Source: Crambe crambe
Taxonomy: Eukaryota > Porifera > Demospongiae > Poecilosclerida > Crambeidae
Reading direction: 5' to 3'
Assembly (NCBI GenBank): GCA_963924555.1
Contig: OZ004585.1
Coordinates: forward strand, 7,580,556 to 7,644,555
DNA: 64,000 nucleotides
Shown here piece by piece: positions 1 through 64,000 of this stretch. Every line of letters begins with the position of its first letter. Position 1 is the stretch's first letter. The notes beneath the pieces were generated by a model. It searched no databases, was not told the origin of the DNA, and worked only from the letters and a program-made list of their open reading frames with translations. The position numbers were made by a program, and so were the translations under genes.

Positions 1-240
1 AGTCTGCATGTGCTCACATGATCACATCTCCTCTTGTGCACCCATGAGAGTTTTCATGTTCATGTTTATCAACATGGGAAAATTCATGTCTGGTTGTAGG
101 TAGAAGTATTCAAAGATGCCACATCCACCTTAACTGCAGCACACTGATGCATGCCTGCATCCGAATTGGTACAGTTCTTGTCAGCAATCACCCCATGAGA
201 TATTGAGCATAATGCATATAAATTAACACTATAAGTAACC
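1..240 (-). repeat. Decayed coding-like relic, related to 49.9-50.1 kb
   Basis: Read on the minus strand, this stretch matches the relic at about 49,880-50,060. Both share a motif like NCTNSDAG followed by a QC-A-V segment and a stretch rich in V, A and S. The Asp-Ala-Gly...Cys spacing is loosely like the end of an Ig-type domain, but no domain can be assigned. No intact frame runs through it. The copies at 49.4-50.3 kb lie inside a foldback element, so this is probably a dispersed repeat that once captured coding sequence. From 241 to 600 I see only AT-rich sequence, a short inverted GC-rich patch (about 460-550) and the 3' part of the intron before the first exon of copy A. Confidence 0.35.
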
Positions 241-600
241 ACAATGTATCTTCATGCTGCATGTGTGGAAGCTGACAAAAATTAATATAAAGTGGGGATT
301 TTTTTGTGGGAGGAAATTTTCATCTAGCTATTCCAACATCTAGCAATGATTGTGGTATAACAAAATGTCTTATTCAAGGCTAATTTCATTGCAGAGAAAA
401 ATATTAGGGGACTTGCATACCACACAGCACACAAAACATGACATCTATCGGGGATCTGGGGGCATGCCCCCCAATTTTAGATTGAATCTGGTGAATTAAT
501 TCTGTTGGAGATTGGTATACCATAAGGAGGGGGAGCCCCCCTCCCTTATATCCACCCCTGCTGCTATTATTGTGCTGTGACTTATTCATTTTGTACAAAG

Positions 601-1711
601 ATGGAGTGTTACACAGTAGTGAATATGATTACTACAATGGAGAGGTGTTCTTATGCTCACCTAGAGAGAAACCCTTTGGAATGCAGACGTCTATGGGCCT
701 TCTCCAAATCGCCATCAATAAAGACATCAAAGGGATTACAATTGAGGATCCTACTGGCTATCGAGACCACTTTGAGTCCTCCAAAAGAAACAGCTTTTGC
801 AGGCAACTTGGATTCACACAGGCTGCCACTGATAGCCTGTACACTGAAAGAGCTTTGAGTGGCATATACAGTTTCTCACCATATAGTTGTTCAAGGTATG
901 GTGGAAATGAACTTATGTTGAGTAATGCATGAATTAAGGAGACGAGTAGTAATCAGGCTATAGTATATTCATTTTAATAGGAATTCGTGGTATAATGCCA
1001 CACATTTGAGTGACTGCAGTGTGGACAAGTCTTCAAGTGCTTGCTTTAGATGTTGCTTCAACTATCCCCCTCCAGGAGGGTGCTTACCAGAAAGCTGCAA
1101 GTCTGACAACTTGATTGCAATTGCGTGTGGTGAGATTCTTTAAATTAGCTATACGTAGTTCATACTGCTAACTATACCATTTTCTCTTAGTGTATGACCC
1201 ACATAATGAAATGGATGAGGTTGTTTCCAATGGATATCGTGGTAAATGTGAACTGAAGGATAAGAAGATACAAAACCACGATGCAGTGTGTGGAACAGGT
1301 ATTATAAGTGAAAGGAACTCAACCAAAACACTTTCCTATTGCAAAAAAAGGATGACCCTGACACTTAATAATGATTAGGACAATCCTTCACATTAAGAGG
1401 TTCTAGCTACTGAGTTTATTTTCACTTCTTTTTTTCTTTTTTTTTTTCCAGCTATACCTGATACCACTTATATAAAAATTATTGGAATCTTGGCTGGATT
1501 GCTATTCATATCACTAATATCATCGTTGATTCTACTTGCACTATACATTGCCTTCACTGTAAGGAATAATGGTGGCTGTAATCGTAATTGCATTGCAGAG
1601 TTTTGGTGCTACTGGTGTAGACCCCATGTGCAAGGAAATGGTAACATTGGTGTGCAAGGATATGATGAGCTACGTGGACAAAATCAAGTAGAAGATGTAC
1701 CGTTACAGTAA
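601..1711 (+). CDS. SRCR receptor copy A, 3' part (exons 3-6)
   Basis: This is the 3' part of a type I membrane protein with two scavenger-receptor cysteine-rich (SRCR) domains. Exons are 601-895, 981-1129, 1191-1298 and 1452-1711, and all junctions fit GT-AG and keep one frame. Exon 3 carries the start of SRCR 2 with the hallmark NSFCRQLGFTQA. Exon 4 holds its Cys-rich end (ACFRCC...LIAIAC). Exon 5 is a stalk with VYDPHNE and NGYRGKCEL. Exon 6 has a strongly hydrophobic helix (GLLFISLISSLILLALYIAF), then a Cys-rich tail CNRNCIAEFWCYWC and a polar end. The exons for the signal peptide and SRCR 1 are not visible upstream and either lie outside the window or are lost. It is the most diverged copy: the tail is longer (ends DVPLQ) and exon 3 ends in a different codon. 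The ligand is unknown. SRCR domains generally mediate extracellular recognition. Confidence 0.8.
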
Positions 1712-1751
1712 ATCTTTGTTATTGCCATCAAATTATTGTTGTTCATAATAA

Positions 1752-1772
1752 TGTGTGTGTGTGTGTGTGTGT
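1752..1772. repeat. (TG)n microsatellite
   Basis: A short TG dinucleotide run just 3' of copy A. The remaining sequence from 1,712 to 2,394 holds no gene that I can support; a 64-codon open frame near 2,074 has no recognisable features. Confidence 0.8.
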
Positions 1773-2394
1773 TTTATGTGATACCTCCTCATGGTGCCCA
1801 GGGGTAACAGTGGTCCCATGACTGGTTGGCATGGTCTTTATTTCACCAAATAATTTATCAGTTGCTTTTATGTCAGTGCTACCATCGCTCTTATTAAAGT
1901 GAGCACTAGAAGTTGAACAGAAAATAGTTAGTCTAGCCAGGCTCTGTATTATAAATAATTATAGTGGTCAGAAAATATTGATTACTGACCAGCAGTTATT
2001 TCTCCCCTCTCCTCCCAGTAACCTTGAGGCTGAAATTTGCTTAAACCATTACAAAACTCATTGAAATAGTGGTATGTTTTACGCACTGATGAGATGGATC
2101 CTTCAGCAAACAGCTGGGCTACCTCACAGGTCCACCATAGCGAATGGACATTATTTTCAGGTTTATAAATTATCAGTAGATCTTAGTAACCACCAAATTT
2201 TGCTTAATAGGAATACTAAACATCATTTTCAAGGAAATAGACAACCCTATACCAGTATTTTTGGATAGATGTTTGACCAAAAATTTGCTAATTGTTATTT
2301 CTGCTCTACTGAACCCTGTTGTTTCAAGTATGAGATTAATACAGTAGCAATAGGAGTTACATCCACACTCTACTACTTATGCACACTTGAATAG

Positions 2395-3600
2395 CTATTC
2401 TTCTTTTATTTTACCTACAAGTTTAAGATTTAGTTCAATACCAATTTTTAAGTTTTCGTTAGGGTCCTGCTGAGCTTGCTGCTCAACTGTTGATCCTTGA
2501 TCCTGGGCCTCAACTTTGATTCTCAGTGATCCTTGACCCAAGGCCAGCTGCTCAACTTTTCCTCTCAATGATTCTTGGCCCTGGGCCTTCTGCTCAGCTT
2601 TTGATTCTTGACCCTGGGGCAGCTGCTCAACTTTTCCTTTCAATGATTCTTCACCTTGAGCCTGCTGCTCAACTTTTCCTCTAAACACTTCTTCACTTTG
2701 GGCCTGCCAAATCTTTCCTCTCAGCAACTCTTGACTCTGGGCCTGCAGCTCAACATTTGATTCTTGCTGCCCAACTTTTCCTCTCAACACTTCCTGACTC
2801 TGGGCCAGCCAAATTTTTCCTCTCAACGACTCTTGACTCTGGGCCTGCAGCTCAACATTTGATTCTTTATCCTGGACCTGCTGCTCGACTGTTCCTCTCA
2901 ACACTTCCTGACTCTGGGCCAGCCAAACTTTTCCTCCCAACGACTCCTGACTCTCGGCAACATTTGCTCTCAAAAATTCTTGACTATGGGCTCGTTGCCC
3001 AATTCCAATACTTCCTCTCAACAATTCTTGACTCTGGGACTGATGCTCAACTTTTCCTCTCAGCGATTCTTGTTTATTTTTCATACGGAAAAGTTCAAGC
3101 AGAGCTGCATTAAAATAATTCATAGTTGTTCCAGCAACATTATCTGGCTTGAGATCCACAGGAATCTCATCTGGTTGATACTTAGTCAAAGCAATTGACT
3201 CTAAACGGGCAGTGACAGCTTTGCCTACAGGGATGGTGCCAGGAGAAGCACCACTATCATTTTCATACAGCTGATATGTGTAGCCACTCTGTAAAATTCT
3301 ATCACGGGGGCGGCATGGTCCAGATTTTTGAGCCTGAAACTGACCATGTTCTTGACCCATACAGAGATAACATTCTGGTCTTTTCTGAGATAATTCCTTT
3401 CCGTATGTAACACAATCAAAACCACCAATAGAGACTTCATATTTTCTTTGTTTCACTAAAAATGACCAGCAACAAGCTTTGCACTCGATATTAAAGCGGG
3501 GCTTAAGTCCATAACGTTTTTGAAAGGCTCGGCTGTTCCGGTCTCCACCAGAATATCCTTTACTGGAATATGAATCGGAGTGGAAATGACGAACAGCCAT
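2395..3600 (-). CDS. Single-exon protein with Cys-rich N-terminus and SQExLRGKV repeats
   Basis: An uninterrupted 401-codon frame, long for this AT-rich region, starting at the ATG ending at 3,600. Residues 1-100 contain paired cysteines (CKACC near 40, C-VTYG near 62, CYLC near 77) that could bind a metal. Residues 100-175 look globular and include YQLYENDSG and NYFNAALLELF. From about 175 to the end the protein is a degenerate repeat on the theme QAQSQESLRGKVEQQ, with periods of roughly 13-16 residues, rich in Gln, Glu, Ser and Lys and likely helical or disordered. I recognise no family. The repeat half is the kind that expands by unequal exchange. It may be an expressed retrogene, a lineage-specific gene, or part of a multi-exon gene whose other exons I cannot see. 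There is no signal peptide or membrane segment. Confidence 0.6.
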   Translation of the reverse strand: MAVRHFHSDSYSSKGYSGGDRNSRAFQKRYGLKPRFNIECKACCWSFLVKQRKYEVSIGGFDCVTYGKELSQKRPECYLCMGQEHGQFQAQKSGPCRPRDRILQSGYTYQLYENDSGASPGTIPVGKAVTARLESIALTKYQPDEIPVDLKPDNVAGTTMNYFNAALLELFRMKNKQESLRGKVEHQSQSQELLRGSIGIGQRAHSQEFLRANVAESQESLGGKVWLAQSQEVLRGTVEQQVQDKESNVELQAQSQESLRGKIWLAQSQEVLRGKVGQQESNVELQAQSQELLRGKIWQAQSEEVFRGKVEQQAQGEESLKGKVEQLPQGQESKAEQKAQGQESLRGKVEQLALGQGSLRIKVEAQDQGSTVEQQAQQDPNENLKIGIELNLKLVGKIKEE

Positions 3601-4511
3601 AGTGTAGCTGGCTAGCTAGAGCTACCTGCTGCCTATCTAGCTCTGGCACTGTATGTACTGCTGCTGGCAATGAGTTCATTAATATTGGGGGCTGACTCCT
3701 GATATTATTACTAGGAATACACAAGCAAATCTGACCAATCAGATAAGGACACAAAACAATATAATTATATATGCCAGCTGCATGCATGGGCTGACCAGCT
3801 GGCATGCAGTACTGGTGGTGGGTACACAGATTTACAGGACACAAAACAAGAAATTTGTAGAATACTTAATTAACAGCTTACATGAAAACAATGCACCATA
3901 ATAACTTGTCTGGAGGATCTGTTGGAATAGCTAGTCATGCAAATCCAGTGTAACCTTTGAATAGAGGACACCCTAAAAGAAAGAAGATACCGCTCACTCA
4001 CAAAGGACATAGCTAACCCTTTACCTACTTAGAATGGTCTGGAAACAATCTTATTATGACATTAGCTAGTAACAATTATTAATGGTCAAGTATGTATTAA
4101 CCACATCCACTCCAAGTTAGAGATACAGAATGATGTCATTATTTTGCAGCAGAAATGCACAAGTTCCCATATCTTCACACCAGAATACAAAGGATAAAAG
4201 GCTACATTATTCAGAGGCACTGTATGGATGAGGCGTAAGGGTTAGGACCTAGCCAGATGTCATGTCTGGTCTCAAATCTTGAAAAGGGTGGGAAACATTA
4301 GAGAGATCAGGTCAGAAGTGCAAGCCCATTGGTATAAATTAAGTGTACATAATATTATGTCCAACTTTACAACTTTAAACCAACAAACAGAGACATTTTT
4401 ATTCACATTAGTAGTGAGATTATGTATCCATAAAATAGAGACACGATTGATCACACAAATAAAATTATCTTGGTAATCAGCAATAAAATAAATAATAAAC
4501 TGCACCACAGA
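3601..4511. other. Intergenic, no gene seen
   Basis: About 0.9 kb between the repeat-protein start and the HDAC11 stop. It holds AT-rich sequence with short open frames on both strands that look like chance. No splice-consistent coding segment or RNA gene was recognised. Confidence 0.5.
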
Positions 4512-5834
4512 TTAATCATCTTTGTCTTCTTCTTCCTTTTCTAAAACATCCTCCAATTTCCCTCCCTGTCTTTTCAGTTCAGAGGCTATGTGAGGATCAT
4601 CCTCGGGAGACAATATCAGTTCTTTATGCTTGAGATTCAGAATAGAATCAGCTATCACTTGAGCATTGTTTCTCTGTGATGGAATCATACAAATAGTTAT
4701 AAACTTTTATGGTAGAAAAAGTACAATACTTGCTAGTAGTAGCCAGACCTTCTTAAGGCATGTGAAGTTTGATTGACATCATAACTTCAATCAAAACACC
4801 ATTTATGGAAACTTAAGCACAATTCTTAGTCAGGATCTTAGCAATTAATGATAAGTTTTACTGTCATAATAATAGTAATTCTTACTTGGTAACCTCCAGA
4901 TGTGACCATGAGTATCGGTATCCCTCTCTTCCGAACTTCATCAAACACCATCTCGTCTCTCTCTATCACACCCTAATGAATAAATGAGTACAGAATGAGA
5001 TTCCCTACCACTAATCAAAGGGAGATACCTGCTCATTAAGAACAGGAGATATCTGCTAAGTCAATAGTGGACATACGTACCTCAGGTGTTATGTCAAGGG
5101 CCCCCAGGGGATCTCCAATTAGAATGTCAGTGCCAGCGTTGTACACCACTATATCTGGTTGGAACATGTCCAATGCTCGTGGGAGGTCCCTAAAAAGACG
5201 TACACGATAAATATAATGTTTTACACTGGAACCTTTCACCTTTAGAACCAGAAAAAAACTGTAATGGTGTCCTCATTTCAGGGATGAATGTTAAGGTTGG
5301 GGGTTCATATGCCTTATACTTAATTATTAGAAGCTCTTCAGCTAAGGATGAAGGAAAAAAAAAAATTCTGTTAGAAGTGAAAGTCCAGAGGATTGATTAT
5401 AATAATTGTCTGATGTTTTCCCACAATGGCAAGGTCATAGTTCAAATTGCTGATCTGTTAATGTATTATGCTAACCTAGGTGTGAATGTTGTTTGTGTAT
5501 AGGTCCAGTTAATCTGCCTTCATAATTCCCATTCAGTTTCTAATATTGGGAGTAATATCCTTAATCTGCTTTTATCATTCCCATCCAGTTTCTAATATTG
5601 GGAGTAATACCCCTAATCTGCTTTTATAATTCCCATTCAGTTTCACACCCAATACTTGGGCTCTCAAGGGAATGGAGATGGCTAGATCCTATTTTCATAC
5701 AAATGGGAGAAAACCCTACAAGTACTATTATGGTGTGTCACCTTTTGATATTTCTGAGGTAAATATCATTTTCAGTGTGAGGACTAAGTTCAATTTTTGT
5801 CTGAATTGCCACTGCAAAATGAGAACGTGTATGC

Positions 5835-5899
<65 letters not shown>

Positions 5900-8024
5900 T
5901 TAAGGTTACTATTATTAAATTTTAGCTAGTTCAAAGTTCAAACTGATATTGTTGCTACTTGAAATACGATTAAATACCTTGAATGGTGAAGGCATGGGCT
6001 TAGTATCAATAGTGAATTGGAATTAATTCCTACATAACACGTCTAGACATTACCAGCTATTTCAACATACATACAAAGCTGAAAGATCCATTAACTTGTC
6101 TGAGTGATCTAGCTGCCCACTCACTTTTAGCAGGACCATCATTGGGATAGATCCACTTATTATACATGTCCATGATGTAGACTCGTTCATCGTCAAGGAA
6201 ATCTCTCTCATGTCCATTTCCTTGGTGTGCATCTAAATCGACTATCATCACTTTCTTGATGCCATCCAGGTGAGAGAGCATGAACTGGAGGGAGGGGTGA
6301 AAGAGAAGGGAGAGAGAGATTGAGCTAAACTCAACATCATTGTAACAATAATGAGTTTTGGGGTCATTATTCGATGCAATGAGTTACTCAATAAGCTGAA
6401 AAAAAAGGTTATCAGGTTATCATTGCTGACTATCTGTGGTTTCAAATGATAAGTATGGTCAGGTACATTATAATGTGCTAGCACCATTCTAAGCTAGTAT
6501 ATACATGCAAAAAAAATGCAAATCATCTAGCTGCCGCTAAGCAGTCATGCGCACCTGGTCAAGCCAGGATGCCTGTGCACTAAGCAGGCACTAAGAGCCA
6601 GTGCTGGCAACCTCCTGGAGCCCATGCATACATACCTTTACTGAGAGACTGATATCGGCATAGGCACAGAAACCTCCTCCATTGTCACTAGAGCAGTGAT
6701 GGAAGCCACCACCTGAAAGTACAATGAGTATTTACCAACAGTGAGGGCATGGTACAGATATGAATGATGGACGTCCATGGACTAATGACACAGATGTCCC
6801 CCTAAGCCCTGCTATTGGGTATGGAATGGGACATGAAAGAATGAGGGGTGTGGCTAATACGGCACCTAAAGTGACTGAATTAGGTCCAGTCCCAAAACCA
6901 GAGTCCACTCACCAATATTGATAGCCCATCCTCTGTCCTTGGCCAGCTTTCCAGCCATAATGGTGCCTCCTGTATGGTAGCGAAATGGCTTGAGCATTCT
7001 TGACTGGACAAGGGAGTTTGGTAAAGCAGCAACCAAGGGGACTTCCACCACCATAGCAACATTGTAACTTGCCTAAAATTAAGTTATAAGCTTTCAAATA
7101 CATCATGTCATCATTATACATAAACAGTACATTGGTACTGCAGGACCCCTCCACCTCATAGTTATTATAACCATAATACATCTGTTATTACATGAACAAC
7201 CAATTATTGTTTCTTGTGTCACTGGACTAGGAGAAGATGATTGCTTGTTTTTGTGGTGTATTGTATGCATGAAGCCAATCTGCAATAGAAAAGTGAAGTA
7301 GCCAGAGCTCTATTCATTAACCTAAGATTCAAACTATGACCCGAGTAACAACTCCTTTGAACCTAATTTGCCCTAAGTGACCTCAGCTACATAAAGTTGA
7401 CCACTTCAATCGAACCTTCAATTCGATCTGCATTGCTTAAAGCCAGGCAAAAAAGTTGATTTTATCATACATTTTACAAGACTGAACCAATTGAGCCCAA
7501 TTTTGTGGGTGTGGTTTGTGTTAACGAGGGGTTCTGAGGTGGTAAGAGAGGTGATGAGAAACAAAGAGTTTTTTGCTTGCCTACATTTAAACTCTGCAAG
7601 TACTTGTCAGTGTGGTTCACTAATAATTCTGCTGCATTTGCTTCTTCTGCATCCACTGTTGATGAGCTATCCTTCAACATTCCCTTATCTGTGGGAGGGA
7701 GAGAGATTTTTATCATTATAGTTTAGGTTTTTTATTGATGCATTAGTGATCAAGCTGGTTCATAAATTCTATAACTAGTTTCTACTGTTTGATAACTAAT
7801 AGATAATAATTTTACACACCTATCAAAAATTGATGCACTTTGCCCCACTTTCCACTGTCGAATGGGTGCATCTTCTCGAACCCCATGAAGCCGATGTTAT
7901 ACACTGGAGAGTAGACAATGGGCCATTGGTCTGGCCTAACCTTGTCTGCATGTTCATAGAGGCGGGGAGTTTTTCCATCCGAGCCAAAGATACTACTGTC
8001 GTCTGCTGATCCGGTGTTACCCAT
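4512..8024 (-). CDS. HDAC11: Histone deacetylase 11 (class IV)
   Basis: Zinc-dependent lysine deacylase of the HDAC11 family; vertebrate HDAC11 also removes long-chain acyl groups. Exons seen, in gene order: 8024-7820, 7688-7585, 7072-6913, 6712-6636, 6284-6125, 5189-5081, 4972-4886 and 4673-4512. The first five and last three are phase-consistent. Family marks are WPIVYSPVYNIGFMG...KMHPFDSGKWGKV at the N-terminus, HTGGTIMAGKLA, the active-site GGGFHHCSSDNGGGFCAYAD, the zinc-site VDLDAHQGNGHERDF, and VVYNAGTDIL and MVTSGGYQ near the C-terminus. Catalytic His-His and the Asp/His zinc ligands are all present. The tail is a short acidic EKEEEDKDD. A linking exon expected between 6,125 and 5,189 (the VEL...YL region) was not identified. 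A candidate near 6,027-5,972 fits the splice phases but does not resemble the family. The gene is head-to-head with the RIB43A-like gene. Confidence 0.93.
5510..5643. repeat. About 60-bp tandem repeat in HDAC11 intron
   Basis: Two full units and a partial third of a roughly 60-bp repeat containing AATCTGC, ATTCCCAT and CAGTTTCTAATATTGGGAGT. It is intronic, with no coding content. Confidence 0.75.
5839..5896. repeat. (AG)n microsatellite
   Basis: Uninterrupted AG dinucleotide run of nearly 60 bp inside an HDAC11 intron. Confidence 0.95.
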
Positions 8025-8226
8025 TCTAGCTGTTAATAACTAATACTGAATTGAAGGAAGCCAGTCAGCCCTATCCTAGCAACACATTTGCTGACGAAGC
8101 ATTATGGTCACATGACCTATAAGTCACGTGAAAATAAACGCTAGCGCGCGCGATAGAGTCCGTTCGCGATCGCGTGAGCGTTACCATACCAACAAGGAGC
8201 AAGCTCACAACACAGAATCGGTAAAG
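8025..8226. promoter_or_regulatory. Bidirectional promoter, HDAC11 / RIB43A-like
   Basis: Only about 200 bp separate the two divergent start codons. The segment is locally CG-rich compared with its surroundings (GCTAGCGCGCGCGATAG and TTCGCGATCGCGTG near 8,140-8,180). It contains a palindromic E-box TCACGTGA at 8,124-8,131. There is no clear TATA box. A shared promoter is inferred from the spacing and composition. Confidence 0.6.
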
Positions 8227-10514
8227 ATGTACAAACTTGATTTAGAGGTGGATAAGAAGGAAGCTGCCGCCATTGAGCGGAGGAGAATTGCGGAGCAGCA
8301 AAGGAAGAGCAGGATCTTCAATGCAAGGGAGAGGACCATTGGAGTATGTCTATTAAACAAGGACCATCAGCACCAGCAATCCCTGGTTCCACCTATCCCA
8401 ATTTCCCTCAGTATAGCTAGAGCCTAGCTAACTCTGTTTCAACTTTGCCAAGTTTAATCTTTTGGTGGTATGCACAGCTTGATGTCGAAGTCCTGGAGAA
8501 GCAAAAGAATCAGAAGAAAACAGAGGAAGAAGAAGAAAAGCATAGAAACGAAGCTTTTGGTATGAAAATAATAGTAGCAATAGCATTTGCTTGATCCATT
8601 AAACCAAAATGACCACCCGATTTCATGATTTACTAATTCTCTCCTTTTTTGTAGCAAGTGAAATGAAACGATGTGATATGATTGGAGAACTTCTACAACA
8701 GCGGCAAACAAAGGATGCAAGGGAGAAAAATAAGGTATGGCATGTCGATAAATAACTTATTCGTACAAGTGAAATACATGTTTAATGGATTTCCCTGCCC
8801 TATTTTGACAGAATTGAATTATTTAAACTGCTTGACTAGATCCCAAGTAGCTATACTCCTGTTTCTTTGTATACTAGAACACATGACCATATAAGCATGA
8901 TGCATGGTATACTGAAGTATGTAGTTTATGTTTATGTTCATTTCGTCCTGCCTGCCTATAAGAAATTAAACAAGTGGAACTGCCTAGGCAGGATACTTTT
9001 TTGTTTCTACTGGACAGTTGGACTCAACAGTGTCCACATTGTAGTGTCCACTTTAGTCATGCGCTTAGTAATCTTGAACTGTTATTTTTATCGATATAGC
9101 TTTTGGTGGGATTCAGAAAGGATAATCAGAGAATCCAAGATAGGCGTGAGTATGACTTATATGACCCGGACACCAAGAAGAAGGAACTCCCACCTAGAGT
9201 GTCCGACGATGACCCAAGACTCACTGTATCAGGAATGCAGCTCTTTAACGGGGAGGATCTCACCTATGAACAGAGAAAACGGGTCCAGCAGAAACAATTG
9301 AAGTATGTATATCATATCCAGTTATAAAGTGCTGCCACGTTCAATCTAAAGCCCCAATCTACTATGATAGCCAGCCTCACTTTATTTTTCTAGCCTGATC
9401 CATATGAAATTGTACTAGCTATAGTTAGATGATTATTGTATTATAGGGATTGGACGATACAACAGGCAGAAGAAAAATACAGACATGAAATGGAAGAAAA
9501 ATATGCCGACCGACTCTACCATCTAAAGGCAAGAGAAATGGATCAACGAGCTATGGAGTTGGAAGAAGCAGATCAGCAAGCAAGAAGGGCTTTGACTACT
9601 GCTATAAAGGATTATAACTGTGCTTTGGTCAGTCAAATATCAAGTGAATGATACAAATTGTGAGCTTACTTTTTATTATAGGCAAATGAAAAAGCAGCTC
9701 AGGAAAAGCAAGACTTCATGCAGGAACAGGATGATAATTTCACAGAACTTACCAATCAAGTTAATGGTGACATGCTTACAGAGAACCCTGAGGTGGCCAA
9801 GAGTGCCTTTGGGGAGCACAGGGTGGTTCCTGATCGCTGGAAGGGAATGACTCCTCAGCAAATTCAGGAGATACGTGAGACTCAAGAAAAGCAGCGTCAG
9901 GAGAAAGAGGTAGCTACTTTAAAATATAATTATAACAAGTAGTATACAATTAGCCTCTGTGCATTGCAATACAGAGGAACCTTTGATATAACAAATCTCT
10001 CCACAAAAGGACAAGTATCTTTGTATACACACTGTATCCAAAATAACCATGAAGACAACCTTTCAATAAAGGATAAAAGGGCTGAGTCCCAAGTGTGTCC
10101 ATTAGCTATTCAGAGGCTACACTAACCCTCTGGCTTCTTGGCAGGCTCTCATAATTATTATACTTGATGAATAACAAAATTTCTATGACAGGAAATTTTG
10201 AGGCAGGAGAAATCTCTGAGTTCTGAATGGGATAGACAAAGGGTGGCTGATGCACGGGCTGGACTCGTCTTAGAGTCTCGGATCATGAAGAAAGAGAGGC
10301 AACTGAAACAAAAACTGGCAGAAGAGAACAAACAGCTAGCTGGAGAACAAAGGCATTAGTAAGTTTATCTATAGTGTAGGTCTGAGTTTACCTGATAATT
10401 ATATTTTTCCTGCTCTCTATATCATTCTGCAGCCAAAACTATTTGAATAAAGAACTTTACACAAACCCTCTGGCACCAAGCTACTTCACTCAGTTCAACA
10501 CTACCAGTCGATAA
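8227..10514 (+). CDS. RIBC2: RIB43A-like coiled-coil protein (RIBC1/RIBC2 type)
   Basis: A microtubule-inner protein of ciliary and flagellar doublets. Exons 8227-8343, 8478-8559, 8655-8734, 9100-9302, 9447-9627, 9682-9909, 10192-10358 and 10433-10514 join in one frame to 379 residues, the usual family length. Landmarks are the N-terminal MYKLDLEVDKKEAAAIERR and FNARERTIG, the central REYDLYDPDTKKKELPPRVS, the invariant SDDDPR...VSGMQLFNGEDL, and the C-terminal YLNKELYTNPLAPSYFTQFN. Most of the chain is charged and predicted coiled coil. The start chosen is the first ATG giving the family N-terminus; an upstream in-frame ATG at 8,128 would add residues with no family match. RIBC1 and RIBC2 cannot be told apart here. 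Expression in choanocytes, sperm or ciliated larval cells is an inference from the family. Confidence 0.93.
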
Positions 10515-10629
10515 ACTAGACTGTTAATACCGTTAATATTATTTGCTGAGCTACTGCGCATGCGTAGTCTTGTTATTAGATCACAACACAAGCCTCACCC
10601 ACTAGTTAGTTACTGCATTGTTGTTCGCG

Positions 10630-13600
10630 ATGACTCGCTTGGCCATTGCTGTAACCTTCCTGCTAGTGGCCGTAGGGCTCACCGCGGGGCAGCTCGATTG
10701 CTCCACGCTGAACGTGAATAGGAGTGAACCAGCACCCATTTCAGGTTAGACTTTGAGCAGACAAAAAAACAACTTTTTCTAGCTAGCTAGCTATTTTAGC
10801 AGATAGCGTAGCTAGGTTCGTACATGAATTCTCAGGGGAGATTGAAATCATTTGACCACCCATTTTCAATGCCCAATTCTCGAGTCCCCTAGCTAGGGGA
10901 CTCGAGAATTAATAGCTGTTGAACTACCACAGCATTGTACTACATACAATTTCCATTTCGATTTCCTGGTACATTTAATAGCTAGCTAAATTGGTCTACA
11001 TAAATTAAAAAGAGCATATTTTTGTTGCCTAACTTAACACACTAAAAAAAAGAAAGTGTTTGTTTGTGTTTTTAATTTTGATAAAAATAAATGAGAGAAA
11101 CAGAATTGGTTTGGCCTTAGCTATAAAGCTAGCTACTGATTTCTTGGCTTCCTGTTGTTGCACCAGCTGCCATCTCTTATTCTTGCACCATCTAGGCACT
11201 GATTTGAATGTGTGCCGGGCCACTGGTGACCAGTGTTGTGCTCAGCAGTTTTTGGACCGTATTGGACGTGATGTAAGGACAGCAGCCTTGAGAGGACTGC
11301 AAGATGAGGTGGGAAACAGAATGACAGAGGTTCAGAACATCCTTGATCGATTGGCTACTTGTAAGTAATGATTATGAGACTCATATATTATGTAAAATTA
11401 ATCTTCATATTTTTCTGTTGCAATTTTGGAATATTTGCCCTATATATCGTATTATAAAATTAATTACAAGAACATAGCGAAATAGATCTTGTACAGTGAA
11501 AAACTATAGTGAAACCTGGTCACTTGTATATTAAATGTCAGCCACCTGGGTATAAGTGATGTAACCACCTCCCATAGTGTAGCCAGGCCCAGGAGATCAG
11601 TCATTACAGTGGAACCTGGTTTATAATGGTCACTGTATAAGCAGGTCACCTCTCTACAACAGCCAGTGGTCCAAGTCCCAAGAGGGCTTTTAGTGTACAT
11701 TTCAACCCGAGTTAGCAGGCCACCTCTTCATAACAGGCATTTCTTGCCAGCCCTGAGGGTGACTACTGTAGTCCAGGTTCCACAGTAATATGTATACTTA
11801 GCCATTAACCAAATATATTAGTTCTTATCACATGATCTCCTTTGGGGGATGAATACATATATACCACATTAGGTTACTATGGCATGTTTACATTAACCTG
11901 ACTGTAATTCAATCGCCAGTATATATCGTATGGGAGTAGGTAATTTGAGATTGATTTTGGATGATGAGATTATCAGAGAGTGCGGTAGCACTCTCTAAGT
12001 AGGGATGGCAGGTCAAAGTCCATAGGACAGTATAAACTAAAAACTCTTCTTTCTCTTCTATCCTTACTCTACAGGTTCTCAGAAGGCTACAGTGAATTAT
12101 TATATCTACAAAGAAGAGAGGAGAATGTTCAAAAGCCAAAAATTCATTCGCCAACATAAGAAAAAAACGAGTTCTAAAATTGACTTTTCGTTCTTTTTCT
12201 TTATAATAATAATAATAATGTATAAGATCGACGTACCGACTTACTGGCTATAGTCATCAAAATTCTGCTTTGGCCATCTGTTAGAGCGGCACCTAGAGGC
12301 TGATCTTTTGCTATTAGTTTTGACTAAGGCTCTACTTCACTATTCGATAGCACTCGGAACACAGCTGCTAATCTTTCTACGCCATTTTGAAGGGGGCGGG
12401 GCTTATGGGCGGAGCCACGTAAGCTTAAGTTTAGCTATAGCCAAGGTCTTCATTCATTATCTGATGATGTTCCAGTCACTCCTTGCTGAATTACAGTACA
12501 GATGCTCATCCTATAGTAGCATTATAGCCAGTACTTGGCTGTAGTGTAGTCAGCTCACTTCACCATGCCGTGTACATGTCATTTACATTGCTGTTGCTGT
12601 AAAGTTTTATATCAACAAAACTTAAATAGCTAAACAAATTCTTCAACCAGAGACACTGTATGTACCTACAAAAGAGGTTTATGTAGAGCTGGCTTTGTAT
12701 AGTACTGTACTGTAGCCTCCCTCATTCAACTTCAAGCACTAAGAAAAAGGATAGAAACAAGTGAGCGTAAAAAATAAAAAGGTTAAGTAGGGATAGCCTA
12801 AAATCTAGCTGGGCTATCTATAATGTGCTGCAGCCTCGTATGAAAAAAATCTTCGCGATATTACCTCATAAAAGGGGTGGGGCAATTAATAGCAGTTCTC
12901 CTCATATAACACCTGCACAGGATGTGGCCATTTGATGGCATCCACTATTATGATCACTACACCAAATGCATAAACTCCCCATACTCCTCCCTCAAGCAAG
13001 ACATACGTACCATCTCAATAATTATTTCAGTGATCACATATGTAACAATTAGCTAATGCTGTTCACTTTTTAAAATGTTCACTCCTTTCAGTACTCCATT
13101 ACACTGCAGATGATCATCCTTCAAACTCTCCTCCCTGAACAGAATGAAATACTGATCATTAAATAAATTTAGTTCAATCAAGGAAGCCTTTAGTGTCTAT
13201 CAATTTTCATAATCACAAAGAAAAAGAATGCAAACAAGTGAATGCAAAAAATTTCTTCGAAATAAAAATGTGAAGTAGGGATGCTATTATAACTGCAGCT
13301 TCATTATGAAAACCAAGTACTGCAGCATCGAAGCAGTATGGCCCAAAAATCTAGCTGGAATATGTATTATAACTGCATGCAAGAGAGTGAACTTAGTGAA
13401 GTGACCCTTACCCATCATCAAGTACAAGATACTATTCCTACTTCACTCCCATGATCAAGGGCCAAGGGAGTGAAGTAGGAATAGTATCTCGTACTTGATG
13501 ATGGGTAAGGGTCACTTCACTAAGTTCACTCTCTTGCATGCAGTTATAATACATATTCCAGCTAGATTTTTGGGCCATACTGCTTCGATGCTGCAGTACT

Positions 13601-14466
13601 TGGTTTTCATAATGAAGCTGCAGTTATAATAGCATCCCTACTTCACATTTTTATTTCGAAGAAATTTTTTGCATTCACTTGTGTTAATAAGAGTGGAATG
13701 AAACCATGTTTCAACCTGATGCTCAGGCCTTCTTCAGGGTAATCATAACATAGAAACTTATTTTATTGTCTCTAATAGAATGATTATTTATCGTTTTAAA
13801 CACACACCCATGCAGATTTCTTTGGTGATGACTTTATCAGAGTAATCCAGAATAGCATCCCACTGAATAGTCTTTTCAGTAGTACCATCTCTACAATCAC
13901 AATGAACATACAGCAACGTCTCAATAGGCTTACCTTTGCTATCAGTGCTGAAAACCCAGAGTTCAACACAACCCAGCTATTTTCTGATCTTACTGATCGG
14001 GTCATAGCTGCAGTTCGTGGAATACCACTCTTATCTCAAACTCAAAAAGACTGCATTGCACAACAGCTGAGTCAGCATATCAATCGGACCAGCATTCGTT
14101 TATTGGGAGAGACGTTTGAGACTGTTCGAGATCTTTCACTGCTGTGACCCGAATTGCCAACTTCCTCCTGAATTTCAAGTCGAATCTTGCCAATTCCACA
14201 ATGAGGCGTTTCCCGGATCAATGTGTCACTCGTTTAATCGAGCTCTCTTTCTGCAGTCGCTGCAAGAGGCGTGTGCCACCCCTCTGCAGCAATATGTGTG
14301 GAGCTGTTATTCGAGGTTGCTACTCTGCCTTCTACTCCGGCTTACGTTCAGAGTTCAACAGGCTCTGGGATGTGAGCAAGCAAGTGGTGAATGTGGTGAG
14401 CAGAGCAGTGAGAAGGATCAGTCTGGAAGAACAAGACCTTCTCTCCAAAAACCCAGTAAGTTAAAG

Positions 14467-14517
<51 letters not shown>

Positions 14518-17500
14518 CAGTGTCAAAATGAACAATGTTATGGGTTTATTTGCATTGTATCGGCTTTGTTATGGGCTTTATATTCTTGTATTTTTCTTCT
14601 TCTTATAGTTAACTATTGCCAGTGAATGTGGAATCAATTTAGGTTCGTTATTTGGAAAACGTAAGAGGAGACAGACATCCACTCCAGACATCCCTCAGGA
14701 AATCAAGAACCGAGTAAACAGGTTGACAGGAGTCTTCGAATATCGTGAGTACTTAGAAACTCACGCATAATATGCTTTCATGTGATTCTGGATAGAAATC
14801 CATGGAATTTCCGCACCAAATTTCGGCCCCAAAGCTACTCAGTCATTGTGTAACCTGGTCACTGTATAAGAAGTCACCTCTCCATAATAGTCAGGGGTCC
14901 AAGTCCCAAGAGGGCTTTTAGTATATATTTCAACCCGAGCACAGCCATTTCTTCGAGGGTGACCACTAGGTTGCACTGTAGTGTAGTCACAGAAAAAAAA
15001 TGTAAAAAATGTACATTCACATAATTTGTACTCAACTCAACAACAGTGACTGGGTGAAAAATTTTATTATGGACAAGTGAAGCAGGAAATGGCAATTTTA
15101 ATGAACAGATTATAGGTGTGATCACACATAACAGAGACCAGGATTTTGCTTTCAACTGTTTTCTGATGTACTGCCATGCATTTAGAAAATAGTCACTACA
15201 TTATTATAAACAAACCAAAATAAACAGTGCAATGCTATCTTGCTTACTAGCTTAATGGTGCATAATATTGTATCAACTGAACCTGCTCCCAAACAGTATT
15301 ATATCAAATTTACTGGTCATCAATGTACTACAATGTGTGTGGGGCTGGCATGCTTGGTTGGAGTGTCTAGGAAGATTCTTGGCACCTACGTACATGTAAA
15401 CAGTGGGGATTTACTAATAGGAAGTAGTATCAAAAATGGTGTAGCATAGTGTGTGTAGCACTAAATTTGGGTGTCCTTCTCGTACACATCAAAATTTGGT
15501 ATATATAGTAATAATTAACTTTTGCATATGATTGTGAATGTCATACTTCTAGAATTGGGTTTTATAACAATAAATCATCACTAACTTAATTTTCTTACCA
15601 ATTTTTAAGCATAATAGGCATGTAAGAGAAGGGGTTCTGGCATTGGAGCATATCATAATAGGGAAGAAAAAAACCATAATCTGCATGTCTCTGCATGATC
15701 AGTGGTTGAGTGGAACATACACGATATAAAGGTATAATCTTGGGTAGTCAGGACTTTCCTGCAAGGCCTGGCCCACTGACATTAAGGGTTTTTGTTCTGG
15801 CAGGATGTAGTGTGGGGTGGTGGTAGTCTATGAATCTCACGTAGTAGTCAGAATTCTAGCTACGTTCATGCACAATAATTGCATCAATTGAGATGATCAC
15901 ACCAGGCAATCATCGCCCACCCAGCATCTGGCGGAGCTCAGAACATGACACACATGTCATAACAGAGACTGGGATTTTGCTTTCAGCTGTTTTCTGATGT
16001 AACTGCATGCATTTAGAAAATAATCACTACATGTTATATTTAACAAACCAAAACAAAATTTAATAGTGCAACACTATCTTGCTTACTAGCTTAATCAGAG
16101 AGTGCGCTAGCACTCTCTAAGTAGGGATGGCGGGTCAAAGGTCATAAGACTGTATAAACTAAAAACTCTTCTTTCTCTTCTACCCTTGCTCTACAGGTTC
16201 TCAGAAGGCTACAGTGAGATACTACTTCTACAAAGAAGAGAGGAGAGTGTTCAAAAACCAAAAATTCATTCGCTAACATAAGAAAAAAACGAGTTCTAAA
16301 ATTGACTTTTGTTCATTTTCTTTATCAGAGAGTGCGCTAGCACTCTCTAAGTAGGGATGGCGGGTCAAAGGTCATAAGACTGTATAAACTAAAAACTCTT
16401 CTTTCTCTTCTACCCTTACTCTACAGGTTCTCAGAAGGCTATAGTGAATTATTGCATCTACCAAGAAGAGAGGAGAATGTTCAAAAACCGAAAATTCATT
16501 CGCTAACATAAGAAAAAAACGATGTCTAAAATTGACTTTTGTTCAATTTCTTTATCAGAGAGTGCGCTAGCACTCTCTAAGTAGGGATGGCGGGTCAAAG
16601 GTCATAAGACTGTATAAACTAAAAACTCTTCTTTCTCTTCTACCATTGCTCTACAGGTTCTCAGAAGGCTACAGTGAGATACTACTTCTACAAAGAAGAG
16701 AGGAGAGTGTTCAAAAACCAAAAATTCATTCGCTAACATAAGAAAAAAACGAGTTCTAAAATTGACTTTTGTTCATTTTCTTTATCAGAGAGTGCGCTAG
16801 CACTCTCTAAGTAGGGATGGCGGGTCAAAGGTCATAAGACTGTATGAACTAAAAACTCTTCTTTCTCTTCTACCCTTGCTCTACAGGTTCTCAGAAGGCT
16901 ACAGTGAATTATTACATCTACAAAGAAGAGAGGAGAATGTTCCAAAACCAAAAATTCATTCGCTAACATAAGAAAAAAACGATGTCTAAAATTGACTTTT
17001 GTTCTTTTTCTTTATAATAATAATAATAATAAGGATAATAAATATAAGATCGACGTACCGGCTTACTGGCTATAGTCATCAAAATTCTGCTTTGGCCATC
17101 TGTTAGAGCGGCACCTAGAGGCTGATCTTTTGCTATTAGTTTTGACTAAGGCTCTACTTCACTATTCGAGCACTCGGAACACTAGCCAATCTTTCGACGC
17201 CATTTTGAAGCGCACGTCGGTAGGGGGCGGGGCTTATGGGCGGAGCCACGTAAGCTTCTCAGTTAAATCGTTTAGGTAGCTAATTTTATTCTTATCTGAT
17301 GATGTTCCAGTCACTCCTTGCTGAATTACAGTACAGATGCTCATCTTATAGTAGTATTATAGCCAGTACTTGGCTGTAGTGTCTCAGTTGAAGTGACGGT
17401 CACTACTGCCATTCAATTCTTTACATACACAAACTTACATTCAACTTCAAGCAATAAGAAAAAAAGATGGAAACAAGTGAGCGTAAAAAATTTCTTCTAA

Positions 17501-20500
17501 ATAAAAAGGTTAAGTAGGGATAGCCTAAAATCTAGCTGGGCTATAATAATGTACTGCAGCCTCGTATGAAAACAATCCCTACTTTTATAACTGCCATAGC
17601 TAGCTATAGGTAGTGGATGTAAATGTAGGGATTGTTTTCATACGAGGCTGCAGTACATTATTATAGCCCAGCTAGATTTTAGGCTATCCCTACTTAACCT
17701 TTTTATTTAGAAGAAATTTTTTACGCTCACTTGTAATAATAATAATAAGGATAATAAATATAAGATCGACGCCCCGACTTACTGGCTATAGTCATCAAAA
17801 TTCTGCTTTGGCCATCTGTTAGAGCGGCACCTAGAGGCTGGTCTTTTGCTCTTAGTTTTGACTAAGGCTCTACTTCACTATTCGATAGCACTCGGCACTA
17901 GCTAATCTTTCTACGCCATTTTGAAGCGCACGTCGTTAGGGGGCGGGGCTTATGGGCGGAGCCACGTAAGCTTCTTAAGCTAGCTAAGCTCGCTATAGGT
18001 CTTCAGTTTAATCGCTATTTATTCTTATCTGATGATGTTACAGTCACTCCTTGCTGAATTACAGTACAGATGCTCATCTTATAGTAGTGTTTATAGCCAG
18101 TACTTGGCTGTAGTGTAGTCAGCTCACTTCACCATGCCATGCACATGTCATTTACATTGCTGTTGCTGTAAAGTAAATAATAGACAAAACTTAAATAGCT
18201 AAACAAATTCTTCAACCATGCAGAGACTGTGTATGTACCTACAAAAGAAAGAGATACTCATGTCACATTAATAATCACTGCATACTCTCAGTTGAAGTGA
18301 CAGTCAATACTGCCACTCAATTCTTTACATACACAAACTTATATTCAACTTCAAGCACTATGAAAAAAGGATAGAAACAAGTAAACGCAAAAAATTTCTT
18401 CTAAATAAAAAGGTTAAGTAGGGATAGCTTAAAATCTAGCTGGGCTATAATATAATGTACTGCAGCCTTGTATGAAAATAATCCCTACTTTTACAACTGC
18501 CATAGCTAGCTATAGGTAGTGGATATAAATGTAGGGATTATTTTCATACAAGGCTGCAGTACATTATATTATAGCCCAGCTAGATTTTAAGCTATCCCTA
18601 CTTAACCTTTTTATTTAGAAGAAATTTTTTGCGTTTACTTGTAATAATAATAATAATAATAAGGATAATAAGATCGACGTACCGACTTACTGGCTATAGT
18701 CATCAAAATTCTGCTTTGGCCATCTGTTAGAGCGGCACCTAGAGGCTGATCTTTTGCTATTAGTTTTGACTAAGGCTCTACTTCACTATTCGAGCACTCG
18801 GAACACTAGCTAATCTTTCGACGCCATTTTGAAGCGCACGTCGTTAGGGGGCGGGGCTTATGGGCGGAGCCACGTAAGCTTCTTGAGTTTAGCTTAGCTT
18901 AATCGTCTTATCTGATGATGTTCCAGTCACTCCTTGCTGAATTACAGTACAGATGCTAATCTTATAGTAGTATTATAGCCAGTACTTTGCTGTAGTGTAG
19001 TCAGCTCACATGTCATTTAGCTACATTGCTGTTTACATTGCTGTTGCTGTAAAGTTTTATATTAAATAATAGACAAAACTTAAATAGCTAAACAAATTCT
19101 TCAACCAGAGACTGCTACCTACAAAAGAAAAAGATACTCATGTCAAATTAATAATCACTGCATGCATATACTTCAAGCACTAAGAAAAAAGGATAGAAAC
19201 AAGTAAGTGCAAAAAATTTCTTCTAAATAAAAAGGTTAAGTAGGGATAGCTTAAAATCTAGCTGGGCTATATAATGTACTGGAGTCGTATGAAAACAATC
19301 CCTACTTTTACAACTGCCATAGCTAGCTATAGGTATATTGGATGTAAATGTAGGGATTGTTTTCATACGACTCCAGTACATTATATAGCCCAGCTAGATT
19401 TTAAGCTATCCCTACTTAACCTTTTTATTTAGAAGAAATTTTTTGCACTTACTTGTAATAATAATAATAAGGATAATAAATATAAGATCGACGTCCCGAC
19501 TTACTGGCTATAGTCATCAAAATTCTGCTTTGGCCATCTGTTAGAGCGGCACCTAGAGGCTGATCTTTTGCTCTTAGTTTTGACTAAGGCTCTACTTCAC
19601 TATTCGATAGCACTCGGCACTAGCTAATCTTTCTACGCCATTTTGAAGCGCACGTCGTTAGGGGGCGGGGCTTATGGGCGGAGCCACGTAAGCTTCTTAA
19701 GCTAGCTAAGCTCGGCTAGGTCTTCAGTTCAATCGCTATTTATTCTTATCTGATGATGTTATAGTCACTCCTTGCTGAATTACAGTACAAATGCTCATCT
19801 TATACTATTGTTTATAGCCAGTACTTGGCTGTAGTGTAGTCAGCTCACTTCACCATGCCATGCACATGTCATTTTACATTGCTGTTGCTATAAAGTAAAT
19901 AATAGACAAAACTTAAATAGCTAAACAAATTCTTCAACCATGCAGAGACTGTGTATGTACCTACAAAAGAAAGAGATACTCATGTCAAATTAATAATCAC
20001 TGCATACTCTCAGTTGAAGTGACAGTCAATACTGCCACTCCATTCTTTACATACACAAACTTATATTCAACTTCAAGCACTATGAAAAAAGGATAGAAAC
20101 AAGTAAGCGCAAAAATTTCTTCTAAATAAAAAGGTTAAGTAGGGATAGCTTAAAATCTAGCTGGCTATAATATAATGTACTGCAGCCTTGTATGAAAATA
20201 ATCCCTACTTTTACAACTGCCATAGCTAGCTATAGGTAGTGGATATAAATGTAGGGATTATTTTCATACAAGGCTGCAGTACATTATATTATAGCCAGCT
20301 AGATTTTAAGCTATCCCTACTTAACCTTTTTATTTAGAAGAAATTTTTGCGCTTACTTGTGGTACATAATATTGTACCTGCTCTCAAACAGTATTATATC
20401 AAATTTACTGGTTATCAATGTGCGTACAATGTGTGTGGGGGTGGCATGCTTGGTTGGAGTGTCTAAAGATCCTTGGCACCTACATACATGTAAACAGTGG

Positions 20501-22256
20501 GAATTTACTCATAGGAAGTAGGAGTGTGACATACGTACAATGTATCAAAAATGGTGTAGCCTAGCACGTCACTGTGTAGCACTAAATTTGGGTACACATC
20601 AAAAATTTGGTATAGATGTGACAGTCAAGGGTAGAAATCAAACTTTATTCACGTTTTAGTCAAAGTTTCCTTTTGTCATGACTGATGCTTTACAATACAA
20701 TTTTTTGCCTTTTTTTTTCAAAAGTAGAAAGCGTGAATAAAGTTTGATTTCTACCCTCGACTGTTGCATATAGTAATAATGAACATGATTGTGAATATCA
20801 TACTTCTGGTTTTGTAACAGTTAATTTAACTCTGAATCAACTGGGTTTAATAATGGGTAGGTGGGATGTATACTCAAGGCACATAGAAGTTTAATCTGTT
20901 ATGCATTATCATTGGTTTAGTTATGGGTGAGTGGAACATACATGATATAAAGGTATATAGTCAGGATTTTCCTGCAAGGCCTTGCCCACTGACATTGAGG
21001 GTTTTTGTTCTGGCAGGATGTAGGGTGTGGGGTGGTGGTAGTCTATGAATCTCACTTAGTCTGAATTCTAGCTACGTTCATGCACAATAATTGTATCAAT
21101 ACACCAGGCAATCATTGCCCACCCAGCATCTGGTGGCGCTCAGAACATGACATTAGTGGGCCAGACCCTTTCCCTCCTTAATTGCACGCTATATGACATC
21201 ATAGACATGGTGCATAATGATCACACAATTAGTATGTGTGGGTGGATAAAATGCATGCATATTAAACATAACATGTTAAGGGTTCTTGTTATCTTTATGT
21301 CACTCCTCCCCCCTTCTTTACTAAGTGTCTACTGGACCAATATTTTGCAATGTGACATCACTAGAAGAAAGCCTCTGTGCAGGAACGGGCAACCCAACCC
21401 CAACCCCATTGCAGCGCAGCTGTAACTCCAATAAGGTTTGCACCAGTGCTTGTCGCTGCTGGAACGGGCAGGACATGAGCATGAGCAACACCATGCTTTT
21501 CACAGGAGCAGGCATTGAGGACCAAGGTCAGCTACATAAGTTTTCATGTGGATTGTTGTAAAACCACAGAATTTATATCCCACAAGAATTTTATACAGTA
21601 CAATAGAACCTCAAATTCAGTGAAAGGTTTGAAACCTTCTCTTTTTTTTTTTTTTTTTTCCCCCCCTTTTGAATGAGATCAAAATGTATACTTTACAGTA
21701 ACTAGAACCTCCATGCTTTGGGGGTCAGCTAGCTACTTCGTCCTCTGTAGAGAGGTTGAATTGTCCTTTTCTCAGAGGTTAAAAATGTACTAATTGCTAA
21801 GGGAAAGTGGCCCAAAAGAGTGTCCTTAGTATAGTTAAGAGGTTGTCCTCTTCTTGGATCATTCCACTGTAGTTTGTCCCTTATATTGAGAGGTCGTGTC
21901 CTTTATTGGAGGTTCTGGTGTTTTGTTGGAACAACAAATCAGAACCCATTTTAGTACGTCCCACCCATTGCCACACCCATTTTAGTAAATCCCGCCCATT
22001 GCCACACCTCACTTTAGCACTCTGTTTCATCTTACTCTTTTCCACAGAGAATAACCCAGCCATTTCCATCCCACGGGGTGAACTGGAGATGCTGGCTGGA
22101 CAACAGAGCAGTCCTGTCAATGAGTTCCTGACTGCCAGTGCTTTCACAGCGATCACCCCAGAGGGTGTGGTCATCCCTGGTGGATCCGGAGGGCAGGCCA
22201 CCATACTCTTCTCTGTGGGAGTCATGCTAATTTCTGTCTTCTTTGCTTTCATGTGA
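10630..22256 (+). CDS. Glypican (GPI-anchored proteoglycan core), with a frame break in exon 3
   Basis: Glypicans are cell-surface heparan sulfate proteoglycans that tune Wnt, Hh, FGF and BMP signals. Exons: 10630-10744 (signal peptide), 11196-11360, 13816-14455, 14609-14744, 21326-21526 and 22048-22256. The conserved Cys pattern is clear: CRATGDQCC; then SFCSRCKRRVPPLCSNMC and IRGCYSAFYSGL; then ESLCAGTGN and CRCWNGQ...GAGIED. A basic KRKRRQ in exon 4 could be the convertase site. The C-terminus is a GPI-type signal (GGSGG then a hydrophobic tail). I see no clear SGSG attachment site beyond that GGSGG. Exon 3 changes frame between about 14,124 and 14,144: the upstream frame stops at 14,145, and family-like sequence (VTRIANFLLNF) continues in another frame. 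This is one missing base, an assembly error, or a 56-bp intron (14124-14179). Intron 5 is 6.6 kb of repeats. Confidence 0.87.
11605..11787. mobile_element. MITE with CAGTGGAACCTGG ends
   Basis: Ends TACAGTGGAACCTGG and CCAGGTTCCACAGTA form terminal inverted repeats starting at a TA dinucleotide, as in Tc1/mariner- or pogo-type MITEs. Related copies or pieces occur near 11,510, 14,850-14,980, 21,600-21,880, 27,289, 33,853 and 48,728. It lies in glypican intron 2. Confidence 0.7.
11973..13681 (+). mobile_element. TCAGAGAGTGCG family element, single complete copy
   Basis: Starts TCAGAGAGTGCGGTAGCACT, a subterminal hairpin (AGAGAGTGC...GCACTCTCT), preceded by A. It ends ...TTCACTTG, followed by T. 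Three modules follow in order: R1 (about 230 bp, containing AAAACTCTTCTTTCTCTTC), R2 (from the ATA-rich run through AAGATCGACG, GCGGGGCTTATGGGCGGAGC and GATGATGTTCCAGTCACTCC), and a terminal palindrome. A single unpaired palindrome arm lies near 12,761-12,850. No protein is encoded. It sits in glypican intron 2. Confidence 0.7.
13235..13681. repeat. Giant near-perfect palindrome, arms about 220 bp
   Basis: Begins CAAGTGAATGC and ends GCATTCACTTG. The arms meet around a loop of about 15 bp near 13,455-13,470. A base-by-base check near the centre shows one mismatch (AAGTACAAG against AAGTACGAG) in about 30 bp. As an intronic transcript it would fold into a very long hairpin RNA. Confidence 0.92.
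14474..14515. repeat. (GA)n microsatellite
   Basis: GA run directly after the exon 3 donor of the glypican gene. Confidence 0.9.
15120..16094. repeat. Left copy of an intronic duplication; carries the empty site of the big array
   Basis: Sequence at 15,130-15,255 (CTTTCAACTGTTTTCTGATG through CTTGCTTACTAGCTTAA) recurs at 15,965-16,094. The continuation TGGTGCATAATATTGTA from 15,256 recurs at 20,360. The 0.85-kb tract was therefore tandemly duplicated and one copy later received the 4.3-kb array. The junction 15,255/15,256 is the empty site. Confidence 0.85.
16095..17015 (+). repeat. R1 module, 4 tandem units of about 230 bp
   Basis: Unit starts at about 16,095, 16,325, 16,556 and 16,787. 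Each contains the 5' hairpin, AAGTAGGGATGGCGGGTCAA, CTCTACAGGTTCTCAGAAGG and CATTCGCTAACATAAGAAAA. Units differ by scattered substitutions, so they are not an assembly echo of a single unit. Confidence 0.9.
17474..17733. repeat. Palindrome 1 of array
   Basis: Arms run from CAAGTGAGCG to AACAATCCCTAC and back. They appear identical over about 108 bp, with a central loop around GCTAGCTATAGGTAGTGGA. Confidence 0.93.
18378..18641. repeat. Palindrome 2 of array
   Basis: Opens CAAGTAAACGC. Copy-specific features (AAGCTATCC instead of AGGCTATCC, CTTGTATGAAAATAATCC) are mirrored exactly in the other arm. Confidence 0.93.
19200..19455. repeat. Palindrome 3 of array
   Basis: Opens CAAGTAAGTGC. Its private change GTACTGGAGTCGTATG (the other copies have CTGCAG then CCTCG or CCTTG) occurs in both arms. 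Confidence 0.93.
20100..20359. repeat. Palindrome 4 of array
   Basis: Opens CAAGTAAGCGC. It has one A fewer in the GCAAAAATTTC run and one G fewer in TAGCTGGCTATA than palindrome 2. Both single-base deletions are mirrored in the opposite arm. Confidence 0.93.
20621..20764. mobile_element. 144-bp MITE, ends ACAGTCAAGGGTAGAAATC
   Basis: Terminal inverted repeats of about 33 bp read ACAGTC(A/G)AGGGTAGAAATC and continue to TTTATTCACG. The paralogous tract at about 15,490-15,510 (TTTGGTATATATAGTAATAA) lacks it, so it arrived after the local duplication. Confidence 0.85.
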
Positions 22257-22861
22257 CATTGAATTAAAGTAACTTATAACTTGCTGATTGGAACTTTTTT
22301 AAAATTTATTCGTAATAATATTATTATTGGAACTCATTTTTATACAATTAATTTTTATTGCTACTGTATTATAGTTGATCAGAACTTATTTTTACTCATA
22401 ATCAGTTTCAGGACTTCAAGACCCAAGGGGTGGATACTATGCACTTGATTTGGAATTCAGAATAGAGGTTGTATAATATACACGGACACAAGGCACAGTA
22501 AGCTAGCAAAACAATAACTTCCAGGGTTCTCCCTAGGATCTATTCAAGGCATGGGGGAGGCATAGGGGCAAGACCATGAAGGAAAGGGATTGGCCAATGT
22601 TCTGAGATGGCTCCTGCATGGTGTAGAAGCCAGCCAGCCACCAGTAATGGAATAAGGTGAAGAACTGAAGACATAGTGGCCTGCTATAATAATTATGATA
22701 CCAGGAGATTACGCCAAACTAAGTAAGTTTGTGCAGGAATTAATGATAATAGGAGAACAGCATTATTAATGAATGGACAAAAACTCCAATATTAAAATTA
22801 ATGGTGATAGAATGTATAATAATACTTATTAATAAAAACCAATGTTGTTGGGAAAACAAGA
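22257..22861. other. Glypican-ASZ1 convergent intergenic
   Basis: About 600 bp between two convergent stop codons. It is AT-rich with possible poly(A) signals (TTGAATTAAAG near 22,258; AATAAAA near 22,830 on the plus strand). No other gene seen. Confidence 0.5.
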
Positions 22862-25800
22862 CTAACGTTTAAAGAAGTGACTGATTGCAACTGAAAAACA
22901 GACGATTGCTCCCATGCCAAGGATAGTGTTCAATACTGCACTCGAACTTTCCTTTACTTCTTTATTACTCGACTCGGACTCGAGAACTTCAACAGATAAA
23001 CTCTATGATGGAAAATTTTGACATGTCGTACTGTCAGGTAGAAATCAAAGCATTTAGGTCCCTCCCTCCCTCCCTCTGTACTTACCTCCCTCTTCCTCCT
23101 TCTGCATGAAATTTTACAGGGGGAAAAATTTTTTGCAAAGTTTGTGGTTTTATAAAGTACACTAAAGGAGAATATTTTTGTGCAAAATTTTCATGCACAC
23201 AGTACATTAAAAAAAAACAACAACATACCTTTGCTGCAATTACGTTCATTTTTACAGGGGGAAATTTTTTTTGCAAAGTTTGTGGTTTTATAAAGTACAC
23301 TAAAGGAGAATATTTTTTGTGCGAAATTTTCATGCACACAGTACATTAAAACAACAACATACCTTTGCTGCAATTACGTTCAATTCCTTGACTTTGCTTT
23401 GTAAGGTATGGGTGGCCTCTACTGCTTCTGACAGTCCCTTGCACAATCTCTGGCTCTCGCATGGCTCCAAGTGGGGACCGAAGAGGTCAGAGTCCGACTG
23501 GACGTGGGTGAGAAGGAACTGGGCAGAGCCTTGGAGGTACTTGGTATGGCAGGCGAGATTGGACAAGATAATCGACAATTCAGCTGAACTGAGGGATGAT
23601 AATAATAAAGAACGCTAAAGCAATACTCTGTATTGAAAGTTTCTATTCCTGATAAACTATTAGAGGTCACCATGTAAAAACTACCACCTCTATATATTAT
23701 AGCAGGTGACTACATTCCACAGTTGTGTAAAAGGGTCACCTTTGGTGACCACTTACTATATAACCATCCTTTATAGCTTGATAGCCACATATAGGTCTAT
23801 AGTCACATGACAGGCTCTTACTAACCTGATTGGCTGACCATATGGCAATACATTTTTGGGCATTCTCCACTCTTTCTTATGAACCTCCAAAATCCCTTTC
23901 AGAATCTTCTTCCGATGTCCCACTTTAGCCACACCCATCAATCTTAGGTCTGCATCAGTCATACTAATCAGCTGACCAAATTCCACTTTGTGTTCATGAA
24001 ACACAGGGATCAGTTCTCCCAGCTGGAGACCCATCAGGAACATTTCCAAGTCTCCTATGGTACTGCTGCCAGTTACTAAAGGGAGGAGTTGGTTGGATGA
24101 TCCTTGGTCTAACCTAAGATTTATGAATGATGCATGAGAATATTAAAAGCAATGATAAGTATTACACTAATCAGTACAAGCAGAACACTTTTATACTGAC
24201 ATGAACAATTAAAGCAGCTTGGTGGGAGGCAGTGATGTAGGGATTATTACTGAAGGCAGCATAATTTTGATGTTTGTTCACAGAAACTGCTATAGGTAAA
24301 AGTACAGACTGGCCTTTTTATTTAGCATAATTTTTTTTTCTTTCACTTATTCTACTTAGTCAGTCTTGTATAGCTAGACAATCAGTATGTGGCTACTGCT
24401 GATGGCAAGGGGTCCCCTCCCCCTAATATAGATTTTGAAATGTTAACCATATCTGAATTAGCTTACAATTCGCATGTCTTTTCTGTGGAACCTTTAATAG
24501 GAGGTGAGGTGGACAACTTGTCATCCGAGAGAGATTCCAACAAATCAGCAGTAGCTGTGTGGCCAGCAGAGCAGGCCATGGAATAAGGGGTTTCCCCAAA
24601 GTTGCACTTGGCCTTGGGATCACCTCCGGACTTGACCAAGAGTCGAACCAAGGGGGTGTGGCCATTGCTAGCAGCAAAAAATATGGGCTGCAAATAAGAT
24701 AAAATGTGATCACTTTTAAAGTCAAAGGGAAAAAAAAAGATGTGCATTAAAATTGAGTCTTCCCTGGCCCCATGGTATCCCCAAACTCAGAGTCGTCAAA
24801 TATGCAATAATTATTGATTACATCACCACTTACTGTCCATCCTCGGACTTCCTTTGCATTCACATCAGCATTGGCCGAGATCAACAACTGGGCCAGAGCA
24901 GTTGAACCAGTCTGGCTGGCATACAGCAGAGGAGTCATGTGGTACCTGTCACTGGCGTTGACTTGTGCACCATGATCGATTAGGAGACGAGCGCACTTCT
25001 CAACCTTGTCTCGTAGGTGATGTGGCTTTGTCATACATGTTACCATAAGGGCAGTGAGTTGATCTAAGGAAGTAGAAAAGAGATGGATATGCAGTGATGT
25101 ACAGCAAAAGGGTGAATTATATTACTAAGGGATCCCAGAAATGTAGAGGTTTCCAAATTCTACCACTACTGTTTTTTTTTTATTGACTAATAACTGACCT
25201 TTGCTTGAGTTGGGGTTGGCTCCTTTGTCAAGGAGGAGCTTGATGATTGCTTCTTGACAGTTCTCACAAGCATGAAGTAGAGGTGGCCAGCTGGACTTCA
25301 ATGGTAGATCAGGGTTAAGTCCTACATGCATAAAACATCCACAGGACATCATCAAATAATCATACCCAGATTAAAAAAGCACCTCCTTGGTCTCAATTCA
25401 TACCACCGACCAGCCCCAAAAAAGTGATTGATCATAGGTCAGAACCTAAACACTTCTTTTCCAGGAATTGGTTGAGAAAAAACTTTCTAACTTTATAAGG
25501 TAATTAAGGGAAGAGTCAAATCAAGCAAAGGCATTACATCTTCACCTTGGTCCAGTAGTCTTGCAACCTCTTCAATGTTTCCTCTCATCACAGCTATTTT
25601 CATATCTTCTTCAACCTCAAGATTTTTCATTTGACTTTTCATTTTAACTCTGTCGCCACCACCTGACCTGCGAGACCCGCTATCTGATTTCCTGGAGAAA
25701 CTATCAGTTCCTTTATTTATAACTACAGGATCATTTGCAAGAAAGTCATCATAATCATCAAAATCCTGAGAGTCATCAGCGATTTTGAAGGTGACAGGAC

Positions 25801-26110
25801 TATTGTTGTGGTTTATAAAGTGGAGAGCAGTGCCCAATTGCTGTGATTGGTGTGAGTGGTCATTTGAAGTGAGGATAGCTTCATCTCCTGGACGATTACG
25901 ACTTACAACTGAACTGGGAGGGCTGCAATATCGCTTTTCAGCGTCTTCGTCCTTCACCAGAGACTCCTTTATGGGATTCTCGTTGGCGTCATCACGGTCA
26001 TCATACTGGCCATTGCTGTCACCTCCCCCATGCTCGTAGTTGTCACCAAAGTAGAAACCGTCGTCGCTATCGTCGGTGTTGTCACAGTATCCAGCCGGCT
26101 TGAAGGACAT
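22862..26110 (-). CDS. ASZ1: ASZ1/GASZ: ankyrin, SAM and C-terminal membrane anchor
   Basis: In animals ASZ1 is a mitochondrial outer-membrane scaffold of germline piRNA production that silences transposons. Exons in gene order: 26110-25546, 25321-25199, 25063-24834, 24687-24492, 24108-23826, 23588-23363, a 16-bp exon 23101-23086, and a last exon ending 22862. The first six keep phase. The N-terminus is acidic (NTDDSDDGFYFG) with an extra disordered tract. Ankyrin repeats run from LLDQGLNPDLP through TPLLYASQTGSTALAQLL to TPYSMACSAGHTATADLL. The SAM domain is GDLEMFLMGLQLGELIPVF...GHRKKILKGIL. A helical region follows, and the last exon ends in a hydrophobic anchor (GMGAIVCFSVAISHFF, then KR). 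The phase linking the last two exons is unresolved. An alternative ATG at 26,173 would add 21 residues; the inner one gives the family-like start. Confidence 0.87.
23109..23389. repeat. About 140-bp tandem duplication over an ASZ1 splice donor
   Basis: Two copies of a block with TTTTACAGGGGGAAA, GCAAAGTTTGTGGTTTTATA and ACATACCTTTGCTGCAATTA. The duplicated block includes the last 27 or so bases of ASZ1 exon 6 plus its donor, leaving a second copy of the exon end (about 23,226-23,251) inside the intron. Confidence 0.85.
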
Positions 26111-26863
26111 TTCCAAAATTTGATGGGCTTTGTTTTTTTGGTTGTCAATATCTACCACGTGTGATCTACGCATGCGTCATAGGCATGTAACTTAATATGG
26201 TTTTATCAAGAGAGCACAACATGTCCAGACCAGGCAGTCACCTGAAATCAGATGGGGATGGTGCTCTAGCCCTCATAATTAATTTTGTGGGTTAGTTACA
26301 ATGAACTCTAAAAGACTATCATTTCACTAGCTAGCTAGCTAGCTAGCTGGCTGAAAAGTGGAAGTTCAGTGTTTGAAATTAGGGGTATCTTAGCTAGTGT
26401 TTTATGATTGATTTTAAAATCTGATTTGAATAACCAGTTAGTATAACTGTACATGGTGTAATGGTACATGGTATTTCAATGTTTCAATGCCATAATATAC
26501 GTGATTATTATTGCAAAATAATTTGTGCACGTGATGCATAAACCTGGTGATCCTGTGCACACATCACCAGGACTAAAACTATATAGCTAGATAAGTTCTC
26601 ACCGGATCCAAATCCATATCACTACTCTTCCACAAGGGAGTTAATACTTGGTGCTCAACATGTACTTGAGGGTGAATAGAGACTTTCAATCAGTGTGATA
26701 TCCCTATCAGGACAGATGGCCACTGCCAGAGAACTGTGGGATATGGAGATTATAAAAAATATCAAGACAGGAACAGTTTCCACACTCATTTGCTTGCTAT
26801 AATTATATTGAGATTCCATTACCAAAGAGTAGCTAGCAAGACTTACTTACATAGGCAATCATC
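26111..26863. promoter_or_regulatory. Divergent intergenic region, ASZ1 / acidic secreted gene
   Basis: About 750 bp between divergent starts. It holds a (GCTA)n run (TAGCTAGCTAGC near 26,330) and ATATAGCTAGATAAG near 26,581. No gene or clear core promoter was identified. Confidence 0.35.
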
Positions 26864-29800
26864 ATGCACGGACTCATTGCTGTATCTGTGCTGGTCGTGC
26901 TGGCCACCACTCAAGTATTTTCCTTACCACTAGGTGCAAGGGACGAGTACGACCTTAAGGAGATCGTCAGCTTCCTTGAGGATCCATCTCATGAGGTTAG
27001 CCATGTGTAGCTAGTAGCTAAGCCAGTATTAGTTATTGTCCATAAGTTAGTGGGTCCCTCTGAGCTCTTTCCTTTCTTTCTTGGGTCTCCTGACATATTT
27101 TTTTTTGTTATTCTAGCTAGCTAGCTATATACCTTAATTTTTATAGAAAAAAAATCTCATGCACAGCTAGCTAATGATGATGACAATGACCTAATCCATT
27201 GCGGAAAGACTTTCTTGACGAACAAAACCGTCAAAGCATGCATGGAGTGAAAACATAAATTTAATATAAACATAACTTGCTAGCTCACTACAATGGAACC
27301 TCCGACAACGGACCCTCCAAGAAAAGCACAACCTCCCAACAAAGGACTCTCTTTGGGCCCTTTTAGCTAGTACATTTTTAATCTCTGAGAAAAGGACAAC
27401 CTCTCTATAGCTATCTATATGAAGGACAAAGTGGCTGATCCCAAAGTGTCCTTTACTCGGAGGTTGCACTGTGGCTATATTATAGCAGGTCCAGATTTGA
27501 CCATCCTGTGTATATTTCATTTATTGTGTGTTTAGGTTGAAGAAAAGTCTGAACTTAGCAATGAAAAACCAAATGTAAATTATTATTATTATAGTTAGAG
27601 GTCTCTTAATCGTTTTTATTAGATCGAAGAAAAATCTGAGTTTGGAGATAAAGAAGACTTGGAAAGCAATGTACGTACATTAGATGGCTACGTAGCTACT
27701 AGCTAGCTATTATTCATCTTGCTTGAGATGAAGTCTGAGGATTATAGTATCCATGGCGGGTAGCCATAGCTATATAATGACCATGAATCCATAATTCTTT
27801 AGGTTCAAGAAGAGTCTGATAATGAAAATGAGGTAGGTGATACAGTAAAGAAAATTAACTCTCATGCATACATTTTCAAATTGCAGATTGAAAAGTCTGA
27901 ATTACAGCAGTTTAGCAGCTGCTACCTAAGATACAACATACGTAGATATTATAATTATTACGTATTATTGGTGTGACTATTTTACTTATAATAGGATGAG
28001 GAAAGAAATGAGAACAGTGAAGAGGATTTCCTGGCAAAGGATGTAAGTATGTAGCTATAGGTATTTAGCTATCATGAGGTTTACTGTAGAGTGGAAAATT
28101 TTTTCATGGGATCCAGAAGACCGAAAAATAATTATTTACCCCACCTTCACTTGGCACCAATAGAAAAGGTGCACATGTATTGTAGCTACTGGGTTCTCCC
28201 CATGCATGTAGGATTTATTGGACAAAACTGTGCTCACCATAAAAGAGAGGGACCCAACAATTTGAGATAGCTAGTTGCTATACTGTAGCTATAATAGTCT
28301 GAGAGAAGCCAGCTGCCACATGTGACTCTAGCTTAGTGGGGAAGAACTGCATGGCCCGCTATGGCTCAAGATAACTCTACCTGAATTGAAACCCAACACA
28401 TAAAATAATAGCCAACTGTTTTCAAAAATGATGCAACAGATGTTAAGATATTGACTCTTCAATAGATCCTCTTAGTTGTATGATGGCTAGAGTCTAAAGC
28501 CTATGCTAGTAGTGACATGTACTACTTTCTGGTGAAACTAATAATTATGATTATATATACATGCATAGCTTGAAGATGCAGCTCATAAAATTGCTATCCC
28601 CAAGGAAGAGTCTAATTCTGATCTATCAGAAGTAAGAATTGATTAGCTAACCTCTAGCTATGCTTGATAGCTATCTAAACTGTGCTCTCTTGATCTCTTT
28701 TCTCTAACTTTCTTATGTAGAAGACAAGATTTTTACTTGACTTAATATCCAAGCTTGAATACGAGGACTCTATTAGTGCAGTTGACGTAAGCAAAAGAGC
28801 TATCATACTAGCTGACTACGTATCTAAGGGTCTACAGTATAGATAATGAAAACTGTGCATGGAGTATTATGGAACACTTTGGCTAGGGGCCGGGGCAGGG
28901 CTAACCATGTAAGAAATGGATCCCAACACAATATCCCTATATTATTCTTATCTATCCTAGCTACCGTGCAATGATCTGTTCTACAATTCACTAGCTATAA
29001 CTGAACCTAGCTGAGGGGGAAGAATTGGGCCTCTTTGGAGGAGGGGGACCCCTCGAAACCCCATAGAATATTCTGGCTATGTATAAATAATATACACTGA
29101 TAACAAGTTGATCACTTCCCCATGCTACAATTAATTAGGATAAAGAAGTCAATAACATGCATGTCGAGGAACCTCCCAAGTTTCAATCTCAAATGGAGCA
29201 AGGGAATACGGCCGAGGCCGACTTGATCGATCAAAGAGAGACAAAAGCTCAAAGACCTAAACCACTCACCAAGGATGTAAGATCAAGAAATGTGACAGCC
29301 TTATATATTATACAGTCAGTATAACAAACATCCTTCATGTGATTTAGTTCTTAATGGAGGTATATATAGGTATAAACTTATAGGCCCAAGGCTGAAATGT
29401 GGAGAAATTTTCTTATAAGCTAGTATCCTCGAGTTATAATTAGTATTTCCCAAATATGAACAGTCACATGACTGACATTTAGAATCACATCATTAATGAA
29501 AAAGAGATTCTTACCTGGGGATGTGACTTCAACAAAACACAGCTACTCTTCTTGAAATTTATGTATTCATGATGATTTTTTTTTTTTGCAGCAAGAGGAA
29601 GTGCTAGCTGACTTTTTGACAGAAATTTCAATAAATCCCCCAGATAACCTTATCTTCCCTGTAAGTGTAGCTATGGGGGGAGAGTGGATGCACTAGTACA
29701 GGCTATCCAAAATTCTAAAAAAAGCTAAATTTTTGCTGATCTTATAAGCAATTTGTTGTTGTTGTTGTTGTTGTTGTTGTATACTGGTAGATCCTATAGC

Positions 29801-30704
29801 TACTTAAGTGAGCTATGTACCTCATAGCTATCTTGAAATTCGTAGTCATCTTCCACTTCCATTATTATTACCTGATCCCGTTATTATAAAAATAATCTCT
29901 ACAGGATAATGTTGTTGTTAAGGTAAAACAAGAGGCCGCCCTAAAGGAGAAATTTGATAATGTGGAGCCTGCACAAGCCATCCAGAAAGTAAGTGATGAA
30001 AACCTGGAAGTAAGGTCAAAGTACTTTATTTAGGAGTAATACATAGCTAGCTAAAAAAATATTTCTCAATAATAAAACTCTCTAAAGGTTGATTTGTGTC
30101 TATTATTAATTCCAAGAAGCAGGCGGATGAGGAAGAAGAGGCAGATGAGAAAGATGAGCCAGTTGAAACTGATGAGACATATGAGAAAGATGAGAAAGAT
30201 GAGGAAGATAAAGTAGATGAAGCAGATGAGAAAAATGAGAAACATGAAGCAGATGAAAAAAATGATGCAGTTGAAGCAGAAGATGACAAAGATGATGCAG
30301 ATGAGGTGGACGAGAGAGATGAGGAAGATGAGGCAGATAAGAAAGACAAGGAAGATAAGGCAGTTGAAGCAGAAGATGATAAAGATGACGCAGATGAGGT
30401 GGACAAAAAAGATGAGGAAGATGAGGCAGTTGAATTGGATGAGGTAGATAAGAAAGATGAGGAAGATAAGGCAGTTGAAGCAGATGAGAAAAATGAGGAA
30501 AATGGAGCAGCTGGAGCAAATGAGGCAGATGAAAAAGATGAGGGAGAAGAGGCAGCTGAAGATGAGGCAGATGGAACTGTTGAAGCAGACAAGAAAGATA
30601 AGGAGCCAAAGATACTGGAGGCAGAGGAGGACATGGATGAAGAGTTTGTGCAGGACTTATTGGAACTCATCGAAAGCTACATCATTGTGAATGGCATACC
30701 ATGA
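26864..30704 (+). CDS. Secreted highly acidic Asp/Glu/Lys-repeat protein
   Basis: Family not recognised. Exons 26864-26995, 27536-27574, 27623-27670, 27803-27832, 27995-28042, 28569-28631, 28721-28786, 29139-29276, 29592-29660, 29905-29988 and 30117-30704 are all multiples of three and join at phase 0. They predict about 434 residues. Exon 1 encodes a signal peptide (MHGLIAVSVLVVLATTQVFS). Mini-exons follow with motifs such as VEEKSELSN and IEEKSEFGD. The last exon is about 150 residues of DEKDE/EADEVD/KKDEED repeats, then a less acidic end (EFVQDLLELIESYIIVNGIP). Extreme acidity and secretion suggest calcium binding or an extracellular-matrix or skeletal role, but that is inference. A further possible exon at 27,887 (IEKSELQQ) lacks a phase-0 donor and is left out. 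It is paralogous to the next gene: both first exons are exactly 132 bp and the C-termini align. Confidence 0.75.
27289..27474. mobile_element. GGAACCTC-ended MITE
   Basis: Ends TACAATGGAACCTCC and GGAGGTTGCACTGTGG, internal CTTTGGGCCC; same family as 11,605 and 33,853. It lies in intron 1 of the acidic gene. Confidence 0.65.
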
Positions 30705-31711
30705 ATAGAGTAAGTTGATAACAAGTGTTACAGATGTTGATTTTACAAAAAAGTGTCTGATGTAGCTAACTTTGCTGTTTTATATTTTTTGGCCACAGGC
30801 ACATTGATAAATACACAAGGAAATCATCTTCTAAGGAATAACTGTAAATCTTACACATTTTCTAGTGCTGTTAGCTATGCTATTTGAATAATAATTCATT
30901 TTTGATGTAAAAAAGGCACATTTCAATGTATTATTATAGGCAGGCTATTGGTAGAAGCACGTCAAAGAAGTCAAAATAATTATATACTGTATAAGCACTG
31001 AGGGAAAAATGTACGTATGGGATTGACAATTGAAGTGATGGCATGGGGAGACTACGTATGCATGACTTCTTTGATGTGCTTCTACCAATTCAGAGCATCC
31101 TTTATTGAAGTGGAAACTCAAATAAAGGACACTCTGAAAGAATTAAGATAAATTTACATCTCAACAAAAGATAGAACTTTAACTTTGTATGATATAATTA
31201 TGTAGCTACGTATGTACGTACTCCTATGCATAATAACCTTCAAAAGAGATAGCTGCATGGGTCCCAAGATGTAAGAGGTTCAGTATACTTCCATATTTGT
31301 CTGTGTGATCATGCATAGATGTAACTGGCGGATGGTCACTGTAAAATGCACAATGGATAAGCTTACTAGTAGCTGCTGCTTCCAATGACTAGCTGTCTGA
31401 CTGAGTCTTTGACTTGAATAGAAAGCTGGCAACACTGTCAGCTCATTCATCATGTGAAGAGTTGAAGAGAAGCTTCCTATCTTTATTCAAAGCCACAATG
31501 CTCCATTTCTCCATACACACATTAACATCAATGGTTTCTATGGAAAAAAAAATATTAGCTATACCTAGCATTTCATGGTATTTAGCCTTGAATTGCAAAC
31601 ATCAAGTAGCCAGTTTCATGTACATTGCATGAGTTGAATTCCTTTAAGAATTAGCTTGAACTTTTATCTTTGGATTGGACTCCTTTGTCAAAGACCACCT
31701 GTTCATTGAAC
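30705..31711. other. Intergenic with a MITE at 30948-31088
   Basis: The 141-bp MITE has inverted ends TTGGTAGAAGCACGTCAAAG and its complement (one mismatch, CACGTC against CACATC). Otherwise AT-rich sequence without a supportable gene. Confidence 0.7.
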
Positions 31712-34501
31712 ATGCATCGAATCCTTGTTGCATCTTTGCTGGTTATGTTCATCACTACTCAGGTGTGGTCCATGCCACACTCTCAAAGAGGTGTGGATGA
31801 TCAAGATGCCATTGTCCAGTACCTCATCAATCAGCTGCAAAAGGTTGGCCTATAATTATGGTGATAATAATGACGCTAATTATTATTATAGCCAATGGAT
31901 TATTCACGATGAAGAAGTTATAATAGATTTAAAAAATTATTCATATTGCATGCATCATAGCTAGCTATTTACGTATGTTATAAGGGGAGAATATACTTTC
32001 AGCTACGTAGCTAGCTGTGGCACATTAGGTATGATATAATTGAAAAAGAGATTGGCTTATTGATAGCTAGGTAGCTAACATGAAGGTTATTTTAAAAACA
32101 TTTTGAGTTCTAGGTATATGCAAGCTAGCTACTTAATTGTATGAATTATGGTTTCTAAATATACGTAGTATGTGGCTGGGGAAACTGCTTCAAACAGTCC
32201 TCAACCTGCTTCTCACGTCTCGAACAATGTGAGGAAACTACATACTTAGCCATAGCAGCAGCTAGCTATAGCTAATTATAGAGTTGCATGCAATGAAACC
32301 TGCAACTGTATGATTACATGATATTATGGGCCAATAGTATGGGAATTAAGTGTTCTTTTAGGGAGACCCGCATGGCAGAGTGGCCTCATTGCATTACAGG
32401 GTATATAGTCTGATTAGACGAGTTTTGCTGTACACAATTGAAAATGTTTAATGATGAATACAGCACATAATTATTAATTATGTATGCATCATTGTTAGGA
32501 TTGGAAAGCATTAAAGGCTCTTCGTCCTGTCATTACCATATTCGAAACTGATAACAATCCTGGTACAACTAAAACTAAAACAAAAGATGAACTAGTAAGT
32601 TATTAGCCATGTAGCAAACCTAACATTACTTTTAGTGGCTATTGTGGGAGGTGGGGTGGGGGTGGTAACTGCCCCCCTGGAATTAATGGTGAGTCCCTAA
32701 TTGATAGTGGAATAAAGAATGCTCTGAGAAGAGTTACAAGGGACAATCTTCAAAGTCCCGAGATGTTCATGTATATACTATTTAGCTACTTCTGAAGAGA
32801 GGACAACCTCTTTACGTATATAGCTACTATAAATGGGCCGTACAGCTACATACATAACGTTATTAGCTACCTTTTTAAAATCAGAACATGGAGGTGAGGG
32901 ATGGAGATCAGCCAGTGATTTCTGTTTTTGAAGCTGATGAGGTCGCCAGCAGTGAGAAAAAGGTATAGTAATTCCAAACAGCTGGGCAGGTACGTAGCTA
33001 ATACTTGAAACTACTGAGACTTAATGCTGCAGCTCAAATTGGAAGATACATACATGTAGCTATCTGATTATGGCAAACTAATTAATACTTATCAAAGGTT
33101 ACCACATTTCTTAGCTTTTTGTCAGTTACGTATCTAGAAATCTGCCTTGTATGTATGTATGTCTTACCCATAATCTATGATTGCTCTGTAGTTAAATAAC
33201 ATGAAAATTCCTGATGAATATGGTCCAAAAATTGTAATATCAGAGGCCAATGAGGAGGACTCCTCAACTTTCAACAAGTATAAGGTAAGAGCATGATGGA
33301 GATAATTATAATACACTAGAGCTGTGGCTACATAGTTAGCTATAATAGCTATGGGGTAAGATTTAGTATAAGTACTGTATCCCTATATGACTGAACTCAA
33401 TTCATTAGCTGCATGGTCATTGTGCATTTTCTCATTTAGGATAGGGAAGTTCCAGCTTTGTACAGGCCAATGGACCCAGTAATCCATATATACACAACTA
33501 AACAGGATCCAGGAGCTGCTAACAAGAAAGAGTCCAAAGTATTATAAAAAATGCATTTACTTGGCACTGTAGGGCCAGCAGATATCAGCAAGCACTGATA
33601 GTGCCACAATTTAGCTTAAAGCAACATATTAGTGTTATAACCTAAGTTAGCTACTTCTACATGGAGCCAAAAGTGAATGCAACTTACGTAGTAAGTAGAC
33701 TTGTATGTTGCTATTGTGGATCAATTCTGCTGCAGCAGGAGGTATCAGATGACAGTTCCTCACTAGGATCCTGGAACATTCTATCAAAAGAAGTAATAGC
33801 TAATTAGCTCCAAGCTCAAGTTATTCATATTTCTAGCCATATCTATAGCTACTGACAGTGGAACCTCTAAATAATGCACACATTTGGGACCCAGACTTTG
33901 TCCTTTGTTAGTCTTGTGTAGCCAGACCTGATTCTTTCCTTTTTCTTGGTCTGGCTACGCGAGACTAGTCCTTTGTAGCCTAAGAGGTTGCATGTCCTCT
34001 TTGGAGGTTTTTTTTTTCTTTCTTTTTTTTTCTTCATAATATTAGCTATAGCTAGCTAGAGTGTATAATTTACATTTTATTGTTAAAGCCATTTGTGGTG
34101 TCCTTTATCAGAGGTTGCACTGTAGTTATAAGCTAGTCACTTTCTTCATACTGAATGTGCAGGATGAGGACATGTTGCTACGTAAAATGTCTGAGCTCAA
34201 GGTGGCAGAACTCTCCACACCTCCAATGTCTAGTGTAAGATAATAATTCAGGGGGGGGGGGCAAGGCTAAGGGGGTGCATACCAAATTTTAACAATTTAT
34301 TATTATCATGGCACATACTATTAATAGGAAAAAGATAATTTTTCCAAAAGGGAGGATGAAATGGACACAGATAAAGAATTTTTAGGGAACTTGTTGACGA
34401 TCATTCAGACTTATATAAGGCTCGGTGAACAAGTAAGTATAACTGTCTAGCTTGCTTGCTACAGTAATTCACTGGCTTGTGTGTCTTTCCCAATGCAGTG
34501 A
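31712..34501 (+). CDS. Secreted protein, paralogue of the acidic gene
   Basis: Exons 31712-31843, 32499-32594, 32885-32962, 33192-33284, 33440-33538, 33736-33792, 34163-34234, 34328-34432, then a terminal exon at 34,499 whose first three bases are the stop TGA. All are phase 0. Signal peptide MHRILVASLLVMFITTQVWS, then VQYLINQLQK. Several mini-exons share a pattern of a short hydrophobic core plus an acidic or Lys-rich flank: PVITIFETDNN, PVISVFEADEV, PKIVISEANEE, PVIHIYTTKQD. They look like a repeat unit of about 26-33 residues, one per exon. The end, FLGNLLTIIQTYIRLGEQ, matches the C-terminus of the neighbouring acidic gene. About 244 residues. Function unknown. Parts of its 3' half are duplicated at 48.7-50.7 kb and 62.6-63.25 kb. 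The exon 1 donor (GTTGGC) is weak. Confidence 0.7.
33853..34126. mobile_element. GGAACCTC-ended MITE with a nested hairpin
   Basis: Ends ACAGTGGAACCTCTAAATAA and AGAGGTTGCACTGTAG. A 60-bp hairpin element (33908-33967) is nested inside. The duplicate at about 48,728-48,900 lacks the nested insert. Confidence 0.75.
33908..33967. mobile_element. 60-bp hairpin MITE with 8-bp target duplication
   Basis: GTCCTTTG at 33,900-33,907 is repeated at 33,968-33,975, flanking a 60-bp insert with 20-bp inverted ends (TAGTCT...GTAGCCAGACC). The paralogue near 48,770 keeps a single GTCCTTTG. An 8-bp duplication fits hAT-type elements. Confidence 0.85.
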
Positions 34502-35572
34502 ACACAATGGATGTAGTGGTCAGCTAAGAAAGAGTAACCAATAGCCAATTATAATAAACCAAATTGTTGTTGTTAAAATATTAATCATTGCAATACATAC
34601 AAGCAACTAGCTTGCAGAAAGGTATATACTGCCATATACCAGTGTGCTGAGCCCAGACCCAGGGACAAATCCTTAGCTGAGCTATTGTAATCACAGTTCA
34701 AGGTTCAAAGTCCAAGAGGTAGACGTGCAGGATAATTTCAAGCGAGTAAATTATACTATCATACAAATGCAATGCTCTTAATTTTAGCGAGCACGAATTT
34801 AATTCTGGCACTGTTGTGTCAACTCAAAATTTCATTGATACACAGAGATAATGTGAAATAACCAGGCTCATGATGTGACATGATACAGTAATTACTTGCT
34901 AAGGAGTTATGTGCAATATTACTCTGAGTGATGATGCCTTTTCGAAGGTTTCCTCGCAAGGGGTTATGAGAAGCAAGCATAGCAGCAAGCATTATAGCAG
35001 CGCGTATAGCGCTAGCGCGCGCTAATACGCGCATGCGCATGAGTATAACATTGGAATGCTATCAGGTGGACTAGGACAGTGTAAGTAGCTTTAATGTAGT
35101 ATATAAAGCTAGCTCAGTATTGTATTTACAGCTATAATCAACCTGGGAACAATACTGGTGGCAAGTGAAAATAATAATCCAAATAACTACAATGAATCAA
35201 CGCTTAATACTATTAATGGATGTAACAAGGATGGGTGTGTTGGACGAGTGTGGATCTACTATAGTGGTGTAGCAACTCCCACCCAGTGGGGGACTATATC
35301 TAAGACTGGCATGACTAGCTATGCTAGAAATATCACCTGTCGACAACTTGGCTATAAGGAATCAAATAATTCCAGACAGTCATTACCACAGAACCCTGAA
35401 GGTGATTCACCAGTATGGATCACAGAAACGAATTGTAGAGTTCGACTATCTGTAGATCCACAACATTACGACAAGAATAACATTCTGCAGTGTAACCCTG
35501 AGGTCTGTCGACCAGATAAACAGGACTGCAGAAATCATAATAATGACTAGCCCCTACACTGTAAAACAAATG

Positions 35573-35618
35573 TGCAAAAACAACCTAAAAAAAGGGCTGT
35601 TACTACACATTTGTTTTG
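35573..35618. repeat. Conserved intron-2 hairpin (copy B)
   Basis: AAACAAATGTG and CACATTTGTTT flank AACCTAAAAAAAGGGCTGT. Equivalent hairpins lie at 46,568-46,622 and 59,437-59,493, just upstream of exon 3 in each copy. Confidence 0.75.
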
Positions 35619-36438
35619 ACATGTAACATTATTTTTGCACACAGACGGAGCGTTACACAGTAGTGAATATGATTACTACGATGGAGAGGTGTTCTTATGC
35701 CCACCTCCACCTACACAGAAACCCTATGGAATGCAGACGTCCATGGGCCTCCTCCAAATTCATCAAAGGGATTACAATTGAGGATCCTACTGGTTATCGA
35801 GACCACTTTGAGTCATCCAAAAGGAACAGCTTTTGCAGACAACTTGGATTCACACAGGCTGTCACTGATAGCCTGCACACTAAAAGAGCTTTGAGTTACA
35901 ACTTCTCTAACTGTTTTTTGTAAGTTAGCTGTATGACTAGCTAATGCATCATCATGGATAGGTGGGGGGATGAAGTTGGTGGTAAGGCCACTATTCATTG
36001 ATCATAAGTTTCTCATCAGATGGTTTTGCTCAGACTGATGCAGCGGCATAGTATAAGCCATTATGTTATTATTTTGATAGTTCTATTCAGTCATTTTCTT
36101 GGAAAAACCAAAGGAGTTGATACAGTCAGAAGTGATGCGGTATAGAAATTCAATTATAATGGCCAAATCCTGTAGGTAAAGATGCGGGCGGGGGATGAGA
36201 AACTTGTAATCAACCATAGACGTAGACAGAAGAAAAGGAGGGACTGGAAACGGTGAAATTTCACGATTTTATCCGTGTTTCGGATTATGTCATTGCCTGT
36301 TGAGCGCGCCTGGCCTGGCATGGCAACTTCAAGTGATCTAGTCAGGAGTGCTCTCTCTTCTGTTGTGGACAATAAAGAGCTACAGCTAGATTCTCCAAGA
36401 ATAGGAGTAGTATTTTAAAGAAAACGGAAGGAGCAGCA

Positions 36439-36969
36439 ATGACAATATTTGATAAATTTAGTGCAGAATTGATTTCCAACTTAAAAAGTGTGTTTACACT
36501 TCCAAAAAAATACAGAGCTAAACGAATGAAGTTTTGGTCAGAATTTCATCAGTTGAGGATTAAAAAACTGCCAAAACTGTGGACTGATTTCCTTTCTGCT
36601 ATGTGTATTGAAACTGATGACCAGGTGCTCCAGCAATCTGTGAACCAGAGAGCATTTGAAATGCTTTTACCCGAACAGTTTTCTTCTCAATCTTGTACCC
36701 ATCGTGCAAGTACTGATAATTACTCACTCAATAAAGATGAGCTCAATGCCTTACAGTATGCAGGGGGATATGTACCTCATGCTTTGTTTAAAAAGTATGA
36801 AAAATTTCATGGAAAAAAGTTTGAGGAATTCATTCAGTGTCTTGGGGATATGTCAGTAGAAAGTGAGTGTAGTGATTTCTTTGAGTATATAGGTAAAGTG
36901 GTATTGTTTCCACTTAATGATATGACATGTCAATTGTGGGTGACAATCAGAGGGTTCTCCCTTGGTTAG
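36439..36969 (+). CDS. Transposon-borne accessory ORF
   Basis: 176 codons starting FDKFSAELI. It contains KKYRAKRMKFWSEFHQLR and NALQYAGGYVPHALFKKYEK. This type of protein appears beside P/THAP9-like transposases in sponge and cnidarian repeats, from memory; its role is not known. The frame ends soon after FPLNDMTC with a change in character (LWVTIRGFSLG), so the 3' end may be truncated or frameshifted. It converges with the transposase. Confidence 0.55.
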   Translation: MTIFDKFSAELISNLKSVFTLPKKYRAKRMKFWSEFHQLRIKKLPKLWTDFLSAMCIETDDQVLQQSVNQRAFEMLLPEQFSSQSCTHRASTDNYSLNKDELNALQYAGGYVPHALFKKYEKFHGKKFEEFIQCLGDMSVESECSDFFEYIGKVVLFPLNDMTCQLWVTIRGFSLG

Positions 36970-37073
36970 AAATTTACAAGAGTGAAACGCGCAAAACAGT
37001 AAAGAAAACATCTGCACTTCGTAAACATAATAGTGATAGACATTAAAAATATTCAGTATTATTTGTTGTTTTT

Positions 37074-39925
37074 TTAAGCCTTTTTCCTAGATCTTTTAGG
37101 TAGTAGAGTGTCATCAATCTTCTCAGGACTGGATAGTCTTCTCTTTCGCCTACAATTTCCCTGGACACGGTCCAAATCTAGTGACTTTTGTGCACGAATG
37201 GCCACAGCATTTTGGAGACACTCTTTCAAGGATGGGTTATCACACCTCCTTCCCCTAGTACGTTGCATACCAAAGTAGTTTTCTAACGGATCCTGAGTGA
37301 TACGTTCACTGAGCAAAAGTAGTTTTTCTCCAGGCTGGGATAATAGGTACCGAGCCATCTCTACAAATGACTTCACTATTGTAGGACAGGAAAAATAAAT
37401 CAATAAAATAGCAAAAATAATTAATGAATTACCTGTGATACGTAATCCTTCAACTGTCTCCTCACTTAGATACTTTCTTTTCTTTTCAGCTGCTGGCTCC
37501 TTACCTTTCTCAATATCACCTACCCATTCATCAATGTACCCTAGAAAGTCCCTCTCTAGCCACTGTAAAAAGCACAGTGTTATCCATGACTCTTATTTCA
37601 ATGTTACCTTATAAGTCTTTCATCTTCAACAGAGGTGTAAGTTTTGAGATTTTTTTTTCCTTCTTAGCCCATTAGCTAAGACAGTCAAAAAATTGATCAA
37701 ACTTTTGGATAAAAATTTCTGTTTCTGTAGTTCCAGGATCTCCAAAGTAGGCCATTGCGTCAGCAACAGACTTGCTCAATACCTTTTGATTGAAAAACAA
37801 AAATCAACCACCTACACAATTTGATTACGTATCGGGGAGGGGGTGGAATATTTAAGGAGACAAGTATGGTAATTAAAGCACACCAGCAACTACACTACAC
37901 ACTCAGACCTAAGTAGGTCTGCAATGATTAAAGCACACAGCATGTACATCTCTAACTGATATACCTGAGCAGCAAGATCCACTCGCATACGAGAATAGGA
38001 TGTAAGGTTGATATGTTCCAATTTAAGCTTTGGGACAAGCGAAAGTCCCTTTGACTGTACAGCCATTCCAGACAGCTTTTCATAAAGGTTACGTACATGC
38101 TTCCATTCAATATACAATAAAAATCACTCACACATACCGTCATCAGCCTTGTGCCATTCCAACCAGAATGAGATAGACAATTTCTTGCTGTCTTAATGAT
38201 ATGAGGTGGATCTGATATAAAGTAAATGCTCCTTCCTTCTTTTGAAAATACATTAGAGGTCTTGTAAACTGCACCTTTTTGACCCTTTTCACAATGCATA
38301 CGAAATAACTTTCTATTAGAACTTGCTCCATCCCCGGTAATACAGATAACCTTAAGACCAATAGCTTCCAGATGATTAATTGCTTCCCAAACGATTGAGA
38401 AAAGGAGGTCACCTGCTGCATTCTCACTACCGAAGTGGGCATAAGGAAAATCCAACTTGAAAAATATTCCCCTCACCATCAACACCAAGAGATGTTTAGC
38501 TACAGGAGGATGATCAGTGTGATCGCTGAGACATTCTCTTTCAAGATTTAATATTTCATTGTTTACATTGCCAAGATTGGTGAACCCTATGATCTCCCCT
38601 TCATATTTATCATAAATTAAATTTTCCTTCAATTTCATTTCATCTAGGAGTAGAGCACAGAACCTACGGTTTTCAGGTAAATCTTCTTTCTATAACTGCT
38701 GATTTACTTCAATCTGAAATCCAGCTCGGCTCTTAAAGTAGTGGGTGTAATCACGTAAAGTTCTCTCTGACGGGAGCTTGAATCCTGCACTTCTAGTGGC
38801 ATGATATGCAGCACTTGAAATAAGTTTTAAGTTCAAGCACCACCGTATGAGAAGAGGATGCCAGCGCATTTGACGTGAATCTTTTACACGAGCTGCACGT
38901 AACTGTTCCTCCCAGAAAAGTCTCTGGAAACTTCCTTCTGGGTACATTTTCTTGATTTCTTCACTACTTCCTTGCACAATATTCAAAAGATCACCATGCA
39001 AAGCATCATCCATACAATCCCCTTGCTTCTGAGTTAGTTCCTTAACTTTTACTTTCAGTTTTCTTATTTCATTTTCTGCTAATTGGGCCCTTTTTTTAAC
39101 TTGTAAATTTTTGATTTCTTTTCAGGTGAGCTCATATAGCGAATGTTCGTATGGCTAGAGGTGTCACTGATGTTATCAGAAGAACGATGTGACCAACGAT
39201 TTATAGTGTCCTCAGTGTTGCTCTGTAGGTTTTGCATGATCTACATTTGGAATTATCATCAAAATTCCTTTCTTGGTAGAGGCCATTGTAATAAAGTGGC
39301 TATCTGGCTGAGCAACGCATACTTTAAGTTGGTCAATAAGGCAAAGCAAAGAGGAGAGAGAATGTGCTCTCAATTTTTTCAGGATGGAAGTTAATGCAGG
39401 ACACATGCTTTGTTTAACTTTACAGTTATGTACAAAGAGGGACCATTGCATGGTATTACTTACTGACAAGCAGTGGGTGACAATAAGTGAAGATGATGCT
39501 CCAGAAGAAATCTTACACAACTTTATACTAGTCAAGGGAGATGGACTCTGATCACACCACGATTGATTAGGCAACACAATTGACTTGTGAAGATCTTCTA
39601 GAGTGATAGATTGCAAATCGTCGGATGAAGATGACTCCACTTGTACCTCTTCGGCACTGACAGATTGAAATTCCACCTCTGTAGATTGTGATGAAGATGA
39701 TCCCATTTCCAGAGTGACAGATTGCAGCTCATGTTCACTTGGTGAAGACAACTCCGCCTGTAGATTTTCCAGAGTGACAGATTGCGATTTGTTTGATGAA
39801 GATGATTCCACTCGTGTATCTTCCACACTGATAGATCGCTGTTCACTCGATGAAGATGACCCCATATGTAGATTTTCTTCTGGAGCGACAGTTCCTTTCA
39901 GCTGCAGGGTATATGCATGTAACAT
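37074..39925 (-). pseudogene. P-element/THAP9-like transposase, decayed
   Basis: Segments in order (minus strand): 39925-39014, a Ser/Glu-rich repeat region then KVCVAQPDSHFITMAS and a coiled coil; 39013-38690, with MRWHPLLIRWCLNLKLIS and LPSERTLRDYTHYF; 38638-38138, the catalytic-type domain with ITGDGASSNRKLF and ISDPPHIIKTARNCLSHS; about 38100-37966, with GLSLVPKLKLEHINL and RMRVDLAAQ; about 37786-37680, VLSKSVADAMAYFGD; 37562-37433, WLERDFLGYIDEW; 37375-37074, ITQDPLENYFGMQRTRGRR...DNPS. A stop and frame changes occur around 37,640-37,690 (after FDCLS), so this copy is probably inactive. No THAP zinc finger was identified at the N-terminus. Confidence 0.8.
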
Positions 39926-40539
39926 GTATAAGTCTACATAACCACATCATACTTTCACCTTGATATTCTTAGCTTTTCTTTTTCTTTCATAGTTCTTCTT
40001 ATAAGATAACCGTATCCTACGGTGCATGATTAAAGCACCTGCAAGAATGGCAATTAGTTTGGGAGCTGTTGCCCGGTTTGCCAGTTCCAGTCATCCCATC
40101 ATATTATACTCAGAATTCAAGCAAAAAGAATCATGTGAGAGCATACACATCAAAGGTGAGAGGAACACAAAGTGAAAGAATTATTATCCCAGATTAGGGC
40201 AAGCAGATCTGGAATTCCTATGTAGCTACAATTCAGGTCCACCTAGCAACGTATCATACTTGTTTTTGTACATTAATCGTAGAGCCAACTAAGCTTTTCA
40301 AGAACTTGCAGGAACACAAAGGGTTAACTAACCTTGATAGCTCAGTTACCGTAGACTGCTCACAACAAATTACACACCTTTCTGACCTTTCTTAGCACCT
40401 TTCATGCTTTAGAGCACGGATTATTGAAAGGTTTTGTACCGGACCATAGGGCGCATGTGATCCATTTCCAGTCCCTCCTTTTCTTCCGTCTATGAATCAA
40501 GCAATAGTGGCCTAAAAAGCCTGCAATGATAGAGTCATG

Positions 40540-40552
40540 GGGGGGGGGGGGG
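40540..40552. repeat. Poly-G tract, intron 3 of copy B
   Basis: Run of G at the position matching the longer poly-G tract of copy C2 (46,982-47,009). Confidence 0.8.
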
Positions 40553-41488
40553 GTAACTATAGAGTGAGGGTGTATAACGGACTAATACTAACCTCACAGG
40601 GCCAGTGGGTGTGGTCACAAAAGAATTCTACAATACGTACTCATGAAGGTGATAATCTTTTAAATTTTTAACAGGAGTTCATGGTATAATGCCACACAAT
40701 TAATAGAGTGCAGTGCAGATAAGTCTTCAACTGCTTGCTTTGGGTGCTGCTTGAAATATCCTGATGATCCAAGAGGGTGCCCAACAGACAGCTACCAGCC
40801 TGACAACTTAATAGCCATTGCATGCTGTAAGAAACTAACTATAATAATATATAGCTCTAACAAGGTTAGTCTTTTAAAAGACTACAGGCACGACTCTTCA
40901 GTGCTACCTTTACCCTGATGTTGTACATAGCCATAATTCATCTTATTGTAGTGTATGACCTGCATAGTGAAGGAGCTGAGTTCATTTCTAATGGATATCG
41001 TGGTATAATATGTGAACTGCAGAACAAAAAGCTAAAAAATCATGCAGTGCACTGTGGACCAGGTAACTAACTAGTTATGCAATCCTAACCATAGTTTTAG
41101 TAGCTATATGGCAACTATCCAACTGCATATTATTATGTACGTGTAGCTATAGAGACACTTTGCTACATCCCATGGCAATTTTTTTTTCATTTTTTGACAC
41201 TTCTTTCTGATCTCACAAATTGAAAGGCTCAACTATATTAACTTTTTTTTTCCAGCTATACCTTACACGTACACCACTCTTGTAATTGCCATTCTTGGGG
41301 CCTTGGCTGGAGTGCTACTCATATCATTGTTGATTCTACTTGCACTATATTGCACCATCACGGCAGAGACTAAAGGCTGTAATCATAATTGCATTGGATG
41401 GTTTTGCTGCTACTGGTGTCTACTTTGCTGTGGACGTAGGCGTGAATACGGCAACATAAATGCAAATAAGCCAGATGAAAAGAAATGA

Positions 41489-42600
41489 CTAGCTGCCTGG
41501 ATCATATTATTTTGTTTTCGCACTAGCTAAATGTACTAAATAAGTATTCTCCTAACACATTATTATTAGCACTACAAGATAGACTAATATAGGTCACTGA
41601 TCTCTTCTAGTTTTGTTATGTTGCTAAACCATAGTTATCTCTGCCATCATGTTTCTTTTTGGGGCACTTGGCTAGCTGTATAATCACTGAGATCTTATGG
41701 GTGGTACTGGAAAATTACTGGCAAGATTTATTTTTGATAATCAGGCTTATACCACAAATCACCTTGGAGATGTAAGTAATGTTACTCCATAGGCATAGGA
41801 ACCAGGGGGGTAGGGGGGCTGTAAAACATCCCTAACCATATGCATATACTTCCAGACATGAAGTGTAATAACTTGTTAACTTCCCAAGAATACATGATTA
41901 ATAAACAATTTATCAGCAGATGAATTGAACCTAAAGGAAATTGGAAAACAAAATTCTAGATGTTTACAATAATATTACTATATCTAGCTAATTATCAATG
42001 GGATTCGAAACTTCTCCCAACTTTTCCTCATCACATGCACAAACCAATGTTTATAATATTGGTGATGTAAACTCAGATTTGCCTCTCAGATTGCACCAGA
42101 TGCAATCTAAGTAAGGGGAACTAAAAGTCAAAAATTTCCTGGGGAACATGCCCCCCGACCCCCTTAGATGGTGCACTTTGTGCGGTACGTAGCCTATAGC
42201 TAGCATACACCTATTATGTACTCCCACCCATTGAGTGGGACAAATGATCCTGGCTCCATGTCCAAGTTCAAAGTCGTGCCAATAGTCTCTAGGCCCTCCT
42301 TTTCAACAGGGCCTGTGGGGACGAGGCTAACTTCTAGCGACATGGGAGTATAATATTATACTGGCATAATATTAATAGCTAAATGGCTCCCTACACTAAT
42401 TTCTAGATGATTGCCCCTCACAGAGTTCTTGGAGGAGAGGGGGAGGGGTTAGTTATATGTATCAGAGAGTGCGCTAGCATCATGTAGCTATTGGGAAGTT
42501 AACAAGTTATGTCTGGAAGTATATGGTTAGGGATGTTTAGGGCCTACCCCTTGGTTCCTACGCCTAGTCTACTCTCCTAGATCCTATATCCTCGCGATGA
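41489..42600. repeat. Duplicated 3' flank of SRCR units
   Basis: Sequence after copy B (GTACTAAATAAGTATTCTCC, GGTCACTGATCTCTTCTAG, ACCTAAAGGAAATTGGAAAA and so on) recurs at 48,014-48,700, in shortened form at 54,380-54,790, and at 61,540-62,470. It marks the tandem duplication unit. A truncated TCAGAGAGTGCGCTAGCA fragment lies at about 42,463-42,480. No gene seen. Confidence 0.8.
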
Positions 42601-42685
42601 CATAATATGCGCACGTGTGCGTATAACACCCGCATGCGCATGATCTATGCATTGATTGACATGATGGAGTGCTGCGAGTGACATC

Positions 42686-43238
42686 ATGAAGTATCTTGCT
42701 GCAGTTCTACTTTTCATTGGAATGATATCAGGTGGACTAGGACAGTGTAAGTAGATCGTTATTTAATGTAGTATATAAAGCTAGCTCAGTATTGTATTTA
42801 CAGCTATATTCAACCTGGGAACAATACTGGTGGCGAGTGAAAATAAAAATCCAAATAACTACAATGAATCAGCTCTTAAGACTATTAATGGCTGTACCAA
42901 GGATGGGTGTGTTGGACGAGTGTGGATCTACTATAGTGATGTAGCAACTCCCACCCAGTGGGGGACCATATCTCACAATGGCATAACTAACTATGCTAGA
43001 AATATCACCTGTCGACAACTTGGCTACAAGGAATCAAATAATTCCAAACGGTCATCATCACTGAACCCTGAAGGTGATCCACCAGTATGGATCACAGAAA
43101 CGAATTGTGGAGTTCCACCATCTAAGGATCCACAACATTATGACAAGAACAACATTCTGCAGTGTGTCCCTGAGGTCTGTCGACCAGATAATATACAGAA
43201 CTGCAGAAGTCATAATGATGACTTGGTGATAAGTTGCA
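42686..43238 (+). CDS. SRCR copy C1: 5' exons only (signal peptide + SRCR 1)
   Basis: Exon 1 42686-42746 (MKYLAAVLLFIGMISGGLGQ) and exon 2 42804-43238 (SRCR 1 with VGRVWIYYSDVATPTQWGTI, ARNITCRQLGYKES, VWITETNC, ILQC, ISC). Both are open and end in good donors in the family phases. No exons 3-6 follow before the next exon 1 at 44,938; the 1.7 kb between holds a (GT)n run and unrelated sequence. Either it is a truncated duplicate, or an alternative 5' cassette that could splice in frame to exon 3 at 46,650 of copy C2. If read through, the frame ends 23 bases into the displayed intron (SYLRYKLEL), giving a secreted single-SRCR product. Confidence 0.7.
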
Positions 43239-43422
43239 GTAAGTTATTAAGTTATCTGCGTTACAAATTGGAACTCTGATAACCTAAAAATATAGGTGAT
43301 GAAAAAGGTAAGGTCAGTCAGGCCAGGCCTGACCAATATTTTGGGAAAAACATTATGTACGTATGTGGCTATCAATATGGGAAAAACAAGTTAATTATGT
43401 GGCTATGATCGATCTATCTACT

Positions 43423-43490
<68 letters not shown>

Positions 43491-43815
43491 GTGTTTAAGA
43501 GAAAATAAAAAAGAAAATAAGTAACATCCGGAACTCTGTCATAGTTGTTAGCTATCATCTATCATTAGTTAACTCATCAGCTACTCATTATTCAATATGT
43601 TCCATCTTAGGATAAAATAATATATAATATAGTCCAATTAATATTGGCCTCTACTGAGGGAGGACGGACAAAGGTCATATCAAACTTAAAACTTTCTAGT
43701 TCTTTCGGTCATCAGGGGAAAATCCAATCCGATCATCACCAACCACAGGTTTCGGTCCCATTAATTTCCCGACCTGTGGTAAGCTAGCTACGGAAGGGGC
43801 GGGACCGCTCCCCAT

Positions 43816-43846
<31 letters not shown>

Positions 43847-44880
43847 GGGAGTTGAAGCTTCCCTCCCAAAACTTAGCTACACTGATGGTGTTATAACAGA
43901 CAAGTAAAGTACATCAGAGTAAACGTGGCCCCTGCTACATTTGTGTCATAAGGAGAGCGTGCAGTATACATCCAGAGAATATGGAACAAATGTTAATTTT
44001 GGACCCAATGTCAAGCTTGCTATAACCGAGTAGCAGGAAATGTAAATTTTCACCCAGGACCGAAGGCCCAAACCAGTAACTACTGGTATATTAAACTGCA
44101 ATGCAAAACAGGGTCTACAGGCATACTAACATAGCCACACCTTCTAACAGGGAAATAACTGGTGGCGTTCACTGTGAATAACATAGTAAACACACTTTCA
44201 AGGAACACTACATTCAGGTTTACAGTACCTTGCAACTTGCAAGCTCATAGGGAGTGAATGTGTATCAGATCCAACACAGAGAACAGTACTCTAAATATTG
44301 CCCATCACCCGACATATCAACCCTTATTTGAGCCAGATCAGTAATGAACAGTCTACCCTATCAAAGTAGACATGAAAATTATTTGAGACAGATGAAAAAT
44401 TCTAACTTGAGAATGATTCTAACACTGCTATGATTATATTAAACATACACTTATATATACAAACATGGGCCATTTGCTGTAAAATGTAAGTATCAACCTA
44501 AAGTATGGACATACATGTTAGAATACATACTGACTATATGTTTGTAGTAAGATAACTTCTGTTCATCTCTCTGAAGGGCCCTTAAAAGCCATCTAAACTT
44601 CCATGACTCTCAACCACCATGGCTATTCTATGCTAAAAAGAGTTACTGTTTACTTACATAGCAGATGGTAAGGTAGAATAAGCCTATCACCATCTGTTGA
44701 GAATAAACCTACAACCTATAAGGTTTCTAGTCTGATGAAAAGCCGAGCTCAAGAGATGTACCTCAGCGGCCATTTTCTCAAAAATTATGACGTCATCATG
44801 TAATACAAAAAGTATTGTAAATGTACGCTGGCGATTAGACTGCACACGTATGTAAGTCATGATGTCAGGTAACACGGTAG
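43239..44880. other. Intergenic tract between C1 and C2
   Basis: Contains a (GT)n microsatellite (about 43,424-43,488), a poly-G run (about 43,831-43,849) and AT-rich sequence. I looked for exon 3-6 equivalents (the FESSKRNSFCRQLGF coding region, the transmembrane helix) and found none. Confidence 0.6.
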
Positions 44881-44937
44881 TCAGTGCGCACGTATAGAGA
44901 AGATCGAGAGTGCTATTATATAGCTGCGAGTGACATC
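44881..44937 (+). promoter_or_regulatory. Conserved SRCR promoter block (copy C2)
   Basis: TCAGTGCGCACGTA, GAAGATCGAGAGTGC and TATTATATAGC precede the start codon; the same block precedes copies D (52,100-52,168) and E (58,801-58,845). TATTATATAGC sits about 20-25 bp before the ATG and may be a TATA-like element. C1 keeps only TGCTGCGAGTGACATC just before its ATG. Confidence 0.55.
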
Positions 44938-47900
44938 ATGAAGTATCTTGCTGCAGTACTTTTCATTGGAATGCTATCAGGTGGACTAGGACAGTGTAAG
45001 TAGCTTTAATGTAGTGATTCCGGAAGCTAGACCTGCCCACATATAACTAGCTCTATCTCAAAGATCAATCAACACATGAACGCTTAACTCATATCCAGCA
45101 GCAGCTTAATAAATGTACTAACTACTCAAACACCAAATGAACCAGTGTGTTATGTTCACAGTTAGCGCCGTTGATTTTTAGTTCTATGGAGATTTATATG
45201 GGGAAAACGGTAAATCTGTATAACATCTATGTACTTCACCTGTTCCTTGGTTAACCCACACCAGCAGGTAGGCCTTGTTATAAGCTAGCTAGTGATATCT
45301 AAACATCAAGCGCTTCTATAACCGTCAGGCTGCGCTGGCCGGCCAAAGTTTCAGGAAATGTATGGCTTCCGGAATCGCTATTTAATGTAGTATCAGAGAG
45401 TGCGGTAGCACTCTCTATGTAGGGATGACTCGGACGGCCGCGCGCGCCGCCTATAGACTAATACTAAAGTGAAATTCTAGTTCTCCCACTTAGACCTAAC
45501 AAAAGCTACTGTGAATGATTATCCAGCCTACTAGAGCCTACTACAATGTGCAGACCAAGTTTCAGGACCAGGGAGCTTACCGTTTCAGAAATACGGCAAG
45601 CAGGTAAATCGCTATATTCTTCTTCTTCTCTATTATTATTATTCTTCTTCTTAGACAACCATATCTCTCGAACCACTCAAGCTACAGCCATAATTTCTGG
45701 ACAAATCCACTCCAAATTCTACCAACTACGATCTTTTCTACTCGTTGATCCTCGAAAGAGTCGATGAAAAAGGAGACACTATGGAGCACAGCACTCGACT
45801 AATTCAATTAGGAAGCCATCTTTTCTATAATACGCATGCGCATGTATTTGAATATCCAATTATTCGAAATCATAATATTACTCAGCTGTCTCTAGCTAGC
45901 TATATACGTCGGGTAACTTCAGATTATAGTGTAGTAATGTACGTATACGTAGGGATTGTTGGCTGGATATACAGAACAAATATTGATCCCATTTCCATCC
46001 TTCTTGTTTCCTTACTTTTTTGAGCAGTGGTCATCCCTACATCTTTTTTTCATTTCACGAAATGCTTTTTCCCTTATATAAAGCTAGCTCAGTATTGTAT
46101 TTACAGCTATAATCAACCTGGGAACAATACTGGTGGCGAGTGAAAATAATAATCCAACTAACTACAACGAATCAACTCTTAAGACTATTAATGGCTGTAA
46201 CAAGGATGGGTGTGTTGGACGAGTGTGGATCTACTATAGTGGTGTAGCAACTCCCACCCAGTGGGGGACTATATCTAAGACTGGCATGACTACCTATGCT
46301 AGAAATATCACCTGTCGACAACTTGGCTATAAGGAATCAAATGATTCCAGACAGTCATCGCCACAGAACCCTGAAGGTGATTCACCAGTATGGATCACAG
46401 AAACGAATTGCAGCGTTCGACCATCTGTAGATCCACAACATTACCACAAGAATAACATTCTGCAGTGTAACCCTGAGGTCTGTCGGCCAGATAAACAGGA
46501 CTGCAGAAATCATAATAATGACTTGATGATAAGTTGCAGTAAGTTACCTATATTGCCCCTACACTGTAAAACACATGTGTAAAAACAACCTAAAAAATGG
46601 GCTGTTTTTACACATTTGTTTTGACATGTAACATTATTTTTGCACACAGACGGAGCGTTACACAGTAGTGAATATGATTACTACGATGGAGAGGTGTTCT
46701 TATGCCCACCTCCACCTACACAGAAACCTTATGGAATGCAGACGTCCATGGGCCTCCTCCAAATTCATATCGATAAAAACATCAAAGGGATTACAATTGA
46801 GGATCCTACTGGTTATCGAGACCACTTTGAGTCCTCCAAAAGGAACAGCTTTTGCAGACAACTTGGATTCACACAGGCTGTCACTGATAGCCTGTACACT
46901 AAAAGAGCTTTGAGTTACTGGTATAACTTCTCTAACTGTTTTTTGTAAGTTAGCTGTATACCATGCATGGTACAATCATACGGGGGGGGGGGGGGGGGGG
47001 GGGGGGGGGAACTATAGAGTGAGGGTGTATAATGAACTAATACTAACCTCGCAGGGCCAGTGGGTGTGGTCACAAAAGAATTCTACAATATATGGAATGC
47101 AACCTGATGGTCATAATACGTACTCATGAAGGTGACAATCTTTTTTAATTTTTAACAGGACTTCATGGTATAATGCCACACAATTAAGAGAGTGCAGTAC
47201 AGATAAGTCTTCAACTGCTTGCTTTGGGTGCTGCTTGAAATATCCTGATGATCCAAGAGGGTGCCCAACAGACAGCTGCCAGCCTGACAACTTGATAGCC
47301 ATTGCATGCTGTAAGAAATAGTAACTAACTATAATAATATATAGCTAGCTCTAACAAGGTTAGTCTTTTAAAAGACTACAGGCACGACTCTTCAGTGCTA
47401 TACCTTTACTCTGATGTTGTACATAGCCATACGTAATTCATCTTATTGTAGTGTATGACCCGCATAATGAAGGAGCTGAGTTCATTTCTAATGGATATCG
47501 TGGTATATGTGAACTGCAGAACAAAAAGCTAAAAAATCATGATGCAGTGTGTCACTGTGGACCAGGTACATGCAGCTAACTAGTTATGTAGCTACACCAA
47601 CAATCCTAACCATAGTTTTAGTAGCTATGGTAACTATCCAACTGCATATTATTATGTACGTGTAGCTAGCTATAGAGACACTTTGCTACATCCCACAGCA
47701 ATTTTTTTTTCATTTTTTGACACTTCGTTCTGATCTCACAAAATGAAAGGCTCAACTATATTAACTTTTTTTTCCAGCTATACCTTACACCACCACTCTT
47801 GTAATTGCCATTCTTGGGGCCTTGGCTGGAGTGCTACTCATATCATCGTTGATTCTACTTGCACTATATTGCACCATCACGGCAAAGAATAATGGTGGCT

Positions 47901-48013
47901 GTAATCGTGATTGCATTGGATGGTTTTGCTGCTACTGGTGTAGACTTTGCTGTGAACGTAGGCATGAATACAACAACATAAATGCAAATAAGCCAGATGG
48001 ACAACAAGAATAG
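44938..48013 (+). CDS. SRCR receptor copy C2, complete
   Basis: The one copy in the window that reads intact. Exons 44938-44995, 46107-46538, 46650-46944, 47159-47310, 47452-47565 and 47778-48013 join in frame. Order: signal peptide MKYLAAVLFIGMLSGGLGQ; SRCR 1 (VGRVWIYYSGVA, NITCRQLGYKES, VWITETNC); SRCR 2 (HSSEYDYYDGEVFLC, FESSKRNSFCRQLGFTQAV, then CFGCCLKYP and LIAIAC); stalk (YDPHNEGAEFISNGYRG); transmembrane helix (LAGVLLISSLILLALYCTI); tail CNRDCIGWFCCYWCRLCC then a polar end. Several N-glycosylation sequons. The cytoplasmic cysteines next to the membrane are palmitoylation candidates. No kinase, ITAM or death motif is seen. Type I receptor by topology. Intron 1 carries two unrelated insertions. 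Confidence 0.87.
45016..45376. mobile_element. About 360-bp element, ends GATTCCGGAAGC
   Basis: Inverted ends GATTCCGGAAGC and GCTTCCGGAATC in intron 1 of C2. The flanking sequence TTTAATGTAGT occurs on both sides (45,005-45,015 and 45,381-45,391) but once in copy B, so it looks like a target duplication of about 11 bp. The right boundary may extend to 45,380. Confidence 0.7.
45393..46076 (+). mobile_element. TCAGAGAGTGCG family element in C2 intron 1
   Basis: Starts TCAGAGAGTGCGGTAGCACT after GTAGTA and ends before TATAAAG. Copy B has GTAGTATATAAAG uninterrupted, so insertion was exactly between A and T with no duplication. The 3' end has a small hairpin (CATTTCACGAAATG) followed by 12 nt (CTTTTTCCCTTA), an arrangement like the Helitron 3' end. 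It shares about 40 bp of 5' end with the glypican-intron copies; the body differs. Confidence 0.7.
46568..46622. repeat. Conserved intron-2 hairpin (copy C2)
   Basis: TGTGTAAAAACA and TGTTTTTACACA pair around a CCTAAAAAATGGGC loop, about 30 bp before exon 3. Confidence 0.75.
46982..47009. repeat. Poly-G tract (about 28 G), intron 3 of C2
   Basis: Long G run 40 bp after the exon 3 donor; shorter run at the same place in copy B. Potential G-quadruplex in the transcript. Confidence 0.85.
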
Positions 48014-49013
48014 CTGCCTGGATCATATTATTTTGTTTTTGCACTAGCTAAATGTACTAAATAAGTATTCTCTTAACACATTAGCTATTATTAGCACTAC
48101 AAGAATAGACTAATATTATAGGTCACTGATCTCTTCTAGTTTTGTTGTGTTGCTAAACCATAGTTATCTCTGCCATCATGTTGCTTTTTGGGGCACTTGG
48201 CTAGCTGTATAATCACTGAGATCTTATGGGTGGTACAGGAAATCACTGGCAAGATTTATTTTCGATAATCAGGCTCATACCACAAATCACCTTGGATACG
48301 TAAGTAATGTTACTCCATAGGCGTAGGAACAAGGGGGCAGGGGGTCTACAGCCCCCCTAAACATCTCTAACCATATGCATATACTTCCAGACATGAAGTG
48401 TATAATAACTTGTTAACTTCCCATGATTAATAAGCAATTTATCAGCAGATGAATTGAACCTAAAGGAAATTGGAAAACAATTTGTTTCTGTAAATTCTAT
48501 AATATTAGCTACTATAGTTAGCTAATTATCAATAGGATTCAATCAGGGTAGAAACTTCTCCCAACTTTCCCTCATCACATGCACAAACCAATGTTTATAA
48601 TATTGGTGATTTGCCTCTCAAATTGCACCAGATGCAATCTAAGTAAGGGGGACTAAAAGTCAAAAATTTCCCGGGAACATCCCCCCAACTTAAGTAAGTT
48701 ATTCCCCACCATGTCTGTATCTATACAGTGGACCCTCTGAATAATGCACACATTTGGGACCCAGACTTTTGTCCTTTGTAGCCTGAGAGGTTGTATGTCC
48801 TCTTTGGAGGTTATAATTATTTTTTTTCCCGTATAGAGTGTATAATTATATTTTATTGTTAAAGCCATTTGTGGTGTCCTTTGTCAGAGGTTGCACTGCA
48901 GCTAACTAGCTAGCTAGTCACTTTCTTCATACTGAATGTGCAGGATTAAGACATGTTGCTGCATAAAATGTCTGAGCTGAAGGTGGCAGAACTCTCCACA
49001 CCTCCAATGTCTA

Positions 49014-49193
49014 CACTGCAAAAACGAAATTGTTATTTTAACAAACCTACTTAGTTAGGTGAGGTTAATCATTTGAAATCTGTCAAAATGACACTATATT
49101 TTCGGTGAATAACAAACTGTTTGGTTGTTTCAACGATGATTAGTCTTAATTAACAGTTATGTTTATTGAATTAACAATTCTGTTTTTGCAGTG
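49014..49193. mobile_element. 180-bp mariner-type MITE, TA target
   Basis: Ends CACTGCAAAAACG and CTGTTTTTGCAGTG, flanked by TA on both sides. The paralogue at 34,231-34,240 (TAGTGTAAG) is the empty site. Confidence 0.85.
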
Positions 49194-49222
49194 TAGTATA
49201 AGATAATAATAATTCGGAGGGG

Positions 49223-50427
49223 GGTATCTTGATTCGGTGGAATGGACTAGTGGAATGGAATAGTGGAATGGAATACTGGAATGGTGGAATGCTTCAGAGG
49301 GCATATATACCTTATCAAGATCACCCAGCACATTATTCAGCTTTGGTGTCTAGATTCAGTGGATTTATGGAATGGGAATATACTGGAATCTAAGATTTAG
49401 ATTATTAACACACGTTCCAACTTCTATATTGCATGGGTATTAAATCTGTGCAACAATTGTACCAATTCAGATATAGCTACATGTAGGAATCTATAGCATA
49501 CATCAGTGTGGTGCAGTTAAAGGTGGATGTAGCAGCTTTGTGTTAAACATAACCATGAAAAAAATTGCTTTTGCAGAAGGTTGGAGTGCACAAGAGGAGA
49601 CATGATCATGTTGATCACCTGTTATTTTTGCTGAGTAACATATCTACATAGCTATCACTTGAAGGTAGCTAGGAGGCCCGTGGAACAGTGGAATGGAATA
49701 CAGTGCACAAGAGGAAACGTGATCATGTTGATTACCTGTTACTACTACTATGGATGTCTACTATGGATGTTTGCTAATGCTTCTAGATATATACTCAAAA
49801 AATGATGCCAGCATTATTTATCCGGGCCTACTAGCTATATATATGTATAGATATGTATTTTCATTACTCAGCAAACATCCTCAGGGAACTATAGTGATCA
49901 ACATGATCACGTCTCCTCCTGCGAAAATTTTTTTCATGGTTATGTTTAACACAAAGCTGCTATATCCACCTTTAACTGCATCACACTGATACATGTTATA
50001 GATTCCTGCATCTGAATTGGTACAATTGTTACTACCAATCACAGATCCATGCAATACAGAACATGGAAGCCCACTGTCAATAATGATAGGAGAGTCAGCA
50101 TTACCAGTTACATGATCAGCCCATAGATACACCATGATTATCCTAACTAAATTTTCTCTTCCTCCCATGCGTGGTATTTTACCTTTTTTGATCCGCCTGC
50201 AAGGTGCATGCATGTACGTGCCAGGGAACAGGGCTAGGTAGTCAGCACATGCAAATCGAGCAAGCCATTGAAATCTGTCACTGTTAGTGTACATCCAAAG
50301 TTGAACATGCTGGACGATCATGATGAAATAAGCCTTTAAGTTTTAGAGCATTCCACCATTCCAGTATTCCATTCCACTATTCCATACTATTCCATTCCAC
50401 TAGTCCATTCCACTGAATCAAGACACC
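49223..50427. mobile_element. 1.2-kb foldback element with TGGAATGGAA satellite ends
   Basis: Outer inverted repeats run from GGTATCTTGATTCGGTGGAA into a TGGAATGGAATAGTGGAATG satellite, mirrored at 50,345-50,427. Nested inner arms (about 49,438-49,640 and 49,880-50,060) carry coding-like sequence in opposite orientations. On the minus strand an open frame of 146 codons (50,321-49,881) includes SGLPCSVLHGSVIGSNNCTN and YQCDAVKGGYSSFVLNIT. I do not recognise it; C...C spacing with DAG-I-Y is faintly Ig-like. The locus at 34.24 kb lacks the element. Confidence 0.75.
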
Positions 50428-50445
50428 CATTCGAAGGCCAGGGCT

Positions 50446-50470
50446 GGGGGGGGGGGGGGGGGGGGGGGGG
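50446..50470. repeat. Poly-G tract
   Basis: About 25 consecutive G just right of the foldback; the paralogous site at 34,250 has about 11. Confidence 0.85.
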
Positions 50471-51319
50471 GCATACCACTATCAACTGCGATACTGATTT
50501 GATACAATTCTTCCATGCACAGTAGCTATAATTATTATCATGGCACATTATTACTAGGAAAAAGATCATTTTTCCAAAAGGGAGGATGAAATGGACACAG
50601 ATAAAGAATTTTTAGGGATCATTCAGACTTATATAAGGCTCAGTGAACAAGTAAGTAACTGGCTAGCTTGCTTGCTACAGTAATTCACTGGCTTGTGTGT
50701 CTTTCCCAATGCAGTGAACACAATGGATGTAGTAGTCAGCTAAGAAAGAGTAACCAATAGCCAATTATAATAAACCAATTATAATTATTGTTATTAAACT
50801 ACGTAGCTAGCTATAGCTAATTGTTATTAAAATATTGATCATTGCAATGCATACAAGCAACTAGCTCGCAGAAAGGTATAGCTATACTGCACTATAGCAC
50901 CATGTACCAGTGTGCTGAGCCCAGGCCCATGCCCAGGGACAAATCCTTAGCTGCGAGCTATTATAATCATAGTTCAAGGTTCAAAGTTCAAGATTCAGAG
51001 GTTTTCACAAGTAGAATTTGCACACATTTCAAGCGAGCAAAATATACTGTCATACAAATGCAATGCTCTTAATTTTAGTGAGCACGAATTTAGCTAATTC
51101 TGGCACTGTCGTGTCAACTCAAAATTTCATTGATACAGAGATAAATGTGAAATAACTTGCTAAGGAGTTATGTGCAATATATTACTCTGAGTGATAATGC
51201 CTTTTCGAAGGTTTCCTCGCAAGGGGTTGTGAGAAGGTGTGCTAGCAGTGCAGCATGCACAGGTCAACCTTAATACATGCATGTGCATGAGTATAACATT
51301 AATAGTACATACAGTATAG

Positions 51320-52091
51320 TAGGGGGTGTCCACACGACATTATTCTTATTTTTTGGCCCAATATGCTTTTCAGAAATTCCAGTTAAGATTACCCATTATG
51401 CTTCAATAATATTCATCGTTTATTATATTGCAACATTAAGGAAGTCTCTATGTAGTCTTCAAGTCAATTTGTTTGGGTATGGTTGAAAGAGTTTGCCAGG
51501 AGAGAAAAAATCAGATGAATCAAATGAAGCTGGACCTTTCCTACATCCACTAGGGACCTCACAGAACCATCAGTGTCATTAGAACTTGTAGCAGTAAAAC
51601 TAGGAGACTAGGACTAGAAATAGTATCTAGAGAAGTAGAGCTACAGGGGAGCTAGACCCACTATAGAATCCATATCCTTTTCTAGATATCATATAGCACA
51701 CCTTATCCACTGAGCATGCTCGAAGTTGGGTATAGAGAATTTATGCCCATTACAGTGGTTTTACTCAATCTTGCAAAATGCTGAGTGTGCATTCTCGCGC
51801 ATGCTCGACTTTGAGCCTCGAAAATCTTACCGGAGAAGGTGAGTGGCATGCTAGTAGGTTAGAACTATACTAGAACAGTCACTAGCTAGCTCTTCAAAGC
51901 GTACTTCTCTAAAGTTCTTTCCAAATCTGAGCGCAATTTCAAAATTCAAGCAGTGCGCATGCGTATACGGGTGACGCCTGACCAATTTTTGCAAGATTGG
52001 GTACAGTGTATGCATATGTAGTCTGGCGGCCCAGCCCCGCATAATTTTGAGCATAACGGGTAGTCTGGCTAGCATAATGTGGACATCCCTA
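51320..52091. mobile_element. hAT-like nonautonomous element with 8-bp duplication
   Basis: Ends TAGGGGGTGTCCACA and TGTGGACATCCCTA. CAGTATAG flanks both sides (51,312-51,319 and 52,092-52,099). The upstream region of copy E has CAGTATAGTCAGTGCG, the empty state. The 772-bp interior holds no transposase frame. It separates the copy D promoter block from the upstream duplicate. Confidence 0.88.
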
Positions 52092-52099
52092 CAGTATAG

Positions 52100-52168
52100 C
52101 TAGTGCGCACGTATAGCTGTACAGAGAAGATCGAGAGTGCTAGCTATTATATAGCTACGAGTGACATC
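52100..52168 (+). promoter_or_regulatory. Conserved SRCR promoter block (copy D)
   Basis: AGTGCGCACGTATAG, GAGAAGATCGAGAGTGC and TATTATATAGCTACGAG match the C2 block, with short insertions. Confidence 0.5.
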
Positions 52169-54365
52169 ATGAAGTATCTTGCTGCAGTACTTTTCATTGG
52201 AATGCTATCAGGTGGACTAGGACAGTGTAAGTAGCTATGTGATTGTTTAATATGTAGTATATAAAGCTAGCTCAGTATTATATTTATAGCTATAATCAAC
52301 CTGGGAACAATACTGGTGGCGAGTGAAAAAAATAATCCAAATAACTACAACGAATCAGCTCTAAAGACTATTAATAACTGTACTAAGGATGGGTGTGTTG
52401 GACGAGTGTGGATCTACTATAATGATGTAGAAACTCCCACCCAGTGGGGGACTATATCTCAAGTTGGCATAACTACCTATGCTAGAGATATCACCTGTCG
52501 ACAACTTGGCTATAAGGAATCAAACAATTCCAAACTACCACCAGCACCAAAGTTAAAATATCCACCACCAGTATGGATCACAGAAACAGATTGTGGAAAT
52601 GCACCATCTGAAGATGATGACAAAAATAACATTCTTCAGTGTAACACCAAGGTCTGTCAACCAGATGCACACCCAAACAACTGCAGAAATCATGGCAATG
52701 ACTTGGTGATAAGTTGCAGTGAGTTATTATAAGTCCTTAGTCTGTTGGTGCTAACCACTTATTTGGTGGATGTGGGAAAACGAGCGACTCTAGCAGCTGC
52801 AAGTCATAAAACACTTTCTGCCTCTTTCTTTCTAGTTTCAAGTAGCTATTAGTTCTGTCCTCATAGCTAGAAGGAGTTGGTGCTACCAGACTAATAACAC
52901 TTGATTCTTACTGTTTTAGTGTGGCCTGCAGGAGGATTTGATGCCCCACAATCACATTTTATTTGACCCAGCTGTAGAAATAAATAAAAAAATAAAACAT
53001 TGGTTCTGTTGTACTTGACTGGCAGCTAGCTAGTTAGTTGAAAAGTTGACATTCAAGTGATTTCACAGTAATGAATATGATTACTACAATGGAGAAGTGT
53101 TCCTATGCCCACCAACACTGAAACCCTATGGAATGCAGATGTCCATGGGCCTCCTCCAAATCTACCTTGATAGAAACATCAAAGGGGTTACAATTAAAGA
53201 TCCTACTGACCACTTTGAGTCCTCCAAAAGGAACAGCTTTTGCAGACAACTTGGATTCACACAGGCTGTCACTGATAGCCTGTACACTAAAAGAGCTTTG
53301 AGTGGCATATACAATTTCTCATCACATGATTGTTCATTACATGTAAGTGCATGCCATGCACTAAGTGCATACCACTAATGCTTAGTATCTATAGTATTTA
53401 TAGTTAACTAGTTACAGCCAATGCCGGCATACATGAAGGATTTAGAGTATACGTACATAGCTAAATGGGTTATTTATCAATCAGATTATAATTAATAGGC
53501 ATTCGTGGTTTAATGCCACACAATCGAGAGACTGCAGTGCAGATAAATCTTCAACTGCTTGCTTTGGATGCTGCTTCAATTATCCCACTCAAGGAGGGTG
53601 CTCAACACAGAATTGCAATTTAATTGCAATTGCATGCTGTGAGATTATTAATTATTTCTTGAACTCAACCATAATTATGTTAATTTTCTTGTAGTGTATG
53701 ACCCACATAATGAAAGAGATGAGTTCATTTCTAATGGATATCGTGGTATATGTGAACTGCAGAACAACAAGCTAAGAAATTATGATGCAGTGTGTAGACC
53801 AGGTACAGCTAACTAGTTATGTACAATCCTTTTAGTAGCTATGGCAACTATCCAACTACATATGTATATGTACACCTTGGGGGGAAGCTCACTGATAAGA
53901 GGGTGTGGGAGGGCCTCCCATGCAAAGCGTGAAGCACGAAGCCAAAAATGTTTACTAATCTGAAGTATCCCAAATTGGTCCTTAATTACTCCCTTTGGTG
54001 ACTACATGTAACAATCTGTGGAGTAGCCTTGGGGGGGGGGGAGCTTCCCCCCAGTAGATGAAACCCTGATGTAGCTATAGAGACACTTTGCGGCATCCCA
54101 TGGAAAAAAATTATAATGATGTGAATTAATTTCAGATAACCCTGACATACTTTACATCACTGCCATTCTTGGGGCCTTGGCTGGAGTGCTACTCATATCA
54201 TCGTTGATTCTACTTGCACTATATTGCACCATCACGGCAAAGAATAGTGATGGTTGTAATCGTAATTGCATTGGATGGTTTTGCTGCTACTGGTGTAAAC
54301 TTTGCCGTGAACTTTGCCGTGAACGTAATAGGCAGCATGAATATGAAAACATAAATGCAAAATAG
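52169..54365 (+). pseudogene. SRCR receptor copy D, probably broken in SRCR 2
   Basis: Exons 1 (52169-52226) and 2 (52290-52718) are open and give a signal peptide and a divergent SRCR 1 (KLPPAPKLKYPPPVWITETD, ILQC). The start of exon 3 is lost: ACGGAGCGTTA of other copies is replaced, and the nearest acceptor (53,068/53,069) leads to a stop in the phase set by exon 2. At the exon 3 end, four extra bases (ACAT) before the donor at 53,343 shift the phase, so joining to exon 4 (53499-53638) meets a TAA. Exons 5 (53695-53802) and 6 (54136-54365) remain open, with a transmembrane helix and a tail holding a duplicated LCREL/LCRER step. Intron 2 differs from the other copies, consistent with a rearrangement there. 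It may still express a secreted SRCR 1. Confidence 0.65.
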
Positions 54366-55048
54366 CTAAGCCAGATGGACAAAAAGACTAGCTGCCTTGA
54401 TCATATTATATATAACATTTCGTTATCGCACTAGCATTCTCCTAACACATTAGTAGCACTACAACAATAGACTGATATAGGTCACTGATCTCTTCTATAG
54501 TTCTGTTGTTCTTTATTGTGTTACTAAACCATACAATATAGTTATTCCTGCCATCATGTTGCTGGGCACTTGGCTAGCTGTAATCACTGAGATCTCATAT
54601 GTGGTACAGGGATTTATTTTTGATAACCAGGTTCATACCACAAATCCCCTTGGATAAGTATAATGTTACCCCCCACCCATTGAGTGGGACCATAAAAAAG
54701 CGATCCCCAACCCTGGGCTCCATGTGCAAGTTCAAAGTTCACATCAGTGAGGATTATAGATCTGACAAAATGGGAAGAGTTGATTTGCCATAATAATTAT
54801 GATATGGCCTTTAAAAAGCTAGATGACTTTTTTTTCATGTGTACTTTCAATATAACTGATGACTATGCCTTCACATTGGGTTGGTATCCTTAGAGATGTT
54901 GACCAGCCTCTCACCAGCTAGTGGCAGCAATGGTTGATGCACAGAGGACACCATTGTTGTAGGTGTGGTGGTCACTCAAGGTCTCCTGGTATTGGCTCAC
55001 ACATGTATGGAAGCTTGCACGTCTTCCTCCTTCCTTCATTGTGATATA
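54366..55048. other. Copy D 3' flank
   Basis: Degenerate version of the SRCR 3' flank (GGTCACTGATCTCTTCTATA, ACTTGGCTAGCTGTAATCAC) followed by unassigned sequence. No gene seen. Confidence 0.5.
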
Positions 55049-55127
55049 TTTTGCTGTTACTGGTGTAGACTTTGTGGACATAGCTAGGCGTGGATACAAT
55101 AAGATAAATTAAAGCAAGATGGATACC
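55049..55127 (+). pseudogene. SRCR exon 6 fragment
   Basis: TTTTGCTGTTACTGGTGTAG and CTTTGTGGACATAG match the Cys-rich tail region of exon 6. No helix-coding part precedes it. The following TTTTTTTGGCCACTGGGCCA matches 63,685-63,715 beside copy F. Confidence 0.65.
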
Positions 55128-55847
55128 TACTAGTTTTTTTGGCCACTGGGCCACTTAAATAAATATTATATCAGCTAGCTATAGCTAGCTATGCTCTATG
55201 GTTTACCTACCGTACTTTGTATTACCATAGTAACTGTTATTGTTGTGTACATATGTGTGTGATGTTTTCGTCAATAGGGGTGGTACAGCTGTTTAAAGAA
55301 TCCACCCCTTGTTTATCATACAGTCATTCAGTGCCCACCCCTTTTATTATATCCTGGTATTTGGCAAGCAGCTTTTGATCAGAGAAGTGAGAGTGAGAGC
55401 AATAAGCACTTAGCATAGCAAATTTTGGGTGGACACACAATAATTATTAGCTACAATTATTGGTACAAGGTTCCACCTCAAAGCAAAAAACATAGCTATA
55501 GCTAGCACTTGAATATAAATCTTCTAATATTCATAGAATGTACTATTACTAGCACCGAGGCCTACATAAGATGAAAGGTGAAAAGGCCATGTAGGGTTAG
55601 TCTGTATACTTTTACCTGTAGCAGTTCTGTGAACAAACATCAAATTCATGATAGTCCACTCCTTAAATTAAAATAGGGGACTTGTGGTGGAGAACTGGTC
55701 ACTGGTCTATTGAGCAAGGGTCTGACCAATTTACTGTATAGCAAACTAACAGTCATGTTATAGTATTGTTTCACCAGATTGAGATGAAGCTAACTAAGGA
55801 AATGCATAGCTAGAGGTCCTTAATAGTGAGGTACAAAAATGATAGTC

Positions 55848-56068
55848 CAGGGGCGGAGTGACGAAAAATGAAGTGGTCAGGTATTTATTGTGACTGCCAG
55901 GTGGGGCTGGGGGCATGCCACTTAGAGCACTGAAGCTGATACATTCTAGGTTAGTTTTGATTATGCCTTACATTAGCAAAATTAATTTCAAGAGGAAAAA
56001 AATTAAAGCATTCAGAGTGAAAAAAGTGGTTGGGTAGAAACCTGACTAACCTGATCGCTCCGCCACTG
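55848..56068. mobile_element. 221-bp MITE, ends CAGTGGCGGAGC
   Basis: Left end CAGGGGCGGAGTGACG and right end CGCTCCGCCACTG are imperfect inverted repeats typical of hAT-type MITEs. Flanks GATAGT and GATACAGT give only a weak duplication. Confidence 0.65.
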
Positions 56069-56460
56069 GATACAGTGATATTCCCAGACTACAGTCCATG
56101 CATGGAGAATCTTTGGTCAGCAAATTTGAATGAATTCATCACTGACCAATCCTGTCTCAACAATCACGCTTTGAGAAATTAATAGGTAGCTAAGGGTCTT
56201 AATGGAAGAAAAATAATGTGACTCTTCAAAAGTTAGAGCTTACCAATACAAGTTGCCTGAGGGCAAATACCTCCAGATAGTCCTTGTTTATCTTGATTGA
56301 TACATCAGTCGAATCATGGATCACCAATGCACCGGAAGTCCATTGCCGTAATACAATGTTAATTTTCCGAGAATACAAACAGTATCCGGAAAATTACTGC
56401 AAACTCAGCATAAATTACCATAAAGAATGACAGCTATTTTAGAGGCCCTATTCTACAAAA

Positions 56461-56966
56461 GATGGTAAACGTGCATCGAAAGATATTCAAGCACATGGAA
56501 GGTTTATTCAAGAAGGTAATGATGCATGCTAGTTGTAATATCATTAGACTTCCTGAAGCTGAGAGTGCACCTAGTCCAAGTGTACAGGCTGAAAGTACCA
56601 GTGGAGAGAGTGGTCAAATTCCATTTCTCCATGAATGTTAAGAATGTAACTTTGTGCAGGTTGCACATGAGCCATACAAGCAGGAAAAGTAATAATGGTA
56701 AATAATTCATTCAATTGCATGTAGCTATAATAGCTAGTATAGGTAGCACTCCTGAAGAAAAATAATGTAGGCAATCTATAATTATTTCCAGCGCCAGATT
56801 CAGAGCCTATTCCAGAGCCAGTGTCACCGGAAGAGTCTGGCCCGAGCGAGACTAACTCCAGAGCTAGTCTGGGCTGGCTAGCAGACCTCCGGTACAAAGA
56901 GGTGTTGAGATCCAGACGAGTCCGAAGTGTAGCGTTGAGAGAGAGAGAGAGACCCAGACTCTCTTG
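56461..56966 (+). CDS. Possible small gene or exon group, unknown
   Basis: Two segments have coding-like composition. One is about 56,546-56,610 (RLPEAESAPSPSVQAESTSG). The other is an exon-like piece from 56,792 to the stop at 56,966 (DSEPIPEPVSPEESGPSETN, then LGWLADLRYKEVLRSRRVR). A start MVNVHRKIF at 56,461 is possible. The second acceptor (TTTCCAG) is good and the phase fits, but the donor of the first segment is weak. Acidic Pro/Glu/Ser stretch then basic helix; no family recognised. The rest of 55.1-58.3 kb, including a CG-richer patch with ACGCATGCGC repeats near 57,510-57,545, shows no supportable gene. Confidence 0.25.
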
Positions 56967-58298
56967 AGTCCAGGATCAGGGCCGCCTCACCGTGACATGA
57001 GCGATCAGAAAGAATCGGCATCCTGCCGGATACAGTGGGTGGGGCTGTGTATCAGTATACTTGCAGATGCCCGTAAATCCAGAAACGTCCGTACTTGGTA
57101 TGTTGTTTCCTCATGGTCTGGGGTAGACAGCTACGGATGGGATTAGGAAATCTTCAAAAACTGAAGTGATCAGCGCTTTCAGCAGTTCATTCTAAAGCTA
57201 GAAATTCGTGTATCTAGGAAAAGCTAGGTTATATATAGACAATTCGATCCATAGTTGTCTTATAAGCATGCGAAACTATTCTCAACATTGTAAGTTTAGC
57301 ACAAAAAAAGAAGTATTAATTTTAGTCCTTTTAGCTTCAAGCGGTGCTAGCCTCTCGGTAACTGCCCCGAGATCAGCGACCGTAGATAAGTCCTCCACTG
57401 TGGTCGGTAGTCTCGATATCAGTCCCTAGTAACCTGCAAAACAAGCGCGTGGGCTGGATGTTGGAGCCCCTTAATTTTTAAAAAATCATTGTAATTGCCT
57501 AGCGATACGCATGCGCGTTTTGACTCATAGTACGCATGCGCATAAAGTCGAAACCCGGCCGGCCGGATGGCGGATGGTCCGTGCGATTTTTTGCTTCGGC
57601 ACCGAAGTGCCGAGGCACAGTGCTGGAATCGACTATGTGTACGTACGTGTCCGTGGTACGTACGTCGTATAGTAGCACACCGCGCGTTCATGTACACCCA
57701 TTGCATGCATGTGCAATTGAAAAAAAAAATGGAGTAGGCCTAGCCACCTTATAGATTTTAGCAGAACACATAGGAATCTCAGAATTGATCTAGAGACAGC
57801 GAGAAAGTAATGGACAGAAACAGCAGGCTAGAGACGACAGTCTGGGCGAAGAAACAGCAGGCTAGAGACGAAAGTCTAGGCGAAGAATTCTGAACAAGCA
57901 ACTAGGTAGGCCTACAGGCCACGCCAGGCAACACTCAACAGGAAAGCCAAGAGCATTAGCTAGTCAGAGCCAGGATTATCGGAAAGTAACAGAGTCTATA
58001 GTCGAATAAGAAAGCCAGGATAATAGCGTGACCACTGAGCAGAGGCAACCACATGTGATCAGCTAGACATCAGGAAAGGTAAGAACAATGAAATCAAAGA
58101 CTATTCAGACCACCTTGCAGATGGAAGCAGACACACAAGTAAACTCATCACAGGAATTGACATTTGAATCATCTAACTTATGTAACATACATGAGCCCAG
58201 ACCCTTCATTGATTACAACAGTGTCATTATTCCATATAGCTAGCTACCAGTGCCGAGGCATAAATCTTTTTAAAGATTAATTTGGGAATGGTTTCTGG

Positions 58299-58711
58299 GG
58301 TCAAAGGTCACCAGGTCGCGCATGCTCAAAAAACCCAGATTCCAGCAACTTTTGAATCTCTGATCTGATGCCAGATTCCAGCAACTTTTGTTTTGAAGTC
58401 TAGTAAGCTCAGCATTGACTTTTCGGCACCTCCTCTTTATTTGTTCATGGTCTCAAAAGCCATCTGTTTGCAGGTGAAGCTTGGAACTTGATGGTGTCAG
58501 AATTTTTAGCAACAGGTCAAAGGTCACAACTCTAGCCGTGCCAATCAAGTTCCAAGCTTCACCTATAAACAGAAGGCTTTTGAGACCATGAACAGGCCGA
58601 GAAGTCAATGCTGAGCTTACTAGACTTAAGGACAAAGTTACAAGAATTTGGCATCAGAGTTTTTTGAGCATGCGCGACTTGGTGACACGTGGCCGACCTT
58701 TGACCCCGGCC
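58299..58711. mobile_element. Foldback element of about 410 bp
   Basis: Outer arms share GGGGTCAAAGGTC and TCGCGCATGCTCAAAAAA. Inner arms share AGTAAGCTCAGCATTGACTT, TTCATGGTCTCAAAAG and GGTGAAGCTTGGAACTTGAT. Interruptions between arm blocks make it an old element. It lies just upstream of copy E. Confidence 0.8.
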
Positions 58712-58800
58712 GGACAAATTTAAAAATCGCATGATCCGCGCGTGAATGGTGTTTCCAATCCTGGTACGGTTACGTAGTATGATACAGTATACAGTATAGT

Positions 58801-58845
58801 CAGTGCGTGCGCACGTAAGATCGAGTGCTATTATATAGCTACATC
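58801..58845 (+). promoter_or_regulatory. Conserved SRCR promoter block (copy E)
   Basis: CAGTGCGTGCGCACGTA, AGATCGAGTGC and TATTATATAGC then the ATG; a shortened form of the C2 and D block. Confidence 0.5.
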
Positions 58846-59436
58846 ATGAAGTATCTTGCTGCAGTACTTTTCATTGGAATATTATCAGGTGGACTAGGAC
58901 AGTGTAAGTAGCCGTGTGATATTGTTTAATGTTTAATATGTAGTATATAAAGCTAGCTCAGTATTGTAATTTACAGCTATAATCAACCTGGGAACAATAC
59001 TGGTGGCGAGTGAAAGTAAAAATCCAAATAACTACAACGAATCAACTCTCAAGACTATTAATGGCTGTACTAAGGATGGGTGTGTTGGACGAGTGTGGAT
59101 CTACTATAGTGACGTTGCGACATCCACCCAGTGGGGGACTATATCTCACAATGGCATAACTAACTATGCTAGAAATATCACCTGTCAACAACTTGGCTAT
59201 AAGGAATCAAATGATTCCAGACAGTCATCACCACTGAACCCTGAAGGTGATCCACCAGTATGGATCACAGAAACGAATTGTGGAGCTCCACCATCTGAAG
59301 ACCCACAACATTACCACAAGAATAACATCCTGCAGTGTTACCCTGAAGTCTGTCGACCAGATAATATACAGAACTGCAGAAATCATAATAATGACTTGAT
59401 GATAAGTTGTAGTAAGTTATATTGCACTTATACTGT

Positions 59437-59493
59437 AAAAACAAATGTGTAAAAACAACCTAAAAATGGGCTGTTTCTACACATTTGTTTTTA
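59437..59493. repeat. Conserved intron-2 hairpin (copy E)
   Basis: AAACAAATGTGTAAAAACA and TGTTTCTACACATTTGTTT pair around CCTAAAAATGGGC. Confidence 0.75.
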
Positions 59494-60749
59494 CATGCGA
59501 CATATTATTTTTGCACACAGACGGAGAGTTACACAGTAGTGAATATGATTACTACAATGGAGAGGTGTTCCTATGCCCACCTCCACCTACTCAGAAACCC
59601 TATGGAATGCAGACGTCCATGGGCCTCCTCCAAATTCATATCGATAAAAATATCAAAGGGATTACAATTGAGGATCCTACTGGTTATCGAGACCACTTTG
59701 AGTCCTCCAAAAGGAACAGCTTTTGCAGACAACTTGGATTCACACAGGCTGTCACTGATAGCCTGTACACTAAAAGAGCTTTGAGTAGCATATATGAGTT
59801 CTCTCAATCTAACTGTTTCTTGTAAGTAATGAAAAGATCTGCATGGTACAGTCATACAGGCCTATGATTATCTTTGTAATTTTTAACAGGAGTTCATGGT
59901 ACAATGCTACACAATTAAGAGAGTGCAGTGCAGATAAGTCTTCAACTGCTTGCTTTGGGTGCTGCTTGATGATTCAAGAGGGTGCCCAACAGACAGCTGC
60001 CAGCCTGACAACTTGATAGCCAAGCATGCTGTAAATTATAGCTCTAATAAGATTAGTCTTTTAAAAGACCATAATAATAGTAATGCCTCAGCATGACTTC
60101 AGTGCTACCTTTACTCTAATGTTATACATAGCCCTATATAGTTAAAATTCATCTTATTGTAGTGTATGACCCACATACTCAAGAGAGGGATACAGCAATA
60201 TCCAATGGCAATGGGTATCGTGATATATGTGAATTGAAGAATAAGGAGGTACAAAGCCACATTAAAACGTGTGGAGCAGGTATAATAGCTAACCATATTA
60301 TATTTATTACCTTATAATAACCTGCATGCTGTTATCTAGGATAGATATTTCTGTGTCCCATAACCCCCCCCCCCCCCAAAAAAAAAAAAAATTTCCATTG
60401 CAATTGTACTGTACATGTCCATTAATACTGATGTGGCACACACCCACGCGATTTACCATAAAGAGAGTGTTTTGTACATCAAATGGGTATCCAAAAGGGC
60501 GTGGTTAGGCAAAAGTGGGCGTGGTCAAGGAAATTTTTCTCACATACAAGCGCACAGGTATTCTCCCTGCCCCCCATTACAAATTCGTAGATAAAACCCT
60601 GACCTCTATTATATTTCTTTCAGATATACCTACCACTCATGAATTGGTCCTTCTTGGAGTCCTTTTTGCACTGCTATTTGTATCATCATTGATTCTACTT
60701 GCACTATATTGCACCATCACGGCAAAAAATAATGATGGTTGTAATTGCA

Positions 60750-61429
60750 GCGAGCGAGCGAAGCGAGTGAGCTGACTCTCAGGTCATGACTCATTGAAAT
60801 TTTAAATATATATATCTAGGTCTACACTCCAAAATGCCCCAGGCGTACGTACGTACGTGTACGTACGTACGTACGTACGTACGTGTCGTGCAATAGTAGC
60901 GCCCCTGCGCGTGCATTTATGCGCATGCTCCAGTTGCAATTGCTTGATTGATTTCTACATCGCTTTGTATATAGCATGGTGGATAGTAGGGCTAGGCTTA
61001 TCTAAGTGGATTGTAGGCACTAGACATATCCAAGTGCTTTGTGGTAAGTACTTAGCTTTCTATGCATGCAGCTGCCTGCCACTTAGCTACATAACACAAC
61101 AGCAAAGCACAAATGAACTATCAGCTCAACATTTCTACAGCCTTTTGGGCAGCAGGCACAAGACTGACAAGAGGCTTATCTAAGCGGCTTGTAGGCACTA
61201 GGCTTATCTAAGTGCTTTGAGGTAAGCATGTATGCAGCTGCCTGCCACCACTTAGCTACATGACTCTTAACAATATCAAGCACTGAAGCCTATCAGCTAC
61301 TTTAATTGCTCACTGTCAAATGCTGCACATTGCTACAGATACTCAACAGCAAATGAAAATCGTTGAAGAATACTTGCTTGCTCGCTCGCTGTCAACTGAA
61401 TGTTGAACATTGCCCTAGTTGTAATTGCA
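60750..61429. mobile_element. 0.68-kb insertion in exon 6 of copy E, 12-bp duplication
   Basis: GTTGTAATTGCA at 60,738-60,749 recurs at 61,418-61,429. The insert opens GCGAGCGAGCGAAGCGAG and contains a (GTAC)n run and two copies of a block with GGCTTATCTAAG, TTGTAGGCACTA and GCAGCTGCCTGCCAC. A similar sequence GCTTGCTCGCTCGCTGTC lies near the right end. No coding frame. Confidence 0.75.
60845..60887. repeat. (GTAC)n microsatellite
   Basis: Self-complementary GTAC/ACGT repeat inside the exon 6 insertion. Confidence 0.9.
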
Positions 61430-61527
61430 TTCTATCGTTTTGCTGCTACTGGTGTCTACTTTGCTGTGGACGTGGGCGTGAATACGACAACGTAAATGAA
61501 AATAAGCCAGATGGACAACAAGAATAG

Positions 61528-62640
61528 CTGCCTGGATCATATTATTTTGTTTTTGCACTAGCTAAATGTACTAAATAAGTATTCTCCTAACACATTATTA
61601 TTAGCACTACAAGAATAGACTAATATAGGTCACTGATCTCTTCTAGTTTGTTGTGTTGCTAAACCATAGTTATCTCTGCCATCATTTGCTTTTTGGGGCA
61701 CTTGGCTAACTGTATAATCATGCACTGAGATCTTATGGGTACGTGGTACAGGAAATTTAAATCACTGGCAAGATGTATTTTTGATGATCAGGCTCATACC
61801 ACAAATCACCTTGGATATGTAAGTAATGTTAATCCATAGGCATAGGAACCAGGGGGGGAGGGGGTCTACAGCCCCCCTAAACATCCCTAACCATATACTT
61901 CCAGACATGAAGTGTAATAACTTGTTGACTTCCCAAGAATACATGATTATTAAGCAATTTATCAGCAGATGAACTGAACCTAAAGGAAATTTGTTTCTGT
62001 AAATTCTAGATGTAATATTACTAACTAATTATCAACAGGATTCAATCAGGGTGGAAACTTCTCATCACATGCACAAACCATAATAATATTGGTGATGTAA
62101 ACTCAGATTTGCCTCTCAAATTGCACCAGATGCAATCTAAGTAAGGGGAACTAAAAGTCAAAAATTTCCCAGGGAACACCCCCCCCCCCTTTAGATGGCG
62201 CACTTTGTGCGGTATGTAGCCTATAGCTAGCATATGCCTATGTACTCCCACCATTGAGTAGAACAAACAATCCGGGCTCCATGTCCAAGTTCAAAGTTCA
62301 CATTAACATGTGCCAATAGTCCCTAGGCCCTCCTTTTTAACAGGGCCTGTGGGGACGAGGCTAACTTCTAGCGACATGGGAATATATACTGGCATAATAT
62401 CCCTACATTAATTTCTAGATGATTGCTCCACACAGAGTTCTTGGAGGAGAGGGGAGGGGTTAGTTGGAATAATTATATGGACAAAAAAATGTATCTACAT
62501 AGCTATATAGCTAGCTATGTACATACATACTGTCATTTGTAAAGGTCAAAGGTTAAAGCTGAAGTTGCAAGTGGTTTGTAGTCATGTGTTCTTCTTCACT
62601 TACTGGCTCCAGTCATGTATCCATTCACCCCTCACGAGTC
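61528..62640. repeat. Copy E 3' flank, duplicate of 41.5-42.5 and 48.0-48.7 kb
   Basis: Carries GTACTAAATAAGTATTCTCC, GGTCACTGATCTCTTCTAG, TTATCAGCAGATGAACTGAA and CCTCCTTTTTAACAGGGCCT as in the other units. No gene seen. Confidence 0.8.
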
Positions 62641-62659
62641 TTCAGCGGACATAAATAAT

Positions 62660-63252
62660 TATAAATGTAATTTGTAATATCAGAGGCCAATGAGGACTCC
62701 TCAACTTTCAACAAGTAGCTAAGATTATAAGGTAAGAGCATGATAGAGATAATTATAATAGCTACACTAGCTGTAGCATAGTTGCCAACCTCTCAAAATC
62801 AAAAGGAGTCAAAGTTTGAGGAGGGAGGGCCTGAGAAACAGTTAAATAAATTACTGTGGCCTTAAAAGGACAAAATAGTCATCTTTATACACTATTTCAT
62901 GGCTTATTAGAGGGATAACAATAGAAATGCTGACATTTTTGGAGGGACAGGCTCTAAAAAAGAGGGACTGTCCCTCCAAAATAGGGACGGTTGACAACTA
63001 TGCTGTAGCTACATAGTTAGCTATAGCTAATAGCTATTACTAAAGTGAATATTGTGGGGTAAAATTTAGTATAAGTACTGTACCCCTATAATTAGCACTG
63101 ACTGAACTCAATTCATTAGCTGCATGGTTATTGTGCATTTTCTCATTAGGATAGGAAAGTTCCAGCTTTGTGCAGGCCAATGGACCCAGTATTCCATATA
63201 TATACTACTAAAGAAGATCCAGGAGCTGCTAATAAGAAAGAGTCCAAAGTAA
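62660..63252 (+). pseudogene. Relic of the secreted-protein gene (two exons)
   Basis: 62,665-62,731 matches exon 4 of the 31.7-kb gene (TAATATCAGAGGCCAATGAG) but lacks 6 bp and gains AGCTAAGAT, producing a TAG. 63,150-63,249 matches exon 5 (ATAGGAAAGTTCCAGCTTTG...GAGTCCAAA). A 226-bp MITE (62777-63002) is inserted between them. The rest of the gene is absent. Confidence 0.75.
62777..63002. mobile_element. 226-bp MITE, ends CATAGTTG
   Basis: CATAGTTGCCAAC and GTTGACAACTATG are inverted ends; CTGTAG flanks both sides. The paralogous intron at about 33,305-33,325 is the empty state. Confidence 0.8.
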
Positions 63253-63587
63253 TAATAACAAGTTAGTCTTTTAAAAAGACTAGGAATGCCTCGGCACGAC
63301 TTCAGGCAACCTTTATTATTATTAAACTTCTAATGTGCACTGAGCAACATGGCTTATTGTAGTAAGATTGGTATTTACACAGCTTATTCTTGCTGTTCAA
63401 TGCTTTCAAACTGCCGTTTTGAATGATTCTCATGCATAGCTTGATTGAAGTATGTGTACTGGATTCTTTCATTAGATTCTCCTTCAACATGGCTCTCTCT
63501 TTGGCACTTCAAACAATCACCTAGTTCGTGTACATTGCAAATCTCTGTTGTTTTTGCTCATTGCTGTCTTCTCTGCATGGGCTTCAT

Positions 63588-63635
63588 TAGCCTCGTACCC
63601 AGGCCTTATTAAAATAAGGCCTGGGTACGAGGCTA
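63588..63635. repeat. Perfect 23-bp-stem hairpin
   Basis: TAGCCTCGTACCCAGGCCTT and its complement surround a 2-base loop. Probably a tiny palindromic MITE; it is the same size class as the 60-bp element at 33,908. T-rich repeats follow to 63,693. Confidence 0.85.
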
Positions 63636-63774
63636 GGGCTTTTTTTGTTGTTGTTGTTTTTTTGTTGTTGTTTTTTTTTTTTTTTTTTTTTTTGGCCATT
63701 GGACCACTTAAATAATTCTTACAGTATAGCTAGTTAATTATAGCTTTGTATTTATACTGTACATATGTTTTATA

Positions 63775-64000
63775 TCATACACAGCTATTCCTGCACTGTT
63801 GTCCATCTGACTTTAATTTACCGAATGCCATTGTATCCAAGCCTATATGTCCACGGCAAAGTCTACACCAGTAGCAGCAAAACATTCCAATGCAATTACG
63901 ATTACAACCATTATAATCAATTGTGATGGTGCAATATAGTGCAAGTAGAATCAATGATGACACTCCAACCAAGCCCCCAAGAATGGCAATTATAGTGTCA
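63775..64000 (-). CDS. SRCR receptor copy F, last exon (inverted)
   Basis: On the minus strand the exon encodes IAILGGLVGVSSLILLALYC, then CNRNCIGMFCCYWCRLC, matching exon 6 of the family. The helix is about four residues shorter than in C2 (LVGVSS against LAGVLLISS). The tail diverges (GLDTMAFGKLKSDGQQ), and a frame change near the usual DGQQE end gives CRNSCV before the stop at 63,775. The remaining exons lie beyond the right edge. Its opposite orientation breaks the head-to-tail series, so the array continues with an inversion. Confidence 0.75.
   Translation of the reverse strand, partial: DTIIAILGGLVGVSSLILLALYCTITIDYNGCNRNCIGMFCCYWCRLCRGHIGLDTMAFGKLKSDGQQCRNSCV

Follow-up and report, generated by a model that had tools for sequence, protein, structure and literature searches.

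To our knowledge, it is not settled what becomes of the 3' end of a Helitron in replication. Parvoviruses are linear viruses with hairpins at both ends, which occur in flip and flop orientations; by analogy, the palindromes described here resemble them in having a terminal hairpin and both loop orientations. Galileo, a foldback-like element of Drosophila, is a terminal-inverted-repeat transposon and not a rolling-circle element. According to excerpts of the reports on Helitron1-type elements such as Helraiser/Helibat (PMC4778049, PMC5876387), these elements encode Rep and helicase in one ORF, begin with 5'-TC, insert between A and T without target duplication and have a 3' hairpin, all of which they share with the family from the sponge Crambe crambe described here. 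However, their 3' end is CTRR and that of the sponge family CTTG, and their hairpin of 19 bp lies 11 nt inside the end, whereas the sponge hairpin of about 200-450 bp reaches the very end; co-evolving arms distinguish the sponge family from Helraiser/Helibat as these excerpts describe them. Where Helitron1 is marked by a short hairpin that lies 10-12 nt upstream of the 3' end and none at the 5' end, the sponge family has a long end palindrome and a 5' palindrome. Helitron2, in the excerpted report (PMC5148889), carries hairpins at both termini and an asymmetric terminal inverted repeat, as found here, and FoHeli1 likewise starts with TCAG; it differs in hairpin length and in the FoHeli1/2 target site TNAT|T, and the likeness is one of terminal structure.

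Arm similarity of this kind is also known from other systems. In the Galileo excerpt (PMC2775673), two of the four tabled copies have similar terminal repeats, as the sponge family does, differing by 0.0018 and 0.0071 within the copy against about 0.02-0.07 to other copies; copies 4 and 5, unlike the sponge family, differ by 0.0628 and 0.0570 within the copy and match across copies, a pattern presented in a section on ectopic recombination. Arm homogenisation and spacer inversion are shared with template switching at yeast inverted repeats (excerpt of PMC8604942), though the yeast arms are short and are not transposon ends, and homogenised, near-perfect arms are shared with nematomorph mitochondrial palindromes (excerpt of PMC6649704), which are not transposon ends either. 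Among the titles and abstract openings listed in a literature search, none was about Helitrons with such long co-evolving terminal palindromes.

The window analysed was a stretch of 64,000 nucleotides of C. crambe contig OZ004585.1. The four palindromes of its array are 3'-terminal hairpins of a family of Helitron-like rolling-circle transposons (Table 1). The sequence-only reading had put forward the idea of arm copying, which stood, but had not recognised the palindrome as the 3' end of such an element. An empty-site paralog crosses the joined flanks of the composite element with no gap at the junction, and from this one paralog the insertion was read as A|T without target-site duplication; a duplication as left by MITEs or foldback TIR elements was absent from this site. 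TCAG stood at every 5' end read, the motif itself having been used to find those ends, and the TCAG start of the composite element was set independently by the empty site. An A preceded TCAG in both window elements, in copy L111 and in all six readable 5' flanks among ten copies fetched, the other four having no TCAG or too little flank. TAAGTAGGGAT comes right after the 22-bp palindrome at the 5' terminus and recurs inverted in the 3' palindrome, forming an asymmetric terminal inverted repeat. The 3' end was CTTG, less often CTTA, and not the CTRR of Helitron1. Complete copies with listed flanks had the same body end upstream and stopped at ACTTGT, beyond which lay (AAT)n, a different repeat or unrelated sequence; in 17 of 105 copies, and in L098 as well, no outer end of the second arm could be located. 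The long hairpin presumably works as the 3' terminator. A standalone hairpin MITE was rejected, as every complete palindrome in the copies examined has a body attached and the empty site lacks a target duplication, and a LINE-like element with a (TTA)n tail was rejected in view of the A|T insertion and the Rep-helicase partner.

Table 1 Features of the Helitron-like elements, in window positions
Feature	Positions	Strand	Basis or remark
Second Helitron-like element, same family	11973..13681	+	begins TCAG, ends CTTG|T; homologous in its 5' part and at its end
Orphan left arm of the 260-bp palindrome type, inside second element	12757..12851	+	blastn map
449-bp terminal palindrome of second element	13234..13682	+	220-nt arms, 9-nt spacer
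Empty-site paralog of insertion site	15127..15427	+	86% identity to joined flanks
Composite non-autonomous Helitron-like element, 5'-TCAG...CTTG-3'	16095..20359	+	between host A and T; empty-site paralog
5' end region with a 230-bp repeat in four tandem copies, each beginning TCAGAGAGTGCG	16095..17015	+	TRF, genome copies
Perfect 22-bp palindrome at 5' terminus	16097..16118	+	read from sequence
Unit 1 body, (TAA)n and shortened body	17016..17472	+	blastn map
3'-end palindrome 1	17473..17734	+	self-alignment of window
Unit 2 body	17736..18376	+	blastn map
3'-end palindrome 2	18377..18642	+	self-alignment of window, DNA folding
Unit 3 body	18643..19198	+	blastn map
3'-end palindrome 3	19199..19456	+	self-alignment of window
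Unit 4 body	19457..20098	+	blastn map
3'-end palindrome 4	20099..20360	+	terminus of whole element; last T (20360) taken as host

Among 67 Helitron_like_N matches in the genome, six had one of the scored family palindromes downstream, whose end lay 7.32-7.35 kb (five) or 8.49 kb (one) from the start of the match. The only such copy read, C8:5071606-5078742, has one ORF, read as two overlapping pieces, with matches to Helitron_like_N (PF14214, 2.1e-25), PIF1 (2.9e-27) and OTU (4.6e-18), and its palindrome starts 2.6 kb past the ORF end. By its domain matches, the predicted protein unites Rep (HUH) and a PIF1-type helicase, the combination by which Helitrons are recognised; an endonuclease family, the mark of Helentrons, was not found in this ORF at E<=0.001.

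Self-alignment of the window bore out that each of the four array palindromes has perfect arms while the copies differ: the outer arms, from the leading A to the ATCCCTAC motif, measure 110, 112, 107 and 110 nt in palindromes 1 to 4 and show no difference within any of them. The copy marks named in the sequence-only reading were likewise seen mirrored, namely AAACGC in the second palindrome, GGAGTCG in the third and, in the fourth, the lack of one A and of one G. At the centre of each lies a loop of 42-44 nt, whose asymmetric mismatches are alike in the four copies. When palindrome 2 was folded as DNA, the energy was -133.9 kcal/mol, whereas 200 shuffles gave -24.0 (sd 3.5), so its pairing is not due to chance. 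No Rfam family reached the gathering score in the window, and no tRNA was found there. Palindrome 1 recurs over its full length with 100% identity at at least four other genome places, palindrome 2 at at least one, and palindrome 3 at at least one over 252 of 257 bp. Among the 133 related palindromes assembled below, both arms carried GGAG in three copies, AAACGC in two and the missing A in two, and the missing G was confined to palindrome 4, which itself was not a genome query. Most array marks are thus common to copies elsewhere and did not arise in this array, for which reason independent mutation within each array copy was rejected.

For the genome-wide comparison, the copies were the best 40 of 931-1648 candidates per search, a sample that leans to close relatives of the queries; in two of the searches, the copies fetched were a minority of the palindrome places found. 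From 151 palindromes found, 131 measured 190-460 bp. Setting aside 10 whose orientation was unclear and 13 that were unrelated or belonged to the 449-bp type left 108, three of which were kept after loop borders had been set by hand. Nine of the ten with unclear orientation (L098 being excluded) and 16 new ones brought the set to 133, in which C16:5466419 was left in reversed orientation. The arms were without any difference in 84 of the 133. Counted within and between copies, as the sequence-only reading had proposed, arms differed at 0.61% of sites within copies and 5.95% between copies, and the summed difference between first and second arms was 110, against a mean of 1011 and a minimum of 886 in 2000 shuffled pairings. 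Substitutions and indels of 2, 3, 14 and about 33 bp were nearly always present in both arms. In motif-scorable copies, the 14-bp deletion was full/full in 97, deleted/deleted in 12 and full/deleted in one; the 3-bp insertion was in both arms of 35, neither of 43 and one arm of one; and the 2-bp indel was in both arms of 89, neither of 16 and one arm of one.

C8:4276186 carried an exact inverse of the loop, as did C1:5051475 when set against three autonomous-type ends whose arms are the same (a single private base in one of them); in C8:2205340 and L168 the inverse was near-exact. Inversion of the loop or spacer is described as a companion of arm-arm template switching (excerpt of PMC8604942). 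Arm difference rose with the distance to the nearest neighbour (rho 0.62), but this correlation is partly built in, so private and shared loops were compared instead, in 123 of the 133 copies. Copies with private loops had a mean of 2.06 arm differences (11 of 33 with zero), against 0.32 in copies with shared loops (71 of 90 with zero; p=1e-7), some of the former being counted private since their loop is inverted or chimeric. A private loop probably marks an older copy, and decayed copies had strongly differing arms. Settled copies are therefore not kept identical, contrary to the expectation that arm identity would stay near 100% in old copies, and identical palindrome arms, this suggests, can record activity and not age.

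These data are best explained, at a probability of roughly 70%, by repeated copying from arm to arm in the transposing lineage, followed by decay after settling. During transposition of the lineage, one arm would occasionally be copied from the other. This would happen by template switching or by repair templated on the hairpin, acting either on the displaced single strand or while its second strand is made. Any substitution or indel that hits a single arm would thus end up either erased or mirrored, and the loop would sometimes be flipped. After insertion, the copy would decay as ordinary DNA. The mirrored indels, with one exception each for three of them, and the inverted loops support the idea, suggested from the window, that one arm is repeatedly copied from its partner; the tie of this copying to transposition replication and its direction are conjectural. 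A family with long hairpin ends, many near-identical copies, half-converted forms and inverted loops offers natural evidence on the fate of terminal hairpins during transposition. It is possible, though doubtful, that a built-in hairpin-transfer or snap-back step re-templates the long terminal hairpin and flips its loop, which would amount to a rolling-hairpin-like stage of Helitrons.

A T/C mismatch about 10 nt from the loop was inherited in six copies, a 1-bp deletion adjoining the loop in one arm in three, and an A/G mismatch further out in two; a derivative whose 3' end is new showed an outer-end mismatch in all four copies that were read. Arm copying is thus not constant, nor does each move rebuild the second arm completely. 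Similarly, the 449-bp type, in which the outer ~49 bp of both arms are homologous to the four array palindromes and the interior differs, shows an A/G mismatch between its arms, 27 nt away from their inner end; since 100% identity over 471 bp extends to at least 41 places, the window copy included, this inner part at the least was copied unchanged. The proposal that the palindrome is made anew at each move was only partly supported, but not for this mismatch, which was passed on. That inherited one-arm mismatches are confined near the loop held in the first 108 copies and weakened with 25 more: shared unmirrored sites are spread over the full length of the arm, several of them in CG dinucleotides, which are likely to be hit recurrently, and a preference for the loop vicinity is suggestive only. 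C18:5109855, L155 and C8:2205340 are half-converted, L155 having a 14-bp deletion in the second arm only; such copies could also be recombinants between subfamilies.

These observations bear on a parvovirus-like alternative, in which, at every transposition, the displaced strand folds back at its 3' end and the first arm then serves as template for a new second arm. It would account for the near-perfect arms of the shared-loop, presumably younger copies, for both loop orientations and for the several inherited mismatches near the loop or centre, as expected with the inner stem as primer. However, inherited mismatches go unchanged through many copies, a few of them further out, the near-loop enrichment is weak, with shared unmirrored sites all along the arm, and the deletion in L155, if an intermediate, runs in the wrong direction for copying from first to second arm. 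We therefore consider snap-back at every move unlikely.

Continuous gene conversion of the kind seen in human Y palindromes, acting between the two arms of copies that stay in place, fits the low overall arm difference but is largely contradicted by the greater divergence of private-loop copies and the strongly differing arms of decayed ones, so that permanent conversion in place, one of the options first raised, is very improbable. Selection for base pairing, with compensatory mutations maintaining the hairpin, has in its favour that the Helitron 3' hairpin is described as a terminator (excerpt of PMC4778049), so pairing may matter; independent compensation would hardly yield indels of 2, 3, 14 and about 33 bp mirrored in the other arm, and wobble-compatible one-arm transitions were not significantly favoured (33 of 58, p=0.36), which leaves this reading equally little credence. 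Long palindromes are difficult to sequence and the data are assembly data only, but an assembly or sequencing artefact is hardly credible: the 133 palindromes lie on many contigs and have different flanks, distant loci have marks in common, the asymmetric loops are conserved, and the arms of decayed copies are unequal.

Rates of private change were about 0.25% in the body (two misfit copies excluded by hand) and, in the arms, 0.12% unmirrored and 0.12% mirrored, all on small counts; per copy, the number of body changes did not correlate with that of unmirrored changes in the arms (r=0.05, the two misfits included).

The four palindromes of the composite non-autonomous Helitron-like element at 16095-20359 are the ends of four head-to-tail units, each made of (TAA)n and a body (together 0.46-0.64 kb) and preceded as a group by four tandem 230-bp repeats. 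The perfect arm match claimed for each palindrome was borne out for the outer arms by reading and self-alignment; the loops measure 42-44 nt, and the asymmetric mismatches are alike in all four. By comparison, the four other inverted repeats listed in the window, with arms of 41-86 nt and spacers of 51-359 nt, show 89-94% complementarity. The genome searched comprised 143 Mb in 119 contigs. The marks regarded as copy-specific by the sequence-only reading were so in one case, the missing G of palindrome 4 (that copy alone among 133; mirrored in both arms and so far seen only here), whereas GGAG of palindrome 3 (both arms in 3 of 133 copies), AAACGC of palindrome 2 (both arms in 2 of 133) and the missing A of palindrome 4 (both arms in 2 of 133, plus one arm of copy L120) recur elsewhere. 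From these shared marks and full-length matches elsewhere in the genome, palindromes 1-3 at least arrived as different subfamilies. The array is best read as several 3' ends from different subfamilies, putatively joined via read-through or recombination.

Flanks were compared at 30 loci and then at 40 more. The body end ahead of complete palindromes is always GGATAGAAA or closely similar to it, and all of them terminate at ACTTGT, past which lie unrelated DNA, (AAT)n, a further unit or the 230-bp repeat; the palindrome thus marks where a mobile element ends. For 17 of 105 copies, and also for copy L098, no outer end of the second arm was found. At C11:6559201 (contig and position) only ~45 bp of family sequence, with other DNA upstream, lies ahead of the palindrome, from which ~45 bp plus the palindrome may suffice as a 3' end. 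The flanks of 16095-20359 duplicate, at 86% identity, a stretch immediately upstream: the joined flanks (340-base query) matched a third place in the genome, window 15127-15427, over query positions 34-332, without a gap at the junction AA|TG. Given this gap-free junction, the whole composite sits between A and T without target duplication, a mode shared with Helitrons as described in PMC4778049 and PMC5876387. Its 3' CTTG differs from the CTRR end, and both its 5' palindrome and its asymmetric inverted repeat agree with the description of Helitron2 in PMC5148889.

Helitron_like_N matched at 67 places, and at least 6 of these, the six examined, have a related palindrome downstream. In the autonomous-type copy on C8, of which both ends and the ORF were read, the start is of the 230-type, TCAGAGAG, then (TAA)n; a stretch has 82% identity to the first 148 bp of the array unit, the ORF holds Helitron_like_N, PIF1 and OTU domains, and the terminal palindrome has 85-nt arms, 100% complementary and 30 nt apart. 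About 33 bp are absent from both arms of the C8 and C17 autonomous-type ends. Judging from these domains and ends, the palindrome-bearing element is Helitron-like.

Palindromes of the array and palindrome ends downstream of Helitron_like_N matches
Feature	Position	Observation
Palindrome 1	17473-17734	outer arms match perfectly
Palindrome 2	18377-18642	outer arms match perfectly
Palindrome 3	19199-19456	outer arms match perfectly
Palindrome 4	20099-20360	outer arms match perfectly
Helitron_like_N match	C8:5074192	palindrome end 7324 bases downstream of match start
Helitron_like_N match	C17:3003413	palindrome end 7328 bases downstream of match start
Helitron_like_N match	C16:5471129	palindrome end 7347 bases downstream of match start
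Helitron_like_N match	C5:7315551	palindrome end 7349 bases downstream of match start
Helitron_like_N match	C1:5077937	palindrome end 7347 bases downstream of match start
Helitron_like_N match	C1:5043222	palindrome end 8487 bases downstream of match start

In a first set of 108 palindromes with 54 first-arm haplotypes, 80 had no arm difference, and sites differed by 0.33% within and 5.4% between copies. With 25 added, 84 of 133 had none, and the proposed check of intra- against inter-copy differences upheld the contrast: within copies 0.61% of 13,775 sites differed, by 84 substitutions plus 26 gaps, against 5.95% between copies. The summed arm difference was 110, compared with a mean of 1011 and a minimum of 886 in 2000 shuffles of these 133. 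Of 51 mirrored substitution types, 38 were common to at least two copies. Among copies scorable by the motifs used, the others being set aside, a 14-bp deletion was in neither arm of 97, both arms of 12 and one arm of 1 (L155); a 3-bp insertion was in both arms of 35, neither of 43 and one of 1; and a 2-bp indel was in both arms of 89, neither of 16 and one of 1.

Loop sequence, private or shared within the set, served as an age sign separate from the arms. Near-100% arm identity was not kept in copies taken as old: private-loop copies (n=33, 11 with zero) averaged 2.06 arm differences and shared-loop copies (n=90, 71 with zero) 0.32 (Mann-Whitney p=1.2e-7). A count over 195 bp of upstream body gave 82 private changes, 42 of them in two misfit copies; leaving these copies out gives ~0.25% by simple arithmetic, close to the sum of the private arm rates (unmirrored, 24 in 20,068 arm bases; mirrored, 12 in 10,034 paired sites). 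Body and arm counts per copy were uncorrelated (r=0.05). Mirroring before insertion and plain decay afterwards fit the loop-age result and, more weakly, the body and arm rates.

We favour arm-to-arm copying in the active lineage, with a probability of roughly 0.7. In the Helraiser model (PMC4778049, PMC5876387), a single strand is peeled away and the 3' hairpin serves as terminator. If that strand carries a 110-bp hairpin, there would be many opportunities for arm to be copied from arm by a polymerase, or for a trimmed 3' end to be refilled using the first arm. In PMC8604942, template switching between inverted repeats is described as having two products, arm homogenisation and spacer inversion. 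The loop of C1:5051475 is the exact reverse complement of that in C16:5478242, C1:5085050 and C5:7322666, and all four have identical arms apart from one private base in C5:7322666; the loop of C8:4276186 is the exact inverse of a common one, and those of C8:2205340 and L168 are near-exact inverses. Either template switching or snap-back would fit the data.

The repeated copying of one arm from the other found support; results speak against the companion proposal that the palindrome is fully made anew at every move, since arm mismatches are inherited. The 449-bp type (terminal palindrome 13234-13682 of a second Helitron-like element) is 100% identical over 471 bp in at least 41 places, and this identity extends to the A/G arm mismatch at 13426, which lies 27 nt away from the inner end of the arm. 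Further inherited differences are found in other copies: six have a T/C mismatch at a distance of ~10 nt from the loop, three (L160, L162, L165) have lost 1 bp in one arm right at the loop, L160 and L161 have an A/G mismatch further out, and the four read copies (L124, L157-L159) of a truncated derivative have an outer one. Over a lineage's lifetime, then, equalisation is frequent, but a single move does not guarantee it. Pairing selection does not by itself explain the alike arms well: of 58 one-arm transitions, 33 keep a wobble pair (p=0.36).

The four read copies of the derivative with a truncated palindrome share a 3' flank that is new, which is what reading through the terminator would be expected to give; C6:2592658, C16:790149 and C12:3493092 were placed with them by position only. 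Terminal palindromes stand tail to tail, ~6-8 bp apart, at C8:4276186/4276452, C8:2205074/2205340, C8:5006782/5007049, C12:4646402/4646672 and C13:4193882/4194360. Contig C7 (115,406 bases) has copies of the palindrome at 23284, 63240 and 103192 (spacing 39,956 and 39,952 bases) and may be ~3 repeats of a 40-kb unit. The 449-bp palindrome has only its outer 49 bp, on both arms, in common with the others; inside the same element lies an orphan left arm (window 12757-12851), followed by the different terminal palindrome, an arrangement in which a 3' end was perhaps replaced. Another transposon remnant, at window 37952-38638 (-), is an ORF containing a TNP-like RNase H domain.
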